Positions 1 to 64,000 of a stretch of 64,000 nucleotides of DNA are shown in pieces. The stretch lies in contig CAIVZM010000065.1 of NCBI GenBank assembly GCA_903910385.1, positions 62,001 to 126,000 on the forward strand, in the 5' to 3' direction. Below the pieces are notes generated by a model that saw only the letters and a program-made list of their open reading frames with translations, ran no database searches and was not told where the DNA came from. Source of the DNA: an uncultured Armatimonadota bacterium. Lineage in GTDB: Bacteria; Armatimonadota; Armatimonadia; Armatimonadales; Armatimonadaceae. Each line of letters starts with the position of its first letter. Positions within the stretch are counted from its first letter, which is position 1. The position numbers were made by a program, and so were the translations under genes.

Positions 1-974
1 GCGTGCCCGAACTCATGCAGCATCGTTCCCATCCATCGTTCAGATTCGTTGCAATTGCAGAGGACACGAACATCGCCGTACCGCCCCACAGTGATGCAAA
101 AAGCGTGCTGGCATTTGTTGTCGCGTTCATACAGGTCGGAGCGGGCGAGAATGTCACGAACGTCCAGACCGATCGCGTCAAAGAAATTGGTGGTCAGCGT
201 TTCGAGGTTTTTGTTTTTGTAGAACGCATCGAAGTCGGTTTCCCCGGTAGGAGCTTCCTGAAAGAAGGGATCGGGATAATGCCATGCTTGCAATTCGTCG
301 ATGGTCACTTTGAAGCGGGCGGCAAGGCGGGTGTCCAGATCCGCCTTGTAAGACCTCCAGAGCGATTCCGTCCGCTTTGTGACATCTTCCAGAAGCGCGA
401 AGAGCGTCTCCTCGTCCTGCTCCTGCAAGCGTAGCGACATCTGATAATAATTTGCGTAGCCCAGACGTCGCGCTTCCTGATTGCGAATCTCTACCAGACG
501 CAGTACATCCTTCTCGACATGGACGCCGATTTCCTTACTTGCCTCCCATGCCTTTCGGCGTAATTCGGAATCATCGGAAACACGAAGGATATCGCGAAGC
601 GCATTCTCCCCGGTCGGTTGACCGAGCAATTCGGGACGGTAGGTATTGTAGGCGCTTTCCACGCGCCGTTCGGTATCCACCAGTTCTTCAATGACGGCGT
701 CTTCCATCTGATTCCCGGCGACGGTGTTCAGCAGGAGGTAGTGTTGCCGCACATGATCCGCTTCAAACCGGGATGTATCCATTCCGCGCAGCGTCTCAAA
801 CATCGCTTTGTCCGCATACAGTCGCGTAATCGCTTTCTGCGCATTCCCGGCGCGCATCTCACTTTCCTCAGATGCCGATACATTCGCCTGCCACCAGGCG
901 TCGCTCATTTCGATTTCCAGAGGTTCGACACGCGCCCGCAACGCGGACAAAAAGGGTTGTATATCGTTTGTCAT
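1..974 (-). CDS. Peptidase M2/M3-family zinc metallopeptidase, N-terminal part (cut by window edge)
   Basis: Reading the minus strand from the ATG at 974, an open frame of about 324 codons runs off the left edge of the window. It ends just after MLHEFGHA, which contains the HExxH zinc-binding and catalytic motif. The upstream stretch includes WHYPDPFFQEAP and SDLYERDNKCQHAFC, which I recognise from bacterial M2-type (ACE-like) oligopeptidases. No signal peptide is visible, so a cytoplasmic peptide-degrading role is likely. The C-terminal half, with the third zinc ligand, lies outside the window. Family membership is firm from the motifs; the M2 versus M3 assignment is less sure. Confidence 0.85.
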   Translation of the reverse strand, partial: MTNDIQPFLSALRARVEPLEIEMSDAWWQANVSASEESEMRAGNAQKAITRLYADKAMFETLRGMDTSRFEADHVRQHYLLLNTVAGNQMEDAVIEELVDTERRVESAYNTYRPELLGQPTGENALRDILRVSDDSELRRKAWEASKEIGVHVEKDVLRLVEIRNQEARRLGYANYYQMSLRLQEQDEETLFALLEDVTKRTESLWRSYKADLDTRLAARFKVTIDELQAWHYPDPFFQEAPTGETDFDAFYKNKNLETLTTNFFDAIGLDVRDILARSDLYERDNKCQHAFCITVGRYGDVRVLCNCNESERWMGTMLHEFGH

Positions 975-1064
975 AATTTCTTGAGACTCTATGATACCGT
1001 GAAGCGATCCTCAGGTTATACAGGCATGCGCTTTATGCAGAACTGCGCTGATAATAAGCGCACT

Positions 1065-1619
1065 CTACGATATCTGACCACGGATTTTATACAAAGGCGC
1101 AACTGAAGGCATCAACGCCCTTGACAAGAGCCCGAGGGGGAAGATACGCCGGTAAGCATTCCATACCTCGGCAACCTCATTGTAACGTTCACGCACCAGA
1201 GCAATTTCCGCTTCTATTTCCCGCACTTTCAAGACCGCTTCGCTTACTTCCGGATCACCATCTGTATGTAACAAATTTTCTTCTTCGGCTTCTTTACACA
1301 ACCAGAGTACCAGACGGGAAAGTTCCTGCTCCGCCTCCATTTGCATCTCGCGACGATTCGAAATCACAGGATCGCTTCTTCGCTTGAGCGCTCCTCGCAC
1401 ATCGTCGGCCGGAAATCGCAATTCGTTGTAATAACTGGTCCTTTGAATCAAAGTTGGCAAGCTCTCGGCACGTCGTGCGTACAGCGAGTCCATATTCTGA
1501 AGTTCTTCCAGTATGCTCATCCAGCGCAACTTCATCGATGCGCCGTCTCTGAAAAAGGCGAGCAGGATGCAGGCGCCAAGAAAGAATAACGCAATCGCTA
1601 TTGCGAAGGTATCGGTCAC
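1065..1619 (-). CDS. lemA: LemA family membrane protein
   Basis: The protein has 184 residues from a GTG start. One N-terminal transmembrane segment (about residues 4-20) is followed by a helical body rich in charged residues, with the spacing and length usual for LemA. The GTG at 1619 overlaps the TGA of the upstream nuclease-GIDE gene in a GTGA arrangement, so translation is probably coupled; the frame also extends upstream to an in-frame ATG at 1691, inside the upstream gene, which I reject for that reason. LemA proteins present a long helical bundle from the membrane, and their biochemical role is poorly known. Pairing of LemA with GIDE-domain membrane proteins is a recurring bacterial gene arrangement, which supports both calls. 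Confidence 0.75.
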   Translation of the reverse strand: MTDTFAIAIALFFLGACILLAFFRDGASMKLRWMSILEELQNMDSLYARRAESLPTLIQRTSYYNELRFPADDVRGALKRRSDPVISNRREMQMEAEQELSRLVLWLCKEAEEENLLHTDGDPEVSEAVLKVREIEAEIALVRERYNEVAEVWNAYRRIFPLGLLSRALMPSVAPLYKIRGQIS

Positions 1620-3316
1620 TTGCGGAGCCCTTTCACGTATTCGCTTATCGTGAAACGAATAGGCGGAGCATCGGCGGGCGTTAATATACAATAGGCGGCA
1701 AGCCCGAAGGATAGTGTAGCAAGGATCGCCAGCAACATTCCGGCGAACGGCTTACGGGAGAACAGACGGGAATATGCCCCCTCAACAATGATCAGGCACT
1801 GCGCTACCGGATCGTAGCCGACTCGCTCTTCATGGTGACCGGGAATCGGGGATGCAGTGCGGTAACGTCGCCCCCATACCGTCACCAGCGCCCGTTCGGG
1901 TAGAAAATAGATTTCCGTTTTTGTATCTCCTGCATAAGGGGGCGCAGGAAATGATTCCACCGGGATATCGTTATAATAACGAGCGACGCGCAATGGATGA
2001 AATTCCCCGCGATCCGCGATCACATTTACCTCGCCTGTTTCATCCCGAATGACAAAGTCTACCGCTCGGACATCATCCTTCATCAGTTCCCATCGGTGTG
2101 ACAAGCTGTTTCGTGAGCGATCATACGGGGCATCCGTTTGCGGGTTATATCGGTAGTTCATCTCCCTCAAATAAATAGCGGGAAGTTTTCCCACCGCGCT
2201 GTAGGTCAGTCCGTTGGGCGCAACCGTTTCACCGCTGACCCGCACCAATCCCATGCGCTCGTCCGCCAGTTGTCGCGCCGGAGTCGCCCGCAAAATTCGA
2301 TCACGTTGAAACAACCCCAGCGACTTACGCCAGAACCAGACGCCCAGAGGCAGACAGATGGCGACCAGTGCAGAGTCTCTGGTTCCCGGTAGATAACGCG
2401 ATACCAGGAGTGTCGGTAATGGCGTCAGGCAAGCGCCAGCAATGCCTGTGAAGACAGCGTAAATGATCTTATAGGAGAGACTACCCGCGCGATTTTCCCC
2501 GAAACGCAACAAATAGAAGAATGTCAGACCTCCGACAATTCCCCCACCCAACAGCATTATCGGTAACATGAAACGGAACGCTCTTGCTGGTTCCGGTGGC
2601 ATATAGTCCATGCTCAGGTTGTAGGTCAGAGACTGAAATCTTTGCTCCCATGTCGCCAGAGGAGGATCAGGCATCCTCTGTGGGACAGGGATCGTCGCAT
2701 CGCTGAGGGGAACGTTCAGGGGGGATATCGGTTCACTCTCAGTTTTGTCCTGATCCGACACTGGCTTTACGGATTGCGCGTCCGGCGCCATCCGGTTCTT
2801 GGCTGGCGCACTGTCTCTGGCGAAAGGCGGGAGAGGTATATTTCTCCCTTCCGAGTCGCCCCACATTCCCCGGTTCGCATTTCGCGCTTCCTGCTCCAGA
2901 CGCGCCAGATCATCTCGTTTTGGGGCGTAGTTCTGCGCCCAGGTGGCGAGACCGACACGAATCAGTTCCTTATTGAGACTGCCACCATTCGGCGTCGCCG
3001 GAAAAACCTCGCCGAAGAACTGCCGATTCGGCCCTGTCCCCCGGACTTCGACGCGAACAATCGTCCCTGCAACGCGACGCTCCGTATACTCCTTCGCCCG
3101 ACGCGCCAACGCTTCCGGCGTCTGAGGAACCTCAACGCCGTGAAGATAAACCGTCGTTTCCAGGGTATCGAGACGGACGCGCAACTGATCCCCGGCGATG
3201 ATTTCGATAATCCGACCGGAAAATGCGTCCTGCCCCATGGTTCGGGGGACGATCAATAAAAGAATAATAAAAACAAGGAAGACGCCGTTAATGGCATAGC
3301 GGAGCGATTGCCGCAA
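1616..3316 (-). CDS. Membrane protein fusing a staphylococcal-nuclease-like domain to a GIDE-type domain
   Basis: This 566-residue protein starts at TTG 3316, preceded by the strong Shine-Dalgarno sequence GGAGGAGA. Residues about 10-28 form a signal or anchor helix. Residues about 31-155 resemble an SNase/thermonuclease fold (GDQLRVRL, VYLHGVEVPQ, NRGMWGD). A proline-rich linker follows, then two helices (about 250-306), a GIDE/MULAN-like region (about 345-500) containing FVIRDETGEVNVIADRGEF, and a C-terminal helix near 530-550. No RING finger is seen. It is the first gene of a pair with lemA and shares a 4-bp overlap with it. The SNase and GIDE assignments come from motif recognition. Whether the SNase part is catalytic is unknown; it may be a binding module. 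Confidence 0.7.
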   Translation of the reverse strand: MRQSLRYAINGVFLVFIILLLIVPRTMGQDAFSGRIIEIIAGDQLRVRLDTLETTVYLHGVEVPQTPEALARRAKEYTERRVAGTIVRVEVRGTGPNRQFFGEVFPATPNGGSLNKELIRVGLATWAQNYAPKRDDLARLEQEARNANRGMWGDSEGRNIPLPPFARDSAPAKNRMAPDAQSVKPVSDQDKTESEPISPLNVPLSDATIPVPQRMPDPPLATWEQRFQSLTYNLSMDYMPPEPARAFRFMLPIMLLGGGIVGGLTFFYLLRFGENRAGSLSYKIIYAVFTGIAGACLTPLPTLLVSRYLPGTRDSALVAICLPLGVWFWRKSLGLFQRDRILRATPARQLADERMGLVRVSGETVAPNGLTYSAVGKLPAIYLREMNYRYNPQTDAPYDRSRNSLSHRWELMKDDVRAVDFVIRDETGEVNVIADRGEFHPLRVARYYNDIPVESFPAPPYAGDTKTEIYFLPERALVTVWGRRYRTASPIPGHHEERVGYDPVAQCLIIVEGAYSRLFSRKPFAGMLLAILATLSFGLAAYCILTPADAPPIRFTISEYVKGLRK

Positions 3317-3460
3317 CCTCGGTCTCCTCCAATCAGGAAGGGATAAAGCGACTTTCAGCCAACATTATACCGGGGGTTCTCGTTTTTTGCGTCAGTTGAG
3401 GTCAAAACATCACGAAAGATTTGAAGAGAACTTTCAAGCAAGCGGTAGCGTACCTTAAGT

Positions 3461-4732
3461 ATGGATGATTCATCAACGAAGATAACAGAAACGACCAACA
3501 GTTTTGAGATCGCGAAGCAGCAGTTGCAGATTGTCGCGGATGCGATGGATTTGAATCCCGGAGTTCATGAAATTTTAAAACGACCTCAACGGGAATTGAC
3601 CGTAAACTTTCCGGTCAAGATGGACGATGGCTCTATTCAGGAGTTTACTGGCTACCGTGTCCACCACAATCTGGCGCGAGGACCGGCAAAAGGCGGTATC
3701 CGCTTTCATCCTGAAACGGAGATTGATGAGGTAAGGGCGCTTGCTTTATGGATGACTATCAAGTGTGCGGTAGTCAATATTCCCTTTGGTGGGGCGAAGG
3801 GCGGAGTCGCCTGCGACCCCCAAAAGTTAAGTTCCGGAGAATTGGAACGCCTGACGCGCCGTTACACCTCCGAAATCTCTATACTTCTCGGGCCGGACAA
3901 GGATATTCCCGCCCCTGATGTCGGCACGAACGGGCAGATCATGGCATGGCTGATGGATACTTACTCCCAGCAGGTCGGTCATACCGTCCCTGCAGTCGTT
4001 ACCGGCAAGCCGCTCGCCATAGGCGGTTCCGAGGGGCGTGTGGAAGCGACAGGTCGAGGCGTAGTCACGGTCGCTCGTGAGGCGTTGCTAGCTTCGGGGG
4101 GACAGTTGCCAGACTCGCGCATTGTCGTACAGGGATTTGGCAATGTCGGAGGCGCCGCCGCCGCTCTGTTTTTCCGTTCAGGAGCGAAGGTTATCGCTGT
4201 TTCTGATGTCAACGGAGCCCTTTTCAACCCTAAAGGAATCGATATTCTCGCACTGCAAGCTTATCAGCGGGAGACAAAAACGCTGATCGGGTTCCCCGGA
4301 GCCGAACCGATTCCAACAGAGGACTTTCTGACAACCCCCTGCGACCTATTGATTCCAGCGGCGTTGCAGAATCAGATAACCGCCGCTAATGCGCCCCATA
4401 TTAAGGCTCGTTTTGTGATCGAAGGCGCAAACGGCCCGACCACGCCGCCTGCGGATATTATCCTCCGCGAGAATGGCGTCACCGTCGTACCGGATGTACT
4501 GGCAAATGCTGGAGGAGTCACCGTTTCCTATTTTGAATGGGTGCAAAGCTTGCAGTCATTTTTCTGGTCGGAAAATGAGGTGAACTCCAAGCTGGAATCC
4601 ATTATGGTCAAAGCCTTCCAGCAGGTACAGGCGGCGGCAAAACGGCATTCCTGTGACTTACGAACCGCCGCCTATATTGTGGGCGTCAGCCGCGTTGCGG
4701 ACGCTATTCAGGCGCGAGGCATCTACCCATAA
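3461..4732 (+). CDS. gdhA: Glu/Leu/Phe/Val dehydrogenase family protein, probable glutamate dehydrogenase
   Basis: The protein has 423 residues, the normal length for the hexameric class. It catalyses reversible oxidative deamination of glutamate to 2-oxoglutarate and ammonia. The substrate-binding region has GPAKGGIRFHP (about residues 74-84) and the catalytic-lysine motif PFGGAKGGV (about 108-116). PAPDVGTN follows, and the dinucleotide-binding loop GFGNVGG lies near residue 224. The gene stands alone, divergent from the nuclease-GIDE/lemA pair across 144 bases and convergent with the gamma-glutamyltransferase gene. Cofactor preference (NAD or NADP) cannot be read with confidence from the sequence alone. 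Confidence 0.93.
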   Translation: MDDSSTKITETTNSFEIAKQQLQIVADAMDLNPGVHEILKRPQRELTVNFPVKMDDGSIQEFTGYRVHHNLARGPAKGGIRFHPETEIDEVRALALWMTIKCAVVNIPFGGAKGGVACDPQKLSSGELERLTRRYTSEISILLGPDKDIPAPDVGTNGQIMAWLMDTYSQQVGHTVPAVVTGKPLAIGGSEGRVEATGRGVVTVAREALLASGGQLPDSRIVVQGFGNVGGAAAALFFRSGAKVIAVSDVNGALFNPKGIDILALQAYQRETKTLIGFPGAEPIPTEDFLTTPCDLLIPAALQNQITAANAPHIKARFVIEGANGPTTPPADIILRENGVTVVPDVLANAGGVTVSYFEWVQSLQSFFWSENEVNSKLESIMVKAFQQVQAAAKRHSCDLRTAAYIVGVSRVADAIQARGIYP

Positions 4733-4758
4733 AACGATCAAACCTAAAAACCGCTGCC

Positions 4759-4793
4759 GCAAGACCGGGACGAAAGAACTCCCCCGGTCTTGC
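4759..4793 (-). terminator. Long hairpin between convergent gdhA and gamma-glutamyltransferase
   Basis: An 11-bp perfect inverted repeat, GCAAGACCGGG at 4759-4769 and CCCGGTCTTGC at 4783-4793, lies between two convergent genes. Read on the minus strand it is followed, after eight bases, by a TTTTT run, so it could end the ggt transcript. On the plus strand there is no T run. Confidence 0.5.
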
Positions 4794-4812
4794 GCCAGCA
4801 GTCGGAAATCCG

Positions 4813-6420
4813 CTATATCCCGGCGGCGAGACCATCACATCGCGGGTCGGAACCAAGAGCATAAGTTCCGTTCGGAAGTTGCGCCAGCAACTGGGCGGAG
4901 GAGCCGTGAGCCCATTCTCCAATAGGCAGGACTTCATGTCCCAGTGAACGCAATCCAGACACGACGGATTCTCCCACACGCTCCTCGATTTCCACGACTC
5001 CCGCCCCGACTGGTTCGCTCACCGCCCCTTCGTTCGTCATATGTTGCCAGCGAGGACGTTCGATAGCGATTTGAGGGTTGTCGCCTCCATCTACCAGATT
5101 GACCGCAAGTTGAAGATTGGTCTGGACTTGAATATGCCCTCCCGGTGTTCCGCCAACATAGGCGAGGGAGCCATCGGGACGGGTCGCCAACCAGGCGTTC
5201 AGGGTATGCGCGGGACGCTTTCCCGGTGCGACCACATTCGGCGAATGCGGGTCCAGAACGAAACCCGTGAGGCGGTTATTGAGCAGAATCCCGGTTTCCG
5301 GTATAACATACGCGGAGCCGTAACCATGATAAACGCTCTGGATAAAGGAGATCGCATTCCCCTCGCGGTCCGCTGTCAGGAAGTAGGTTGTTTCCGATCC
5401 CTGTTCGACCGGGGTTAATGGGACGCCTGCCGGATACTCCGGCATCGCCTGTTGTAGATCGATCATGGCGCGACGCTTCGAGGCATACTCTCCGGAAAGG
5501 AGCGCATTTACGGGTACATTTATCCATTCCGGGTCCGCGAGATAAGCGTTCCGGTCGGCAAATGCGAGTTTTTTCGCTTCTATAAGGAGATGCGTTCGCG
5601 TAATTTCATCCAGAGTCATCAAATCGAATCCATTGACAATCTGTAACTCCTGCAGGAGGATATGCCCCTGTGAAGGAGGGGGTTGTCCATGGAAGATCAA
5701 ATCACGGTAGCGTGCGCGTAGCGGCGTCAAAACGCGGGTACGATGCGCGGCGAGATCGTCAAGCGTAAAGTGCCCCTGTGATCCCGCCACGATCCGTTCC
5801 GCGACAGGGCCATTATAAAACGTACCGACGCCGTCTCGGGCGATATTTTCCAGAGTCCAGGCTAATTCCGGTTGACGAACCAGATCGCCTATCTGCGTAT
5901 TAGTGGAAAGGCCGAGCGTCTGTAAGAAAGGGTTGCGGGAAAACAAGTCTCCTGCCGCAGAGGCGACCCGTGCGACTCTTGGGCCGACCGGATAACCGTC
6001 CCGGGCGTATCCTATCGCCGGGCGTAGCGCCTCGGTAAAAGAACGTGACGCGTAACGCTGATGTAACTCCCCCCAGCAATGGACAAGCCCCGGAACAGTT
6101 GCCGCCCTGACGCCATGAAGGGGTATACCTTCTCGGTAGGAATCCCGCGTTGCGGATTTCGGCGCCGCTCCGGATGCGTTGAACGCGATGGTTTCCCGAT
6201 CTTTCGCGGAGTAGTAAACAATGAAGGCGTCCCCTCCCAGATGGGAGTTGTGAGGTTCCACCACACAGAGAACCGCCGATGCCGCTATCGCAGCATCGAT
6301 ACAATTCCCGCCGTTCGCCAGTGCGGCAATGCCCGCGCTTACCGCCAGAGGTTGCGAAGACGCCACCGCGCCGCCCTTCGCCACGACCACGCCACGATGC
6401 GCCAGAGACGTACTTGCCAA
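4813..6420 (-). CDS. ggt: Gamma-glutamyltransferase family protein
   Basis: The protein has about 535 residues. It is an Ntn-hydrolase homologue that transfers or hydrolyses gamma-glutamyl groups such as that of glutathione. The N-terminal half holds AVASSQPLAVSAG and NSHLGGDAF. The autoprocessing site with the nucleophilic threonine is GSETTYFLTADREGN, and GGTPGGHIQVQ forms part of the binding pocket. I place the start at the TTG at 6420 because GGAGG sits five bases upstream. An in-frame TTG at 6453 would add 11 residues but has no such site. There is no signal peptide, so a cytoplasmic location is likely. It lies about 70 bases downstream of guaA on the same strand and may be cotranscribed with it. 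Confidence 0.88.
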   Translation of the reverse strand: MASTSLAHRGVVVAKGGAVASSQPLAVSAGIAALANGGNCIDAAIAASAVLCVVEPHNSHLGGDAFIVYYSAKDRETIAFNASGAAPKSATRDSYREGIPLHGVRAATVPGLVHCWGELHQRYASRSFTEALRPAIGYARDGYPVGPRVARVASAAGDLFSRNPFLQTLGLSTNTQIGDLVRQPELAWTLENIARDGVGTFYNGPVAERIVAGSQGHFTLDDLAAHRTRVLTPLRARYRDLIFHGQPPPSQGHILLQELQIVNGFDLMTLDEITRTHLLIEAKKLAFADRNAYLADPEWINVPVNALLSGEYASKRRAMIDLQQAMPEYPAGVPLTPVEQGSETTYFLTADREGNAISFIQSVYHGYGSAYVIPETGILLNNRLTGFVLDPHSPNVVAPGKRPAHTLNAWLATRPDGSLAYVGGTPGGHIQVQTNLQLAVNLVDGGDNPQIAIERPRWQHMTNEGAVSEPVGAGVVEIEERVGESVVSGLRSLGHEVLPIGEWAHGSSAQLLAQLPNGTYALGSDPRCDGLAAGI

Positions 6421-6490
6421 ATTATCCTCCGCCTCGAATGCCGCTTTTAACAAGCGACAGAATTACCTTGCGAGCGAGAAAACGTTTGCC

Positions 6491-8062
6491 CTACTCCCAC
6501 TCAATGGTGCCAGGCGGCTTGGAGGTGATATCGTACACGACTCGGTTGACGCCCTCCACTTCACCGACGATGCGGCTACTGATCCGCTCCAGCACTTCGT
6601 ACGGCAAACGCGCCCAGTCGGCAGTCATGGCATCCTCGGAGGTGACGATACGAAGAACGATGGGATAAGCGTACGTGCGCTGATCGCCCATGACGCCCAC
6701 CGATTTCGTATCGGGCAACACGGCGAAACTCTGCCAGACACGGCGATAAAGCCCCGCCTTCTTGATTTCATCTACGACAATGGCATCAGCAGCGCGTAGC
6801 GTTTCCAGCTTTTCCAAAGTCACTTCGCCGGTAATGCGAATGGCAAGACCCGGACCGGGGAATGGTTGTCGCCAGACAATATCCGCAGGCAACCCGAGTT
6901 CCTCCGCGACGCGGCGCACCTCATCTTTGAACAGATAGCGCAATGGCTCCACCAGTTTGAGAGCCATATTTTCCGGCAAACCGCCGACATTATGGTGCGT
7001 CTTGATCTTCGCCGCGTTTTTCGTTCCGCTTTCGATGACATCCGGGTAGAGAGTGCCCTGCGCCAGATATTCGACATCTTCAATCCCGCTGGCGATTTCA
7101 TCGAAGACCTGAATGAACTCATGCCCGATTATTTTGCGCTTCTGCTCCGGGTCGGAGATATTGCAGAGCTTCTGCAAAAAGCGCGCTTTTTCATCCGCGT
7201 AGATGAGTTTGATTTTGAAGGCGTCCTCGAACGTCTTACGAACCTGAGTCCCTTCGTCCTTGCGTAACATCCCGGTGTTGACAAAGATACAGGTCAACTG
7301 GTCGCCGATGGCGCGATGGACCAATGCCGCCACCGTACAGGAATCGATCCCGCCGGACAGACCGCAAATCACGTTCGCATCGCCGACCTGCGCCCGAATC
7401 GCTTCCGTGGCGTCGTTGATGAACGAGGTCATCGTCCACTCACCTTTGGCGCCGCAGAAGTTGTACAGGAAATTGCGGATAATCTCCGTCCCCCAGGGAG
7501 TATGTACGACTTCCGGGTGAAACTGGACGCCGAACAACTTTCGATCGATATTCGCCATCGCTGCAACAGGCGTATTCGGGGTATGGGCGGTCACTGTAAA
7601 TCCGGGCGGGGGTTCCTGAACGCAGTCGCCATGACTCATCCAGCAGACCAGTTCTGTATTCAGTCCCTTGAAAAGATCGCTTGCATCCTCGACATCGAGT
7701 TGCGTCTTTCCATACTCACGCTTGTTGCCGCCGGGGATGACCTGTCCGCCTAGCTGGCGTGACATCAATTGCATCCCGTAGCAAATGCCCAGAATCGGCA
7801 GTCCTACCCCATAAATCGCCTCATCCACCAGGGGGGCGCCTTCTTCGTAACACGAAGCGGGGCCACCAGAGAAAATTATCCCTACGGGTTTTCGGGCAAT
7901 AATCTGCTCTATCGGGGTATCGGAGGGCAGAATTTCACAATAAACCTTACACTCACGGACGCGTCGCGCAATGAGCTGGGTATACTGCGCTCCAAAATCA
8001 AGGACGACGACATTCTCTTTGGGTAAGTTGAGCGTTTGTACATGTTGCGGCATTTCCGGCAT
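6491..8062 (-). CDS. guaA: GMP synthase (glutamine-hydrolysing)
   Basis: The 523-residue protein converts XMP to GMP using ATP and glutamine-derived ammonia. The N-terminal class I glutamine amidotransferase domain has the nucleophile in GICYGMQ and the catalytic His-Glu in QFHPEV. The ATP-pyrophosphatase domain has the P-loop LSGGIDS, and the C-terminal dimerisation domain ends with PPGTIEWE, as is universal for GuaA. Length and domain order are normal. The start at 8062 has only a weak ribosome binding site; an in-frame ATG nine bases later is equally possible. ggt lies downstream on the same strand. Confidence 0.96.
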
Positions 8063-8131
8063 TTTACCACATTACGCCTCTATCCTGAATCAGGGATTCT
8101 CGATACTTTCATCATTTCGCTACCGGGTTGT

Positions 8132-8401
8132 ATGACCATCACACATCAAGAGGACAGCGGCGTTATCGCCAGCCTGAATAACGATGATAATCCCCATACT
8201 TTTACCGTGGATCGCGCCGGAGGAATTACACCGACAGGAGGAACCATACCGTTCAAAAAGGACTTTACAACGCGCATCAAGAAGGGCGAAAATCAGTCCA
8301 TCTCCTTTTCTAATCTGACAATCGGAGCGCTTCTGCATGTTGAGGGTGTATTCGATACCCCGTCGCAAACCCTGACCGCACGTAACATCCACACACCGTA
8401 A
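8132..8401 (+). CDS. Small hypothetical protein, OB/DUF5666-like pattern
   Basis: The ORF encodes 89 residues from the ATG at 8132. An upstream ATG at 8036 would overlap the guaA start on the other strand and gives a less natural N terminus. The pattern (VIASLNNDD..TFTVDR, then a threonine-rich stretch, QSISFSNLTIGALLHVEG, and LTARNIH) resembles the short beta-barrel repeats of DUF5666-like proteins. No signal peptide is obvious, so it may be a truncated remnant of a secreted protein. It is followed by a perfect hairpin at 8433-8466. No function is assigned. Confidence 0.45.
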   Translation: MTITHQEDSGVIASLNNDDNPHTFTVDRAGGITPTGGTIPFKKDFTTRIKKGENQSISFSNLTIGALLHVEGVFDTPSQTLTARNIHTP

Positions 8402-8432
8402 GATTTGCATCGTTAACGGTGAAGCGAAAACG

Positions 8433-8466
8433 AATAGAACCCGGCACATGGCGCTCGGGTTCTATT
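8433..8466 (+). terminator. Hairpin after the small hypothetical gene
   Basis: An 11-bp perfect inverted repeat, AATAGAACCCG at 8433-8443 and CGGGTTCTATT at 8456-8466, lies 32 bases after the stop codon at 8401. It lacks a clean T run but is well placed to end the + strand transcript. Confidence 0.45.
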
Positions 8467-8483
8467 CCGGTTCTATTCAAAGT

Positions 8484-8520
8484 GATAAAAAATAAGCCCC
8501 GCGTCTTTTAGAAGCGGGGC
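8484..8520 (-). terminator. Rho-independent terminator of the PEP-CTERM gene
   Basis: On the minus strand the stem GCCCCGC (8520-8514) pairs with GCGGGGC (8502-8496) and is followed by TTATTTTTTATC. The stem begins about 46 bases past the stop codon of the PEP-CTERM gene. Stem, loop and T-rich tail make a classic intrinsic terminator. Confidence 0.8.
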
Positions 8521-8565
8521 GATAAACGGTAATCATTCACCGTTCCTTATTGTAAAGATAAGGAA

Positions 8566-9237
8566 TTAACCTTTGCGCTTGCGAGCGATCAGTCCGAGAA
8601 CGGAACCCGCAGCAAGGAAACCGAACGCTACAACTCCCGGTTCAGGCACAGCGGTAACCTGCATGTTGGGACCGAAGTAACCGTTCGTAGAAGAAGCGGT
8701 GGGGTCATATTTGTACACATAACTGAAGACATTAACGTCACTGAACAAAGCGCGACCAAACGTGATCAGCGGGTTGCTGGTAAAGACGACGTTTTCCTCA
8801 GTGGTGAGCAAACCTTCCGTATCCATATCGTCATAGTAAGCGCCGACAGAGTAGGTCGTACCAGCGGTGAGCAGAACCGGCGAAATGGGGACATAGCGGA
8901 ACCCGCCACGGGTTGTTGACCCACTTGCATAACCGCCTACAAGCGCGGCGGAGGTGCCACGAGGAACCGTAACGGTCTTGAGAGTGCCAATACCGTCGAA
9001 GAGACCGACCTGATGAGCTTCGTCCAGACCATCGCCGAAATCATCGAGAACTCCGAGAGCGGTCACATAAAGATCAGAAGTAGCCGTAAAAGAGTATCCG
9101 TAAGTAGCTCCCTGAGTGACATTAACAGGGTCACCGGCACCGGTAATCGTAATGGCTGGCGATTGCGCATGGGCAGCCGCTCCTGCAAAGAAAACTGTCA
9201 AGCCAACCAGAGCGAGACGAGAAGTCGAAATTTTCAA
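8566..9237 (-). CDS. PEP-CTERM sorting domain protein with DUF4082-like extracellular domain
   Basis: The protein has about 223 residues. An N-terminal signal peptide (LALVGLTVFFAGAAAHAQ) precedes a beta-rich domain with DUF4082-like features (YGYSFTATSD, VTALGVLDD, AGTTYSVGAYYDD). The C terminus is a PEP-CTERM signal: VPEPG, a hydrophobic helix and an arginine/lysine cluster (ARKRKG). Such proteins are exported, cleaved by an exosortase and tied to the surface or extracellular matrix. I chose the TTG at 9237 because AAAGGACGG lies just upstream and it yields a compact signal peptide. An upstream ATG at 9336 would add 33 unlikely residues. The gene sits beside the exopolysaccharide locus, as PEP-CTERM genes often do, but no exosortase is in this window. 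Confidence 0.85.
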   Translation of the reverse strand: MKISTSRLALVGLTVFFAGAAAHAQSPAITITGAGDPVNVTQGATYGYSFTATSDLYVTALGVLDDFGDGLDEAHQVGLFDGIGTLKTVTVPRGTSAALVGGYASGSTTRGGFRYVPISPVLLTAGTTYSVGAYYDDMDTEGLLTTEENVVFTSNPLITFGRALFSDVNVFSYVYKYDPTASSTNGYFGPNMQVTAVPEPGVVAFGFLAAGSVLGLIARKRKG

Positions 9238-10381
9238 TTGTCCGTCCTTTTTTCGCGTGAAATATCCCTCGCGGCTACCCGTGAGAGGGAGAGATGACCC
9301 GATTCCTGCTCTGAAACAATGCCTGGGCGAAGACAAAGATCAGAAAAGTAACCGTGATCCAAAGATTCCATTACCGGAGACCCGATAAGAGAGTATTAAG
9401 ACACAATCTAATATGCTGTAAGGCAAGACAACGTATCAGACGGTCTTATTATACCCGTATAAATCGCACTTTTAAACAATCCCGTACTGATATTTTTATT
9501 TCTATTATCTGGTCACTGCTACCCCTATGGCAAACCAGTATTATATACAAAAATAGATTTCAAATTTGCACAGCGTATCGATTATTACTTTTTTCGGATA
9601 TCCCCTGAGCATCTTACAATGAACACGAACTCATTGGATTCATTTTGCATCATAATTTCTCTGCCACAAAACTTGCCAAGACCTGCGTGTACTCGATGCC
9701 ACCCGGCAGGAATTACTTACTATCGCAGCGAATAGTATTGTACATCTTAACATCATTGGCATCTTTAACAGCATCCCAATTAATGCTATTTAATTCTATC
9801 TCCCACGGCGTCCCGGACTCCCATCGCAAAACATATGTCTACATTCATTACCTATTACGTATACACAATATCATCATCTAAATTATAGTTTCTGGAAATC
9901 AATACTGTCCATATGTTTAGAAAACGCATAGACGTGGTATACTTTAGATTGTTAATACAGATTACGCCCATTTGTATTTAACATAAGTTGCAATGTGTTT
10001 CATTCATCATAGTGAATCGTTTTGATTAAACTTTCAATAATTCGCAATTTGAGTTTCCGTAGCGATACTTTTGATATAGTTTCGATTCTTTTGATATAGT
10101 TTCGATTCTAACGATATCAACGATTGATTTGATACCTTCAACTTTTCCGCGACGATCGATGTATAAACTATCCATTCTTACTTTTATAGGGTACGGTTAG
10201 TTGACATTGTGAAGTGAATCGCCATTGACTGAATAAGATAGTTCAGTTTTGCGATTCAAAAACAGTTCTGACGAATCACTGACGGTCTGTTAAAGGGATG
10301 GACAAAGGTTTTTCTACTCGATTCGCAACGTAGCATCTCCAGTAGGACTCGTGTGTAAGCATATTAGGGAGGGCGTGCATA
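9238..10381. other. AT-rich intergenic region, about 1.1 kb, upstream of the exopolysaccharide locus
   Basis: No convincing gene is seen on either strand: the short open frames lack ribosome binding sites and read as low-complexity sequence. The stretch is markedly more AT-rich than the flanking genes. It holds a tandem 20-bp repeat (10068-10107), a TTGACA hexamer at 10201-10206 without a convincing -10, and the ribosome binding site AGGGAGGG just before the first locus gene. The likely role is regulatory DNA plus a long untranslated leader. Confidence 0.6.
10068..10107 (+). repeat. Tandem 20-bp direct repeat in the leader region
   Basis: Two exact adjacent copies of CTTTTGATATAGTTTCGATT occupy 10068-10087 and 10088-10107. 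They are followed by the related CTAACGATATCAACGATT. They lie about 275 bases before the first exopolysaccharide gene and could be tandem regulator sites. Confidence 0.85.
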
Positions 10382-11080
10382 ATGGAAAACCAGATTATTA
10401 AGGGCAGCGGTGTCTCCAGTTCCTTAAGAGCAGCATCAAGCAGTGACAATCGCAACCAAGTTGTTGTTGCAAAGCCGACTACTTATCTGATGGCGAAACG
10501 GTCACTGGATGTCGTTGGAGCTTTTGTGGGATTAATCCTGCTGGCGCCTGTGTTTTTCATCGTCGCCATACTGGTGAAATGCACCAGTAAAGGACCGATT
10601 CTCTTTTGCCAGAAGCGGTGGGGACAGGGCGGGTCGACATTTACCTGTTATAAGTTTCGGACGATGGTCACGAATGCTGAGGAAATACTGAAGAAGAACC
10701 CGGAGATGATGAAGGCTTTCGAGAAAGACTTTAAAATAAAGAACGACCCTCGAATCACTCCTATCGGAAACTTCCTCCGTAAATCAAGCCTTGATGAAAT
10801 TCCGCAATTATTCAATGTCTTCCTCGGTGATATGAGTTTGATCGGACCGAGACCAAAGCTTACGCCGGAGCTCGAAAAATACCATATTTATGGACCCAAA
10901 GTCCTGTCGGTGAAACCGGGATTGTCCGGGCTGTGGCAGATTAGCGGACGTAGCGAAACCAGCTACGATGAACGTATCGCTTTGGATGTAGAGTATGTAG
11001 ATCGATGCAGTATGCTTCTTGATTTGAAACTTATCTGCCAAACGGTCATTATCGTCATCGCTAAGCGCGGTGCAGTATAA
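10382..11080 (+). CDS. Sugar transferase (monotopic undecaprenyl-phosphate phosphoglycosyl transferase)
   Basis: The protein has 232 residues. It starts polysaccharide repeat-unit assembly by moving a sugar-1-phosphate from a nucleotide sugar to undecaprenyl phosphate at the inner membrane. It has the single re-entrant helix (about residues 40-62) and the bacterial sugar transferase core: KFRTM, KSSLDEIPQLFNV, DMSLIGPRP and GLSGLWQISGR. The large N-terminal membrane region of WbaP/WcaJ is absent, so it is the short monotopic type. It is the first gene of the exopolysaccharide locus, with the strong ribosome binding site AGGGAGGG upstream. The sugar it transfers cannot be read from the sequence. 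Confidence 0.9.
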   Translation: MENQIIKGSGVSSSLRAASSSDNRNQVVVAKPTTYLMAKRSLDVVGAFVGLILLAPVFFIVAILVKCTSKGPILFCQKRWGQGGSTFTCYKFRTMVTNAEEILKKNPEMMKAFEKDFKIKNDPRITPIGNFLRKSSLDEIPQLFNVFLGDMSLIGPRPKLTPELEKYHIYGPKVLSVKPGLSGLWQISGRSETSYDERIALDVEYVDRCSMLLDLKLICQTVIIVIAKRGAV

Positions 11081-11183
11081 AACCTGCTGTTTGATGGGTA
11101 GTTATAATGGAGTATCTATTCCCAATACGCTAGCGAAGTGACAAAACCAGAAAATTGTTCGCATTTGGGAAGGATTTAGGAAT

Positions 11184-12152
11184 ATGATAAAAGCGTTGGT
11201 TGCAGGTGGTGGTGGCTTCATCGGCGGGTTTCTCGCGAAGGAATTGATTGAAAAGGGTTACTCCGTTCGCGTAGCGGATGTTAAGCCCATGACCAACTGG
11301 TATCAAGTGCATCCGGAAGCGGAAAACTTCCATCTTGATTTACAGAACCTGGAAGCCTGCCGTCAAGCAGCCGACGGTATGGATGAAGTTTACAATCTTG
11401 CCGCCGATATGGGCGGTATGGGCTTCATTGAAAACAATAAGGCCCTGTGTATGCTCAGCGTCCTGATCAACACCCACCTTTTGATGGCGGCGCGGGAAAA
11501 GAACGTTCAGCGCTTCTTTTTCGCCTCCTCCGCCTGTGTCTACAACGGCGAAAAGCAGACTGACCCCAATAACCCGGGCTTAAAAGAAGAAGATGCCTAC
11601 CCTGCACTGCCTGAAGATGGTTATGGTTGGGAAAAGCTGTTCAGCGAGCGTATGTGCCGCCACTATCGTGAAGATTTCGGCCTGACCACTCGCGTCGCCC
11701 GTTTTCACAATGTCTATGGCCCATTGGGAACCTATAAAGGCGGACGTGAGAAGGCCCCGGCAGCAATGTGCCGAAAAGTCATTGAAGCGAAGATGTCCGG
11801 AAAACACGACATTGAAATCTGGGGCAATGGCGAGCAATCTCGTAGCTTCATGTTTATCGATGACTGCGTTTTTGGCATCGATCGCATCATGCGAAGCGAT
11901 ATTCTTGAGCCAATCAACCTTGGCAGTTCTGAAATGGTTACCATTAATCAGCTGGTTGACATCGTTGAAGATATCGCAGGCATCAAACTCAACCGGCAGT
12001 ACAATCTGGGTGCGCCAAAAGGCGTCAATGGTCGCAATAGCGATAACACGCTCATACAGAAATATCTGGGATGGGAACCGAGCATTTCACTTCGTAAGGG
12101 AATGGAAAAAACCTATCACTGGATCTATGAACAGATGGTCAAAGAAAACTAG
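11184..12152 (+). CDS. GDP-mannose 3,5-epimerase-like NAD-dependent sugar epimerase
   Basis: This 322-residue extended SDR enzyme has the Rossmann loop GGGGFIGG at residues 8-15. Several stretches match the plant-type GDP-mannose 3,5-epimerase closely: DMGGMGFI, SSACVY, YGWEK (catalytic Tyr and Lys), GTYKGGREKAPAA, RSFMFIDDC and GRNSDN. That enzyme converts GDP-D-mannose to GDP-L-galactose or GDP-L-gulose. The family-specific GGREKAPAA segment argues against a generic epimerase. It lies early in the exopolysaccharide locus, and the Gmd/Rmd pair further along would use the same GDP-mannose pool. The exact product remains inference. Confidence 0.8.
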   Translation: MIKALVAGGGGFIGGFLAKELIEKGYSVRVADVKPMTNWYQVHPEAENFHLDLQNLEACRQAADGMDEVYNLAADMGGMGFIENNKALCMLSVLINTHLLMAAREKNVQRFFFASSACVYNGEKQTDPNNPGLKEEDAYPALPEDGYGWEKLFSERMCRHYREDFGLTTRVARFHNVYGPLGTYKGGREKAPAAMCRKVIEAKMSGKHDIEIWGNGEQSRSFMFIDDCVFGIDRIMRSDILEPINLGSSEMVTINQLVDIVEDIAGIKLNRQYNLGAPKGVNGRNSDNTLIQKYLGWEPSISLRKGMEKTYHWIYEQMVKEN

Positions 12153-12246
12153 AATAGATCTCCTCTTCGTCACCCATTCGCCAGCGGCGAATGGGTGACG
12201 CCGCTTGAAATATCTTCTTGATACACTCTTCACAAGAATTTTTCGC

Positions 12247-13449
12247 ATGAAAATCCTCGTTCACGATTATACCGGGCATCCCTTTCAGGTACAGTTAAGC
12301 AGAAACCTTGCGTCACGCGGACACAATGTTCTCCATGCGTACTCCTCTTCTTTTTTGACGCCACAGGGCGCAATGCAAAAGACGGAAAAGGACCCTCCCG
12401 GCTTCAATACGACGCCCATTCGTCTCAAAGAGCAGATTGATAAACAAAATCTGTTCAAGCGACGAGAACAAGAGCAAGAGCATGGCAGGAGTGTCTCCAG
12501 GATTATAGAAGAATTCAATCCGGAAATCATTCTTTCCGCCAACAGTCCTCTGGAGAGCCAGAAGATTCTTCAAGCGACCGCTCGACGTAAGAGTATCCCG
12601 ATGGTCTACTGGCTGCAGGACATTCTCGGAGTCGGTATGCACATGTTACTCAAGGACAAGGCTCCTATTATCGGCGATCTGGTGGGTCGTTATTACCGCA
12701 AACTTGAGGAATCGCTGTTAAAGGAATCCGCCGCTATCGTCGCGATATCGGAAGATTTCACCTCGGTGTTACTCCCGATGGGAATTGCTCCCGCAAAAAT
12801 TCATGTTATCGAGAACTGGGCTCCGTTGGATGAAGTGCCTATGCGCCCTAAAAAGAATACATGGACGGAAAAGCTGGGTTTAGACAACACTTTTAATTTT
12901 GTCTACTCCGGCACTCTCGGTATGAAACACAATCCCGGTCTCCTGAGCGCTCTTGCCTCCGCCTTTCTGGATAAACCCGATGTGCGGGTGGTCGTCATTT
13001 CCGAAGGTCCGGGACGGCAATGGCTGGAAGAGCAAAAAAGGGAAAAGAAGCTAGATAACCTGCTCCTGATGGATTTCCAACCCTTCGCGGATGTCCCCAA
13101 TGTCCTTGGAGGCGGCGATGTGGTAATCGCCATCCTCGACCCCTCGGCGGGCATTTTCTCTGTACCTTCAAAAGTCATGACCTATATGTGTTCCGGGCGT
13201 GCAATGTTACTGGCAATCCCGCTGGAAAATCTGACGTCTCGCATCGTCGGGAAAAATGAAACGGGTCTTACCTGCGCTCCAACCGATGAAGCAGGTTTTG
13301 TCAAATCCGGACGCACGCTTTATAACGATGCGGCGGTCCGACAACGGATGGGCGTCAATGCTCGCGCTTACGCGGAACGAGCATTCGATATTGACGCTAT
13401 CTCCGACCGCTTTGAAAAAGTGTTTGAACTGGCGGCAAAACTTCATTGA
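12247..13449 (+). CDS. Glycosyltransferase family 4 protein
   Basis: The protein has about 400 residues with a GT-B fold. The N-terminal acceptor domain begins MKILVHDYTGHP. The C-terminal nucleotide-sugar domain has NFVYSGTLGMKHNP, VVISEGPGR and SVPSKVMTYMCSGRAML, where GT4 enzymes of the WcaI/colanic-acid type carry their donor-site motif. I prefer the ATG at 12247, since the upstream ATG at 12205 adds 14 residues before the natural beta-strand start. The GT4 class is clear; donor and linkage are not. Confidence 0.82.
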   Translation: MKILVHDYTGHPFQVQLSRNLASRGHNVLHAYSSSFLTPQGAMQKTEKDPPGFNTTPIRLKEQIDKQNLFKRREQEQEHGRSVSRIIEEFNPEIILSANSPLESQKILQATARRKSIPMVYWLQDILGVGMHMLLKDKAPIIGDLVGRYYRKLEESLLKESAAIVAISEDFTSVLLPMGIAPAKIHVIENWAPLDEVPMRPKKNTWTEKLGLDNTFNFVYSGTLGMKHNPGLLSALASAFLDKPDVRVVVISEGPGRQWLEEQKREKKLDNLLLMDFQPFADVPNVLGGGDVVIAILDPSAGIFSVPSKVMTYMCSGRAMLLAIPLENLTSRIVGKNETGLTCAPTDEAGFVKSGRTLYNDAAVRQRMGVNARAYAERAFDIDAISDRFEKVFELAAKLH

Positions 13450-13450
13450 T

Positions 13451-14068
13451 ATGATTGAAACCATGGACAATAAACACTTATCAGACATAAATCTTTCCAA
13501 TGGCACAGAACCTCAAGTAGATTTATCAAAATATAAAAACCCACCGAATCTTGATAAGGGAAGAAGTATTTTCTTCATCGCTCTATGGTATTTGATGAAT
13601 GCACTTTTTCTTCAAAATCCTATCAACCCGTTCTCAAGGGTTAAGATATTTATTTTAAAACTATTTGGATGTAAAATAGGTCGCAATGTCCTTCTTAAAC
13701 CTAGCTTGAACGTAAAATCTCCATGGTTCCTAGAAATAGGAGATAATGTGTTTATTGGGGAGAAAGTTTGGATCGATTGTTTAGCGCCAGTCCGAATTGG
13801 GAATAATGTTTGCATATCACAAGATGTGTATATTTGTTGTGGTAATCATGATTGGAAAGATCCAGCTTTCGGCAAAAGCGTTTATCCGATTATTATAGAA
13901 GATGGTTCTTGGATAGCCACACGTTCCACGCTGCTTCCTGGTTCATATGTCGCTTCACATGTTGTAATCTCTGCTGGTACGGTGCTTGCTAAATCGACAG
14001 AACCGTACACGATTTATTCAGGTAATCCAGCTAAACCCATTAAAAAGCGCATTATAACCTCAGGTTAA
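13451..14068 (+). CDS. Colanic-acid-type acetyltransferase (left-handed beta-helix, WcaF-like)
   Basis: The 205-residue protein has hexapeptide repeats from about residue 75 onward (IGRNVLLKP, IGDNVFIGEKVWID, IGNNVCISQDVYI). The acetyl-CoA-dependent active-site region is GNHDWKDPAF, with the histidine typical of WcaF/NodL relatives. The end of the repeat domain carries the usual YSGNPAKPIKKR. It probably O-acetylates a sugar of the repeat unit in the cytoplasm. The ATG at 13451 follows the stop of the preceding glycosyltransferase directly; a second ATG at 13463 is possible. Its base composition is more AT-rich than the preceding gene, hinting at separate acquisition. Confidence 0.82.
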   Translation: MIETMDNKHLSDINLSNGTEPQVDLSKYKNPPNLDKGRSIFFIALWYLMNALFLQNPINPFSRVKIFILKLFGCKIGRNVLLKPSLNVKSPWFLEIGDNVFIGEKVWIDCLAPVRIGNNVCISQDVYICCGNHDWKDPAFGKSVYPIIIEDGSWIATRSTLLPGSYVASHVVISAGTVLAKSTEPYTIYSGNPAKPIKKRIITSG

Positions 14069-14142
14069 TAATCCGAGGCCGTTTGATTTTCAATTCGCTC
14101 AGAATTAATTTCTTAACGAGAGATTAAAGAGTCTTTAAAGTA

Positions 14143-16323
14143 ATGTTGAACGAGTATATTGATATATTTCATCGGCGCCGCAATATCATACTGCAGGCAT
14201 TTGCACTTGCTTTTGGCGTTAGCGTCGTTATCGCTCTCTTTCTCCCACCCAAGTATCAGGCGAAGGCTTACCTTCTCGTAGACGCACCTACGTACAAAAT
14301 CAATCAGGTAGACGCTTCCAATCCATTGTCTGAGTTATTTCTGGTCAATCAAACTTACAAGATCGAGACTCAGGTTCGCCTACTGCAAGGAAATGATATT
14401 ATCGAAACAGTATCCAAGAAGCTGAGGACTCCAGTTGAAAAACTCCCTAAAGTCAGCGTCAAAGCAATCCGTGACACTGATATTATTGAGGTGTCTACAA
14501 CGCATACCAATCCAGTTCTAGCGGCTGATACTGCAAATTTCATACTCAAAACGTATATTGCGGACATTGCGGACGCCAACGGTCAGCAGATTAGATCCGC
14601 ACTGGATTTTACAAAGACTGGCGCTTTAAAAGCGCAGGCTGATCTTGAAGCTGCGGAACGGCAATTGAAAGGGTTTAAACAACGCTATAGAGTCACTGAG
14701 CTCGACAAAAATCGCGACTCACAGATAACCGCTTTATATGCTCTGAAAGATAAGTATCAGGACATTCAAAGCCGGTTGGCAGCCGAGAAAGCGCAAATAG
14801 CGGAAATCAAACGGCAGATATCAGAAGAGCCTATAACGGACTCATCGATTCTGACGGACTCAGCTGATACCAATGTACAAGCTACAGAGAATCAAATTGC
14901 AGCGCTGGAAGCTGAACGTGCTGGGTTATTGACACGCTATACACCGAACAATGTTAAAGTGGTAGCTGTAGATGCTCAAATAGCGAATCTTCGTGTTCAC
15001 CTGTCTGAACAACGCAGTTCCTTCACCTCAAGAAATCAACGCAAGAATCCCTTGTATAACGCGTTGCGTGACAGGCTGTTGCAGTCACAAGAGGATGCTA
15101 GCAGTTTCGCTACTCAGGCGGCGGAAATTTCTCGTCAGATGGCAATCGCTCAACAGCGACTTGAAAGTTTTCCGTCTTGGGAGCTTGAATTATCAAGACT
15201 TCAACGCCAGCTGGATATCAGCAAAGCGAACTATGCATTACTGACCGCTAAAAGAGAAGATTTACGTTTGCGTGAGCAGGCAAGTCGAGTTCCTGCTCGC
15301 ATCATGGAATCTGCAAGACCACCAGAGATCCCAACTCAAAGCCGATTATCATATATGATTCTTGGTGCAGCGCTTGGTCTTGGTATTGGAATTCTGCTGG
15401 CGTTGCTGCAGGAATACCTTGATGATCGAATCAATACTGTAGATGAAGCGGAACGCATACTGCAATTGCCAAGCCTTGGGATAATTCCGATGGTTGAGGA
15501 GTCGGGAATCCGACTGCTTCGGAATCGAAATTACTCTCCTATCGCGGAGGCATACCGAACCCTTCGAACCAATATCAATTTTGCCTCTGTTGATAACCCG
15601 ATTCGTACACTCATGATGACATCCACGAGCCCTGGGGAAGGAAAGTCTATGACAACTTCCAACCTTGCCTGTGTCATAGCGATGGATGGCAAAAAGGTCA
15701 TCCTGGTAGATACAGATCTTCGTCGTCCGACTGTCCACAAACTTTTTGGCCTCAAGAAAAAACCTGGTCTTACAGATATTTTGGTAGGCACTCATACTAT
15801 TGGCCAGGCGCTACAGCAAACGGAGGTGCCGGGAGTGATGGTAATTACTTCTGGCACGCTAGCTCCTAATCCTGCTGAACTTCTAGGATCAGAAGCAATG
15901 GGAAACTTCATCGAGGCGGTACGCGAGGCTGCAGATATGGTGTTGTTTGACGCTCCGCCAACTCTCGCCGTTTCTGACCCGGCCCTCCTTTCCAGTCGAA
16001 TGGATGGCGTCCTGTTTGTCATTAGCCATGGAGAGACCAAACGTGGAGCAGCCCGCCAAGCTATTTCCACATTGACACGCGCCCGGGCGAATACGATAGG
16101 CTTCGTACTAAATAAAGCGGATTCTACCGGGCGAGGGTATTACGGCGGGCATTACTATTATTCCTACACTTCCCTGCCTGAGAGTGATCAGGATGATAAA
16201 GAAGAAAGCAGTGCCTCCTTACCTTCGGGATTAGACAGCCAATCTGAACCTATGCCCTTGGCTGCCGGAACTAACGTAGATAAAATTGAACAATCTGGTA
16301 CAAAAGGAAAAGGTCAGTCGTGA
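14143..16323 (+). CDS. Polysaccharide co-polymerase / BY-kinase (Wzc-like tyrosine autokinase)
   Basis: The 726-residue protein is anchored in the inner membrane and controls polymer length and export. It has an N-terminal Wzz domain with a first transmembrane helix (about residues 18-38), a long periplasmic coiled-coil region (about 160-390), and a second helix near 402-422 preceded by the proline motif PPEIPTQSR. A cytoplasmic kinase domain follows. The kinase has Walker A SPGEGKS (about 492-498), Walker A' ILVDTDLRRP, and a C-terminal tyrosine cluster GRGYYGGHYYYSYTS that would be autophosphorylated. It overlaps the following export-porin gene by four bases (GTGA), implying coupled translation of the two partners. 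Confidence 0.93.
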   Translation: MLNEYIDIFHRRRNIILQAFALAFGVSVVIALFLPPKYQAKAYLLVDAPTYKINQVDASNPLSELFLVNQTYKIETQVRLLQGNDIIETVSKKLRTPVEKLPKVSVKAIRDTDIIEVSTTHTNPVLAADTANFILKTYIADIADANGQQIRSALDFTKTGALKAQADLEAAERQLKGFKQRYRVTELDKNRDSQITALYALKDKYQDIQSRLAAEKAQIAEIKRQISEEPITDSSILTDSADTNVQATENQIAALEAERAGLLTRYTPNNVKVVAVDAQIANLRVHLSEQRSSFTSRNQRKNPLYNALRDRLLQSQEDASSFATQAAEISRQMAIAQQRLESFPSWELELSRLQRQLDISKANYALLTAKREDLRLREQASRVPARIMESARPPEIPTQSRLSYMILGAALGLGIGILLALLQEYLDDRINTVDEAERILQLPSLGIIPMVEESGIRLLRNRNYSPIAEAYRTLRTNINFASVDNPIRTLMMTSTSPGEGKSMTTSNLACVIAMDGKKVILVDTDLRRPTVHKLFGLKKKPGLTDILVGTHTIGQALQQTEVPGVMVITSGTLAPNPAELLGSEAMGNFIEAVREAADMVLFDAPPTLAVSDPALLSSRMDGVLFVISHGETKRGAARQAISTLTRARANTIGFVLNKADSTGRGYYGGHYYYSYTSLPESDQDDKEESSASLPSGLDSQSEPMPLAAGTNVDKIEQSGTKGKGQS

Positions 16324-17612
16324 AGCAAATTTGGCATTACACAAAAATTATCATCATAGTAATCACCGCAGCAACACATTTGACTGGCTCTGCAAATGCT
16401 CAAACCACATCGGCAGGCACCAAAATAACGGGACCCCTGACAACTGTTGCGACACCTTCCTATCGTATTCAACCCGATGATGCGTTGGATATCAGCTTGG
16501 TTGGTGAATCAGATATGATGCGAAGCGTGGTCGTGCTTCCCGATGGAACTATCACATACCCCTACCTTGGAACATTCAAAGTATCGGGGTTAACGGTAGC
16601 GGAAGTCAACCAGCGTATTACAGCTCGGCTTGCTAAACAATTTGTCAACCCAAACGTCACTGTCAGCGTCAGCAAGCGACAAGAGAATTATGCAAGCGTC
16701 CTGGGTTCAGTAAAAACACCGGGCAAGGTTATTTTAAAAGATGGATGGCGCGTTCTGGAAGTATTAGCGGCAAGCGGCGGCCTTACTGTCGAGCGGAACG
16801 ATTGGGCGACAGCGACCCTCGTCCGCAACGGCGGTTTGGAAGCGATTCCTATTAATCTTGGAGCTCTTTTGAATAAGGCGGACTCATCGCAAAACTTCCC
16901 GGTAAATTCAGGAGATATTCTTCTGGTTAACGCCCTACAGCTGACTCAAACCCATGCCCAGATTCTGGGAGAGGTCACTCGTCCTGGTAGCTATCCGATT
17001 CCGTCAGATGGATCCATTGTAACTATGGTAGCTTTAGCTGGTGGCGTGACTCCCCAAGCGGCGCTCACTCGGGCTATTATTCGTCGAGAAGGCAAAGAAA
17101 TTCCTGTAGATTTGCTCCCCATCATTCGTAAAGGTCGCGAGGGTGTTACAGAGACTGCTTCGACAAACTCAACGTCATCGCCACGACTTCAACCAGGCGA
17201 CACCTTGGTTATCCCTGACAATGTCACAAGATTTGCAGTGCTTGGAGCGGTTACCAAGCCAGGGGCTATTTTATACCCTGAGGATAAAAGCATCAATGTT
17301 CTTGAAGCGTTATCTATGGCTGGGGGACAATCCAGCGATGCCGATATGCGTAAAGTCTATCTGATTCGATATAGTCCGAATGAAGTTAACAATGGTAAGT
17401 CTGTAAAGCCAATCAAGCTGGATTTGAGTGCTGATGCGCTTCGTGAATCTAATAGCAAAAAGAACAAAGAACAAAATAGCAAACAGACCCCATTACGAAT
17501 TACAATGTCTCCAGGCGACGTTTTGGTGATAGGGAGTAAAAATCCCAGAAACACCACGTGGCAAGATCTGGCTTTAGCTTCCCAACTTTTTGTTAATCTA
17601 CGGCGCTTCTAA
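16320..17612 (+). CDS. Polysaccharide export protein (Wza-like, SLBB domains)
   Basis: The 430-residue protein starts at a GTG that overlaps the kinase gene stop. The N terminus is a signal peptide (about residues 1-28), followed by the poly-export domain (YRIQPDDALDISLVGE, VLPDGTITYPYLG, ANQ-type beta region). Several SLBB segments follow (ASVLGSVKTPGKV, AQILGEVTRPGSYPI, FAVLGAVTKPGAI). It should form the periplasmic/outer-membrane channel for polysaccharide release together with the Wzc-like kinase. No lipobox cysteine is evident after the signal peptide, unlike E. coli Wza. Three full SLBB-like units make it longer than the shortest family members. Confidence 0.92.
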   Translation: MKQIWHYTKIIIIVITAATHLTGSANAQTTSAGTKITGPLTTVATPSYRIQPDDALDISLVGESDMMRSVVVLPDGTITYPYLGTFKVSGLTVAEVNQRITARLAKQFVNPNVTVSVSKRQENYASVLGSVKTPGKVILKDGWRVLEVLAASGGLTVERNDWATATLVRNGGLEAIPINLGALLNKADSSQNFPVNSGDILLVNALQLTQTHAQILGEVTRPGSYPIPSDGSIVTMVALAGGVTPQAALTRAIIRREGKEIPVDLLPIIRKGREGVTETASTNSTSSPRLQPGDTLVIPDNVTRFAVLGAVTKPGAILYPEDKSINVLEALSMAGGQSSDADMRKVYLIRYSPNEVNNGKSVKPIKLDLSADALRESNSKKNKEQNSKQTPLRITMSPGDVLVIGSKNPRNTTWQDLALASQLFVNLRRF

Positions 17613-17634
17613 GTTCATTAACCGATTATTTTCT

Positions 17635-19032
17635 ATGTCCACTCAACTTACTGGTCAACCTGTAATCAACCGTTTGGCAAAAAGTTTAGGTGCTCAAACA
17701 TTATCCCAGATAATGAATATGGCAATACAAATTTTCAGCGTTCCGATTTTTCTCCATTATTTAGGTATAAATCGGTATGGTGAGTGGTTGTTGCTCTCTA
17801 CAATTCCAACTTACCTTACAATGTCAGATCTAGGATTCGCGAATGCAGCGGGCAATGAAATGACAATGTTCGTATCTCGTGGCGAACGTAATATGGCCGT
17901 AAAAGTCTATCAAAGTGCATGGGCAATAGTAACAATTACCACATTTGTCCTATGTTTAATTATGATATTGATTCTTTCTCATATTTATTTGTCAAAGTAT
18001 CTAAACATTAAGGCTTTTTCAGATAACGAATCTTCGTGGATTCTTTCGATACTGATCGCGCAAGTGTTTTTTGCTTTACAATCCTCTCTTCTTGTTACAA
18101 TTTATCGGTGCGACGGTAATTATTCTCTGTCAGTTCTCCGGAGCGCATTCCAAAAGCTTGCAATGTTTATAGGGATCATAGTTTGCTTAATATCAGGTAT
18201 AGGTCTACTTGGAGGTTGCACGACATCTCTTGTCATTGAAATTATAACCAATCAAATTATTCGATATGATATTAAAAGTCGTAGTCCATGGATGACTTTT
18301 GGTTGGGCTGAAGCGGATGTCAGCACCGCGTTGCGCCTAGCAAATCCTGCTTTTGCTTATCTAACGCTACCACTCGGATGGGCTCTAAATTTACAAGGTA
18401 TGTCCTTTTTAGTTGGCACACTCCTAGGTCCTTCCGCTTTGGTTGTTTTTTCCACATTGAGAACATTGAGCCGTTTACCTTTCCAGATAACGAATTCTAT
18501 ATCAAATAGTATTTGGGTCGAAATGTCAGTCGCTTTCGGGAAAGGAGATATCCGTCTTGCTCGGACGCTACATAATCATGCTTGCCAAATTTCATTATGG
18601 TTAGTATTGATTGCAGTGTCATTCTTGTTCTTATCAGGCAAAATAATATATACTATATGGACACATGGAAAGACAAATTATGACCCCCTACTATTTTCGA
18701 TTTTGCTAATGGCTACGGTAGCATCATCAATCTGGCAGCCAAGTTCTATCGTTGCTGTCGCTCGTAATAAACACCAGAAATTCGCTCTAATATTCGTAAG
18801 CATCATCTGCCTTACTTTAATTGTCGCATGGAGTCTCGGATCGCGGCTTGGAATTACGTTTATTGGACTTTGTATTTTCTCTTGTGATTTTGTCATTTGC
18901 TTGTTTGTCATTCCAATGTCGTTAAGAATTTTGAACGAGGATACTGTTAGCTTTTTCCTCCAAATTATTTCTCCGCCTCGTCATTTAACTCAAAGAGTAT
19001 TTAGCAAGCTTTACCTGAACAAAACTAAGTAG
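17635..19032 (+). CDS. Polysaccharide flippase, Wzx/MATE-like
   Basis: The protein has about 465 residues and 12 or more hydrophobic segments. It would flip undecaprenyl-linked repeat units across the inner membrane. The opening GAQTLSQIMNMAIQIFSVPIFL and the following GEWLLLSTIPTYLTMSDLGF are typical of the polysaccharide transporter (PST/Wzx) family. I chose the ATG at 17635 because the ATG at 17590 lies inside the preceding gene. From here to about 20.3 kb the DNA is distinctly more AT-rich than the start of the locus, suggesting a different origin. Confidence 0.85.
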   Translation: MSTQLTGQPVINRLAKSLGAQTLSQIMNMAIQIFSVPIFLHYLGINRYGEWLLLSTIPTYLTMSDLGFANAAGNEMTMFVSRGERNMAVKVYQSAWAIVTITTFVLCLIMILILSHIYLSKYLNIKAFSDNESSWILSILIAQVFFALQSSLLVTIYRCDGNYSLSVLRSAFQKLAMFIGIIVCLISGIGLLGGCTTSLVIEIITNQIIRYDIKSRSPWMTFGWAEADVSTALRLANPAFAYLTLPLGWALNLQGMSFLVGTLLGPSALVVFSTLRTLSRLPFQITNSISNSIWVEMSVAFGKGDIRLARTLHNHACQISLWLVLIAVSFLFLSGKIIYTIWTHGKTNYDPLLFSILLMATVASSIWQPSSIVAVARNKHQKFALIFVSIICLTLIVAWSLGSRLGITFIGLCIFSCDFVICLFVIPMSLRILNEDTVSFFLQIISPPRHLTQRVFSKLYLNKTK

Positions 19033-19142
19033 TACTTTTGATCAATTTTTTATATCAGCGGTTAGTTTCAAAACAGTTTTCAAAATACGATGGGTAAGTG
19101 TGTCTTATCTAGTCACAAACCGTATTTTGATATCAATAGAAA

Positions 19143-20333
19143 ATGAGGTTTCTGGTGTTAAAAGTATCAATTGCAGTCGGAGGGAAATTTCACCTATTTC
19201 ACCTTGCTCGACAATTAGAGCAAAAGGGTCTACTTAATCATATCGTTTCTTCATATCCTAGGTATAAGCTCACCAATGAAAATATATCCTCAGGAAAACT
19301 AATTAGTTTTCCATACATTCACCTAGCATGGATGATGCTTAGTCGTTATGGATTGGAGAATATGAAATTGGCACAAGATATTTCATGGCGACATTATAAT
19401 ACATTAGACTATGTGTCCAAAATAAACCTTGGAGATTCCAATGTTCTAGTAGCGTTATCTGGGGTTGGTCTTAAAGCTGGTCATGAAATTCAAAAACGAG
19501 GAGGTATATATTTATGTGATCGTGGCTCTTCACATATTAGGTATCAAAATAATATACTTTCTGAAGAGTTTGAAAGATGGCGCATACCATATCGCCCTAT
19601 AGATGCCCGAAAGATTGTTCGAGAAGAATCCGAGTATCAACAAGCAGATGCTATTACAGTACCATCTGACTTTGCTCGTAATTCGTTTATTCAGCAGGGA
19701 ATTCCTGCCGAAAAGTTATATCTGACACCTTATGGAGTAGAGCTAAGTCGTTTCTTCCCTGTGGCCGAGCCTGATCAAGACTCTTTTAACATCACTTTTG
19801 TGGGATCAGTGTCTTTGAGGAAAGGCGTTCCTTATCTCTTGCAAGCTTTTGCAGCTTTTCGCCACCCTGCGAAGCGATTGAGAATTGTAGGGAGTATTCA
19901 AGAAGAGATACGACAACTATTGAATGACGGGACTTTACCAACGGACAATGTGGAATTTTTAGGTCCACTCCCCCATATGGAACTTAAAAATATTTTAAGT
20001 TCTAGTCATGTCTTTGTATTACCTAGTATAGAAGAAGGTTTAAGTTTAGTGCAAGCTGAAGCAATGGCATGTGGTTGCCCGGTAATCAGTTCGGATAATA
20101 CTGGTGGACGGAACCTGTTCCATGAGGGCGTAGAGGGGTTTATTGTCCCTATTCGTGATCCTATGGCTCTTACAGACCGTATTGAATGTCTGGCCCAAGA
20201 CCCTCAACTTCGATCTAAAATGAGCGTTGCAGCAATCAATCGTGTAAAGGAACTTGGAGGTTGGGACACATATTGCGACAGATACATCTCGGTTATCGAG
20301 CATGTTTCTAAATCGACATGTTCGAGGAATTGA
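19143..20333 (+). CDS. Glycosyltransferase family 4 protein
   Basis: This 396-residue GT-B enzyme has ITVPSDFARNSF and TPYGVELSRF at the domain junction, FVGSVSLRKGVPYLLQAF at the start of the donor domain, and the GT4 E-x7-E motif region LPSIEEGLSLVQAEAMACG near residue 292. Donor and linkage are unknown. The gene matters for the neighbourhood: a decayed second copy of its C-terminal half lies about 80 bases downstream (20414-21136). Confidence 0.85.
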   Translation: MRFLVLKVSIAVGGKFHLFHLARQLEQKGLLNHIVSSYPRYKLTNENISSGKLISFPYIHLAWMMLSRYGLENMKLAQDISWRHYNTLDYVSKINLGDSNVLVALSGVGLKAGHEIQKRGGIYLCDRGSSHIRYQNNILSEEFERWRIPYRPIDARKIVREESEYQQADAITVPSDFARNSFIQQGIPAEKLYLTPYGVELSRFFPVAEPDQDSFNITFVGSVSLRKGVPYLLQAFAAFRHPAKRLRIVGSIQEEIRQLLNDGTLPTDNVEFLGPLPHMELKNILSSSHVFVLPSIEEGLSLVQAEAMACGCPVISSDNTGGRNLFHEGVEGFIVPIRDPMALTDRIECLAQDPQLRSKMSVAAINRVKELGGWDTYCDRYISVIEHVSKSTCSRN

Positions 20334-20364
20334 CACACCTTTACATATGACCAAATGGGATCTA

Positions 20365-20413
20365 AACCTTGATTTCAGGATTTAACGTCTTATGCAAAAA
20401 CGATATCGTGTTG
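20365..20413 (+). repeat. 49-bp direct repeat, copy 1
   Basis: This segment (AACCTTGATTTC ... TATCGTGTTG) is identical to 23962-24010. It holds the upstream leader and the first codons (MQKRYRV) of the glycosyltransferase gene at 23989. Here it is fused directly to the middle of a decayed unrelated glycosyltransferase and reads only MQKRYRVGS before a stop codon. Confidence 0.95.
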
Positions 20414-21136
20414 GTTCCTAGCTCTTTCGTTAACACGTTCTTTCATATAGATTGAAGTCCAAGAGGATAAAATTCACGTAACATTACGGCGTAGATTTAT
20501 CGTGCGTTACTGCAATAGATTCCCTAAATTTAGACAGATTCAATGTCTTGTTTGTTAGCTTTGTCTCTTTGTGAGAGGGCGTTTCTTATCTACTAGTGAC
20601 ATTTCCACTTACGCGTCATCCCGTAAAAAATAACGTTGGTCGGCACAATAGATGCAGAGGTGAAGAGTTTGATCGAAAGTCGCATTAAGCAGAGTGACTC
20701 AATTGTCGGTCACTACCCAAAACCACATTTCAAAGAAAATATATGCAGGCAGTACGTTCTAGTATTGCCAAACATTAAGGAATTCCTTACACTTGTGCTG
20801 GCGCAGGCGATAGCATACAGTTATCTTTTTATCGCAAGTTCGTCTATTGGATCAGTCAACCTATTCACGGATGGAGAAGAGGAATTTATTACAGTTCCAC
20901 GCAATTTCGAAGAGCAGACGAAGCGTTTACGATGCCTGGCAGGTTTACCACATGAATGGGAAGACGGAGTAGCGAGAGCTATCCTCCTAGGGAAATCTCT
21001 TGGCGCAAAGGATGACTGCGGGCAAAATTATATCGCAATGTTCCAAAAGATATGCTTCATGACTGCAACTGTCATCAACGCGACAGACGTTAATAAAATG
21101 ACTTACAAGGCTTCAAGTAATACAAATGTCAAATGA
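20414..21136 (+). pseudogene. Decayed GT4 glycosyltransferase, C-terminal half, paralogue of the gene at 19143
   Basis: Reading across several frames, this stretch aligns by eye with residues about 172-392 of the intact upstream gene. VPSSFVNTFF matches VPSDFARNSF, HYGVDLS matches PYGVELS, and RFNVLFVSFVSL-EGVSYLL matches SFNITFVGSVSLRKGVPYLL with one internal TGA. HPVK then meets a frameshift in an A run, followed by LVGTIDAEVKSLI matching IVGSIQEEIRQLL, and VLPNIKEFLTLVLAQA matching VLPSIEEGLSLVQAEA. The last 166 codons form an open frame (20636-21136), but the active-site region has lost its glutamates. Homology to the neighbour is seen directly; loss of function is inferred. Its tail overlaps the start of the methyltransferase gene. 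Confidence 0.85.
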
Positions 21137-21908
21137 AATTCCAGAAGATTGGAAAGGTCGCCTGTATGTACACTATGTTTCCAGTGGGCAGGCTAACGCG
21201 ACTGAAACTACCGCAAGGAGCAACTTCACTGTCCGTGCGGCTTATATTCGCTCACTAATTGGTAGACATATACCTTTAGATCGGAAAGCTCGTATTGTGG
21301 ATTTGGGCTGCGGACACGGAACTTTCCTATATTTTCTCAAAGAGGCCGGGTATCGCAATATCGCAGGAGTAGATATTTCACAGGAACAGATCGAACTTGC
21401 TCATCAGTTGGGCATTCTAGAGGCGCAAATCGGAGAGGTCATCCCTTTTCTGGAGGAATCAGAGCCTGCGTCTATAGATGCCTTTCTGCTCATTGACGTG
21501 ATAGAGCATCTTACGAACAATGACATGTTTCGAACTTTAGATCTGGTTTACCGAGCGCTTCGCCCCGGCGGAAGATGCATAGTTCATGTTCCCAATGGCG
21601 AGGGGTTATTCGGCATGGGTGTGCGTTATGGCGACCTGACCCATGAGAATGCGTTCTCTACCATGTCCGCCAGGCAGTTGTTTTCAACCATCGGTTTCCG
21701 CGACATTCATACTTTTGAAGACAAGCCAATCGTGCATGGCGCGAAAAGTCTCATCAGGCGTATTATCTGGGACTTTAGCACCTTCTTCTTACGTGCGCTC
21801 TATATGGCGGAAACGGGCTCGTCGAACGTTATTCTGAGCAGAAATATGGTAATAACCGCAATTAAGTCAGGCGATCCCGCGAAAGGAGTACGGGCAGATG
21901 CTGGTTGA
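21126..21908 (+). CDS. Class I SAM-dependent methyltransferase
   Basis: The 260-residue protein has the SAM-binding motif I VDLGCGHGTFLYFL (about residues 58-71), the acidic motif II AGVDISQEQIELA, IDVIEHL, and the post-motif LRPGGRCIVHVPN. This is the UbiG/Methyltransf_11-23 type commonly found in polysaccharide loci, where it may methylate a sugar hydroxyl or a chain terminus. The target is unknown. It starts inside the tail of the decayed glycosyltransferase and overlaps the following membrane gene by 11 bases, so the two are probably cotranslated. Confidence 0.85.
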   Translation: MSNEIPEDWKGRLYVHYVSSGQANATETTARSNFTVRAAYIRSLIGRHIPLDRKARIVDLGCGHGTFLYFLKEAGYRNIAGVDISQEQIELAHQLGILEAQIGEVIPFLEESEPASIDAFLLIDVIEHLTNNDMFRTLDLVYRALRPGGRCIVHVPNGEGLFGMGVRYGDLTHENAFSTMSARQLFSTIGFRDIHTFEDKPIVHGAKSLIRRIIWDFSTFFLRALYMAETGSSNVILSRNMVITAIKSGDPAKGVRADAG

Positions 21909-23433
21909 TTCCTCACTTGCCTTGCCAGAGCCTGCCTCCACAAGAATAATTGACAATATAGTACGTCATCCCGTACTTTACTGGATTATTGGCGGCACAT
22001 TACTATTTGGCCTGCAAATTCTGATAAACGGCGTCGAAATTCTCTATGCAACCCTAGTCTTTGGCTTTGTTGTAGCAACAGGAGTAGCCTTGAACGCGTT
22101 GGGCGGCATTACCACATTGCCCGGTCTTTGTGTTTTTACTCTGGCGCTTCAGCATGTGTTGATATCGCAGGTGGCGAAACTTTGCTTTGGCGAACCGGCC
22201 GATGTACCTCTTTCTCAGCCAATCGCCACGATGGCGGTTTATTGTATAGGAATGGTCAGTTTACTAGCAGCATCTCTAATTGTCCAACGTCATCATGTCA
22301 TGGAAAGGATAAGCCCCGTTTTTCGGGTAGAAGAGGTTAAAAAGCTAACCCAGACACAACTGTTCGCACTGGTTCTGATGACCATAGTATTTGCCACATT
22401 GCGATCCCTAATCATTGCAATGATGGGTATGTCAGAAGATGGCGAAGTGGTTAGCGGAGGTATTCTGGGACCTCTCAAAACGATGACCTTTCTGACGCCG
22501 TTTTCCGTCGCTCTTTCAACCTACTATGTAATCAAAACCAGCGGTGGCAGGCATAGTGTGGGCTTGATCAATGGGGTCGCTCTGGGAATACCGATGATCT
22601 TCGGCATCATTGGAGCTGGACGTGCGGCTACGGCAGGTGCGTTGGTCATTTATGTATATACCTGCTTCGCCTTTGGGTATCGCTTTCGTCCCCAGAATTA
22701 TATAGCGCTCGCAGGATGCGCTTATGTTTTCCAGTTCATTATTTCCCCCTACGCGCTCATAGCGCGAAATCAAGTACGAACCTCAGACTTTGGAATGAAT
22801 TTTCGTCTTGCTTCAGAGCTTCTTGTCGAAGTTGCGCTCAACCCAGGTGAGGCAGCAGAGAGTGAGGCAAAAAAACAGGCTAGTAATAGTGCACATCAAT
22901 ACTTTAGTTCCTTTCTTCCAACCTTAGAGCGTTACTCTATGCTGATGAACGTCGATGCTATTGTGAATGCGACACTGCAAGATGGCATCACCCAATGGGA
23001 AACTATCACTCCAGGTATTGAGATGCTACTTCCACGTTTCCTCTACTCTGACAAACCGGTATACGGCACTGCCAACTTTCTTGCTCATCGGGCGCTTGGA
23101 TTAGTCGGTGAGGATGATATGACCACTCAGGTTAATCTGGGCTTTTTTTCAGATGCCTTTAGTAGTTTCAAATGGTTGGGCATTTCCGTTATTCCTTTCA
23201 TGATCCTAATTTTACTAACCGTTGCTTATCAGAAAACAGTTGGATGCCAATTACGGAACAATCCATACAGTATTGCCGTTGCCTTCTCACTGCCATGGGT
23301 ATTCTCGGAGACTACAATTGCATCACAGATTGCGGTAATATTCCAAACACCTATACTATTCCTTGTAACCTTAATTATGATTCACCGAATGTCTAAATTC
23401 TTATCACCCCATATAACTGCAAATTTCACATAA
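21898..23433 (+). CDS. Multi-pass membrane protein, probable polysaccharide polymerase (Wzy-like)
   Basis: The 511-residue protein has about 10-12 hydrophobic segments. One long hydrophilic loop (about residues 290-375) contains FLPTLERYSMLMNVDAIV and a proline/arginine patch (PGIEMLLPRFLYSDKP) typical of Wzy-type periplasmic loops. Sequence conservation among such polymerases is low, so the call rests on topology and on position between a methyltransferase and glycosyltransferases in a Wzx/Wzy-type locus. A decayed copy of its C-terminal portion lies at 25487-25719, suggesting that an allele or paralogue was replaced here. Confidence 0.7.
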   Translation: MLVDSSLALPEPASTRIIDNIVRHPVLYWIIGGTLLFGLQILINGVEILYATLVFGFVVATGVALNALGGITTLPGLCVFTLALQHVLISQVAKLCFGEPADVPLSQPIATMAVYCIGMVSLLAASLIVQRHHVMERISPVFRVEEVKKLTQTQLFALVLMTIVFATLRSLIIAMMGMSEDGEVVSGGILGPLKTMTFLTPFSVALSTYYVIKTSGGRHSVGLINGVALGIPMIFGIIGAGRAATAGALVIYVYTCFAFGYRFRPQNYIALAGCAYVFQFIISPYALIARNQVRTSDFGMNFRLASELLVEVALNPGEAAESEAKKQASNSAHQYFSSFLPTLERYSMLMNVDAIVNATLQDGITQWETITPGIEMLLPRFLYSDKPVYGTANFLAHRALGLVGEDDMTTQVNLGFFSDAFSSFKWLGISVIPFMILILLTVAYQKTVGCQLRNNPYSIAVAFSLPWVFSETTIASQIAVIFQTPILFLVTLIMIHRMSKFLSPHITANFT

Positions 23434-23639
23434 GGAAAAACACGATAAATAGCAGGGGTATTTTATATTAATTTGGCTCAAGATATTTAATTTACTTCGC
23501 TAGACTTTGTTACGGTTGTCAAACGAGGTTGTGTCGTTAGGATAAATCACACATTAACTTTTAAATTGATATAATATAAAGCTATGTTTATGATAATATG
23601 AAGTTGTGTGCATTTTGCGAATCTCATTACCGGTACTCA

Positions 23640-23926
23640 TGTTTCGTGGAGGGGATAATGGCTTTGGTGTCGGCGGAAGGTGCCGATCGCTTTGGACTTA
23701 TTCGAACGTGGTGTGCATAAGGCGACACTTGCCTTTGACTTGGTGGATGGTTGCTGAACAGAGTTGTTGCCGGAGCGAGTGATTGGCAGGTGCCCGCCTG
23801 CGGGTGAAGGCTTATGATAGCGACGGTCTGGATGAGCGATTGTAGACTGAGTTGGGCGTGAAAATCAACATACAAGTATGGGTACACGCGGCGCGCTGGG
23901 AGAACCGCAAGAAGGCAAGGCTCTAA
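23640..23926 (+). pseudogene. IS5-family transposase remnant
   Basis: A short degraded piece reads KAYDSDGLDERL, an in-frame TAG, then TELGVKI and ENRKKARL. This matches the IS5-type segment in which DxDyDSDxLR is followed by an aromatic or lysine-rich ANRKK block. No complete reading frame or paired inverted ends remain. The base composition is richer in GC than its surroundings. The remnant lies between the intact polymerase gene and copy 2 of the 49-bp repeat. Confidence 0.6.
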
Positions 23927-23961
23927 ATTTTAAGTTACTGTCTTTCTTTCAATTTTCTTAC

Positions 23962-24010
23962 AACCTTGATTTCAGGATTTAACGTCTTATGCAAAAACGA
24001 TATCGTGTTG
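23962..24010 (+). repeat. 49-bp direct repeat, copy 2
   Basis: Identical to 20365-20413 and 3,597 bp away from it. In this copy the ATG at 23989 opens an intact glycosyltransferase gene, so this is the parental context and copy 1 is the displaced one. Confidence 0.95.
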
Positions 24011-25245
24011 CTTACTTAGTGTCCCATCCTATTCAATACCAAGCTCCTATGCTACGCTATCTTGCAAGCAAGAGTGATATTGATCTAACAGTCTTTTTTC
24101 AAAGTGATTTTTCTTTGAAAGCTTATCGAGATCCTGGTTTTGGTCAAAATGTGCAATGGGATGTATCATTGCTGGATGGGTACAAGTCTTTGCTACTACC
24201 AGCTATTGGAGGGCACGGTACACAGTCCTTTTTTCGTCCATTCAATACAGATTTGACGAAAAATATATCACGATCAAATTTCGATGCATTATGGATTCAT
24301 GGTTATGCACATACAACCACTTTGCGTGCACTCTTTATTGCTAAATCTCGGGATATACCAGTTTTAATTCGGGCAGAGTCTCAGTCGAGTAGCGCTGTTC
24401 GATCTCCGCGAACAGCAAGAATCAAGGAGACGTTCCTCCGCATGTTGTTTAGGCAGTCTGATGCATTCTTGGCGATTGGTTCACGGAATCGTGACTACTA
24501 CCGTCAGTACGGTGTGTCGCCTGATCGTATATTCTTGATGCCATATGCAGTAGACAACGCATTTTTTCAGTCGAAAGTCAACGAAGAACGAAAAAGAGAA
24601 GAGGAATTTAAGAACAAACTAGGTCTTACGGTCGGTCGTCCTGTAATTCTTTATGCATCCAAATTCATCGCTAGAAAACGTGCTGGTGACCTTCTTGAAG
24701 CATATATTCGTATGTTTTCTAAAAGTGGTCAGGAACCACGTCCGTATCTTCTCTTTATTGGCGACGGTGAGGAGCGCCAAATCGTTGAGGAGCGGGCACG
24801 CCAGACAGGATGGGATTCGATTCGATTTTTAGGTTTTAAGAATCAAACTGAATTACCAGCATACTTTAATTTGTGTGATGTCTTTGTGCTTCCCTCTGAA
24901 AAAGAACCTTGGGGTTTAATAGTTAACGAAGTGATGAATGCAAGCAAACCCGTCATCGTTAGTAACGGCGTGGGCTCTTCTGATGATCTGGTACAGGATG
25001 GGATCAATGGATTTATTTACCCAGTAGGAAATATAGACGCCCTTGCAGATCGATTGCATAGAGTTCTGTCAACTCCAGCCTTCAGACTGAAAATGGGTGA
25101 GCACAGTCGTCAAATTATTGATCAATGGGGTTTTAAGGAGGACTATCTTGGTCTTCAACAAGCGCTAAATTTTGTAACTCGTAATACAGATACACCGATC
25201 CTTAATAAATCTCGCTACCCCAACAGTCGCCCAAGAAAAGCTTGA
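23989..25245 (+). CDS. Glycosyltransferase family 4 protein
   Basis: The protein has 418 residues. The opening RVAYLVSHPIQYQAPMLRYL is a recognisable start for a GT4 subgroup found in O-antigen and capsule loci. The donor domain includes PVILYASKFIARKRAGDLLEA, LLFIGDGEERQ, and the E-x7-E region LPSEKEPWGLIVNEVMNASK. Its first codons and leader are duplicated at 20365-20413. The donor sugar is unknown. It is followed after one base by a decayed acyltransferase fragment. Confidence 0.87.
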   Translation: MQKRYRVAYLVSHPIQYQAPMLRYLASKSDIDLTVFFQSDFSLKAYRDPGFGQNVQWDVSLLDGYKSLLLPAIGGHGTQSFFRPFNTDLTKNISRSNFDALWIHGYAHTTTLRALFIAKSRDIPVLIRAESQSSSAVRSPRTARIKETFLRMLFRQSDAFLAIGSRNRDYYRQYGVSPDRIFLMPYAVDNAFFQSKVNEERKREEEFKNKLGLTVGRPVILYASKFIARKRAGDLLEAYIRMFSKSGQEPRPYLLFIGDGEERQIVEERARQTGWDSIRFLGFKNQTELPAYFNLCDVFVLPSEKEPWGLIVNEVMNASKPVIVSNGVGSSDDLVQDGINGFIYPVGNIDALADRLHRVLSTPAFRLKMGEHSRQIIDQWGFKEDYLGLQQALNFVTRNTDTPILNKSRYPNSRPRKA

Positions 25246-25246
25246 T

Positions 25247-25490
25247 ATGATTGTAAAGACAGATCAATCACCTGCGGATTCTACATCATTGCTATTGGCA
25301 TGCTTGCGCCCAATCAACGGAACAACAGAACTCTTATTCTTAGATGGTATTAAAGGCCCAGTAGCGTTATATGTGTTGATTCATCATGCGAGACGTGTTA
25401 TTTGCGAGGGATACAATGAAGGTTTTATGAAACATCAAGACTCATACACACTTCTCTGAAAGTTACAAGTTTATCTGTCTTTTCTATTCG
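25247..25490 (+). pseudogene. Acyltransferase 3 (OafA/YrhL-like) fragment, N-terminal piece
   Basis: A 70-codon open frame contains ELLFLDGIKGPVALYVLIHH, which matches the signature start of acyltransferase-3 membrane enzymes (LDGxRGxAALxVxxHH). GYNEGFMKHQDSYTLL follows, then a stop at 25457-25459. The frame past the stop (KLQVYLSFLF) still looks like the same family before it runs into the decayed polymerase. A full enzyme would have about 350 residues and ten helices, so this is a broken piece without function. Confidence 0.7.
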
Positions 25491-25719
25491 ATAACGGCTG
25501 TTCGGCAGAAAACTGTCGGATGCCTGATGTGGAATAATCCGTATCGCTTTCGCCTTTTCCCTCCCTTGGGGATGTTCAGAGAAAACAATCGCCATGCAAA
25601 TTTTCATCGTATTTCAAACGCCACTGATCAATATTGTAATATTCTTCCTAACCCTCTGGATACCGATTATTTTGTCGCCCAGAATGGAAGCCCATCTGAC
25701 GCAGGATAGGACAGTCTGA
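25487..25719 (+). pseudogene. C-terminal remnant of a second Wzy-like polymerase
   Basis: Two frames joined near 25545 match the end of the intact polymerase at 21898-23433. TAVRQKTVGC matches TVAYQKTVGC and WNNPYR matches RNNPYS. After a frameshift, AFAFSLPWGCSEKTIAMQIF matches AVAFSLPWVFSETTIASQIA, and IVFQTPL matches VIFQTPI. The remnant ends with TGA at 25717-25719, immediately before the next glycosyltransferase start, so an older polymerase gene once ended at this point. The similarity is read by eye and is strong over about 60 residues. Confidence 0.82.
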
Positions 25720-26883
25720 ATGCGAGTGCTTCTAGTGGGGAATTTCGCCTCCGACCAGCAGTTAAGTATGCTTGGGTTCGCGCGAACTCTAGGGGGAGGT
25801 CTTGAGTCTCGCGGGATGTCGATTCAGCATATTTCTGCTACCCCAAAACTTTCACTTCGACTCAAATCTACCAATCGAGGACTGGGCAAATGGCTCGCCT
25901 ATTTGGACAAGTACGCACTCTTTCCGAGCCAGTTACGCCGGGCGGCGCAGAATGCTGATATCGTTCATGTCTGTGACCAAGGTAATGGCATCTACATGCG
26001 ATACCTTCAGGATAAGCAGCACCTGCTCACCTGCCATGATCTTCTAGCGGTTCAGGCAGCTCAAGGTGACCCTAGATTATGGTCTGTCTCCAGCACAGGT
26101 AAGCTCTATCAACGATTGATCTGGAGTGGCATTCGAAAATCGCGAAATGTCGTCTGCATCTCTAAGCAGACAGAGCGAGACCTTGACCGCTTGCTTGTCG
26201 CTGACCCAGTGGTTCGACAGGAAAGTCTTAAACCTTACCATGTGTGCATAATGCATAGCCTGTTTTCTCCCTTTTATCCGGAATCCACGGCGGTTCGGCA
26301 GGCAGCTCGAAACAAAGTTGGCCTTGGAAACGACAGCCCCTTCCTGATCCATGTCGGCGGTAATCAACCTTATAAAAACCGTGCCGGCTTGCTATCTATC
26401 TTCGATGCTTTACGGCGGCACAAGGATGCATCCAAAGGCCTCAAACTCCTGATGGTAGGTAGCAGGCTTCCGGAGGAACTTCATCGTTTTATTGACGAAA
26501 GAGGTTTAAAAGATCATGTTATAGAACGCTCGGGTATCGATAACGATACGCTTCGAGCACTTTATTCTGAGGCTGCTGCACTGATATTCCCCTCGACATT
26601 TGAGGGGTTAGGCATGCCAATTCTGGAGGCTCAGGCAAGTGGTTGCCCGGTTTTCACCACCAACCGCGCTCCAATGACTGAGGTTGGCCGGGATGTCGCC
26701 CGCTATTTCGACCCGGATGAGCATGAATCGGCAGCCGATATCATTGTTCGCGGCCTCACCGACCTAAAAGACACCACGGATCGCGTTCAGCGTGGTCTGG
26801 AATATATCGAAGCTCATTTCCGCCCGGAACGGATGGTCAGCGACTATCTGCGTCTATATGAGAAAATTACAAAAGAAAAATAA
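25720..26883 (+). CDS. Glycosyltransferase family 4 protein
   Basis: The protein has 387 residues. It starts MRVLLVGNFASDQQLSMLGF, with the acceptor-domain segment DIVHVCDQGNGIYM. The donor domain has LIHVGGNQPYKNRAGLL and the glutamate-rich motif FPSTFEGLGMPILEAQASG, both classic for GT4. Codon usage here is closer to the GC-richer start of the locus than to the AT-rich 17.6-20.3 kb stretch. It begins directly after the stop of the decayed polymerase remnant. Sugar specificity is unknown. Confidence 0.87.
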   Translation: MRVLLVGNFASDQQLSMLGFARTLGGGLESRGMSIQHISATPKLSLRLKSTNRGLGKWLAYLDKYALFPSQLRRAAQNADIVHVCDQGNGIYMRYLQDKQHLLTCHDLLAVQAAQGDPRLWSVSSTGKLYQRLIWSGIRKSRNVVCISKQTERDLDRLLVADPVVRQESLKPYHVCIMHSLFSPFYPESTAVRQAARNKVGLGNDSPFLIHVGGNQPYKNRAGLLSIFDALRRHKDASKGLKLLMVGSRLPEELHRFIDERGLKDHVIERSGIDNDTLRALYSEAAALIFPSTFEGLGMPILEAQASGCPVFTTNRAPMTEVGRDVARYFDPDEHESAADIIVRGLTDLKDTTDRVQRGLEYIEAHFRPERMVSDYLRLYEKITKEK

Positions 26884-26912
26884 GGAATCGCAACAAGCGT
26901 TATTTACATATT

Positions 26913-27221
26913 ATGATCTCAGTTGATTCTAAGATGGGCGAAACGGTTGAGAGTATCAAGCAGATGTCATCCTTCACCACCAGACTGGCATACCAGCCGG
27001 AGGTCACCACTCTGGATGCACCCGACGCACCTTTGCTCGCCGATCTCCCATTGCGTGATTCTTCGACGACGGCGGCGCATCCGCTGAATGATCTGACCTT
27101 AGACAGCACGCGCTTCGGGTCGCGCTCAAACTCGAAAAACTCCCCACAGACGACAACAGGATTGAAAAAACAGATTTCAACGACTACCAGTCACAGGGAG
27201 CAGGAAGATAGAAGGCTATGA
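26913..27221 (+). pseudogene. N-terminal glycosyltransferase fragment
   Basis: The first half of this 102-codon frame, ETVESIKQMSSFTTRLAYQP followed by EVTTLDAPDAPLLADLP, matches the N terminus of the glycosyltransferase at 33818 (GGPVEGIKQLSSITQRMGFM, then PEVVSLDDPKEAYLNTFP). The usual start before the glycine-rich loop is missing, and beyond residue 50 the frame loses resemblance. A different frame over 27100-27206 reads like a natural charged C terminus, so this may be a junction of two gene ends. It overlaps the next gene start by four bases. I regard it as a non-functional scar. Confidence 0.6.
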
Positions 27222-28234
27222 CTACGGTATTTATCACAGGTTGCGCAGGTTTTATTGGATACCATCTTGCCGAACACCTCTTAAAACAAGGTCACAAGGT
27301 TATCGGCATGGATAATCTGAACAGTTATTATGACGTCCGCCTAAAATTGGATCGCTTGGACAACATACGTAGTAGTGGAGAGTTTACGTTCTACGTGGGC
27401 GATATCACAGATGCCAATTTATTAGATCGTATTTTCACCGAGCATAAACCAGAAATAGTGGTCAACTTAGCAGCCCAGGCAGGTATCCGCTACTCTCTGG
27501 AAAACCCAATGGCCTACATTCAAAGCAACGTTGTTGGCTTTTCCTGCGTCTTGGAAAGCTGTCGCCGTCACCCGGTGCAGCATCTCGTATACGCATCGTC
27601 AAGTTCCGTCTACGGCAATAATGCAGAAGTTCCGCTTTCCCTCAACGCCACGACTGACCAACCCATCAGTCTGTACGCCGCTACGAAGAAAGCGAACGAA
27701 CTCATGGCATTTACCTACAGTCATCTCTACGATATTCCTACGACTGGCCTTCGCTTTTTTACCGTCTACGGCCCTTGGGGCCGCCCCGATATGGCGCCGT
27801 TGCTCTTTACAAGGGCTATTATGGAGGGTAAGCCGATCAATGTCTTTAACTTCGGTCAAATGAAGCGAGACTTTACCTATGTTGACGATATCGTGGACGG
27901 TATCCACAAGGTAATGTCGAACGCACCTATTTCTCCTATCGAGCCATTAGATGCGGCAAGCCTGCGCCCCGCCCGACACCGTCTCTATAATATCGGTAAC
28001 AATGAACCCGTCACTCTAATGCGCTTTATTAGCGTTTTGGAAGACTGCTTAGGCAAAAAGGCTGAAGTGCGACTTCTCCCAGCACAGCCTGGTGACGTTC
28101 TTGAGACCCATGCAGATATCTCGGATATTCAACGAGATTTTGAATTTTCACCCAGCGTCTCGATTGAGGCAGGTCTCTCGCGCATGGTGGAGTGGTATCG
28201 CGATTACAAGAAATACTCTAAAACGGATATTTGA
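27218..28234 (+). CDS. NAD-dependent epimerase, probable UDP-glucuronate 4-epimerase
   Basis: This 338-residue extended SDR enzyme has the NAD-binding loop GCAGFIGYHLAEHLL (residues 8-22). MDNLNSYYDVRLKLDRL, LAAQAGIRYSLENPMAYIQS and SSSSVYGNN with catalytic Y-x3-K in LYAATKKANELMA are the pattern of the CapI/LpsL UDP-glucuronate 4-epimerase family. These enzymes make UDP-galacturonate. The length is normal. It would supply an acidic sugar for the polymer. GalE-type UDP-glucose 4-epimerase is less likely because of the NSYYDVxLK segment. Confidence 0.85.
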   Translation: MTTVFITGCAGFIGYHLAEHLLKQGHKVIGMDNLNSYYDVRLKLDRLDNIRSSGEFTFYVGDITDANLLDRIFTEHKPEIVVNLAAQAGIRYSLENPMAYIQSNVVGFSCVLESCRRHPVQHLVYASSSSVYGNNAEVPLSLNATTDQPISLYAATKKANELMAFTYSHLYDIPTTGLRFFTVYGPWGRPDMAPLLFTRAIMEGKPINVFNFGQMKRDFTYVDDIVDGIHKVMSNAPISPIEPLDAASLRPARHRLYNIGNNEPVTLMRFISVLEDCLGKKAEVRLLPAQPGDVLETHADISDIQRDFEFSPSVSIEAGLSRMVEWYRDYKKYSKTDI

Positions 28235-28235
28235 A

Positions 28236-29333
28236 ATGCGCATTCTCTATCTAGGGGCGACTGATGGGACGGCGCGGCATCGCGCTGAAACGCTCAAGCG
28301 ATTGGGACACGAAGTAAAGGTTATTTTTCCTGATACATTAGTGCCAGGTGGGGCCTTCTTGAAAAGGCTCCACCACGAAAGCGGCGGACTCTTATGCGCG
28401 GAAAGAGTAGCATCTCGAATTCGTGACATAATTGGAAACGAACAATTCGATTTCACCTGGGTCGGGGGCGGAAGGTATGTCGGCCCATCGCTTATTCGCT
28501 GGCTCCAGCAACGCTTCGGCCCTGTTCTTAACTACAATAATGATGACCCTTTGGGAAATCGGGATCGCTTCTCATGGTCGCTGTACCGGCAGGCCGTTCC
28601 GGCTTATGATTTATTAATTTATCATCGGGAAATCAATGTCAATGAGGCGTACGCCCGTGGCGCAAAACGCGCCATGTGGACCTACTCCATGATTGATGAG
28701 GTGGACGTCGCGCCTTTCCCAATGAGCGATGAGGAACGAGCACGAGGGCAAAGTGACGTACTTTTTATTGGAACTTGGATGCCCGAGCGTGGCCCGTTTA
28801 TGGCTCACCTTGTCGAACGAGGCGTTCCTCTAACCATCATCGGCAATCGGTGGGAGAAGGCTAGAGAATGGAATATTATAAAAAGTTCATGGAAGGCCAA
28901 GGGCACTACCAATTATAAGGACTATGCCGCCAAGATTATGAGCGCAAAGGTCTGCCTTGGACTGCTTTCAAAAGAGAACCGTGATCTTCATACCCGGCGC
29001 AGCATGGAAATCCCGTATCTGGGCGGACTTTTGTGTGCGGAACGGACGACAGATCATAGCGCGCTTTATGAGGAAGACAAAGAGGCTGTATTCTGGTCGG
29101 ATGCCAACGAATGCGCTGACAAATGTCTTCTGTTGTTACAAAATGACGTTATGCGCCGAGATATTGCACTCAAGGGACGTGAGCGGTGTCTGAAAAACGG
29201 CAATTTTAACGAACCCATCATGAATAGCCTCCTTGAAATAGCATTAGGTAGACAGCCAGTCCCCTTGACTGCCCTCAATCCTGCCCAGAAAAGCAATGAT
29301 TTTTTGCCTAATCGTGATAGCCATGGATTCTAA
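28236..29333 (+). CDS. CgeB-like glycosyltransferase family protein
   Basis: The protein has 365 residues from the ATG at 28236, one base after the stop of the epimerase. It opens MRILYLGATDGTARHRAETL and includes LNYNNDDPLGNRD and VLFIGTWMPERGPFMAHL. The C-terminal block SKENRDLHTRRSMEIPYLGG is typical of the CgeB/YkvP (Glyco_trans_1_2) GT-B group. It is probably a cytoplasmic glycosyltransferase of the locus with unknown donor. The frame stays open upstream to 28092, but that would overlap the epimerase gene by 143 bases. Confidence 0.78.
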   Translation: MRILYLGATDGTARHRAETLKRLGHEVKVIFPDTLVPGGAFLKRLHHESGGLLCAERVASRIRDIIGNEQFDFTWVGGGRYVGPSLIRWLQQRFGPVLNYNNDDPLGNRDRFSWSLYRQAVPAYDLLIYHREINVNEAYARGAKRAMWTYSMIDEVDVAPFPMSDEERARGQSDVLFIGTWMPERGPFMAHLVERGVPLTIIGNRWEKAREWNIIKSSWKAKGTTNYKDYAAKIMSAKVCLGLLSKENRDLHTRRSMEIPYLGGLLCAERTTDHSALYEEDKEAVFWSDANECADKCLLLLQNDVMRRDIALKGRERCLKNGNFNEPIMNSLLEIALGRQPVPLTALNPAQKSNDFLPNRDSHGF

Positions 29334-30698
<1,365 letters not shown>

Positions 30699-30725
30699 TG
30701 ACGACGACCTCAGGAAGATAATGGT

Positions 30726-31688
30726 ATGACGCCCGAACGAATCCTCATTACCGGCGCAACGGGCTTTGCTGGCAAATGGCTTGCGCGGGAACTCGCGCAA
30801 ACTCTACCGGACGCCCTGTTGTTTGGATCCTCGCATCATTCAACGGACGCCACCGAATTACCCTTCGGGTTTGTCCTGCTCACTGGCGATCTGGCGAACG
30901 CCGACGAACTGGCGGAGGTTATTGGAGAAGCGAAGCCGGACGCCGTTTTTCATCTTGCGGGTCTGGCGTCGTCGTACGGGAGTGATCGCGAGAATATTTT
31001 TCGTGCGAATGTAGAGGGGACGGAGACATTATTACGTCTGTTGTCCGGCTCTAACCATTTATGTCGGGTCTTGCTGGCATCCACCGGGTATGTTTATGGA
31101 CCAACGCAGGAAGATAGCCCTGCCCGAGAATCGGACGTTCTCCATCCTCTGGGTGACTATGCGGAGTCCAAGGTGGAAATGGAACGTATCGCTCGCCCCT
31201 TTGCCGATATCGGTAATCTCTCGCTGACCATCGTTCGCGCTTTCAATCATACCGGGCCGGGACAAAAGCCCCAGTTCGCTATTCCTGCGTTCGCCCGTCA
31301 GATTGCACGCATCGAGCGAGGCCTGGAACCGCCCATCGTCCGCCATGGTAATCTTACTTCCCAACGTGATTTTCTCCATGTACGTGATGTCGTTCGGGCT
31401 TACCGTCAATTAGCGCTGGAGGCGGAACCGGTGTCGTACCGGATTGTCAATGTCTGTTCCGGCGTTCCGGTAGTTCTGGATGACGCGCTTCATCTTCTTT
31501 TGAAACAGGCTCAGGTTCCGATTGAGACGCAACACGATACAGATCGAATGCGTCCCTTTGACTTACCTGCTTCGGTAGGCGATGCGACGTTTCTCAAGGA
31601 ACTGGTAGACTGGAAACAGGAAGTCCGTTTTGAAGAAACGCTGGCGGAGACTCTGGAGTGGTGGCGCCAGCAACCTGATTTAACCTGA
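30726..31688 (+). CDS. rmd: GDP-4-keto-6-deoxy-mannose reductase family protein
   Basis: This 320-residue SDR enzyme has the loop ITGATGFAGKWLARELA (residues 8-24), FHLAGLASS, LASTGYVYGP, YAESKVEMER with catalytic Tyr and Lys, and RAFNHTGPGQ, which is typical of Rmd/RmlD-like GDP-sugar reductases. Directly following gmd, it should reduce GDP-4-keto-6-deoxy-D-mannose to GDP-D-rhamnose. A GDP-6-deoxy-D-talose product would be the alternative. It is not a GDP-L-fucose synthase, which has a different sequence pattern. The stretch 29.7-31.7 kb is GC-richer and cleaner than the scarred neighbouring regions. Confidence 0.85.
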   Translation: MTPERILITGATGFAGKWLARELAQTLPDALLFGSSHHSTDATELPFGFVLLTGDLANADELAEVIGEAKPDAVFHLAGLASSYGSDRENIFRANVEGTETLLRLLSGSNHLCRVLLASTGYVYGPTQEDSPARESDVLHPLGDYAESKVEMERIARPFADIGNLSLTIVRAFNHTGPGQKPQFAIPAFARQIARIERGLEPPIVRHGNLTSQRDFLHVRDVVRAYRQLALEAEPVSYRIVNVCSGVPVVLDDALHLLLKQAQVPIETQHDTDRMRPFDLPASVGDATFLKELVDWKQEVRFEETLAETLEWWRQQPDLT

Positions 31689-31692
31689 AATT

Positions 31693-31711
31693 GCACCTGA
31701 CGGACGGGTGC
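31693..31711 (+). terminator. Possible terminator after rmd
   Basis: A hairpin of GCACC and GGGTGC around a short loop lies four bases after the rmd stop and is followed by TTTGATATCTTG. The T run is short, so this is tentative. Confidence 0.35.
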
Positions 31712-31904
31712 TTTGATATCTTGTATGCAGGGCATGCCCGTGTGTTACAGGAGGTTGCACGAACGGCTAACAGGTTGTTTGTCGCTGTGAATTTGTATGA
31801 GTCCATCTGCCGATTGAATGGCCCCGAATGCCCCATTATGCCACAAGAAGAACAATAGACGTAACTTTCCGCGCTAAAGCGTGTTATGAACTTATGTTGT
31901 AGAT

Positions 31905-32312
31905 TTGTGGTTGATGAACCGCAAACCCTACCCTATCGATGTTTCCGATGATGAGTGGGCCTTTGTCGCCCCCTACCTGACTCTGATGACGCCGGACGCC
32001 ACCCAACGACGCTACGAAATGCGTGAGATATTTAACGCCGTACGATGGATTGTTCGAGCCGGCGCTTTCTGGCGACTGCTCCCGACCAACTTTCGGGTAC
32101 CCTTAGGGTGCTGGGAGGCGATCTATCGGCAAATGCAACGCTGGATCAAGGCGCAATGCTTCGAGGCCATTGTCCATGACCTGCGGGAAATGCTGCGCCT
32201 CGCACAAGGACGAAATCAAGAATCCTCTGCCGTGATTCTGGACTCCCGAACGTTGCGCTCCACACCAGAGAGCGGCGGGTTCCCAAGCCTTCGTGGGAGG
32301 AATGGGCTTTGA
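31905..32312 (+). CDS. IS5-family transposase, first frame (OrfA)
   Basis: This frame gives 135 residues in the supplied reading; a start at 31917 ([20 protein letters not shown]) is more natural. [18 protein letters not shown] and [13 protein letters not shown] match the N-terminal half of IS5-family DDE transposases, with the first catalytic Asp in LDSRT. After the SGG the frame reads [10 protein letters not shown] and stops, where intact relatives continue into a GYDGHK-like segment now found in the next frame. Confidence 0.85.
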
Positions 32313-32781
32313 CGGTCACAAAAAGACCAAAGACAGCAAAGTCCATATCGCGGTGGACACTCTGGGACATCTTCTGGTGGTGTTGGTGACGCCTGCCGAT
32401 GAGGATGAGCAAGACCGAGCGCAGATGGGGCAACTGGCACAACGTGTCCAAGAGGAGACCGGCCAGAGCGTGGAGATTGCCTTTGTTGACCAGGGCTACA
32501 CTGGGCATACGCCCGCACAGGCGGCAAAGCACGAGGGCATAGACCTATTTGTAGTGAAGTTGGAGGAAGCAAAGAAGGGATTTGTTCTGTTGCCGCGTCG
32601 TTGGGTTCACAAGTGTGTGAACGAGGTGGTGGAGCGTGATTTTGCGTGGTTGAGTCGTTTTCGACGATTGGCGCGCGATTATGAGCGCCTGCCAGAGACG
32701 TTAGCGGGGATTCATTTTGTGGTGTTTGCGGTTTTGATGCTGGCGCAAGTAGTTGCTCATACCATAAACCTACCAACGTAG
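32293..32781 (+). CDS. IS5-family transposase, second frame (OrfB)
   Basis: This is the C-terminal half of the DDE transposase: [32 protein letters not shown] with the second catalytic Asp, [15 protein letters not shown] with the catalytic Glu, and [20 protein letters not shown]. Between RRW and VVER there is an extra seven-residue block (VHKCVNE) absent from relatives I know, encoded by a perfect small palindrome. Expression would need frameshifting from the first frame. Activity is doubtful. Confidence 0.8.
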
Positions 32782-32962
32782 TTCATAACACGCTTTAAAA
32801 TGTGTGGATGCACTGATTATGTTTGATCAAGATACGCCGGAAACGCTTTTAAAAACTATTTGCCCGGACTTCATGATTAAAGGAGGTGACGACACTCCAG
32901 AATCGGGGTTATGGATTTCTTAACGTTGATGTTGTATAATTAAAGGCACGATAGCTCTGTAG

Positions 32963-33740
32963 TGTCCGGCCTGTCAAGATGTCGAAAAAGTTGTCCGCTT
33001 CGGCAAGAATCGCAGCGGAACCGCAAGATGTCGTTGCCAGGCCTGCAAGAAAAACTTCACGCCCTCTCCCCTCAACGGAGCGGTCACGCAGGAGAAAGAA
33101 GCCGCCATTGAGAGGTTACTTACCGAGCGTATCCCGCAAAGAGGCATCGTCCGCGCTCTCAAAGTCAGTCGCACCACCATCTGGCAGGTGAGAGAAAAGA
33201 GGCAGTCCGAGTTCTAACGGAGTGGGAAGCGAGACTACTTGCCCCTTGTCCAGGCGAGGCGTTAGAGCTAGATGAACTCTGCGTCCATAAGAGGGGAAGT
33301 CTGTGGCTTTGGTTGGCACGATGTCGCAAGATCGGGCAAATGTCAGTGCTGCACTTGGCGACCTCAGTAGCAGGAGCTTGTCGGTTTTATGGGAGGCATT
33401 GCCTAAAGACTATCGCCGCAAGTTGATTCACACAGATGGCTACCCGGTTTACTGGCATTTCTTCGCGGACTAGTAGCCCTCGTGCACTTGCGCACGGTAG
33501 GTCTACGATAAGGGCGATGGGCAGACAAGTCGGGTGATTGAATCAACACCTATTTTCGCAGTTGAGCATCTCACTCTTGCGTAAGAGATCAGTTCTGGTG
33601 CGAAAGAGTTGCGGGGTATGCGCTTGGGTGGTGGGCAGATTGACCTATGTGTAGGAGCGGTTCTTACTAGTGTGGGACTGGCACAATCAGCGATTCAAAC
33701 GCAAGGCACAGTAAAGAATTTGCGTCAATGCCTAAAAAGC
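32963..33740 (+). pseudogene. IS1-family transposase remnant (InsA- and InsB-like parts)
   Basis: From 32963 to 33217 one frame encodes an InsA-like zinc-finger and helix-turn-helix protein: CPACQDVEKVVRFGKN, CRCQACKKNF and RALKVSRTTIWQV. An InsB-like part follows in broken frames: LELDELCVHKRGSLWLWLAR near 33257-33320, then a TDGYPVYW segment near 33437, with several stops after it. The order InsA then InsB and the motifs fit IS1. No intact frame covers the catalytic domain, and I did not find convincing terminal inverted repeats. Confidence 0.75.
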
Positions 33741-33817
33741 CAAAACCTACGGTGTTCACTTTGACAGTTTACACTAAAATAATACGGCTTAAAAGATCAC
33801 CCAAAATCTGAATTATA

Positions 33818-35038
33818 ATGGATAGTAGAATGAGATATCTTCATATTTATGTTAGCCTTAATCCTGCGCTCGGCGGTCCAGTCGAAGGAATTAAACAACT
33901 GTCATCCATTACTCAAAGGATGGGTTTTATGCCGGAAGTTGTCAGTCTAGATGACCCGAAAGAAGCGTATCTTAACACTTTCCCATGTCCTGTTCACGCA
34001 CTTGGTCCCGGGATGGGATCATATCATTATTCTGCACGCCTCATTCCTTGGCTGATTGAGCATGCATCAGATTATCAAGGGTTCATTCTTGACGGAATCT
34101 GGTCTTACTCATCATTTGGTGCTTATCAAGCTCTTCGGAGAGTAAATCGCCCATATATAGTATTTACGCATGGAATGCTTGATCCTTACTTCAATCAGTT
34201 TCCTCTGAAGCGATTAAAGAAAATGTTGTATTGGCCATGGTCGGAGTACCGCGTCTTAAGGGATGCAAAGACGGTTTGCTTTACTACTGATGAGGAACGT
34301 ATCCTCGCCAGGCAATCGTTTTCTCCGTATCGTTGTAAAGAAACGGTCGTTAATTTCGGTACAGCCGGTCCATCACGGTTAGAGGAAGATCAGGTCAGAC
34401 AAATTAAAACTTTTTACGAGGAGTTTCCTCAGCTAAAATATAAACGTTTCCTCCTTTTTCTTAGTCGTATTCATCCCAAAAAAGGTTGTGATTTACTTAT
34501 TGAAGCATGGGGTAAGCTAGCGTCCCAATATCCCGATATCGATCTAGTGATAGCAGGACCAGATCAGATAGGATGGCGTTCAACTCTGGAAAAACGGGCG
34601 CACGCAATGGGTATAAGCGAGAGAATTATCTGGACTGGAATGCTTCAGGGGGATCTTAAGTGGGGAGCCTTCTTAGCTGCGGAAGCGTTTATTCTGCCTT
34701 CACACCAAGAGAATTTTGGCATAGTTGTTGCCGAATCGCTTGCTTGTAACACGCCCGTTTTGTTAACTGATAAAGTTAATATATGGCGAGAAGTCACAGC
34801 AGATAACGCAGGTTTAGTGGCGAGCGATACAGTTGACGGCATCACCGATCTAATGCAACGTTGGCTTGTATTGCCGGAACTTAAACGACAAGAAATGAAA
34901 AGGCAAGCGTTACGATGCTTCCTTAACCGTTTTGAAATCCAACGAGCTGCGGAAAGTCTCCTTAGCGCACTTTTTGACCAATCGTTTATTTCTTCAGGGG
35001 TCAATGACGCTTCTTCAACGGCTGAAAACTCCATGTAA
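33818..35038 (+). CDS. Glycosyltransferase family 4 protein
   Basis: The protein has 406 residues, or 402 if the ATG at 33830 (MRYLHIYV) is used. The N terminus has the glycine-rich acceptor loop LNPALGGPVEGIKQLSS. The donor domain has LLFLSRIHPKKGCDLLIEAW and LPSHQENFGIVVAESLAC with the GT4 glutamates. A decayed fragment of a relative lies at 26913-27221. It is flanked on both sides by IS1-like debris, so it may have arrived with or been isolated by those insertions. Confidence 0.87.
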   Translation: MDSRMRYLHIYVSLNPALGGPVEGIKQLSSITQRMGFMPEVVSLDDPKEAYLNTFPCPVHALGPGMGSYHYSARLIPWLIEHASDYQGFILDGIWSYSSFGAYQALRRVNRPYIVFTHGMLDPYFNQFPLKRLKKMLYWPWSEYRVLRDAKTVCFTTDEERILARQSFSPYRCKETVVNFGTAGPSRLEEDQVRQIKTFYEEFPQLKYKRFLLFLSRIHPKKGCDLLIEAWGKLASQYPDIDLVIAGPDQIGWRSTLEKRAHAMGISERIIWTGMLQGDLKWGAFLAAEAFILPSHQENFGIVVAESLACNTPVLLTDKVNIWREVTADNAGLVASDTVDGITDLMQRWLVLPELKRQEMKRQALRCFLNRFEIQRAAESLLSALFDQSFISSGVNDASSTAENSM

Positions 35039-35069
35039 AATAGAGGAAGATATTGACACTAAAGCCAAT

Positions 35070-35303
35070 TTTCACGAGCAGTTGCCGAATGGCAGCATCG
35101 CCTGTGCCAGAAGTTCGACGGCGAAATCTCACGGGCGGAGGGAGTAAATAACTCCCTGAGGCATCGCTGCGGCGCGTTGGTTCGGAGAACGGGAGCCAAG
35201 TGTCGAGCAGATTGGATGTGGCAGGTGCGGATAGTGTTGGCGGTGGAGGCTCACAACGGGGCGGCGCAAAAGCGATGGCTACCAAAACAACAAACAACGC
35301 AGT
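35070..35303 (+). pseudogene. IS1-family InsB C-terminal remnant
   Basis: One open frame reads HRLCQKFDGEISRAEGVNNS, LRHRCGALVRRTGAKC and LAVEAHNG. This aligns by eye with the end of IS1 InsB proteins, where HRxVGK..T..IERxNNxLRxR is followed by LVRKTxSFSK and IHxYN. The upstream catalytic part is missing. Together with the remnant at 32963-33740 it brackets the glycosyltransferase at 33818, though the two pieces need not derive from one element. Confidence 0.6.
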
Positions 35304-35347
35304 AAAGACGAGAACCAAGAAAATATATAAAAGGGAAAAGTCGGGTC

Positions 35348-36850
35348 ATGAACATAAATAAACCATATCCGCCCAAGCCTGCTCCACCACGCGCTCCGAC
35401 TAGACCGTCCTCACGCCCCCATGATTTGTCAAATATTACACTGCCAATTGGCCTATTACTGGGATTATTGTTATTACTTGCTTCTGAGTCGCCACAGTTA
35501 CCAAGGTCTATCCGCATTCCTCTGATTCAGGCTGGGTCGCTATGGTTAATGACTTTGGCAGCGTTGTGCAGTCCTCCTCTTCAAGAGTTGAAAAGGATTG
35601 TACGGGAAGGTATCGCTCCTCTCCTGATCATCTTCCTTGCCTGGTGCCTGTTTACGGGAGCGATTGCGCCTTACCGGGGATTTGCGGTTTTTGAGATACT
35701 GCGCGTCTTCGATGGCGCCGCGGTTTTTTTCATTACCGCCTATGGTATGCGCCGACCTAAAGAAACGCTCTACGCCATATTGGGACTTCTGGGAATGGGA
35801 GTAGCGCTTTGTCTCTATGATTTCCTGACCATCAGTCAGGGACAGGGTTTGATCGGAATACGATCAAATGTTTTTGGCACCCATGAGAATTTTGGTTCGC
35901 TGGTAATGTTAATGTTTCCGCTAACATTATTATTCGCCGTAAGCTCCGATACGGATGAGCGGATTCGTACAGCTGGCTTGATAGCGACTCCGATTGTATC
36001 GGGTGGGCTGTTGCTATCTCTAACACGCTCCGCCTGGATCGGCGGCGCTGCGGCGCTGATTGCCCTCGCGCTACTGTTGCTCCGTGTCCATTTAACAAAT
36101 CAAAAACCCTCAAAGACATCGAAGACATCGAAGACGCAGAAACGCTCCCTTAGCGCCTTTCTGGGTTCTCCAGGGTTTTTAATTTCTCTTGCGCTGATTG
36201 GGCTTGTCATAGCGGGGGGAATTGGCACAGTTCTTTCCCAACGAGCGATCACCATTACCGAGGCGCATACAGACAGTTCCTTTACAGACCGATTACGAAA
36301 ATGGCGCGGCGCATGCCAGATGACTGCCGAAAAACCGTTGACCGGGTGGGGTCTTGGTTCTTATATGGTTATCCAGCAACGATGGACGAATCAAGGCGAT
36401 AGTGAAGCCAAGACACTATCACAGGGGACAGACCACCAGAACATCGCTCATAATTATTATGTTCAATGGGCCGCCGATTCAGGGGGGGTGGGAGTCGCCC
36501 TGTATGTAGCGTTGATTATGACATTCCTTATCCTTGCGATTCAGAGTTTGGCTCAGTTTAAAACAGCTTCCATATCACGAGCGCTGTTGATTGGGTGCAT
36601 TGCCACTGTTTTTGGCGCAGCTATTGACGCAATTGGCGCGCCGTCGTATAATTTCCATGGTGTATCAAGTGTTTTCTGGCTCTTTTTAGGAACAGGCGTC
36701 GCCGTAATGCGGGAGAAACAGGTATTTTCTTCCCCAGATGTTTTATCAGGCAGTGGTGAGCCATCTCCCTCAACTGGGATTGCCTATCTTGCTGGAGCAG
36801 GAATAGGTCTTACTGTAGCGATTATAATAATCGTGGCAGGACGAATGTAG
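35348..36850 (+). CDS. O-antigen ligase/polymerase family membrane protein (Wzy_C)
   Basis: The 500-residue protein has about 12 hydrophobic segments and a proline-rich N terminus. The large periplasmic loop (about residues 300-375) contains RLRKWRGACQMTAEKPLTGWG and QNIAHNYYVQWAADSGGVG. The pattern of W, GxG and H-N-x-Y is typical of the Wzy_C/WaaL superfamily. In this locus it is the second polymerase/ligase candidate besides 21898-23433; one may polymerise and the other transfer the chain. A small tandem nine-base repeat (36113-36139) encodes a cytoplasmic SKTSKTSKTQK stretch. Confidence 0.85.
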   Translation: MNINKPYPPKPAPPRAPTRPSSRPHDLSNITLPIGLLLGLLLLLASESPQLPRSIRIPLIQAGSLWLMTLAALCSPPLQELKRIVREGIAPLLIIFLAWCLFTGAIAPYRGFAVFEILRVFDGAAVFFITAYGMRRPKETLYAILGLLGMGVALCLYDFLTISQGQGLIGIRSNVFGTHENFGSLVMLMFPLTLLFAVSSDTDERIRTAGLIATPIVSGGLLLSLTRSAWIGGAAALIALALLLLRVHLTNQKPSKTSKTSKTQKRSLSAFLGSPGFLISLALIGLVIAGGIGTVLSQRAITITEAHTDSSFTDRLRKWRGACQMTAEKPLTGWGLGSYMVIQQRWTNQGDSEAKTLSQGTDHQNIAHNYYVQWAADSGGVGVALYVALIMTFLILAIQSLAQFKTASISRALLIGCIATVFGAAIDAIGAPSYNFHGVSSVFWLFLGTGVAVMREKQVFSSPDVLSGSGEPSPSTGIAYLAGAGIGLTVAIIIIVAGRM

Positions 36851-36886
36851 TGATCGCCTACACCACAAAAAAAAGAAAAATTTGTG

Positions 36887-36913
36887 TTGAAAGCGTGAAA
36901 CATTGGGTATACT
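36887..36913 (+). promoter_or_regulatory. Possible promoter of the small secreted protein gene
   Basis: TTGAAA at 36887-36892 and TATACT at 36908-36913 are separated by 15 bases, slightly shorter than ideal. They lie in the gap after the ligase gene and about 140 bases before the small gene at 37056, leaving a long leader. Confidence 0.4.
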
Positions 36914-36984
36914 ACCATATGAATGTTCGAATGGTTCTTTTGAGCGTTCATTCTTTGAGAGGCTTAAACCATTTTCGAGATTCC

Positions 36985-37006
36985 GGCGTTGCCTGACGCC
37001 GTTTTT
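36985..37006 (+). promoter_or_regulatory. Hairpin with T run in the leader, possible attenuator
   Basis: GGCGT at 36985-36989 pairs with ACGCC at 36996-37000 and is followed by GTTTTT. The stem is only five bases, but the hairpin plus T run lies within the presumed leader of the small secreted protein gene. A second pair (AATGGTT and AACCATT) upstream could compete with it. Confidence 0.35.
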
Positions 37007-37055
37007 CGTCCAAGGTGGTGCCACATATCATACTCGAAAGGAGTAAAGGAAGACA

Positions 37056-37235
37056 GTGTTCAAATTAAACAAGCGGGTTGTTGTTACCATTATGGCGCTT
37101 AGTTTGGCGGGTTTGATCTATACCCAGATCCCGCAAAGTGGATCGGTCGCTCTTGCCGGAAACGGTTATCCGAGCCCAACCCCCACCGCAGGCGCGCCCC
37201 GAATTTTCAAGAAGAAAGCCACCCCTACCCCGTAG
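37056..37235 (+). CDS. Small secreted Pro/Thr-rich protein, unknown function
   Basis: A GTG start at 37056 with AAAGGA about nine bases upstream opens 59 codons. The protein begins with three lysine/arginine residues and a hydrophobic core (VVVTIMALSLAGLIY) like a signal peptide. The mature part would be about 35 residues ending PTAGAPRIFKKKATPTP, rich in Pro, Thr and Lys. It has its own leader and an intrinsic terminator, which supports a real, separately transcribed gene. I do not recognise the family. The location at the end of the exopolysaccharide locus hints at an envelope role. Confidence 0.6.
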   Translation: MFKLNKRVVVTIMALSLAGLIYTQIPQSGSVALAGNGYPSPTPTAGAPRIFKKKATPTP

Positions 37236-37352
37236 TGTGATTGGTTTTCGGAACGTACTGGCATCTTACGTTACGGTCTTTCCTTCTTCAGAAAGAAATT
37301 GTAATACGTAACAATTTGTTAGCGAGGATGACAGATAATTGTATTAAATCAA

Positions 37353-37380
37353 AGGCTCCCCCCAAGGAGCCTTTTTATTT
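37353..37380 (+). terminator. Rho-independent terminator after the small secreted protein gene
   Basis: AGGCTCC at 37353-37359 pairs with GGAGCCT at 37366-37372 around a six-base loop and runs into TTTTTATTTTT. A strong intrinsic terminator; it separates the small gene from the following GT39 gene. Confidence 0.88.
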
Positions 37381-37419
37381 TTCCATTGTCCGTCGTTCCC
37401 GAACGGATAAAATGCCGTG

Positions 37420-39384
37420 ATGGACACCGCTGAGACCACGCCCGTACTCCTAAGACGCACGAGACTCGCGAAAACCGCGTTTCATGAAAACGGTCTGATT
37501 CTCGCCATCCTGGCTCTCGCAATCGGATTAAGGTTCTGGAACCTTTCGGTGAACGGCTTTGGCAACGTTTACTACGCCGCCGCTGCACGAAGCGGCATGA
37601 TTTCCCTCCACAACGCGTTTTTCGCCTCCTATGATCCGGCGGGGTTTGTTTCGATTGATAAACCGCCTGTCGCCCTCTGGATTCAGACCTTATCGGCGTT
37701 GATACTGGGTTACAACGGATGGACGTTACATTTCCCGCAGGTTATCGCCGGAATTGTCTCTGTATTTCTCCTCTGGCGCATTATTCGACAAGATTTCGGA
37801 GGAACATCAGGAATTGTCGCCGCTCTCGCGCTTGCCATCTCCCCGACGAATGTCGCTGTGGATCGAAGTAATCTGCCTGATGCCTGGTTGACCCTGTGCA
37901 TGGTAGCATCAGCCGGGGTATTCTTGCGTGTCGATACCTGTAACTCTCCTTCAGTGAGACGATGGATAACGCTTCTGGGCGGGGCGGCGTTGACAGGAAT
38001 CGCATTTCAGATCAAGATGCTTGCCGCATATGCGCCATTGCCGGCGTTTCTGGTATCGGTATCGTATGGGGCTTGTGGTTCTCTGGGGAGTCGAACACTC
38101 CGTCTGGCATCCGTGATCGCCGTCATCGTTGTAGTTTCCGCCTCGTGGGCTGTCTGGGTGGATCTTGTTCCTGCGGCGACACGACCTTATGTCGGCGGTA
38201 GCCAGCTTAACACCGTCTATAACCTGATCTTCGGGTACAACGGTATGAGGCGTCTGATAGGCGGCGAAGGGCAGTTTGGAACCGGAGCGGGAAGCGTCGT
38301 TCCCGAAAATGCGCCGCCCGGACTGATAGCGGGAGGAAAGCCCTCCATCACCCGATTGTTCCGCCCTATTTCAGCAGAGCAGGCGATGTGGCTTTTTCCT
38401 CTGGCGTTGTTCGGTCTGATTCGATGGATGATTGCAGAGGTTCAGCAGACGCTTCCTCGTCGGCAAGCGCGACAGATCATCCTCTGGGGTGGATGGGCAA
38501 GTCTATATTTTTTTGTGCTGAGCGCATCAATGGGAACTTACCATCCTTACTACCTTTCCCTCCTGACCCCGGCTCTGGCGGCTCTGACCGGGATCAGTTT
38601 TTCACGCTTTCCTTCGTCCGGAAGAATGGGAGAACATCGTCTATCGCGACTGATACCGGTAGCGGGAGTCATTACCACGGCGCTCTGGCAATCGTATTTG
38701 CTTCACTTTCATGGAGATAGAGCAGGATTTATCATTGCGCTCTTGATTCTCAGCGCTCTTTGTGGCGTGATCGTCGCACTATGGCATTTTATGGATCGGG
38801 CGCCATCGCGATTAGTGGAAAAAATAATTGCTGGCGCCGCTTTTATTTTGTTGATCGCACCAGTTCTGTGGTGTTTCGGCGCCGGTGAAAAGCGGAACAG
38901 CGGCTTGTTCCCTGCGGCGCGACCGCCGCAATTTCTGCTATCGAAATCGGAGATGGGCGATTCTTCCCACTGGAGGGAACCGGATGAGACGATAGACCCT
39001 GTGACCGTGCGGTATCTCCTGGAACATCAGGGCGAATCCCGTTTCCTGTGTGCAACCCCGACCGTTCGCTTCGCTTCCGCCTTCATTATTGAGACGGGAA
39101 AATCAGTTATGGCGATCGGCGGTTTTCTGGGAACCGACCCTATCCTTACCCGAAACCTCTTTCAGAAGAAAGTGGAGAACGGGGAAGTCCGTTTTTTTCT
39201 CGATACGGGAGAGTATGGCTTTCCCGGCGCTGAGGAAAATGATCGTATTCAGGATGATGTAAAGGACAGCTGCCGCGAAGTTCCCGCTACGCTGTGGAAA
39301 TCTTCCTCAGAAAACTCCCCTATGGCAGGATGTCGCCTCTTCGATTGCCACTCGCGCCCGATCCGAACCGTCACTACCCGTTAA
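37420..39384 (+). CDS. Glycosyltransferase family 39 (PMT/ArnT-like) membrane protein
   Basis: The protein has about 654 residues and roughly 11-13 hydrophobic segments in its first two thirds. The N-terminal periplasmic loop contains LSVNGFGNVYYAAAARSG and YDPAGFVSIDKPPVALWIQ, the signature of the GT39/ArnT subgroup that uses polyprenyl-phosphate sugar donors. A soluble C-terminal domain of about 170 residues follows. It probably transfers a sugar or related group to lipid or protein outside the inner membrane. A GTG three bases upstream is an alternative start. It overlaps the convergent flavin reductase gene by four bases at its end. Confidence 0.85.
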   Translation: MDTAETTPVLLRRTRLAKTAFHENGLILAILALAIGLRFWNLSVNGFGNVYYAAAARSGMISLHNAFFASYDPAGFVSIDKPPVALWIQTLSALILGYNGWTLHFPQVIAGIVSVFLLWRIIRQDFGGTSGIVAALALAISPTNVAVDRSNLPDAWLTLCMVASAGVFLRVDTCNSPSVRRWITLLGGAALTGIAFQIKMLAAYAPLPAFLVSVSYGACGSLGSRTLRLASVIAVIVVVSASWAVWVDLVPAATRPYVGGSQLNTVYNLIFGYNGMRRLIGGEGQFGTGAGSVVPENAPPGLIAGGKPSITRLFRPISAEQAMWLFPLALFGLIRWMIAEVQQTLPRRQARQIILWGGWASLYFFVLSASMGTYHPYYLSLLTPALAALTGISFSRFPSSGRMGEHRLSRLIPVAGVITTALWQSYLLHFHGDRAGFIIALLILSALCGVIVALWHFMDRAPSRLVEKIIAGAAFILLIAPVLWCFGAGEKRNSGLFPAARPPQFLLSKSEMGDSSHWREPDETIDPVTVRYLLEHQGESRFLCATPTVRFASAFIIETGKSVMAIGGFLGTDPILTRNLFQKKVENGEVRFFLDTGEYGFPGAEENDRIQDDVKDSCREVPATLWKSSSENSPMAGCRLFDCHSRPIRTVTTR

Positions 39385-39975
39385 GGTAAGGTTTGATGGA
39401 ACATTTCGGTCAACAATTGCTCGATACGCTGGCGGATCTCTTCGCTGACGACCACGCCTTCTTTCACATCAGCGCCCGTTGCATGAACAAACCGGGGGAC
39501 AATCCAGCAACGGAAGTCCATCATCAGGGAATTGGCAAGCGATAATACGCCCATATACCCGCGTTGTCCGCCTGCGGCGACCAAAAATCCGACCGTTTTG
39601 CCGTTTAGCTCTTCTGCACCCATCAGTTCGATGACATTCTTCGCGGTCGCCGAAGGACCAAAGTTATAATTAGGGACCGCAAAGAGGAGATGCGTCGCCC
39701 GATGTATCGCGGATTTAAGAATGCGAAGGGGTTCGGAATGCTCTTCGCCGTGGGAGGAACCGGCAAAGAGCAGAACGCCCAGAGTCCGTAAATCTACCAG
39801 TTCGACGCTGATTCCCTTCTCTTTCAGTTTTTCTGTGGCGTATTCCGCCAGAACCACGGAGCGTGACTGTTGATTGAGGCTGGTACCCAGAACAAGAACA
39901 TGAGAATTACCAGTTATAGTATCTTCAGGATACCCCGAAGCGATATCCGTGCGAGAACAGTTTTTTGCCCCTCAT
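39381..39975 (-). CDS. NADPH-dependent FMN reductase family protein, 5' end out of frame
   Basis: The main frame reads VLVLGTSLNQQSRS (phosphate-binding loop), VPNYNFGPSATAKN and VAAGGQRGYMG, which together mark an NADPH-dependent FMN reductase or azoreductase-like flavodoxin fold. The first standard start in this frame, the GTG at 39857, would delete the flavin-binding loop. The ATG at 39975 overlaps the upstream gene's stop as ATGA, which is the natural start, but its frame must skip one base at a run of six A (39961-39966) to join the reductase frame. This gives MRGKNCSRTD and then the loop. Either slippage makes the protein, or a one-base change or sequencing error broke it. Confidence 0.75.
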
Positions 39976-40541
39976 TCCCTGCCCACTCCGAGAGCGTCCG
40001 CCATACGATTGATATAGTTGAACCAGGAAGCAATCATCGTGATTTGTAGAATCGCAGTGTCATCGAATCCAGCTGAGCGTAATTCTTCGTGGGTCTTACG
40101 GGAGATCTGCGTAGCGTCACGCGTTATCTGCTCAGCATATTCGAGCATCATTTTGTCGGCGTCGCTGATGGGCGCATTTCGAAAATCTTCTGCAATCGCG
40201 TTCACCAGCGCATCATCAAGAACGACCCGGCGCAGGAACTCTCTATGTGACGTTCCACAGTAAAAGGTACAGTTCGTCGTCGAAACGACCGTCGCTATCA
40301 TTTCATGTTGCGCCCGTGTCAGAGGGAGATCGGGCGCCATCGCCGCGCCGAAAGTCGCAAACGCGTATTTCAGCCCGTCAGGAATCAGGGTATGTGAAGC
40401 GACAATCCCCCCGGAGTCTGCATCGGGAACGCCGGGAACCTGCGCTTCATATTCGGGCGGATAGAGGGCATGCTGGAAATCGAGGGCTTCCCGGAGTTTG
40501 CCATCCGCCTGTGTTTTGGGAATCGTTTTAATCCAGGTCAT
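39972..40541 (-). CDS. Peroxidase-related / AhpD-like carboxymuconolactone decarboxylase family protein
   Basis: The 189-residue all-helical protein has the AhpD-like core: LPLTRAQHEMIATVVSTTN, then CTFYCGTSH, then EYAEQITRDA and ILQITMIASWFNYINRMADA. It resembles the uncharacterised peroxidase-related group of the carboxymuconolactone decarboxylase superfamily. The redox pair here reads C-x3-C rather than the usual C-x2-C, so its disulfide chemistry is uncertain. The stop codon overlaps the ATG of the downstream flavin reductase. The pairing suggests a redox or detoxification role. Confidence 0.8.
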   Translation of the reverse strand: MTWIKTIPKTQADGKLREALDFQHALYPPEYEAQVPGVPDADSGGIVASHTLIPDGLKYAFATFGAAMAPDLPLTRAQHEMIATVVSTTNCTFYCGTSHREFLRRVVLDDALVNAIAEDFRNAPISDADKMMLEYAEQITRDATQISRKTHEELRSAGFDDTAILQITMIASWFNYINRMADALGVGRE

Positions 40542-40692
40542 AATCGTTGCAATTAGCCGTTCTTTTCCACAGGATAGTTGTTCAATGAAATTATAATCTC
40601 CGGCGCTGGCGTGATCGCCACCGACGCCGAAGTGATCTTCCTGTCACTGAGGGAATGTCACCGTAACGCGCCCACCGCCGTCCCAATGATTA

Positions 40693-41013
40693 TTAGCAGG
40701 CATCTCCGTGTCCTGCGGATTGACAAAGACATTGCCCGCCTGACAGTTCATAATCGGAGAAGCCAAAGAAACGGCGCATCAGATCATTTCTTCCGGGGCA
40801 TGCTGCCAATCTTTCCTGTCTTCCCTGCTCCATACGGTCGATATCTTCAAGGAAGATCAGGTCGTGTATCCGAAGCGTGAGTGGCTCCTCGCGACTGTAT
40901 CCGAGCAATTTCTCAGTCGCAGGATTAGCGTCCAGATAGCGACCATCGGTAGTAGCAACCAGAATCGCATCCGGGGCTTCTTCAAACAGGATTTCAGCGA
41001 ATTCGTTTCTCAC
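40693..41013 (-). CDS. PAS-domain protein, short or truncated
   Basis: Residues 1-60 form a clear PAS core: ILFEEAPDAILVATTDGRYL, DANPATEKLLGYSREE and DLIFLEDIDR. After about residue 70 the expected second half of the PAS fold is missing, and the frame ends in an unlikely cysteine-rich tail. No kinase or other output domain follows. It begins 20 bases after the stop codon of the esterase gene. It is probably the front end of a broken signalling gene. Another frame just downstream (40644-40751) reads like an unrelated C terminus. Confidence 0.5.
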   Translation of the reverse strand: MRNEFAEILFEEAPDAILVATTDGRYLDANPATEKLLGYSREEPLTLRIHDLIFLEDIDRMEQGRQERLAACPGRNDLMRRFFGFSDYELSGGQCLCQSAGHGDAC

Positions 41014-41033
41014 AGGCGCTATCGGAAAATCAT

Positions 41034-42848
41034 TTACAGACGTGGACCAGGAGGCTTAAGCGCAGGCTCACAGGATAGAACGCCTTGAGAACGAACGTTT
41101 CTCTTGTATAGTTTACCGGATAATATCGTATATAGAAAGTGTCGATTTTGCCCTCCGAAAGCCAAACCAAGCGGGCGACCCGCGATTGTTGGTGGGGCGA
41201 TAATCCCGTTGACTCGTCCAGCCTGATCCAGAACCTGAATGCCCTGATCCGTGGCAAGATAGAGCCATCCTTCTGTATCAACTGCGCTTCCTGTCGCCCC
41301 GGTTCCCGAACTTCCATACCCCTGAAATATATCGAAATAAGTCTGTCCGTCGGTCAGAGAGCCATCGGCAGCGACACGAAACGAAGAAGCGAACTTCCCA
41401 GTTCCCGGGTCAGGGGCTACCGTTAGCCAACCTTGATCGGGCGTCAATTGCAAAACCCTCGCGCCGCTGACGGCAACGCCAGTATCATACTTCTTTCCGC
41501 TGGCATCGATGCGCCACAAACGGCCCGATTTCGTCTCTGCGGCATAGATCATTCCGCCGTGCGTCACCGTCAGAGCCGCGCAGGGAATGCCAGAGGCAAT
41601 AGCGAAGCCTTTTCCCTTATCATCGAAAGCGGTCAGTCGTTTCGCTTTTTCTTGTGCCGCATACAGTCGATTGTCTGCGCCAAACGCCAAACCGGAAACA
41701 CCCGAAACGCCCGTCGCAAACAGCGTCGCAGTTCCGTTCGGATCGATTTTCCACAGACGCGCCTTCGTATCCGATGCATAGATATTGCCCGCCGGGTCAG
41801 AGGCGATACTGCCGTACAGAGACACATCTTCTGGTATAGCGACGGATCGCCACGGTTCATCTGGAGCGAGAATCCGCATCAGTGGTTGGCGGGAATTCTG
41901 TCCGGCGACGATAGGATTGGGGTAATCTTTCCAGAGCCAGCGCAAGGCGTCCGGCAGAATCGCTCGCCCCTGCACCCCGTCATGCCCCCGCGTTCCGATG
42001 ATATACCGGGTTTCATAGCCGGAGAATTGCAACGCTGCGGAGAGGTCGTTATTACCGATAAACCAGTTACCAGAGTAGATATCCTGATCGTTGGAGCCAT
42101 CCTGAAGGAAAACGCGCAACGGTTTTGGTTCATACTTCCGCACCAGAGCACCGTATCGCTGACCGCCGCGTAAATCGGTAAAGGAGCCGATGAAGGACAG
42201 AACACGGCGGAAATAGTCCGGACGTTCCCATGCCGCCACAAACGAAGCGATCCCTCCCGAAGACGCACCAGAAATCGCCCGTCCGTTCGGGTCATCCGTC
42301 AATTTGACTTTCTTGCTGACCTCCGGCAAAATCTCTTCGATGAGAAAGCGGGCATAGCGGTCATCCACCGCATCGTACTCGAAGGAGCGATTGTAGCGGG
42401 GTAACTGTTTATTCCCATCCGTCGCCGGAACGACGCCGGGGGAGATAAAGATGCCGACGGTAACCGGCATTTCCCCTTTTGCGATCAGATTATCAAAGAC
42501 AATCGGGACGCGAAATCCGCCGCCGTTATCCTGAAAACCGCCGCCATCCTGAAAAATCATAACACAGGCGGGACGGTTTCCGTCATACTGTTTGGGAATA
42601 TAGAGCCAGCAATCCCGCTCCGTGCCGGGGAAAATCTTGCTGTTCTTGAATTTGAAATATGTCACTTCGCCTTTCGGGGAAGCGGGGTTCGCTTCAGAGT
42701 CCGGAGTCAACGGATAATCCTGAGACTCTGCCCGGCGGGCGACGCTCCCAAAAGCAAGAACCAGCAGCAGGATAACGGCAAAGCGCGATATCCGGTCGTT
42801 TAAACGTTGCACAGAATACTCCCTGAAAGAACCGATGGCGAACAACAT
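41034..42848 (-). CDS. Secreted esterase with C-terminal beta-propeller (Fes-like plus SMP-30-like)
   Basis: The protein has about 604 residues from the ATG at 42848, which has GGAGGG upstream. A GTG at 42812 with AGGGAG is an alternative, and an ATG at 42920 lacks a ribosome site. A signal peptide (RFAVILLLVLAFGSVARRAES) leads to an alpha/beta-hydrolase esterase domain (about 50-310) with the nucleophile in GASSGG and a histidine in GTRGHD. The rest (about 320-590) is an SMP-30/gluconolactonase-like propeller (GNIYASDTKARLWKID, GLAFGADNRLYAAQ). It may cleave ester-linked groups on plant polymers or siderophores. It follows the frameshifted MFS permease. Confidence 0.82.
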   Translation of the reverse strand: MLFAIGSFREYSVQRLNDRISRFAVILLLVLAFGSVARRAESQDYPLTPDSEANPASPKGEVTYFKFKNSKIFPGTERDCWLYIPKQYDGNRPACVMIFQDGGGFQDNGGGFRVPIVFDNLIAKGEMPVTVGIFISPGVVPATDGNKQLPRYNRSFEYDAVDDRYARFLIEEILPEVSKKVKLTDDPNGRAISGASSGGIASFVAAWERPDYFRRVLSFIGSFTDLRGGQRYGALVRKYEPKPLRVFLQDGSNDQDIYSGNWFIGNNDLSAALQFSGYETRYIIGTRGHDGVQGRAILPDALRWLWKDYPNPIVAGQNSRQPLMRILAPDEPWRSVAIPEDVSLYGSIASDPAGNIYASDTKARLWKIDPNGTATLFATGVSGVSGLAFGADNRLYAAQEKAKRLTAFDDKGKGFAIASGIPCAALTVTHGGMIYAAETKSGRLWRIDASGKKYDTGVAVSGARVLQLTPDQGWLTVAPDPGTGKFASSFRVAADGSLTDGQTYFDIFQGYGSSGTGATGSAVDTEGWLYLATDQGIQVLDQAGRVNGIIAPPTIAGRPLGLAFGGQNRHFLYTILSGKLYKRNVRSQGVLSCEPALKPPGPRL

Positions 42849-42939
42849 AATGAAACGCCCTCCGGTAAATACACCGAAGAGATCATACAACCCAACGATC
42901 TGAAAAACCGAACCAATCATATCAAAACGAAGAGATAGA

Positions 42940-44291
42940 TCAGGCTATCTCTGAACGACGCATCATGCGCCCTGCGATCAGAGCGAGGAAGGCGCCGATC
43001 ACAACCAGAGTCGCCAGCGTATAAACGCCACCAGCGAAACTGCCTGTCAAATCCTTGACCTTGCCCACCGCAAAGGGACCGAGAAAACCGCCCAGATTGC
43101 CGACGGAATTGATCAACGCCAATCCCCCCGCCACCGCCGACGATCCCCCACCCCGCAGAACCGCAGGAACCATCGCCCAGAAAGGACCAAGCATCGCCCA
43201 CATACCCGATGCAGCTACTGAAAGGGCGACCAACTGCCAGACTTCCTGCCCATCCAACCAGGCGTAAGCGACAAGCCCCATCGCCCCGAACAGGGCAGGG
43301 ATAAAGATATGTAGCGGACGTTCACCCGTAGCATCGGAATGGTAACCATTGACGACCATGAGTGTCCCGGAAATCAGGAAGGGGATTGCGGAAAGGAACC
43401 CGGTCTGTACCGGAGTCATGTCCCCCATTGATTTGACGATTTGCGGTATCCAGAGAGAAAATCCGTACATACCGGACACAAAGCAAAAAAGCAAAGGCAA
43501 AGAATAATGACCGCAGGCTGGCTGAAGGTCTGGAATAGCGTCGGCGCATTGTCGCTCTTACTGAATTTCGAATCATGGGAACGCGCTCCTGCTTCTTCCT
43601 CTACACGCGCCTCGATGTAGTCCTTTTCCGGTTCAGTCAACCATTTGGCGTCCCGTGGGCCGTTGGGCAGATACCAGAGAACGACAAAGCCCATCAAAAA
43701 GGCGGGCAGACCTTCCAAAAGGAACATCTGTTGCCATCCGGCAAGGCCGGGGATGATTTTTGCGGTCATCAACCATCCGGAAATCGGGCCTCCGAAAATA
43801 AATGAGACAGCATTGGCGGTCATGAACCAGGCGACGACTTTAGCGCGTTCCTTCGCGGTGAACCAGAAAGTCAGATATAGCAGGATACCGGGGAAAAAGC
43901 CCGCTTCCGCGATTCCCAACAGGAAGCGCAGAACATAAAAGGTGGTAATGGAATTGACAAACATCATGCACATGGCGACGATGCCCCAGGTGAGCATAAT
44001 GCGCATGATCCAGTGTCGCGCCCCGAATCGTTGCAGCAGCAGATTGGAAGGCACTTCGAAGAGAAAATAGCCGAAAAAGAAGATTCCCGCCCCCGCCCCG
44101 TACACCGCATCAGAAAATCCGAGAGCTTCACCCATTTGCAATTTCGCAAAACCGACATTCACACGGTCGAGGTAAGCGATAACGTAGAGAAAGAAGAGAA
44201 AGGGAATCAGTCGGATTGCGACCTTACGGATCACCGCATTTTCGTCTATATCTACTGCCCGCCCGCGAGGATTCGCATCCGAAATCGCCAT
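42940..44291 (-). pseudogene. MFS transporter (anion:cation symporter type), interrupted by a frameshift
   Basis: Two overlapping frames encode one 12-helix transporter. The first half (44291-43416; ATG with GGAG upstream) carries IAYLDRVNVGFAKLQMGEAL and FFFGYFLFEVPSNLLLQRFG, typical of the ACS family that moves tartrate, phthalate, galactonate or similar acids. The second half (43500-42940) carries VSGMYGFSLWIPQIVKSMG and six more helices. They join at a run of six T on the minus strand near 43486-43491, where a -1 shift (or one extra T) restores VIILCLCFF-CFVSGMYGFS. It is divergent from the acetylxylan esterase, suggesting sugar-acid or aromatic-ester use. Confidence 0.82.
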
Positions 44292-44410
44292 TGTCGCCCG
44301 CTCCGTCATCGAAAGTTCTACCGCAGGCATTTCGACAGGCGAACAGCGTTTTCCTTTGCAGGGACTTTTCACGGCGGTGGCGAATCAGGGATGCGGAGGA
44401 ATGAGGGAAG

Positions 44411-45370
44411 ATGCCGCTTTTAGATATGCCACTGGCGCAATTGAAGGAATTCCAGGGACGAAATCCTCGTCCGGATGATTTTGACGATTACTGGGAAACT
44501 GCGCTAACAGAAATGGAATTGCTGGACCCGCGGACGGAACTGGTTCCGGCGACGTTTCAGACGCCGTTCGCCGAGTGCTTCGATCTGTACTTTACCGGAG
44601 CGGGCGGCGCTCGAGTCCACGCCAAATACCTTCGTCCCAGAGGCGCGAAGGAAAAACATCCGGCGGTTCTGATGTTCCATGGGTATTCGGGCAACTGCGG
44701 CGACTGGGCGGACAAGTTGTCCTATGTGGCGCGGGGTTACGCTGTCGCGGCGCTGGACTGCCGGGGTCAGGGAGGGTTATCGGAAGATGTGGGCGGCGTC
44801 AAGGGTAATACACTGCGCGGTCATATTATCCGTGGTCTGGATGATGCGCCGGAGAAATTGTACTACCGAAACGTTTATCTTGACACCGCGCAGCTTGCCC
44901 GGATTATCATGGCGCGACCAGAAATCGATCCGAAACGGGTCGGCGCGACAGGCGGTTCTCAGGGCGGCGCGTTGACGCTCGCCTGTGCAGCGCTGACACC
45001 ACAGTTGAAGAAAGCGGCGCCGGTATTCCCTTTTCTCTGTGATTACCAGCGTGTCTGGGAAATGGACCTCGCCAAGGGAGCTTATGAGGAACTGTCGCAG
45101 TATTTCCGTCTGTTCGACCCGCGTCATGAGCGGGAAGCGGAAATCTTCACCCGTCTCGGCTATATCGACAACCAGCATCTCGCCCCCCGCATTCAGGCGG
45201 AAATCCTGATGTTTGTGGGGTTGATGGACGCCATTTGCCCGCCGTCCACTCAGTTTGCCGCTTACAACAAAATTCCCTCGAAGAAGGATCTGGTGATCTA
45301 CCCGGACTTCGGTCATGAAGGTCTCCCGCAATCGGGTGATATTATCTATCAATTCTTCGCCGATTTGTGA
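44411..45370 (+). CDS. Acetylxylan esterase / cephalosporin-C deacetylase family protein
   Basis: The 319-residue alpha/beta-hydrolase is of the AXE1 (carbohydrate esterase 7) type and removes acetyl groups from xylo-oligosaccharides. It has VLMFHGYSGNCGDW, the family-typical RGQGG and LRGHIIRG, the nucleophile in GATGGSQGGALTLA, the aspartate in GLMDAICPPST and the histidine in DFGHEGLP. The usual length is 315-330 residues. There is no signal peptide, so substrates must be imported. The divergent MFS permease and secreted esterase form a plausible carbohydrate- or ester-utilisation neighbourhood. Confidence 0.9.
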   Translation: MPLLDMPLAQLKEFQGRNPRPDDFDDYWETALTEMELLDPRTELVPATFQTPFAECFDLYFTGAGGARVHAKYLRPRGAKEKHPAVLMFHGYSGNCGDWADKLSYVARGYAVAALDCRGQGGLSEDVGGVKGNTLRGHIIRGLDDAPEKLYYRNVYLDTAQLARIIMARPEIDPKRVGATGGSQGGALTLACAALTPQLKKAAPVFPFLCDYQRVWEMDLAKGAYEELSQYFRLFDPRHEREAEIFTRLGYIDNQHLAPRIQAEILMFVGLMDAICPPSTQFAAYNKIPSKKDLVIYPDFGHEGLPQSGDIIYQFFADL

Positions 45371-45383
45371 GATTGGACCTGAT

Positions 45384-46340
45384 TTGAATCCTGTACTCAG
45401 CAATCTGCTGGCGCCGCCGATCCTGTTCTTCTTTCTGGGCGTTTTCGCCACGTTGGTGCGTTCAGATCTGGAGGTGCCATCACCGTTACCCCGGCTTTTT
45501 TCCCTGTATCTCCTCTTGAGTATAGGATTCCGGGGCGGGGCGGAACTGGCGCATAGTGACCCAGAACATTCGGCTCTGGCGTTGCTTGCGGCGGTTTCGC
45601 TTGCCTGTCTCCTGCCGCTCTGGATGTTCTTTGTCTTGCGTCGCCGCCTGCCTAACGCAGATGCAGCGGCGGTGGCGGCGACCTACGGTTCCGTCAGCGC
45701 CGTGACCTTTGTGACCGCCAGCGCTTTTCTGGAGCGACAGCATATTCAGTCCAGTGGATTCATGGTAGCGGCGCTGGCGGTCATGGAGTCGCCGGCTATC
45801 GTTATCGGCGTCATTCTGGCGCGACGGTTCGGCGATAATGCCGCACTGGACTGGAAACACCTGCTCAAGGATGCTTTCCTGAATGGGTCGGTCGTACTAC
45901 TGCTGGGGAGTCTTCTTATTGGAAGCGTCACCACTACGGCAGGATCGGATTCCGTCAAGCCGTTCATCAGCGGTTTATTTCCCGGAATGCTGTGTTTCTT
46001 CTTGCTGGATATGGGCATGGTTGCAGCGAAAAGACTCCGAACCATTCGGGAAGCGGGACTGTTCGTAATCCTGTTTGCGCTGATTGCCCCTTTGATCAAT
46101 GCGGCGATTGCCATGGCGGTAGCATGGGTAATGCGATTACCGGAAGGCGATGCCTTTTTACTGACAACGCTGGCGGCGAGCGCCAGCTATATCGCCGTTC
46201 CCGCCACCATGCGCCTTGCAGTTCCGGAAGCGCGACCGAGTCTGTATCTGCCGATGGCGCTGGGTATCACCTTTCCTTTTAATATCGTCCTCGGCCTACC
46301 GCTGTACCTTTCAGCGATTGAGTATTTCTGGAGAAAGTGA
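45384..46340 (+). CDS. sbtA: Sodium-dependent bicarbonate transporter SbtA
   Basis: The protein has about 318 residues and ten hydrophobic segments in two inverted halves. NLLAPPILFFFLGVFATLVRSDLEVP, read in two parts, is the recognisable start of SbtA (PF05982), and ATYGSVSAVTFVTA and AAASASYIAVPATMRLA-like segments occupy the core crossing helices. I chose the TTG at 45384, just past the esterase stop; the frame is open further upstream. The PII-like gene that follows 10 bases later is its usual regulatory partner. It imports bicarbonate with sodium in cyanobacteria. In this organism it may supply carboxylases or pH control. Confidence 0.88.
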   Translation: MNPVLSNLLAPPILFFFLGVFATLVRSDLEVPSPLPRLFSLYLLLSIGFRGGAELAHSDPEHSALALLAAVSLACLLPLWMFFVLRRRLPNADAAAVAATYGSVSAVTFVTASAFLERQHIQSSGFMVAALAVMESPAIVIGVILARRFGDNAALDWKHLLKDAFLNGSVVLLLGSLLIGSVTTTAGSDSVKPFISGLFPGMLCFFLLDMGMVAAKRLRTIREAGLFVILFALIAPLINAAIAMAVAWVMRLPEGDAFLLTTLAASASYIAVPATMRLAVPEARPSLYLPMALGITFPFNIVLGLPLYLSAIEYFWRK

Positions 46341-46350
46341 GACCCTACCG

Positions 46351-46644
46351 ATGCAAGCGATGAAGCGTGTGGAAATCATCACCGATGCGGCGGCGCAGAC
46401 GGAAGTGATTGGCTTGCTGGACAGCGTCAAGGTAACCGGCTACACCGTGTTTCCCGTCCTTTCCGGGCGAGGCGAACGGGGCGAACGTAGCGGCGATTCC
46501 CTGACCTCCGCGTTTAGCAATTTGCATACCCTGACCGTATGCTCTTCGGAAGAAGCGGATAGGATCGTCGAGTTGTGCCGCCCGGTCCTCAAAAGGTTTG
46601 GCGGCATCTGCCTGATATCGGATTGCGTTTATGTAAAACATTGA
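46351..46644 (+). CDS. sbtB: PII-like protein SbtB
   Basis: The 97-residue protein has the ferredoxin-like PII fold pattern: KRVEIITDAAAQTEVIGLLD, GYTVFPVLSGRGERG (T-loop base) and a C-terminal GICLISDCVYV strand. It follows sbtA by 10 bases, the normal arrangement in which SbtB binds adenine nucleotides and gates the transporter. It ends right after the last strand, so the short redox-sensing C-terminal loop with two cysteines found in several cyanobacterial SbtB proteins is absent. Confidence 0.8.
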   Translation: MQAMKRVEIITDAAAQTEVIGLLDSVKVTGYTVFPVLSGRGERGERSGDSLTSAFSNLHTLTVCSSEEADRIVELCRPVLKRFGGICLISDCVYVKH

Positions 46645-46701
46645 GCGTTAGAAAGTTCAAGCGCGACGAGAAAAGCGCCAGAAGGGATAAATAGAGTAAT
46701 A

Positions 46702-47784
46702 ATGAGATTCGTGCAGTTTAGCGTTGCAACGGCGATATTCCTGACGATACTATCGACGGGTCATTTCGCTGTGGCGGGTCCTCCAGTTATCGATACGCCT
46801 TCGCTCACTTCTTTCGACGGAAGACGCTGGGCGGATATGTCGCTGGATTCCACCACCCGCGATGAGGTGAAGCGAAACTACGCCACTCAGGGAGCCAGAG
46901 GCGATGACCAATTTCTTCGTGCGGGAGCGTTGATCCTGACGCCGCCCAAACACGATGATGATGGCGATATCAAGGCGATTCAAGCGCTGTTCGACGGTTC
47001 CAAAGGCGACTCGAAACTCACAGGAATCCGCATCGTCTACGGCGATTTCGCGCCATATGTACGCGATATCTCCCGCGCCTGGGGCATCGAACCGGAACGC
47101 TACTATGCACCGAAGCGCTATTCGAACTGGAGCATTGTCGCGTTTCCCCGTCGTGGGTTAGCCCTGATTTCCACCGATGAAGAGGGAAGCAGGGAAGAAA
47201 GCGTCCGTCTCGCCTTTTTGACCACGCCGCGCCGATTACAAAACGCCCTACGCGCCTTCCAGACTGACCCTTCCGATATCAGGGATATCAATGAAGATAT
47301 GTCTCTGGAATCCAATTCCATTCAGGTAGGAAGCGTCGACGTAAATATCGATGTCAATGGACTGGATGGATGGCAGGTGGATTCTGCGCGTGAGGATGTT
47401 CGCAGGAGAGTCCGTGACCGTTTGCGGCGCTCGGATATTGAGGTCAATTCGGGTCAGTCCGGTTCCGCTTTGATCGCACTCAAAGTTTCGTACGAAAATG
47501 ATAAGGGCGGCAACATTTCCTCGAACGCTTCCGTCAACGGTCAAGTATTTCGCAGGAATGGCTCACAAAATGTCAGCGTAAGCGGGTATGGATACCAATC
47601 CCTCCCCAAATCACGCCGCGATGCCCGAAATGAGTTGAGCTGGCGTCTGCAATCCGCCGTCGATCAGATGTTGAACAATCTGGGCGATAACGTCCGCAAG
47701 GCAATCAGAAACCTTCGTCCTCCGACGCCCGAAGAATATCGCAAGAGCGTCTGGGATCAATTTATTACGAACACGACGAAGTAG
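46702..47784 (+). CDS. Secreted protein of unknown function
   Basis: The 360-residue protein has a clear signal peptide (VATAIFLTILSTGHFAVAG). A first region (about 30-200) is soluble and mixed, and a second (about 215-360) contains SVDVNIDVNGLDGW, ALIALKVSYENDKGG and ARNELSWRLQSAVDQMLNNL. The second part looks like a beta-strand plus helix module used by some outer-surface proteins, perhaps dimeric. I do not recognise a named family. It stands alone between sbtB and the tRNA gene, about 57 bases after sbtB, and might be cotranscribed with it. Confidence 0.7.
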   Translation: MRFVQFSVATAIFLTILSTGHFAVAGPPVIDTPSLTSFDGRRWADMSLDSTTRDEVKRNYATQGARGDDQFLRAGALILTPPKHDDDGDIKAIQALFDGSKGDSKLTGIRIVYGDFAPYVRDISRAWGIEPERYYAPKRYSNWSIVAFPRRGLALISTDEEGSREESVRLAFLTTPRRLQNALRAFQTDPSDIRDINEDMSLESNSIQVGSVDVNIDVNGLDGWQVDSAREDVRRRVRDRLRRSDIEVNSGQSGSALIALKVSYENDKGGNISSNASVNGQVFRRNGSQNVSVSGYGYQSLPKSRRDARNELSWRLQSAVDQMLNNLGDNVRKAIRNLRPPTPEEYRKSVWDQFITNTTK

Positions 47785-47871
47785 CGAGGAAATGCACTCC
47801 CTTTTTGGGTTTGGATTGATTTACAGTCTTGCTCAAAGAGGGACTCTAACTCTCTTCGTCGAGGTGAGTGA

Positions 47872-47945
47872 TAGCGATGGAGGGACTTGAACCCCCGACA
47901 CCGCGGGTATGAACCGCGTGCTCTAACCAGCTGAGCTACATCGCC
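47872..47945 (-). tRNA. tRNA-Met (anticodon CAT)
   Basis: The minus-strand sequence folds as a 74-nt cloverleaf. The acceptor stem is GGCGATG with CATCGCT (one G-U pair), the D arm AGCTCAGCTGGTTAGAGC, the anticodon stem CGCGG/CCGCG around loop TTCATAC, and the T arm GGGGGTTCAAGTCCCTC, followed by discriminator A. The anticodon is CAT. The first acceptor pair is G-U rather than the C-A mismatch of initiators, so it is an elongator; a lysidine-modified tRNA-Ile2 cannot be excluded. No CCA is encoded. Confidence 0.93.
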
Positions 47946-48122
47946 GAAATGCGCTTGATGATTTTATCACCGCACTAATTCCGGCGCAAACACGGTTCCG
48001 CTTTCCGTTTTCCAGAAAATGAGGTATTTCTTGCCATAAAAGTTCAAGGCGTTGCGCCTGCAGTTCATGATTCTTTTACCCGTAAGAGGCTTGAATGATA
48101 CAATGCAGTCGTTAATTCTCCT

Positions 48123-49274
48123 ATGAGCAAAATTACTGTCGCCTGCGTTCTTGGGACACGACCTGATGCGGTCAAGATGGCTCCGGTCGTCAAGGAGTTT
48201 GCGCGATTCCCGGAGCAAGTCCGGCAAATTGTGATCTCGACCGGTCAACATCGGGAGATGCTGGATCAGGTGCTTTCCGTTTTTGATATTCAACCGGACT
48301 TCGACCTGGGACTGATGCGCGACCGACAGACCCTTTCCGATTTGACGGCGCGCGCCCTTTCCGCATTGACCCCGATACTCGAAGCGGAAGCGCCGGATAT
48401 CGTCATCGGACAGGGCGATACCACAACGACCTTTGTCGCTTCGCTGGCGGCGTTTTATGCGAAGGCGAAGTTCGGGCATGTGGAAGCGGGGTTGCGAACC
48501 GATGATAAATTCGATCCCTTTCCAGAAGAGATGAACCGGCGATTGACCGGACGGCTTGCGGATTTACACTTCGCACCAACCGATCTCTCACGCGAAAACC
48601 TGCTCAAAGAAGGCGTTCCTGCCGAAAAAATCCGGGTGACCGGCAATACAGTTGTGGACGCTCTCCACTCGGTGGCGGCGCAGGATTATTCCTTTGACGA
48701 TCCGAAACTACAGGAAGCGATCGCCCGACCGGGCAGAATGCTTTTGTTGACCGCGCACCGACGCGAAAACTGGGGTCAACCCATGCAGGATGTTTGCACG
48801 GCGATTTTGCGAATTCTGGAAGCGTTCCCGGATGTCCATATCGTCTTTCCTATGCACCGCAACCCGGTGGTTCGTGAAGTGATCGAACCGGTTCTGGGCA
48901 ATCATCCGCGCATTTTGTTGACGGAACCGCAGGAGTATGTTCCCTTCGTCCACCTGATGAAAGCGGCGCACTTTGTCCTGACCGATTCCGGCGGGGCGCA
49001 GGAAGAAGCGCCGGGGTTGGGTAAGCCGGTGCTTGTCCTACGAAAAACGACGGAACGCCCCGAAGGCGTGTTTTCGGGAACTGCGCGACTGGTAGGAACC
49101 GATACACAAAGGGTGTTTGCGGAAGCGGCGAGATTGTTGTCCGATGAAGCCGCCTACGCGACTATGGCGAAAGCGGTTTCGCCCTACGGGGACGGATCCG
49201 CCGCAAGGCGTATCCGCGAGTGGGTTTTTGAAGAATTGTCGGTGACAACTCCGTTCAGCGAAGCGGAGCGGTAG
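48123..49274 (+). CDS. wecB: UDP-N-acetylglucosamine 2-epimerase (non-hydrolysing)
   Basis: The 383-residue enzyme has a GT-B-like fold and makes UDP-ManNAc from UDP-GlcNAc. It shows VLGTRPDAVKMAPV (residues about 9-22), STGQHREMLDQVL, GQGDTTTTF, FGHVEAGLRT, PEEMNRRLTG, TAHRRENWG and DSGGAQEEAPGLGKPVLVLR, all classic WecB motifs. The length is standard. The product can feed cell-wall, teichoic-acid-like or exopolysaccharide synthesis. It stands at the head of a run that also contains uppP, the undecaprenyl-phosphate recycling enzyme. Confidence 0.95.
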   Translation: MSKITVACVLGTRPDAVKMAPVVKEFARFPEQVRQIVISTGQHREMLDQVLSVFDIQPDFDLGLMRDRQTLSDLTARALSALTPILEAEAPDIVIGQGDTTTTFVASLAAFYAKAKFGHVEAGLRTDDKFDPFPEEMNRRLTGRLADLHFAPTDLSRENLLKEGVPAEKIRVTGNTVVDALHSVAAQDYSFDDPKLQEAIARPGRMLLLTAHRRENWGQPMQDVCTAILRILEAFPDVHIVFPMHRNPVVREVIEPVLGNHPRILLTEPQEYVPFVHLMKAAHFVLTDSGGAQEEAPGLGKPVLVLRKTTERPEGVFSGTARLVGTDTQRVFAEAARLLSDEAAYATMAKAVSPYGDGSAARRIREWVFEELSVTTPFSEAER

Positions 49275-49286
49275 AAAGACGATCTC

Positions 49287-50549
49287 GTGGCAAACGAACT
49301 GGAATATAGTGAAGCGATTCGGAAGGGACTGGAAGTCCGGTTTCAGTTCTGGTCGGGTCTATTTTTACGGCTGGCGTTCTATGTTCTGATCGGATATTTG
49401 CTCTGGCGGTTGAATCTGGTGGTCACCACCGTAATCATTTCCGGAGTGCTTGCGGCGATGGCTACCGCTATCGCCGACCCGTTGAGCCGTATTATTCGAC
49501 GTTATACTCCTAATATGAACCCGCACACGTTGCGGACTATTACGGTAGCGCTGGCATTTATCGCCATATTCGGATTCCTGTATTTCTCCGTCCAGTTGCT
49601 GTTTACTCCGATTCAGACCGAGATCAAGAAACTCGTCTCGAACGCTCCGGCGATTCAGGCGCAATTCGAACAGCAAGTCCTGCAAGCCAAGAACTATTAC
49701 GCCAACTTCCCGCCCTACTTACGGGATTATCTCGAAAGTCAGAAAGACAACCTGACGTTACCCGGCGCATCTGATTGGCTCGCCTCCATTTTCAAAAAGA
49801 CCGCTACCTGGGCAGGTCATTTGGTGGAAGTAGTGACCGTCCCGGTGCTGGCGTTCTATTTCGCTCTGGACGGTAAACGACTCCGAAATCAGTTTCTGTT
49901 CCTGGTGCCCGCTCCTCGAAGGCGGCAAGCCCTCGCGATTCTTTCCGAATGCGGGACTATTATGCGCGCCTATCTGGTGACCCAGTTCTGGCTGGCACTG
50001 ATCGCGGGCGTGCTGACCGGTTTTGTCCTGAAAATCACAGGGATGGAATACGCTCTGATTCTGGGGCTTTTTGCCGGACTGACACGAGCGATCCCCTTTA
50101 TCGGGCCACCTATCGGCGGGATCCCGGTCGTCTTGATGTCGTTCATCCATGGCGCACAGACGGGTAATCCTTACCTATGGGTATGGATTCTGGTCTTTTT
50201 CACCCTGTTGCATATCGTGGAAAGCAAAGTGATCATGCCGCTCTTTCTGGGGCATGCTCTGAATCTCCATGCGGTCATCGTCTTGATCTCTCTACTGATC
50301 GGCGGAGAGTTCTTCGGACTGATGGGAATGTTTCTGGCAGCCCCGGTCGCCGCTCTGGCGCGGGTGTTACTCTATCACTATTTTATCGCGCCGCAATCGC
50401 AGAGCGTCCCGAAAAAGGGACGAACCATGGGAACGACGCCCCGATTGGAACGCGCCGTGCGTCGGGCGAACGAATTTCGCTCACCGACGCTTCCGGCCGC
50501 TCCATCGACGACCGCGAACCTCTCTTATCCTAATCCCCCCGGCGATTAA
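49287..50549 (+). CDS. AI-2E family transporter
   Basis: The 420-residue protein (GTG start) has about eight hydrophobic segments in the arrangement of the PF01594 permease family. An N-terminal hairpin is followed by a soluble loop (about 100-175) and then a C-terminal helical cluster with LILGLFAGLTRAIPFIGPPI and HALNLHAVIVLISLLIGGEF. Family members export small molecules or act as sodium/proton antiporters; the E. coli TqsA annotation does not prove AI-2 transport here. The last 45 residues are Pro/Ser/Thr-rich and probably disordered. It is 12 bases downstream of wecB. Confidence 0.85.
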   Translation: MANELEYSEAIRKGLEVRFQFWSGLFLRLAFYVLIGYLLWRLNLVVTTVIISGVLAAMATAIADPLSRIIRRYTPNMNPHTLRTITVALAFIAIFGFLYFSVQLLFTPIQTEIKKLVSNAPAIQAQFEQQVLQAKNYYANFPPYLRDYLESQKDNLTLPGASDWLASIFKKTATWAGHLVEVVTVPVLAFYFALDGKRLRNQFLFLVPAPRRRQALAILSECGTIMRAYLVTQFWLALIAGVLTGFVLKITGMEYALILGLFAGLTRAIPFIGPPIGGIPVVLMSFIHGAQTGNPYLWVWILVFFTLLHIVESKVIMPLFLGHALNLHAVIVLISLLIGGEFFGLMGMFLAAPVAALARVLLYHYFIAPQSQSVPKKGRTMGTTPRLERAVRRANEFRSPTLPAAPSTTANLSYPNPPGD

Positions 50550-50573
50550 ATTCGCGCTACAGAGGACATTCGT

Positions 50574-51467
50574 TTGGACATAATTAAAGCTATTACGCTC
50601 GGAATCGTGCAAGGTATCTCTGAGTTTCTTCCTATTTCGTCTACCGCTCACCTAAAAATCATTCCCATTTTGCTTGGATGGCCGGATCCCGGCGCGAAAA
50701 TCTCCGCTATCATCCAGTTGGGGACGCTGATCGCTGTGCTGGTTTACTTTGCCCGTGACATCGGAAACACTATTTCCGGCATGATTAAAGCGTTCAGTCC
50801 CGGTGGAAACAAAAACTCTCCGGAAGCGCGGCTTGGAATCGCCGTTATTATCGGCACTATTCCGGTCTGCATCCTCGGACTGGCGCTGAAGCATTATATA
50901 GAAGGCGTCTTTCGCGGCATGACCGTTATCGCGATTACACAGATCGTCATGGCGATTCTCCTGTTTGTCGTGGAAAGGATGACGCAATCCCATAGCTTTG
51001 CTCAGGAGGAATCAGCCTCCGGCAAGGTGGGGAACGCCTCCTCCAAGCGCCCGATTGAATCGATTTCACTAAAAGATGGCGCAATCGTCGGCATCGCGCA
51101 ATGTCTTTCGCTGGTTCCGGGCGCATCCCGCTCCGGTTCCACCCTGATCGGCGCGTTTCTCACCGGGTTGACCCGTGAGGCGGCGGTTCGCTTCTCCTTT
51201 CTGCTTTCGATTCCGGCGGTACTGATCTCCGGGCTTTATGAACTATATAAACTCAAGAGCGAAGCGCCAGACCCCAATGTCATGCAGTTGAGTTCCATGA
51301 GTCTGATTATTGCGACTCTGGTGGCAGGTCTTGTGGGATACGCTTCGATTGCCTGGCTGTTGAAATATCTTGCCCGACACTCGACCATTGTCTTTGTGGT
51401 GTATCGCATCCTGTTAGGTATTTTGCTTTTGGGTCTCATCGGCGGCAAGTACATTGCAGGAAATTGA
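50574..51467 (+). CDS. uppP: Undecaprenyl-diphosphatase
   Basis: The 297-residue integral membrane enzyme recycles undecaprenyl pyrophosphate to the monophosphate lipid carrier used for peptidoglycan and polysaccharide export. It carries the two family motifs, GISEFLPISSTAHL (about residues 15-28) and LVPGASRSGSTLIGA (about 179-193), in which the glutamate and arginine are catalytic. Helices match BacA. The start codon is TTG at 50574. It overlaps the next gene by one base (TGATG). A hydrophilic loop (about 137-160) is a little longer than in E. coli BacA. Confidence 0.94.
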   Translation: MDIIKAITLGIVQGISEFLPISSTAHLKIIPILLGWPDPGAKISAIIQLGTLIAVLVYFARDIGNTISGMIKAFSPGGNKNSPEARLGIAVIIGTIPVCILGLALKHYIEGVFRGMTVIAITQIVMAILLFVVERMTQSHSFAQEESASGKVGNASSKRPIESISLKDGAIVGIAQCLSLVPGASRSGSTLIGAFLTGLTREAAVRFSFLLSIPAVLISGLYELYKLKSEAPDPNVMQLSSMSLIIATLVAGLVGYASIAWLLKYLARHSTIVFVVYRILLGILLLGLIGGKYIAGN

Positions 51468-52255
51468 TGCAATTGTCGCTTCCTCATCTTCTACCGTGGC
51501 AATGGACGCTGGCATATCTGGGCGCTTTCTGCGTCGGGCTGTCTAAAACTGGGATTGCGGGTGTCGGCATTGTCGCTGTCGCCCTTTTTTCCCTGTTCTT
51601 GCCCGCCAAAGAAGCGACCGGCAGCGTATTGCTGGTCTTGATCAGCGCCGATATCATCGCCGTCCTTTCGTATCGTCGGGATGCGGACTGGTCAAAGTTG
51701 ATTCGCCTTTTTCCGTGGACTATCGCCGGGGTTGTCTTTGGTGCGTTCGCCATGCGGCGGGTCGATGATCATGGCATGCGTCTTCTCATAGGAAGTATTT
51801 TGCTGGCGATAGTCCTGTTTCAGATTGTTCAAAGGATACGTCTCCGAGGCAAGAAGGACGATCCCAAACCTCCTTCTCCAGCATTCGCTCCGATTGCAGG
51901 ATTACTGGCGGGTTTTACGACCATGGTTGCAAACGCCGCCGGACCGATTATGACACTTTACCTTCTGGCGATGCGATTACCCAAAGTCGCTTTTATCGGA
52001 ACAGCGGCATGGTATTTCTTTTTGATGAATGTCTTCAAAGTACCGTTCAGCATCTACGCCGGGGCGATGCCTTCGTCCGCTCCCCTGTTTGCGCTGGCGC
52101 TGTTTCCCGGTGCACTGGTCGGCGGCCTGATCGGTCGCAAGATATTGCATCGGATCGACCAGAAAACATTTGAAAATATCGCTATCGCTTTCACGCTGAT
52201 CTCCGCCGTTTACCTGATCTTCCGCTCACTCCCTTCCGGCGCTCTGAACCATTGA
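51467..52255 (+). CDS. TSUP family (TauE/SafE) transporter
   Basis: The 262-residue protein has eight or so helices. The opening GAFCVGLSKTGIAGVGIVAV and the repeat-half motif GLLAGFTTMVANAAGPIMTL are the paired signature of TauE/SafE sulfite or sulfoacetate exporters. The start is the ATG at 51467, overlapping the uppP stop; the frame also has TTG three bases before. The substrate is unknown. Confidence 0.87.
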   Translation: MQLSLPHLLPWQWTLAYLGAFCVGLSKTGIAGVGIVAVALFSLFLPAKEATGSVLLVLISADIIAVLSYRRDADWSKLIRLFPWTIAGVVFGAFAMRRVDDHGMRLLIGSILLAIVLFQIVQRIRLRGKKDDPKPPSPAFAPIAGLLAGFTTMVANAAGPIMTLYLLAMRLPKVAFIGTAAWYFFLMNVFKVPFSIYAGAMPSSAPLFALALFPGALVGGLIGRKILHRIDQKTFENIAIAFTLISAVYLIFRSLPSGALNH

Positions 52256-52351
52256 CTGCTATCGATTTTTGGAAACCATCCCATTCTCGAAAAAGTCAGG
52301 TTACAATCGGGGTATTCCACATTATTTCCGATTCGAAAGGGTTCAGTTTAG

Positions 52352-52615
52352 ATGGTCTTTGTTGTGGAAACCGGCAACGGCGATATTATCGAGCGTATGT
52401 GGCGTCTTTTAGTTTCCGCGCGTCGTAATAGAGATGAACCGGAAATCTGGCGTTTGACGGACGACATTCTGGATTCCGTTTATTCCTTCTGTCTTCTGGG
52501 GCACGACTCCCATTCGGACAAATCCGCCCTCTCCCGTTTCATGGACATTCCCGTTGACCCGACAACGACGGCGCCGCACCTCTTATGCCGACCAAACGTC
52601 GTTTATCATCTTTGA
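52352..52615 (+). CDS. Small hypothetical protein
   Basis: The frame encodes 87 residues with a helix-rich middle (DIIERMWRLLVSARRNRDEP) and no membrane segment or signal peptide. Upstream, AAAGGG lies about 12 bases before the ATG. I do not recognise the family. It sits alone after the TSUP gene. Confidence 0.5.
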   Translation: MVFVVETGNGDIIERMWRLLVSARRNRDEPEIWRLTDDILDSVYSFCLLGHDSHSDKSALSRFMDIPVDPTTTAPHLLCRPNVVYHL

Positions 52616-52621
52616 TCTTCG

Positions 52622-52981
52622 ATGAAAGAGAACCATCATCCTGATAAACAACTCAAAGCGGCAATCACTCTGGCGTTACTTGCCAATCTGATCGGCGAAG
52701 CGACAGAGTCGAGAGGTACGGAATTATCGCCGCCTCGTTCTGGTGGGGGTAACAGGATTTCACGGATGCCCTGTCGAATGACGCTTAGAGATAGACGCGA
52801 CGGCGTCGTACGAACGAAAGAACGGTACTGGATATGGCGACACGAAAAGCCCTTCTGGTGGGCGCAGGCGGCATGGGCAGGGGATGGGGCGATAACCTCA
52901 AAAAGCATGCAGACCTGGTGGAATTCGGCGGATGGGTGGATATTCGCGAAGGCGCGGCGGCGGATGCGGCGGATGCGTTGA
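52622..52981 (+). CDS. Possible small hypothetical protein, doubtful
   Basis: This 119-codon frame starts six bases after the previous stop. Its first 35 residues (LKAAITLALLANLIGEATES) look protein-like, but its last 148 bases overlap the well-supported oxidoreductase gene in another frame. Either a short gene once ended here and lost its stop, or the frame is fortuitous. Confidence 0.25.
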   Translation: MKENHHPDKQLKAAITLALLANLIGEATESRGTELSPPRSGGGNRISRMPCRMTLRDRRDGVVRTKERYWIWRHEKPFWWAQAAWAGDGAITSKSMQTWWNSADGWIFAKARRRMRRMR

Positions 52982-53853
52982 AGCTATCGAATATCTGGAC
53001 AGGAACGGATTTAGCCAAGGCGCTGGCGGAAACAAAGCCAGACTTCGTCGTAGATGTGACAATCCCCGAGGCGCATCACGATGTCACCCTGATGGCGTTG
53101 GAAGCGGGGGTGCCTGTTATTGGCGAAAAACCGATGGCGCACTCGATGGAAGCCGCGAGAGAGATGGTAGCGGCATCGGAGAAATCGGGAAAACTATACA
53201 TGGTCAGCCAGAGCCGACGCTATGACACCCGGTTACGCGCTTACCGCAAGCTCATCGAACGTCTGGGGGCGCTGGGCATTCTCAATTCCGATTTCTATAT
53301 CGGGGCGCACTTTGGCGGGTTCCGCGATGAAATGGCGCACGTCCTGACGCTGGATATGGCGATCCACACCTTTGACGCCGCGCGGTATCTTTCCGCCGCC
53401 GACCCGGTTAGTGTTTATTGCGAGGAATTTAATCCCTCCTGGTCGTGGTACAAAGGTGACGCCTCCGCTACCGCCCTCTTTGAGATGTCCGGGGGTCTCC
53501 GCTACACCTATCGCGGTTCATGGTGCGCCGAAGGTCTCCATTCCTCCTGGGAAGGCGACTGGCGAGCGGTCGGCGAGAACGGCACCGCCCTGTGGGACGG
53601 TCACGGGAAACTGGTCGGCGAGACGGTCAAAGAACGTAACGCAGGATTCCATAACCCGGTCGACAAATGGGAAGAAACGCCGGAAGAAGGCTATGCCGGC
53701 GGTATTGCAGGAAGCCTGCGCGACTTCCTGAACGCGCTGGAAACCGGCGCGACGCCACAGGGAGAATGCCATGACAATATTAAGAGTCTGGCAATGGTTT
53801 TTGGCGCGATTGAATCCGCCGAAACCGGTAAGCGCGTTCCGATTCAGGTTTGA
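52834..53853 (+). CDS. Gfo/Idh/MocA family oxidoreductase
   Basis: The 339-residue enzyme has an N-terminal Rossmann domain with VGAGGMGRGWGDNL (residues about 8-21) and the conserved EKPMAHSMEAAREMV (about 99-113), the family's lysine-containing motif. The C-terminal sheet domain includes HVLTLDMAIHTFDAARYLS, where D and H sit at the substrate site. Enzymes of this family oxidise or reduce sugars, inositols or their derivatives with NAD(P). No sugar-utilisation partner is adjacent, so the substrate remains unknown. Confidence 0.9.
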   Translation: MATRKALLVGAGGMGRGWGDNLKKHADLVEFGGWVDIREGAAADAADALKLSNIWTGTDLAKALAETKPDFVVDVTIPEAHHDVTLMALEAGVPVIGEKPMAHSMEAAREMVAASEKSGKLYMVSQSRRYDTRLRAYRKLIERLGALGILNSDFYIGAHFGGFRDEMAHVLTLDMAIHTFDAARYLSAADPVSVYCEEFNPSWSWYKGDASATALFEMSGGLRYTYRGSWCAEGLHSSWEGDWRAVGENGTALWDGHGKLVGETVKERNAGFHNPVDKWEETPEEGYAGGIAGSLRDFLNALETGATPQGECHDNIKSLAMVFGAIESAETGKRVPIQV

Positions 53854-53915
53854 GCCAGATTCGTGAGCGAAACCGTGAAAAGAGTCCGGAGGATTCGCCA
53901 TATGAGGGAAACCGT

Positions 53916-54311
53916 ATGATCCCTCAACTGGCAGGTCGCGTTTCGGCGGTAGGGGTGGATTTGACCGATGTCAGGCGGGTGCGAATCGCGCTCGCTCGAC
54001 ATCGGGAACGCTTCACCGACCGAATCTTGACGCCAAAGGAAGCGGAATACTGCCTTTCACGCCCCGATCCCGCGCCGCATATCGCAGCGCGATTCGCCGC
54101 GAAAGAAGCGGTCATCAAGTGTTTGGGAGGAGGATGCGCCCTGCGCGAAATCGAAGTCGTTCGTGCGCTTTCGGGTTCTCCTTCGATTACGCTGTATGGT
54201 CGCGCCGCCGTTCGCGCGGGCGGGCGTCGCGTACTGATCTCCCTCAGCCATCTTGACGGTATGGCAGCCGCCTTTGCCGTTCTGACCGACGCCATAGACG
54301 ACCTGCGATGA
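53916..54311 (+). CDS. acpS: Holo-[acyl-carrier-protein] synthase
   Basis: The 131-residue enzyme transfers 4'-phosphopantetheine from CoA to ACP. It has VGVDLTDVRRVRIAL with the metal-binding Asp and ARFAAKEAVIKCLGGG with the metal-binding Glu, and HLDGMAAAFAV at the C terminus. The ATG at 53916 has GAGGG seven bases upstream; the frame is open to 53850, which would add 22 unlikely residues. It shares ATGA with prmC downstream. Confidence 0.92.
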   Translation: MIPQLAGRVSAVGVDLTDVRRVRIALARHRERFTDRILTPKEAEYCLSRPDPAPHIAARFAAKEAVIKCLGGGCALREIEVVRALSGSPSITLYGRAAVRAGGRRVLISLSHLDGMAAAFAVLTDAIDDLR

Positions 54312-55192
54312 CGCTCCTCACCGTTTCCGAAGCGTTACACAGGACGACAGATCGTCTCCGGAAGGCAGGCATCCCCCCTGCCGAAGCGAGGGCGGAAGCC
54401 CGGTCACTGCTCTCTCTGGCTGGCGCAATCCCGATAGAATCCATCGTGATGTACCCGGAACGATTGCTGTCCGAAAGCGCGGTAGCGGCGCTCGAAGCCA
54501 GTTTGCGGCGGCGGGAAGATCGTGAACCGCTCGCTTATATCTGGGGGGAAAGGGAGTTTTACGGATTGTCGTTCCGGGTGACACCCGATGTATTGATTCC
54601 CCGACCGGAAACGGAACTTCTGGTTCAGACGGGCATTGATTTCGCAATGCCTCTTGCGGCGGCGCACCTGCTGGATATCGGAACCGGTTCTGGATGTATC
54701 GCAGTCGCTGTCGCTCATCGCCTTCAAAACGCGATTGTCGATGCTACCGATATCTCCGAAGCGGCGCTGTCTATAGCACAGGGAAACGCTCTGCGCCATG
54801 ATGTATCGGGACGTATCCGCTTCTCTCGAACGAATCTCTGGCCCGTGCTACCGGACAGCCGGTATCACGTTATTCTCTCCAATCCGCCATATATATCTCC
54901 CGAAGACTGGTCACATCTGGAACCGGAAGTGAGGGATAAAGAACCGACGCTCGCTCTGGTTCCTCCCGATGGCGATGCGCTTCACTTTTATCGACGGTTA
55001 GCAAAGGAATCCGCGATTCGTCTCGAACCGAACGGTATGCTGGCGGTAGAGGTCGGCGCCGGTCAGGGGGAAGCGGTCGCCAACTTATGGCGTAGCGCTG
55101 GCTTTCAGGAAGTCCGGATTTTTCCGGACTTAGCGGGAATCGGCCGGGTGGTATCGGGGATTTTAAGGACATCACGGTTGAACGCGATATAA
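54308..55192 (+). CDS. prmC: Peptide chain release factor N5-glutamine methyltransferase
   Basis: The 294-residue SAM-dependent enzyme methylates the GGQ glutamine of release factors. It has a helical N-terminal domain, then REFYGLSFRVTPDVLIPRPE, motif I LDIGTGSGCIAVAVA, and the catalytic motif SNPPYIS. It overlaps acpS by four bases. Length and order are normal. Confidence 0.95.
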   Translation: MTLLTVSEALHRTTDRLRKAGIPPAEARAEARSLLSLAGAIPIESIVMYPERLLSESAVAALEASLRRREDREPLAYIWGEREFYGLSFRVTPDVLIPRPETELLVQTGIDFAMPLAAAHLLDIGTGSGCIAVAVAHRLQNAIVDATDISEAALSIAQGNALRHDVSGRIRFSRTNLWPVLPDSRYHVILSNPPYISPEDWSHLEPEVRDKEPTLALVPPDGDALHFYRRLAKESAIRLEPNGMLAVEVGAGQGEAVANLWRSAGFQEVRIFPDLAGIGRVVSGILRTSRLNAI

Positions 55193-55214
55193 ATGAAACC
55201 GGCGGATATACCTG

Positions 55215-56369
55215 ATGGCGTTCAACTCTAAACGAATTATTGTCAAACTCGGCACCTCGACCCTGACCGGCGGAGAAGGGCTTGCCCTCGACCGCGTATT
55301 CATCAACAGTCTGGCGGCGCAAATCACGCAATTACGTCAGGAGAACTGTCTGGCGATTCTGGTATCATCCGGTGCGATCCGTGCTGGTATGGGATTACTC
55401 GGACTGCGGGAAAAACCCCGCACGATTCCCGAAAAGCAAGCGGCGGCGAGTGTCGGCCAGGGAGCCCTGATGGCGCTGTACGGCGATATTTTCGCCAACT
55501 ACGGTATCCCGGTCGGTCAGGTGCTTCTCACCCGCGATGATCTGAAAAACCGCGCGCGCTATGTCAATGCACGAAATACCTTTGAGGCTCTGCTGGCAGC
55601 AGGAGCGCTCCCCATTGTCAATGAAAATGATACGGTAGCGACAGAGGAGATACGTGTCGGCGACAACGATACGCTGGCGGCGCTGGTCGCCTCGCTGGTT
55701 GATGCGGACGAATTGATTCTTCTTTCCGATGTGCGCGGACTGTACGACAGAAACCCTGCCATCCATGCAGATGCCCATCTCATTGAGCATGTGGCGAAAA
55801 TAACTCCCTCCATTCGTGCAATGGCGGGCGGCGCCGGAACCTCGGCGGGAACGGGCGGGATGTTGACCAAAATCGCCGCCGCAGAAATCGCGACTTCCTC
55901 CGGTGCGGGAATGTGGATCGCCAACGGTCGTCGCCCCCATATACTCCGTGAATGCTTGCAGAAAACGCCCGGTTCAGGAACATTTTTCGCTCCCGCCGCC
56001 GCGCGTCCCTCGGCGCGTAAACGGTGGCTGGCGTGGGCTTCCGGTTCTCCTCGCGGCGCTGTCATTGTCAATATAAGCGCCCGTCGCGCTCTGGAAGAAG
56101 AAGGTCGCTCCCTTCTGCCCGTCGGCGTGGTCGGGGTTGAAGGCGCATTCAGCGTTGGCGAATTGATTTCCGTAGCGGACGAAACGGGCGATATTTTCGC
56201 TCGCGGGTTGACGCGTTACGCTTCGGAGGATGTGCAACGGATTGCTGGAGCATCTACCGCATCGCTCGCCACGGCATTAGGCAGAGAGACAATCCCCTCC
56301 CATGAAATCATTCATCGTGACAGTCTGGCGCTTTTACAGGGAACCTTAACTCCAGACAGGGCGATATAA
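55215..56369 (+). CDS. proB: Glutamate 5-kinase with C-terminal PUA domain
   Basis: The 384-residue enzyme phosphorylates glutamate in the first step of proline synthesis. The amino-acid kinase domain has IVKLGTSTLTGGEG (about residues 8-21), SSGAIRAGMGLLG, NENDTVA and GTGGMLTKIAAA. The last 100 residues form a PUA domain (GAVIVNISARRALEEEGRSL). The stop overlaps the start of rex by one base (TAATG). proA is not in the window. Confidence 0.96.
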   Translation: MAFNSKRIIVKLGTSTLTGGEGLALDRVFINSLAAQITQLRQENCLAILVSSGAIRAGMGLLGLREKPRTIPEKQAAASVGQGALMALYGDIFANYGIPVGQVLLTRDDLKNRARYVNARNTFEALLAAGALPIVNENDTVATEEIRVGDNDTLAALVASLVDADELILLSDVRGLYDRNPAIHADAHLIEHVAKITPSIRAMAGGAGTSAGTGGMLTKIAAAEIATSSGAGMWIANGRRPHILRECLQKTPGSGTFFAPAAARPSARKRWLAWASGSPRGAVIVNISARRALEEEGRSLLPVGVVGVEGAFSVGELISVADETGDIFARGLTRYASEDVQRIAGASTASLATALGRETIPSHEIIHRDSLALLQGTLTPDRAI

Positions 56370-57088
56370 TGTCGATTATGCTCAAGTTCGATCCAATTCC
56401 ATCGGAAGAGACAGAACCCAGTGACTTGGGGCCAGTCAGTTCGAAAGAAAAAGAAAAGGTTCCCACACCCACACTCGAGCGCCTGACAACATATCTGAGA
56501 TGCGTCATCGATCTAGGCGCAAGCGGGATGGAAACGGTTTCTTCCGCGCAGATCGAAGAGCACACTGGCATCAGCGCGGCGCAGTTTCGCAAAGACCTCT
56601 CCTATTTCGGCGAGTTCGGCAAACCGGGGGTTGGGTACAATGTGCCGGACCTGGAAAGCCGTATCGCCCGCATACTTCGCATCCATCAAATGCAACCGAT
56701 TATCCTGATCGGCGCGGGAAATCTGGGCTCCGCTCTGTTGCGCTACCCCGGACTGGAAGAACATCGTTTTCACATTGTCGCTTCGTTCGACACCGCCCCA
56801 AACAAAATCGGTAAACGTCTTCAGGATATGGATATCGTCGATTTCAGTCGGTTAAGGGAAATCAATTCGGCCCTGAAAGCGCGCATGGCGATTCTGGCGG
56901 TTCCCGCCCTTGCGGCGCAAGGCGCGGCGGATTCCGCCATTGAGTCCGGCGTTCGCGCGATTCTCAACTTCGCTCCGACCTTGTTGCGCGTCCCTTCGCA
57001 TGTCATCGTCCGGAACGTTTCGTTTGTTCAGGAACTGGCGGTGCTTTCCTATCATCTCGCACAGAGCGATTCCGAAGATTATTCCTGA
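56369..57088 (+). CDS. rex: Redox-sensing transcriptional repressor Rex
   Basis: The 239-residue protein senses the NADH/NAD ratio and represses fermentation or respiration genes. It has a winged-helix domain (about residues 30-100; RLTTYLRC, SAQIEEHTGISAAQFRKDLS, FGKPGVGY) and a Rossmann domain with GAGNLGSALLRYPG (about 114-127). The N-terminal 25 residues are an acidic extension. It is the fourth gene of a tight acpS-prmC-proB-rex run. Confidence 0.94.
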   Translation: MSIMLKFDPIPSEETEPSDLGPVSSKEKEKVPTPTLERLTTYLRCVIDLGASGMETVSSAQIEEHTGISAAQFRKDLSYFGEFGKPGVGYNVPDLESRIARILRIHQMQPIILIGAGNLGSALLRYPGLEEHRFHIVASFDTAPNKIGKRLQDMDIVDFSRLREINSALKARMAILAVPALAAQGAADSAIESGVRAILNFAPTLLRVPSHVIVRNVSFVQELAVLSYHLAQSDSEDYS

Positions 57089-57113
57089 GGATTCTTCGAC
57101 GAAGGCGATTGCT

Positions 57114-58064
57114 ATGTCGGACGAACGGAATATTCCAGAATTGAGCGCTACCTCCGAGGAGTTTTCCCCGATTCCTCCGTCTCATGGGGTTATGACACGC
57201 TATATCAGGATATCTATCGCCGCTGTCCTGATATTTCTGGCTTCCCTTGCCCTGATGCTGGGATTTCTGATAAGGCGCAGGCAAAGCGTCGCACTTCCAG
57301 CCAACCGACTGGTCATTACAGTCCTCAATGTGGATCAGGGAGAAGCGGCGTGGATAAGGACGCCTAATGGCAAGATCATTCTAATTGGCGGTGGGCCGCC
57401 TTCCGCAGGCAAAGAAATTATTGAGTCGCTACGCGATGCCGGAGCGTCCGCAATCGATCTGCTCCTGATGCCCTACCCCTATGCAGAGGCAATTGGCGGT
57501 CTGCCCGATATTCTTAAAACGTTACCGGTCAATCAGGTTCTTGAGACCAGCGCGGGCGATATCAATGCCTGGCAGAAACAGGTACACAACCTGCTCGACC
57601 AGCGTCATATCCGCGTAAAAATCGCCCGCGCCGGTCAGGTATGGAATATTGATGGCGTTCAGTTGGAAGTTCTCGCTCCGGCAGACCCCCTGTTACAAAA
57701 CGCCCCGGTCGCCGCGAATAATTCCCTTGTCGCTCGCATTGTTTACGGCCAAACCCGGTTTCTTTTTATGGGCGGCGTGGAAAAAGCGGGAGAGAACGCT
57801 TTGCTCACTCGCGCTCCAGACCTTTCCGCAAACTGGCTCCGGGTCGCGCGATTCGGTACGCGGGAAGCGTCCTCGCCAGAATTATTACGATTGGTCCATC
57901 CGGATATCATTGTCCTGAGCGTCGGTCCGAATCGCGATAATCTACCTCATCCGGAAACGTTGACGCGCCTTGCCGCTACGGGCGCGTCGCTTTATCGAAC
58001 CGACCGTCAAATATCCCCGCTCCGTTTCATAAGCGACGGAACATTCATTTCCTCTCCGCCGTAG
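57114..58064 (+). CDS. ComEC/Rec2-like metallo-beta-lactamase-fold protein lacking metal ligands
   Basis: The 316-residue protein has one N-terminal transmembrane helix (about 35-55) and an extracellular domain with the layout of the ComEC C-terminal MBL domain: ITVLNVDQGEAAWIRTPNGK, IDLLLMPYPYAEAIGGLPD and NNSLVARIVYGQTRFLFMGG. In active relatives the second block reads L-T-H-x-H-x-D-H-I-G-G; here all His and Asp ligands are replaced (MPYPYAEAIGG), and the final TGD is MGG. The fold is therefore probably kept without nuclease activity. The frame is open far upstream, but the ATG at 57114 avoids overlapping rex. Confidence 0.75.
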   Translation: MSDERNIPELSATSEEFSPIPPSHGVMTRYIRISIAAVLIFLASLALMLGFLIRRRQSVALPANRLVITVLNVDQGEAAWIRTPNGKIILIGGGPPSAGKEIIESLRDAGASAIDLLLMPYPYAEAIGGLPDILKTLPVNQVLETSAGDINAWQKQVHNLLDQRHIRVKIARAGQVWNIDGVQLEVLAPADPLLQNAPVAANNSLVARIVYGQTRFLFMGGVEKAGENALLTRAPDLSANWLRVARFGTREASSPELLRLVHPDIIVLSVGPNRDNLPHPETLTRLAATGASLYRTDRQISPLRFISDGTFISSPP

Positions 58065-58078
58065 GTGGAGTAAGTTGC

Positions 58079-58543
58079 ATGCATACTGAAAACGAGATTG
58101 TTATCCACGCTCCGATACATCGGGTATTCGCTCTGGGCGCGGCAATAGGCGATTGGCCCCGGATTCTCCCCCATTATCGCCATGTGAACGTATTATCGGA
58201 CGACGGACGAGTAAAACAGGCGACAATGGCGGCAAGCCGGGATGGATTTCCCGTTCAATGGCGCACGTCCCAGGCGCTATTACCGGAGGAAAACCGGATT
58301 CTTTTTTTCCATACCGGGGGAGTCACCCGGGGAATGTATGTGGAATGGATTCTCACAGAAATTCCTGCAACGCAGGGCGGCGGGGTCAGGGTAGTGATCG
58401 CCCATGATTTATCATATCCTCTGCCGATACTGACCGGATGGTTCGCGCATTCGGTGGTCGGAAACCTGTTTGTCGCCAATATCGCAGGAAAGACGCTGGC
58501 GCGTATCAAAGAAATCGCCGAAACGGAAGCGGCGACTCCTTGA
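58079..58543 (+). CDS. SRPBCC (START-like) domain protein
   Basis: The 154-residue protein matches the polyketide cyclase/dehydrase-type START fold: IVIHAPIHRVFALGAAIGDW at the start, WRTSQALLPEENRI in the middle, and a long C-terminal helix (GNLFVANIAGKTLARIKEI). Such domains bind hydrophobic ligands; some are aromatase/cyclases. It lies just before a ketosynthase gene, which makes a link to fatty-acid- or polyketide-like chemistry attractive but unproven. Confidence 0.8.
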   Translation: MHTENEIVIHAPIHRVFALGAAIGDWPRILPHYRHVNVLSDDGRVKQATMAASRDGFPVQWRTSQALLPEENRILFFHTGGVTRGMYVEWILTEIPATQGGGVRVVIAHDLSYPLPILTGWFAHSVVGNLFVANIAGKTLARIKEIAETEAATP

Positions 58544-58637
58544 TAGGAAAATCGTGCGCTTGTTTCGCCACGATCCCTGAAATCAGGCGAGTAACGGAAA
58601 TACCGGTTCCTTCTGTAATTAGAAAGTCGAGTTTTTC

Positions 58638-59882
58638 ATGACAAACCCCGATGCTATAGTCATCACGGGTATTGGCGCGGTAACGCCCATTGGACAAACG
58701 GCGGAAGGATTATGGCGCGGAGCGCTTTCGGGTAAATCCGCCGTCCGGCGCGTTACCAGGTTCGACCCCTCGCCGTTCATCAGTCACACTGCGGCGGAAA
58801 TCAATGATTTCGACCCGACGATTTATCTGGATGCCAAGCAAATCCGCCGTCTGGATCGATATTCCCAGTTTGCGGTAGCATGTGCGACGCAGGCTCTGGA
58901 GGATGCGAATCTGGATCAAGGCGATGTTCCTTCTGACCGTGTGGGAGTCTGCCTCGGGACGGCGCTGGGCGGCATCGGCTATGCGGAGGAACAGCATCTC
59001 AACTACATCGAACGCGGATTGAAAGCGGTGTCGCCGATGCTCGCCCTGACGATATTCGCCGGGGCGGGTTCGTGTAATATCGCCATCGAGTTCGGGTTTT
59101 CCGGACCCGCCTCGGCGAATGGAGACTCGTGCGCCTCTGGCCCTATCGCACTGGGAAACGCTTTCCATTACCTGCGGCGGGGCGAAGCGGATGTTATGTT
59201 AGCCGGGGCTGCGGAAGCGCCGTTGCAGGGGTTGACTTACGGGGCGTTCGCTTTGATTCGCGCCATGAGCCAGCGGAACGAAGACCCGGAAACCGCATCA
59301 CGCCCCTTCGACAAAGACCGTGATGGTTTTGTCATGGCGGAGGGCGGCGCAATGCTCGTTCTGGAAACGCGACGGCATGCAGAGAAGCGGGGAGCGCGAA
59401 TCTACGCCGAACTCGCCAGTTGCGCCACTACCAATGACGCGCATCATATGACCGCGCCGCGCCCTGATGGTTCATCTGCCATACGCGCCATGCGACAGAG
59501 CATCGAACGCGCCGGATTGACTCCAGAGGAAATCACTGCCGTTTCCGCGCACGGTTCCTCAACCCCGCTCAATGATTCCACCGAAACGCACTCCATCAAA
59601 GCCGCCCTCGGCGAAGATTATGCAAAGACAATCCCCGTTTTCGGCACCAAGGGGATGCATGGTCACGCACTTGGCGCCACCGGGGCCTTTGAAGCGGCGC
59701 TCTGCGCGATGGCGTTGCACAAAGGTATCATTCCTGGAACCGCCAATCTCTTCTGTCCGGACCCCGTGTGCGATCTGGACTATGTAACCGAGGGACCACG
59801 CGCCTTCACGCCCGGTCCCATTCTTTCCAACTCCTTCGGCTTCGGCGGTATCAACTCATGCCTGGTGTTCAAGCCCGCCTGA
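58638..59882 (+). CDS. Beta-ketoacyl-ACP synthase (KAS II / FabF-like)
   Basis: The 414-residue thiolase-fold condensing enzyme has the active-site cysteine in SANGDSCASGPIALG (about residue 163), and histidines in SAHGSSTPLNDSTETH (about 303) and MHGHALGATGAFEA (about 341). The Cys-His-His triad is intact and the length is that of FabF. The neighbours are an SRPBCC gene upstream and a convergent HAAS gene; no other fatty-acid genes are near, apart from acpS 4.4 kb upstream. It may be a housekeeping FabF or the condensing half of a small aromatic-polyketide-like pathway. Confidence 0.9.
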   Translation: MTNPDAIVITGIGAVTPIGQTAEGLWRGALSGKSAVRRVTRFDPSPFISHTAAEINDFDPTIYLDAKQIRRLDRYSQFAVACATQALEDANLDQGDVPSDRVGVCLGTALGGIGYAEEQHLNYIERGLKAVSPMLALTIFAGAGSCNIAIEFGFSGPASANGDSCASGPIALGNAFHYLRRGEADVMLAGAAEAPLQGLTYGAFALIRAMSQRNEDPETASRPFDKDRDGFVMAEGGAMLVLETRRHAEKRGARIYAELASCATTNDAHHMTAPRPDGSSAIRAMRQSIERAGLTPEEITAVSAHGSSTPLNDSTETHSIKAALGEDYAKTIPVFGTKGMHGHALGATGAFEAALCAMALHKGIIPGTANLFCPDPVCDLDYVTEGPRAFTPGPILSNSFGFGGINSCLVFKPA

Positions 59883-59887
59883 TGCCG

Positions 59888-60604
59888 TCAGGCGCTTGCA
59901 GTTTTCGCTGCGTAACGCCGCCCGACATAAGCGCCCCATACGCTAACGGGGATCATGCTGACAGTTAGCCCGAGCGGAATTAAATAGATTTCAGGGTTCT
60001 GCGCCACTGCCGGGCTGCTCAGAGAGATAATCGCCCACTTCGAAAGAATGTGGTACGCCTCGAAGACAAAGTGGCCCATCGGAGTTCCCCGGACGCCATT
60101 ACGCGGTGCAAACCATCCCACAGCGACACCGGAGAGAAAAGTGGCAGGAAATTTCATCATGAAGAAGATCAGGTATGTAAATGGGAACAGCGGGAAATAG
60201 GGCATCGCTCTTGAAAATGGCGAATAGTAGGCAGTCGCGGTGCCGATAATCTCCGTCAACGGTCCCAGCACACCGACAAGGATACATTCAGCGACGACCG
60301 CCAGAATCGTCGCGCCGGAAATTGTGTCCGGGACGAAGAACTTTTCGCGCCAGTAGGCTTTGCGTAATCCGCCCGTCACTTTTTGTACCGAACCGAACTG
60401 CCGAACTGCCTCTTCCTGCGCTTCTTCTTCGTCCAACCCTAATTCCCGGCAAGCCTGGACGCGGGCGTCGAGGTGCTGTCGGATCTCTTCCAATTCTTCG
60501 CGCTTTCGCGTCTCGCCTAAATCTTCCAGACCGCGCGATAATTCGGACACATAACGTTCGACTCGGTCGGTTGCAACCAAGTTGTTTTCAAATCGGGTTT
60601 TCAT
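59888..60604 (-). CDS. HAAS domain membrane protein
   Basis: The 238-residue protein starts with a soluble helical HAAS/DUF1700-type domain (about residues 10-80; VERYVSELSRGLEDL, EEIRQHLDARVQACRELGL, EEEAQEEAVRQFGS). Four or so membrane helices follow. Such proteins are regularly encoded next to PadR regulators and act in envelope stress or lipid and peptide export control. Its start overlaps the end of padR by 17 bases, so the two are cotranslated. Confidence 0.82.
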   Translation of the reverse strand: MKTRFENNLVATDRVERYVSELSRGLEDLGETRKREELEEIRQHLDARVQACRELGLDEEEAQEEAVRQFGSVQKVTGGLRKAYWREKFFVPDTISGATILAVVAECILVGVLGPLTEIIGTATAYYSPFSRAMPYFPLFPFTYLIFFMMKFPATFLSGVAVGWFAPRNGVRGTPMGHFVFEAYHILSKWAIISLSSPAVAQNPEIYLIPLGLTVSMIPVSVWGAYVGRRYAAKTASA

Positions 60605-60932
60605 CGGGTCTTTTCCCTCCTACAATCGCGCCAATTACGCTGGCGTACTGCAGCCACTCCTGCGCTCGTTTCGTCTGTTCCATCCGCCCCTTCTGGGTCA
60701 ACGTGTATATTTTGCGGGCGGGACCGCGCTCAGGCGTTTCCCAGTGGCTCTCGATCATTTCATCCTGCTCCAGAATTCGCAGGGCGGGATACAGGGTACC
60801 TTCGCGCATTTTTAGCGTGTCGGAACTCATGTGCTCGATCTCACGGGCGATGGCGTAACCATGCCTGTTTCCCTCCATCAGTACGGAAAGGATCAGGAGC
60901 GATATGTCATTTTTCGGCAGGTCACGTTGCAT
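60588..60932 (-). CDS. PadR family transcriptional regulator
   Basis: The 114-residue winged-helix protein has the PadR core: DISLLILSVLMEGNRHGYAI, MREGTLYPALRILEQDEMIE and GPARKIYTLTQKGR. It should repress its own gene and perhaps the divergent serine hydrolase, since its presumed operator lies in the shared promoter region. Start and promoter geometry suggest a leaderless transcript. Confidence 0.92.
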   Translation of the reverse strand: MQRDLPKNDISLLILSVLMEGNRHGYAIAREIEHMSSDTLKMREGTLYPALRILEQDEMIESHWETPERGPARKIYTLTQKGRMEQTKRAQEWLQYASVIGAIVGGKRPDENPI

Positions 60933-60935
60933 GAT

Positions 60936-60963
60936 TCTATATACATCGATTTTAGATATATGT
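60936..60963. promoter_or_regulatory. Candidate PadR operator
   Basis: TATATAC and GATATATG flank a short AT-rich centre and form an imperfect palindrome over the spacer and -10 of the padR promoter. PadR proteins commonly bind AT-rich dyads overlapping their own promoters. No binding data are available, so the call is by position and symmetry. Confidence 0.45.
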
Positions 60964-60966
60964 CAA
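60938..60966 (-). promoter_or_regulatory. Promoter of padR
   Basis: On the minus strand, TTGACA (60966-60961) is followed by exactly 17 bases and TATATA (60943-60938). The padR ATG begins five bases after the -10, so transcription would start at or beside the start codon. Confidence 0.7.
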
Positions 60967-60974
60967 TAATTTCT

Positions 60975-61003
60975 TTGACAGCGATTTTAGCAACGGATAC
61001 CAT
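60975..61003 (+). promoter_or_regulatory. Promoter of the serine hydrolase gene
   Basis: TTGACA at 60975-60980 and TACCAT at 60998-61003 are separated by 17 bases. The ATG of the gene is at 61011, seven bases after the -10, with no ribosome binding site, again pointing to a leaderless message. Confidence 0.6.
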
Positions 61004-61010
61004 GTAAGGT

Positions 61011-62027
61011 ATGGTCTGTCTGGATGTTTTCAAACGCGCTATTGACGATGGCGCCATGCCCGGTGCAACGATTTCTATCTATCATCGAGGTGAGAAGCGA
61101 CTGGATGCGGCGCTGGGAACGCTGGATTATTCACGTCCTGCAACCACCGAAACCATTTATGATCTGGCATCTCTGACCAAACCCATGGCGACCGGCGCGA
61201 GCGTCTTGACGCTGGTGGAACAGGGACGGTTGACATTGACCGCCACCCTGCCGGAGTTTTTCGGTTCGGCGGCGGATCATCATCAAGACATCACGATCAA
61301 GCATCTGCTAACTCACACTTCCGGCATTCCGGCATGGATTCCCTGCTACGAAAACGGATTGGGGCACGATGCCGCCATCGACGCAATACTGAAACTTCCC
61401 ACAGTTCCGGTCGGGACGAAATACGAATATTCCTGTCTGAACTTCATCCTGCTGCATAAAATCGTAGAAATGGTCAGCAATCAGTCCCTGAACGTTTTCG
61501 CCCACGAACATATCTTTGCACCGCTGGGTATGAAAGACACGATGTTCCTCCCAGACGAACGATTTCATCACCGTATAGCCCCTACGATGACGCAGGAAGG
61601 CCCCAGGAGAGACCAGACGCTTATCGGTATAGTCCACGATGGTAATGCCTGTGGAATCGGCGGCGTAAGCGGGAATGCCGGATTGTTCGGAACCGCGGCG
61701 GATGTCGCTACCTACGGCGAGGCGCTACGGACGGGTAAAATCTTCGGATCGCCGACTCGCGCACGCATCTTTGAGAATCAGGTGAACTCCGGAATCGGAG
61801 CGCATACCTTCCTTTTCTTCGCGATGGGCAACGGGTATTGTCCCTCAGGCGATTTGCTCTCTCCGCACACGGTTGGGCATAGCGGTTACACTGGAACTCT
61901 CCTGACCATCGACCCGGAACATTCTCTGGTGGTCGCGCTTCTGACCAATGCGGTCTATGGGGACGGTAAAGCGTCGTTCCTGACTTACCGCCGTAAATTC
62001 CTGAACGCCCTTGCGGCGGAAATTTAA
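61011..62027 (+). CDS. Serine hydrolase, beta-lactamase/PBP4* family
   Basis: The 338-residue protein has the S-x-x-K nucleophile motif in DLASLTKPMATG (residues about 51-62) and the final H-S-G triad in VGHSGYTGT. The usual Y-x-N position reads YSC within EYSCLNFILLHK, so the asparagine is replaced. Esterases and peptidases of this family tolerate such changes better than true beta-lactamases. There is no signal peptide, which also argues against antibiotic resistance. It is divergent from padR and sits 17 bases before the MFS gene. Confidence 0.85.
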   Translation: MVCLDVFKRAIDDGAMPGATISIYHRGEKRLDAALGTLDYSRPATTETIYDLASLTKPMATGASVLTLVEQGRLTLTATLPEFFGSAADHHQDITIKHLLTHTSGIPAWIPCYENGLGHDAAIDAILKLPTVPVGTKYEYSCLNFILLHKIVEMVSNQSLNVFAHEHIFAPLGMKDTMFLPDERFHHRIAPTMTQEGPRRDQTLIGIVHDGNACGIGGVSGNAGLFGTAADVATYGEALRTGKIFGSPTRARIFENQVNSGIGAHTFLFFAMGNGYCPSGDLLSPHTVGHSGYTGTLLTIDPEHSLVVALLTNAVYGDGKASFLTYRRKFLNALAAEI

Positions 62028-62044
62028 GGCGACTGCCCCGAAAA

Positions 62045-63343
62045 ATGATGGAGGAAGTGAAGGAGCCAACGGATACAGACACTTACCTCAACTCTGCGGC
62101 ATCATTCAGGGATGTCCTACGGATCGCGTCATTCCGACATCTCTGGATCGGTCAGGCGATCTCGCAGTTTGGCGATGCCTTCTACGGGATGGTCTTTCTA
62201 TATATGGCGGAGAAATTGACCGGTGATCCCGGCATGGTCGGGATTGTCGGCGTCGCGCAGACCCTGCCCTATCTGGCGCTGTCGCTTCATGCCGGCGTCC
62301 TTGCGGATCGCATAGACCGCCGCCATATTATGATGGCATCGGATATCATCAGCGCTGCGATCCTGATATTATTCGCCCTTCTGCTGTGGTTCGAACCCCG
62401 ACCGCCGACCGCCGCGCTCATTGTAACCGCGTCCCTGCTCTCCGTCGCTAATGTCTTCTTTGCGCCGGCGAAGGGCGCGGCGATTCCGCAACTGGTGCCG
62501 CCCAGCCAGTTATCGGTGGCAAATGGTCTTTCTCTGGCAACACAGAGCGTCACACCATTGGCAGGCTTAGCGTTGTCCGGAGCGATCCTTTCCCTGCTGT
62601 ATGTATTGTCCCCCACCTATTTTTTTCTGGGGGCGATTTTGCTGAATGCCCTATCATTCGCTGTTTCCGCCTACTTTCTGTATCTGTTACCGCCGCTCCC
62701 TCCCAGGGAAAACACGCCGGACGAGCAGACGCCTACCGCATGGGAAGATCTCAAGAGCGGTTTGACCTATATCCGGTTTCATCCGACGCTGGCGACGATT
62801 GTCATCCTGAGTATGTTGATTCAGGGCGCCGTCGCGCCGTTCATGATCGTTTCCGTCACGGTGAACAGTCAATGGTTTGGGGGGGAGTATTGGACGCTCG
62901 CAGCTTGCGAGGGCAGTTTCTTTTTAGGCATGGTTATCGGCGGAGCCATGGCGAGTCGCCTCTCGATCCGTCGCCCTGGAATCGCATTTATCACTGGAGC
63001 GGCGGTCATCGGCGTGGTTATAGTTTTCATGGCGTTTTCAAAATGGTTTCCTCTGTTCATTTTCTGGAACATCATCGCGGGACTGTTTGTGCCTTACAGT
63101 CAGTTGCCGATTCTCAACTATATCCAGCGGGTAACGCCGAATGAGTTTCAGGGGCGCGTCAACTCCGCCTTATCGCTGACTTCTATTGGCATCCAACCGC
63201 TGGCGATCGGTCTGGGCGGTCTGGCGCTCACCGTCATCGGACCATCTTTTCTGTTGATTCTGATGGGCGTCGGTATGATCCTCGCCGCTCTTGGCGGTCT
63301 GCTCTTCCCGGCATTGCGACGAGCGGAAATTCTGTCGGAGTGA
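62045..63343 (+). CDS. MFS transporter (MFS_3, EntS-like exporter)
   Basis: The 432-residue protein has 12 hydrophobic segments. The N terminus FRHLWIGQAISQFGDAFYGM and the conserved ADRIDRRHIMMASDI (motif A) match the MFS_3 exporters such as EntS. The helix TPLAGLALSGAILSLLY and a central loop with TPTAWEDLKSGLTYIRFHPT are also family-typical. It may export a peptide, lipid or drug. A second ATG three bases later is an equal start. Confidence 0.88.
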   Translation: MMEEVKEPTDTDTYLNSAASFRDVLRIASFRHLWIGQAISQFGDAFYGMVFLYMAEKLTGDPGMVGIVGVAQTLPYLALSLHAGVLADRIDRRHIMMASDIISAAILILFALLLWFEPRPPTAALIVTASLLSVANVFFAPAKGAAIPQLVPPSQLSVANGLSLATQSVTPLAGLALSGAILSLLYVLSPTYFFLGAILLNALSFAVSAYFLYLLPPLPPRENTPDEQTPTAWEDLKSGLTYIRFHPTLATIVILSMLIQGAVAPFMIVSVTVNSQWFGGEYWTLAACEGSFFLGMVIGGAMASRLSIRRPGIAFITGAAVIGVVIVFMAFSKWFPLFIFWNIIAGLFVPYSQLPILNYIQRVTPNEFQGRVNSALSLTSIGIQPLAIGLGGLALTVIGPSFLLILMGVGMILAALGGLLFPALRRAEILSE

Positions 63344-63507
63344 CCCGGTAGGCGATAGCTCTCAGAAGAAACTGACAGAAAGAGCAGGCGAGGCATCCCG
63401 GTTGAAGTGAAACTTTCACGCGCTTTAAGTCATATAAGGGATGAAGTTTTATATTGAAGCGGCAACCGGCAGGGAGACGCCCCTGCGCCGCATCACAGGA
63501 GAATACG

Positions 63508-63972
63508 ATGAGCGCAATCTTACCGCCAGGAACGCCCGCACCCGAATTCACGTTACACTGCACCCCAGATCAGACGATTTCTCTTTCAGAACTGCGGGGT
63601 AAACCGGTCATTCTCGCCTTTTATCCCGCCGATTGGTCTCCGGTCTGCGGCGACCAAATGGCGCTCTATAACGAGATTCTTTCCGAATTTCACAAACATC
63701 AGGCGGAGTTATTGGGCGTTTCCGTCGATGGCGTCTGGTGTCATGCCGCCTTCTCAACAGACCGCAAACTCCACTTTCCCCTGCTGGCGGATTTTGAACC
63801 CAAAGGGGCTGTCGCTAAAACTTACGGCGTCTATAACAAAAGTGCGGGACTGACCGAACGCGCTCTTTTCGTCATCGATAAAGAAGGCGTGATCCGCTGG
63901 AGTTATCTTTCCCCGATGGGAATGAACCCCGGCGCAGACGGTATTCTAACCGCTTTAGAATCGCTTTCGTAG
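63508..63972 (+). CDS. Peroxiredoxin (AhpC/TSA family)
   Basis: The 154-residue thioredoxin-fold peroxidase has the peroxidatic cysteine in FYPADWSPVCGDQM (Cys about 47) and a second cysteine in VDGVWCHAAF (about 78) that could resolve it. DFEPKGAVAKTYGVYNKSAG and RALFVIDKEGVIRWSYLS are typical of the family. The ATG at 63508 has AGGAG eight bases upstream; an earlier ATG at 63454 adds a basic tail without a ribosome site. It reduces peroxides using thioredoxin-like donors. Confidence 0.92.
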   Translation: MSAILPPGTPAPEFTLHCTPDQTISLSELRGKPVILAFYPADWSPVCGDQMALYNEILSEFHKHQAELLGVSVDGVWCHAAFSTDRKLHFPLLADFEPKGAVAKTYGVYNKSAGLTERALFVIDKEGVIRWSYLSPMGMNPGADGILTALESLS

Positions 63973-64000
63973 TATTTATGACAGATCGAGGATAAACACA

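Follow-up and report, generated by a model that had tools for sequence, protein, structure and literature searches.

The question raised by this locus is whether a conspicuous direct repeat around a pair of surface-polysaccharide genes marks the arrival of those genes, or something that happened to the locus later. The window, meaning the whole 64-kb stretch of DNA that was analysed, contains the 49-bp sequence AACCTTGATTTCAGGATTTAACGTCTTATGCAAAAACGATATCGTGTTG at both 20365-20413 (R1) and 23962-24010 (R2), and sequence comparison found no mismatch between the copies. Their starts lie 3597 bp apart. The first-pass annotation of this DNA, which had described a perfect 49-bp direct repeat framing 3.6 kb with a methyltransferase and a polymerase-like gene inside, was therefore correct in both respects. 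Extending the pair by 6 bp to the right gives 53 identities in 55 positions, and no homology is present to the left beyond the 49 bp. The only directly repeated 30-mers in the window are 20 overlapping ones, all from this pair; hence R1 and R2 constitute its sole directly repeated sequence of at least 30 bp, which excludes chance. The 4.47-Mb assembly has these two copies and no other, and the exact 49-mer was absent from the viral contigs searched.

The features of the locus, in the order in which they are read, are as follows.

17590-19032, forward strand: wzx, a Wzx-like flippase (23-36% by tblastn in relatives, frequently adjacent to GTA; GC3 0.34).
19143-20333, forward strand: GTA, an intact GT4 glycosyltransferase (Pfam Glycos_transf_1, 1.2e-31; GC3 0.30).
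20365-20413, forward strand: R1, the displaced copy of the GTB leader and start (an exact repeat, and with R2 a pair unique in the genome).
20402-20413, forward strand: GATATCGTGTTG, the candidate microhomology at the join, from a profile test.
20414-21136, forward strand: GTA', the relic of another GTA-type glycosyltransferase, of which it keeps the C-terminal half (E about 1e-21 in a tblastn search with residues 197-394 of GTA).
21126-21908, forward strand: MT, a SAM-dependent methyltransferase (Pfam Methyltransf_23, 3.3e-15).
21898-23433, forward strand: wzy, a membrane protein of polymerase-like character, so named because its position is conserved.
23620-23926, forward strand: a tentative IS5-like transposase fragment, KAYDSDGLDERL...NRKKARL (weak tblastn match to an IS5-family transposase, E 0.2).
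23962-24010, forward strand: R2, the GTB leader and first seven codons in their native place.
23989-25245, forward strand: GTB, an intact GT4 glycosyltransferase (Pfam 1.9e-33; GC3 0.335).
25491-25701, forward strand: wzy', a frame-shifted relic that keeps about 70 codons from the end of another wzy (E 2.4e-11 in a tblastn search with residues 440-511 of wzy).
25720-26883, forward strand: GTC, an intact GT4 glycosyltransferase, which in several relatives comes after wzy.
26895-27200, forward strand: GTE', the relic of another GTE, of which it keeps the N-terminal part, immediately behind GTC (tblastn E 1.4e-9, and alignment).

A 49-bp word shared by unrelated sequences could in theory have caused a false join, and the window does come from a contig (C65) of a draft assembly in 84 pieces. 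However, this explanation is highly improbable. When 80 contig ends were compared, disregarding those of contig C79 as apparently masked (N), exactly 141 bp were found to be common to many pairs of ends. Such an exact, fixed overlap is what a de Bruijn assembler leaves when its last k equals that length, here 141. The final k-mer was therefore nearly three times the length of the repeat, which would have posed no ambiguity in the final graph, making an assembly error unlikely. In addition, the relic to the right of R1 runs unbroken into MT and wzy.

The relatives of this bacterium provide the context in which these genes can be read. Searches for wzy and GTA in 291 genomes of the phylum, followed through a tblastn map of 15 loci, found a recurrent order of wzx-GTA-wzy, often then GTC and/or GTE. 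GTA and wzy precede GTC in four loci (L081, L082, L084 and L088) and GTE in ten (L078, L080-L085, L088, L090 and L092), while wzx stands directly before GTA in six (L080-L084 and L089). The exceptions are three loci where GTA stands apart from a wzx-wzy pair (L086, L087 and L091), and one in which wzx lies between GTA and wzy (L078). Matches to wzy were present in 20 of the 291 genomes, including its own, the best of the others being 42% identical, and in most relatives wzy adjoins GTA. Neither wzx nor wzy matched Pfam or NCBIfam at the thresholds used, and hence both names rest on position and general character. One genome (G016) carries a GTA ortholog that is 51% identical, and GTB has orthologs in four (G105, G154, G151 and G152), lying directly upstream of GTA in G151; in the map of 15 loci this order is seen in L088. 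In genome contigs, the search for GTB returned nothing beyond distant GT4 genes.

The window departs from this order, running wzx, GTA, R1, the GTA' relic, MT, wzy, the tentative transposase fragment, R2 with GTB, the stretch at 25246-25490, the wzy' relic, GTC and the GTE' relic. Three genes of the module are thus present in pairs (GTA and GTA', wzy and wzy', GTE and GTE'), with one member of each decayed. Both wzy', just before GTC, and GTE', just after it, sit where an undisturbed module would have wzy and GTE. The intact GTE is at 33818-35038, 7 kb further on, and hence this end of the module appears to have been split, or replaced, by a second block, from the epimerase at 27218 on. This interleaving of two partial versions implies that genes of two modules were combined, such that the locus would hold two partial versions of one exopolysaccharide module, drawn from two putative source modules. 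The stretch at 25246-25490, between GTB and wzy', contains a 70-codon frame that is perhaps another gene fragment, for which the search found no relative. Among the 291 phylum genomes, none was close enough to represent a donor or a strain in the unmerged state; comparison of the whole 7.8-kb region with 60 relatives returned one weak 165-bp match, and no strain either with or without the segment; and no intermediate state of the locus was present in the genomes searched.

The two copies of the repeat differ in what they are attached to. R2 is the native start of GTB, comprising 27 nt of leader, the ATG and the next 19 nt (in all seven codons and one base), in agreement with the initial description of the repeat as the leader and first seven codons of the glycosyltransferase at 23989. 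R1 begins 31 nt past the stop codon of GTA (20333), and the frame from its ATG closes after nine residues, MQKRYRVGS. R1 thus encodes only a nine-residue dead end, and probably has no function. Searches of the copies found no stable hairpin or fold, scans for promoters and terminators did not outperform shuffled sequence, and the 49 bp gave no Rfam match. The only Rfam match in the window is a tRNA gene at 47872-47945, on the reverse strand. Separately, a near-perfect 33-nt palindrome between two genes at 12168-12200 is likely to be a terminator.

Directly after R1, with no gap, comes VPSSFVNTFF, which corresponds to VPSDFARNSF in GTA (residue 173). From there the rest of a GTA-like gene follows, matching GTA (19143-20333) from about that residue, with stops and frame changes; an open frame within it, 20636-21136, overlaps the start of MT. 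The upstream copy is therefore fused to the middle of a different, decayed glycosyltransferase, just as had been claimed. At the end of R1, the 12 nt GATATCGTGTTG encode D-I-V-L in the relic's frame, immediately before VPSSF, and the GTA family has D-x-(I/V)-x just before VPSxF at the same site. In the profile test, which applies to the right end of R1 only, a score this high was reached by about 0.7% of 12-mers drawn at random from the window (p 0.007, of modest significance). From this fit, GATATCGTGTTG may have been a microhomology used at the join. If so, the piece truly copied may be only about 37 bp, the remainder having already been part of GTA'.

This fusion allows the ages of the repeat and the relic to be compared. 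GTA' was aligned with 16 GTA sequences, including the window's own. In the near-invariant columns after the join, 18 of 38 are changed in GTA', and none of 38 in the intact GTA. Neutral simulation indicated that 18 changes would need about 0.16-0.4 substitutions per site, and the three stops in the 222 codons of GTA' fit about the same range. Over that time, the chance of a free 49-bp stretch remaining unchanged is 0.0004 or less, and that of a 36-bp stretch about 0.003 or less, presuming that R1 was unconstrained, that R1 and R2 were not homogenised by recombination, and that GTA' decayed in place. As GTA' is so eroded while R1 still equals R2, the repeat is probably younger than the relics, and than the merging of the modules. 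Hence R1 was most likely joined beside a gene that was already dead, rather than being the scar of an original insertion. The proposal that the repeat is a recombination scar by which genes were inserted is thus upheld in one part, since the junction is chimeric and genes of two modules appear to be combined, and is not supported in the other, as the repeat probably does not mark the arrival of those genes. A tandem duplication of one GTA-to-wzy block would also have joined the start of GTB to the middle of GTA, but would not account for a GTA' and GTA of only some 35% identity beside a repeat of 100%, and was rejected on that ground.

The same dating bears on the main rival, in which half of GTA', MT, wzy and the IS fragment were inserted as a unit between an adjacent GTA and GTB, duplicating 49 bp of the GTB start. 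Removing the segment would leave GTA, 58 nt and then GTB, which is a normal gene junction. Furthermore, wzx, GTA and GTB share a low GC3 (0.30-0.34), whereas that of MT, wzy and GTC is 0.43-0.50, and GTA and GTB may once have been neighbours, as they are in G151, though there GTB is on the other side of GTA. Nevertheless, we regard this account as unlikely. Firstly, if GTA' and wzy' decayed after the insertion, then R1 should have diverged too. Secondly, if they were already dead, then the recipient would previously have been without a wzy of this family. Thirdly, the target-site duplications known for transposons are far shorter than 49 bp, and the segment has no recombinase gene. It also lacks other hallmarks of a transposon: there are no terminal inverted repeats at its ends, the sole transposase sequence is the tentative fragment, and its larger open reading frames are MT, wzy and the relic, with no integrase among them. 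No target-site duplication or excised form was found.

Some further observations concern composition and mobile sequences. The neighbouring MT, wzy, GTC and epimerase genes have GC3 values of 0.43-0.52, well above those of wzx, GTA and GTB. The IS5-like fragment at 23620-23926 has no Pfam match, and no other copy in the genome. The surrounding 23434-23961 was considered as a copy of an extant insertion sequence of the same genome, which was ruled out by the lack of a second copy; against plasmids it gave no DNA match, and just a weak protein match. Elsewhere in the window, an IS5-family element at 31875-32797 is bounded by imperfect inverted repeats of about 37 nt, and has overlapping transposase frames (31905-32312 and 32293-32781, with DUF4096 and DDE_Tnp_1) that are perhaps read by frameshifting.

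GTB, or a larger piece with it, could also have been duplicated to begin with, and a later deletion could have taken out the first copy from its codon 7 on, ending in the relic GTA' at GATATCGTGTTG. This would yield exactly the observed join, with its candidate microhomology, and a native GTA-leader-GTB left flank, and would fit the low GC3 of GTA and GTB. Yet it invokes two events, including a recent duplication of GTB that has left no other trace, and the left side has no homology beyond the 49 bp; we consider it a still less probable history than insertion as a unit.

It had also been suggested that the 3.6-kb segment could still excise. In E. coli, direct repeats shorter than 200 bp are deleted independently of RecA (PMC2991278), and hence excision between the 49-bp copies is possible in principle. 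The loss of pneumococcal capsule genes through recombination between flanking repeats, in that case IS1167 (PMC3541774), offers further precedent for a maintained switch, in which the copies would remove or circularise MT and wzy through excision or phase variation. Yet there is no sign of this in the locus: the contig is continuous over both copies, no integrase or other recombinase is nearby, the copies have no stable structure, and R1 is fused to a wrecked gene. Nor would excision be a minor loss, as the genome has no second member of the MT family (at E<=1e-30), and no other intact member of the wzy family. We consider such a switch very improbable, and attach equally little weight to the related idea that ongoing recombination keeps the copies identical, with the segment being lost and regained in the population as a change of polysaccharide type.

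We therefore favour, with a probability of roughly 0.6, the reading of R1 as a late rearrangement scar within a merged locus, rather than as the edge of a mobile or excising unit. An outer module, wzx-GTA...GTB-wzy'-GTC-GTE', and an inner module, GTA'-MT-wzy, would have merged in one locus, after which each redundant pair kept one gene intact, while its partner (GTA', wzy' or GTE') became a relic. A later illegitimate rearrangement, of a microhomology type, would then have put a copy of the GTB leader and start between GTA and GTA', by then already dead, with loss of the part of GTA' that preceded about codon 173. The gap left by this deletion may have been bridged by DNA copied from the GTB start, 3.6 kb downstream, with copying returning to the relic at the shared GATATCGTGTTG. 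That R1 arose by such a template switch is a tentative suggestion, and the order of events is likewise reconstructed from the present arrangement. The reading that needs least is nonetheless one illegitimate event, in already dead sequence lying between GTA and MT. The history of this locus is thus of an ordinary kind, with one well-resolved scar. In a bacterial lineage that has been little studied, it offers a clear example of two module versions within one surface-polysaccharide locus, in which the spare copies are readable as fossils. It also illustrates that a striking repeat may frame genes without recording how they arrived, as the neighbouring relic's age speaks for a later origin of the repeat.

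The arrangement resembles several known systems, and is identical to none. Like the target-site duplications of transposons, or att sites, the direct repeats flank a segment with cargo genes. However, these are 49 bp long, accompanied by neither a complete transposase or integrase nor terminal inverted repeats, and they are part of a gene that is intact at only one of the two places. There is also a likeness to microhomology-mediated template switching, or templated insertion at deletion joins, in having a short nearby copy, a candidate short homology at one end and no mobile element, although here the process is deduced from one sequence, with a 12-nt homology on one side only. At the level of the whole locus, the parallel is with the capsule loci of Streptococcus pneumoniae and its relatives, which include the 33B/33C mosaic, and cps loci that carry pseudogenes and remnants of transposases (PMC3541774, PMC6332807). 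In both, a polysaccharide locus is assembled from different versions of one gene set, and retains dead genes and transposase remnants, the one here being tentative. Whereas the donors and strains of the pneumococcal mosaics are known, the equivalent record in this bacterium consists of old relics, and one join bearing the 49-bp displaced start of a gene.
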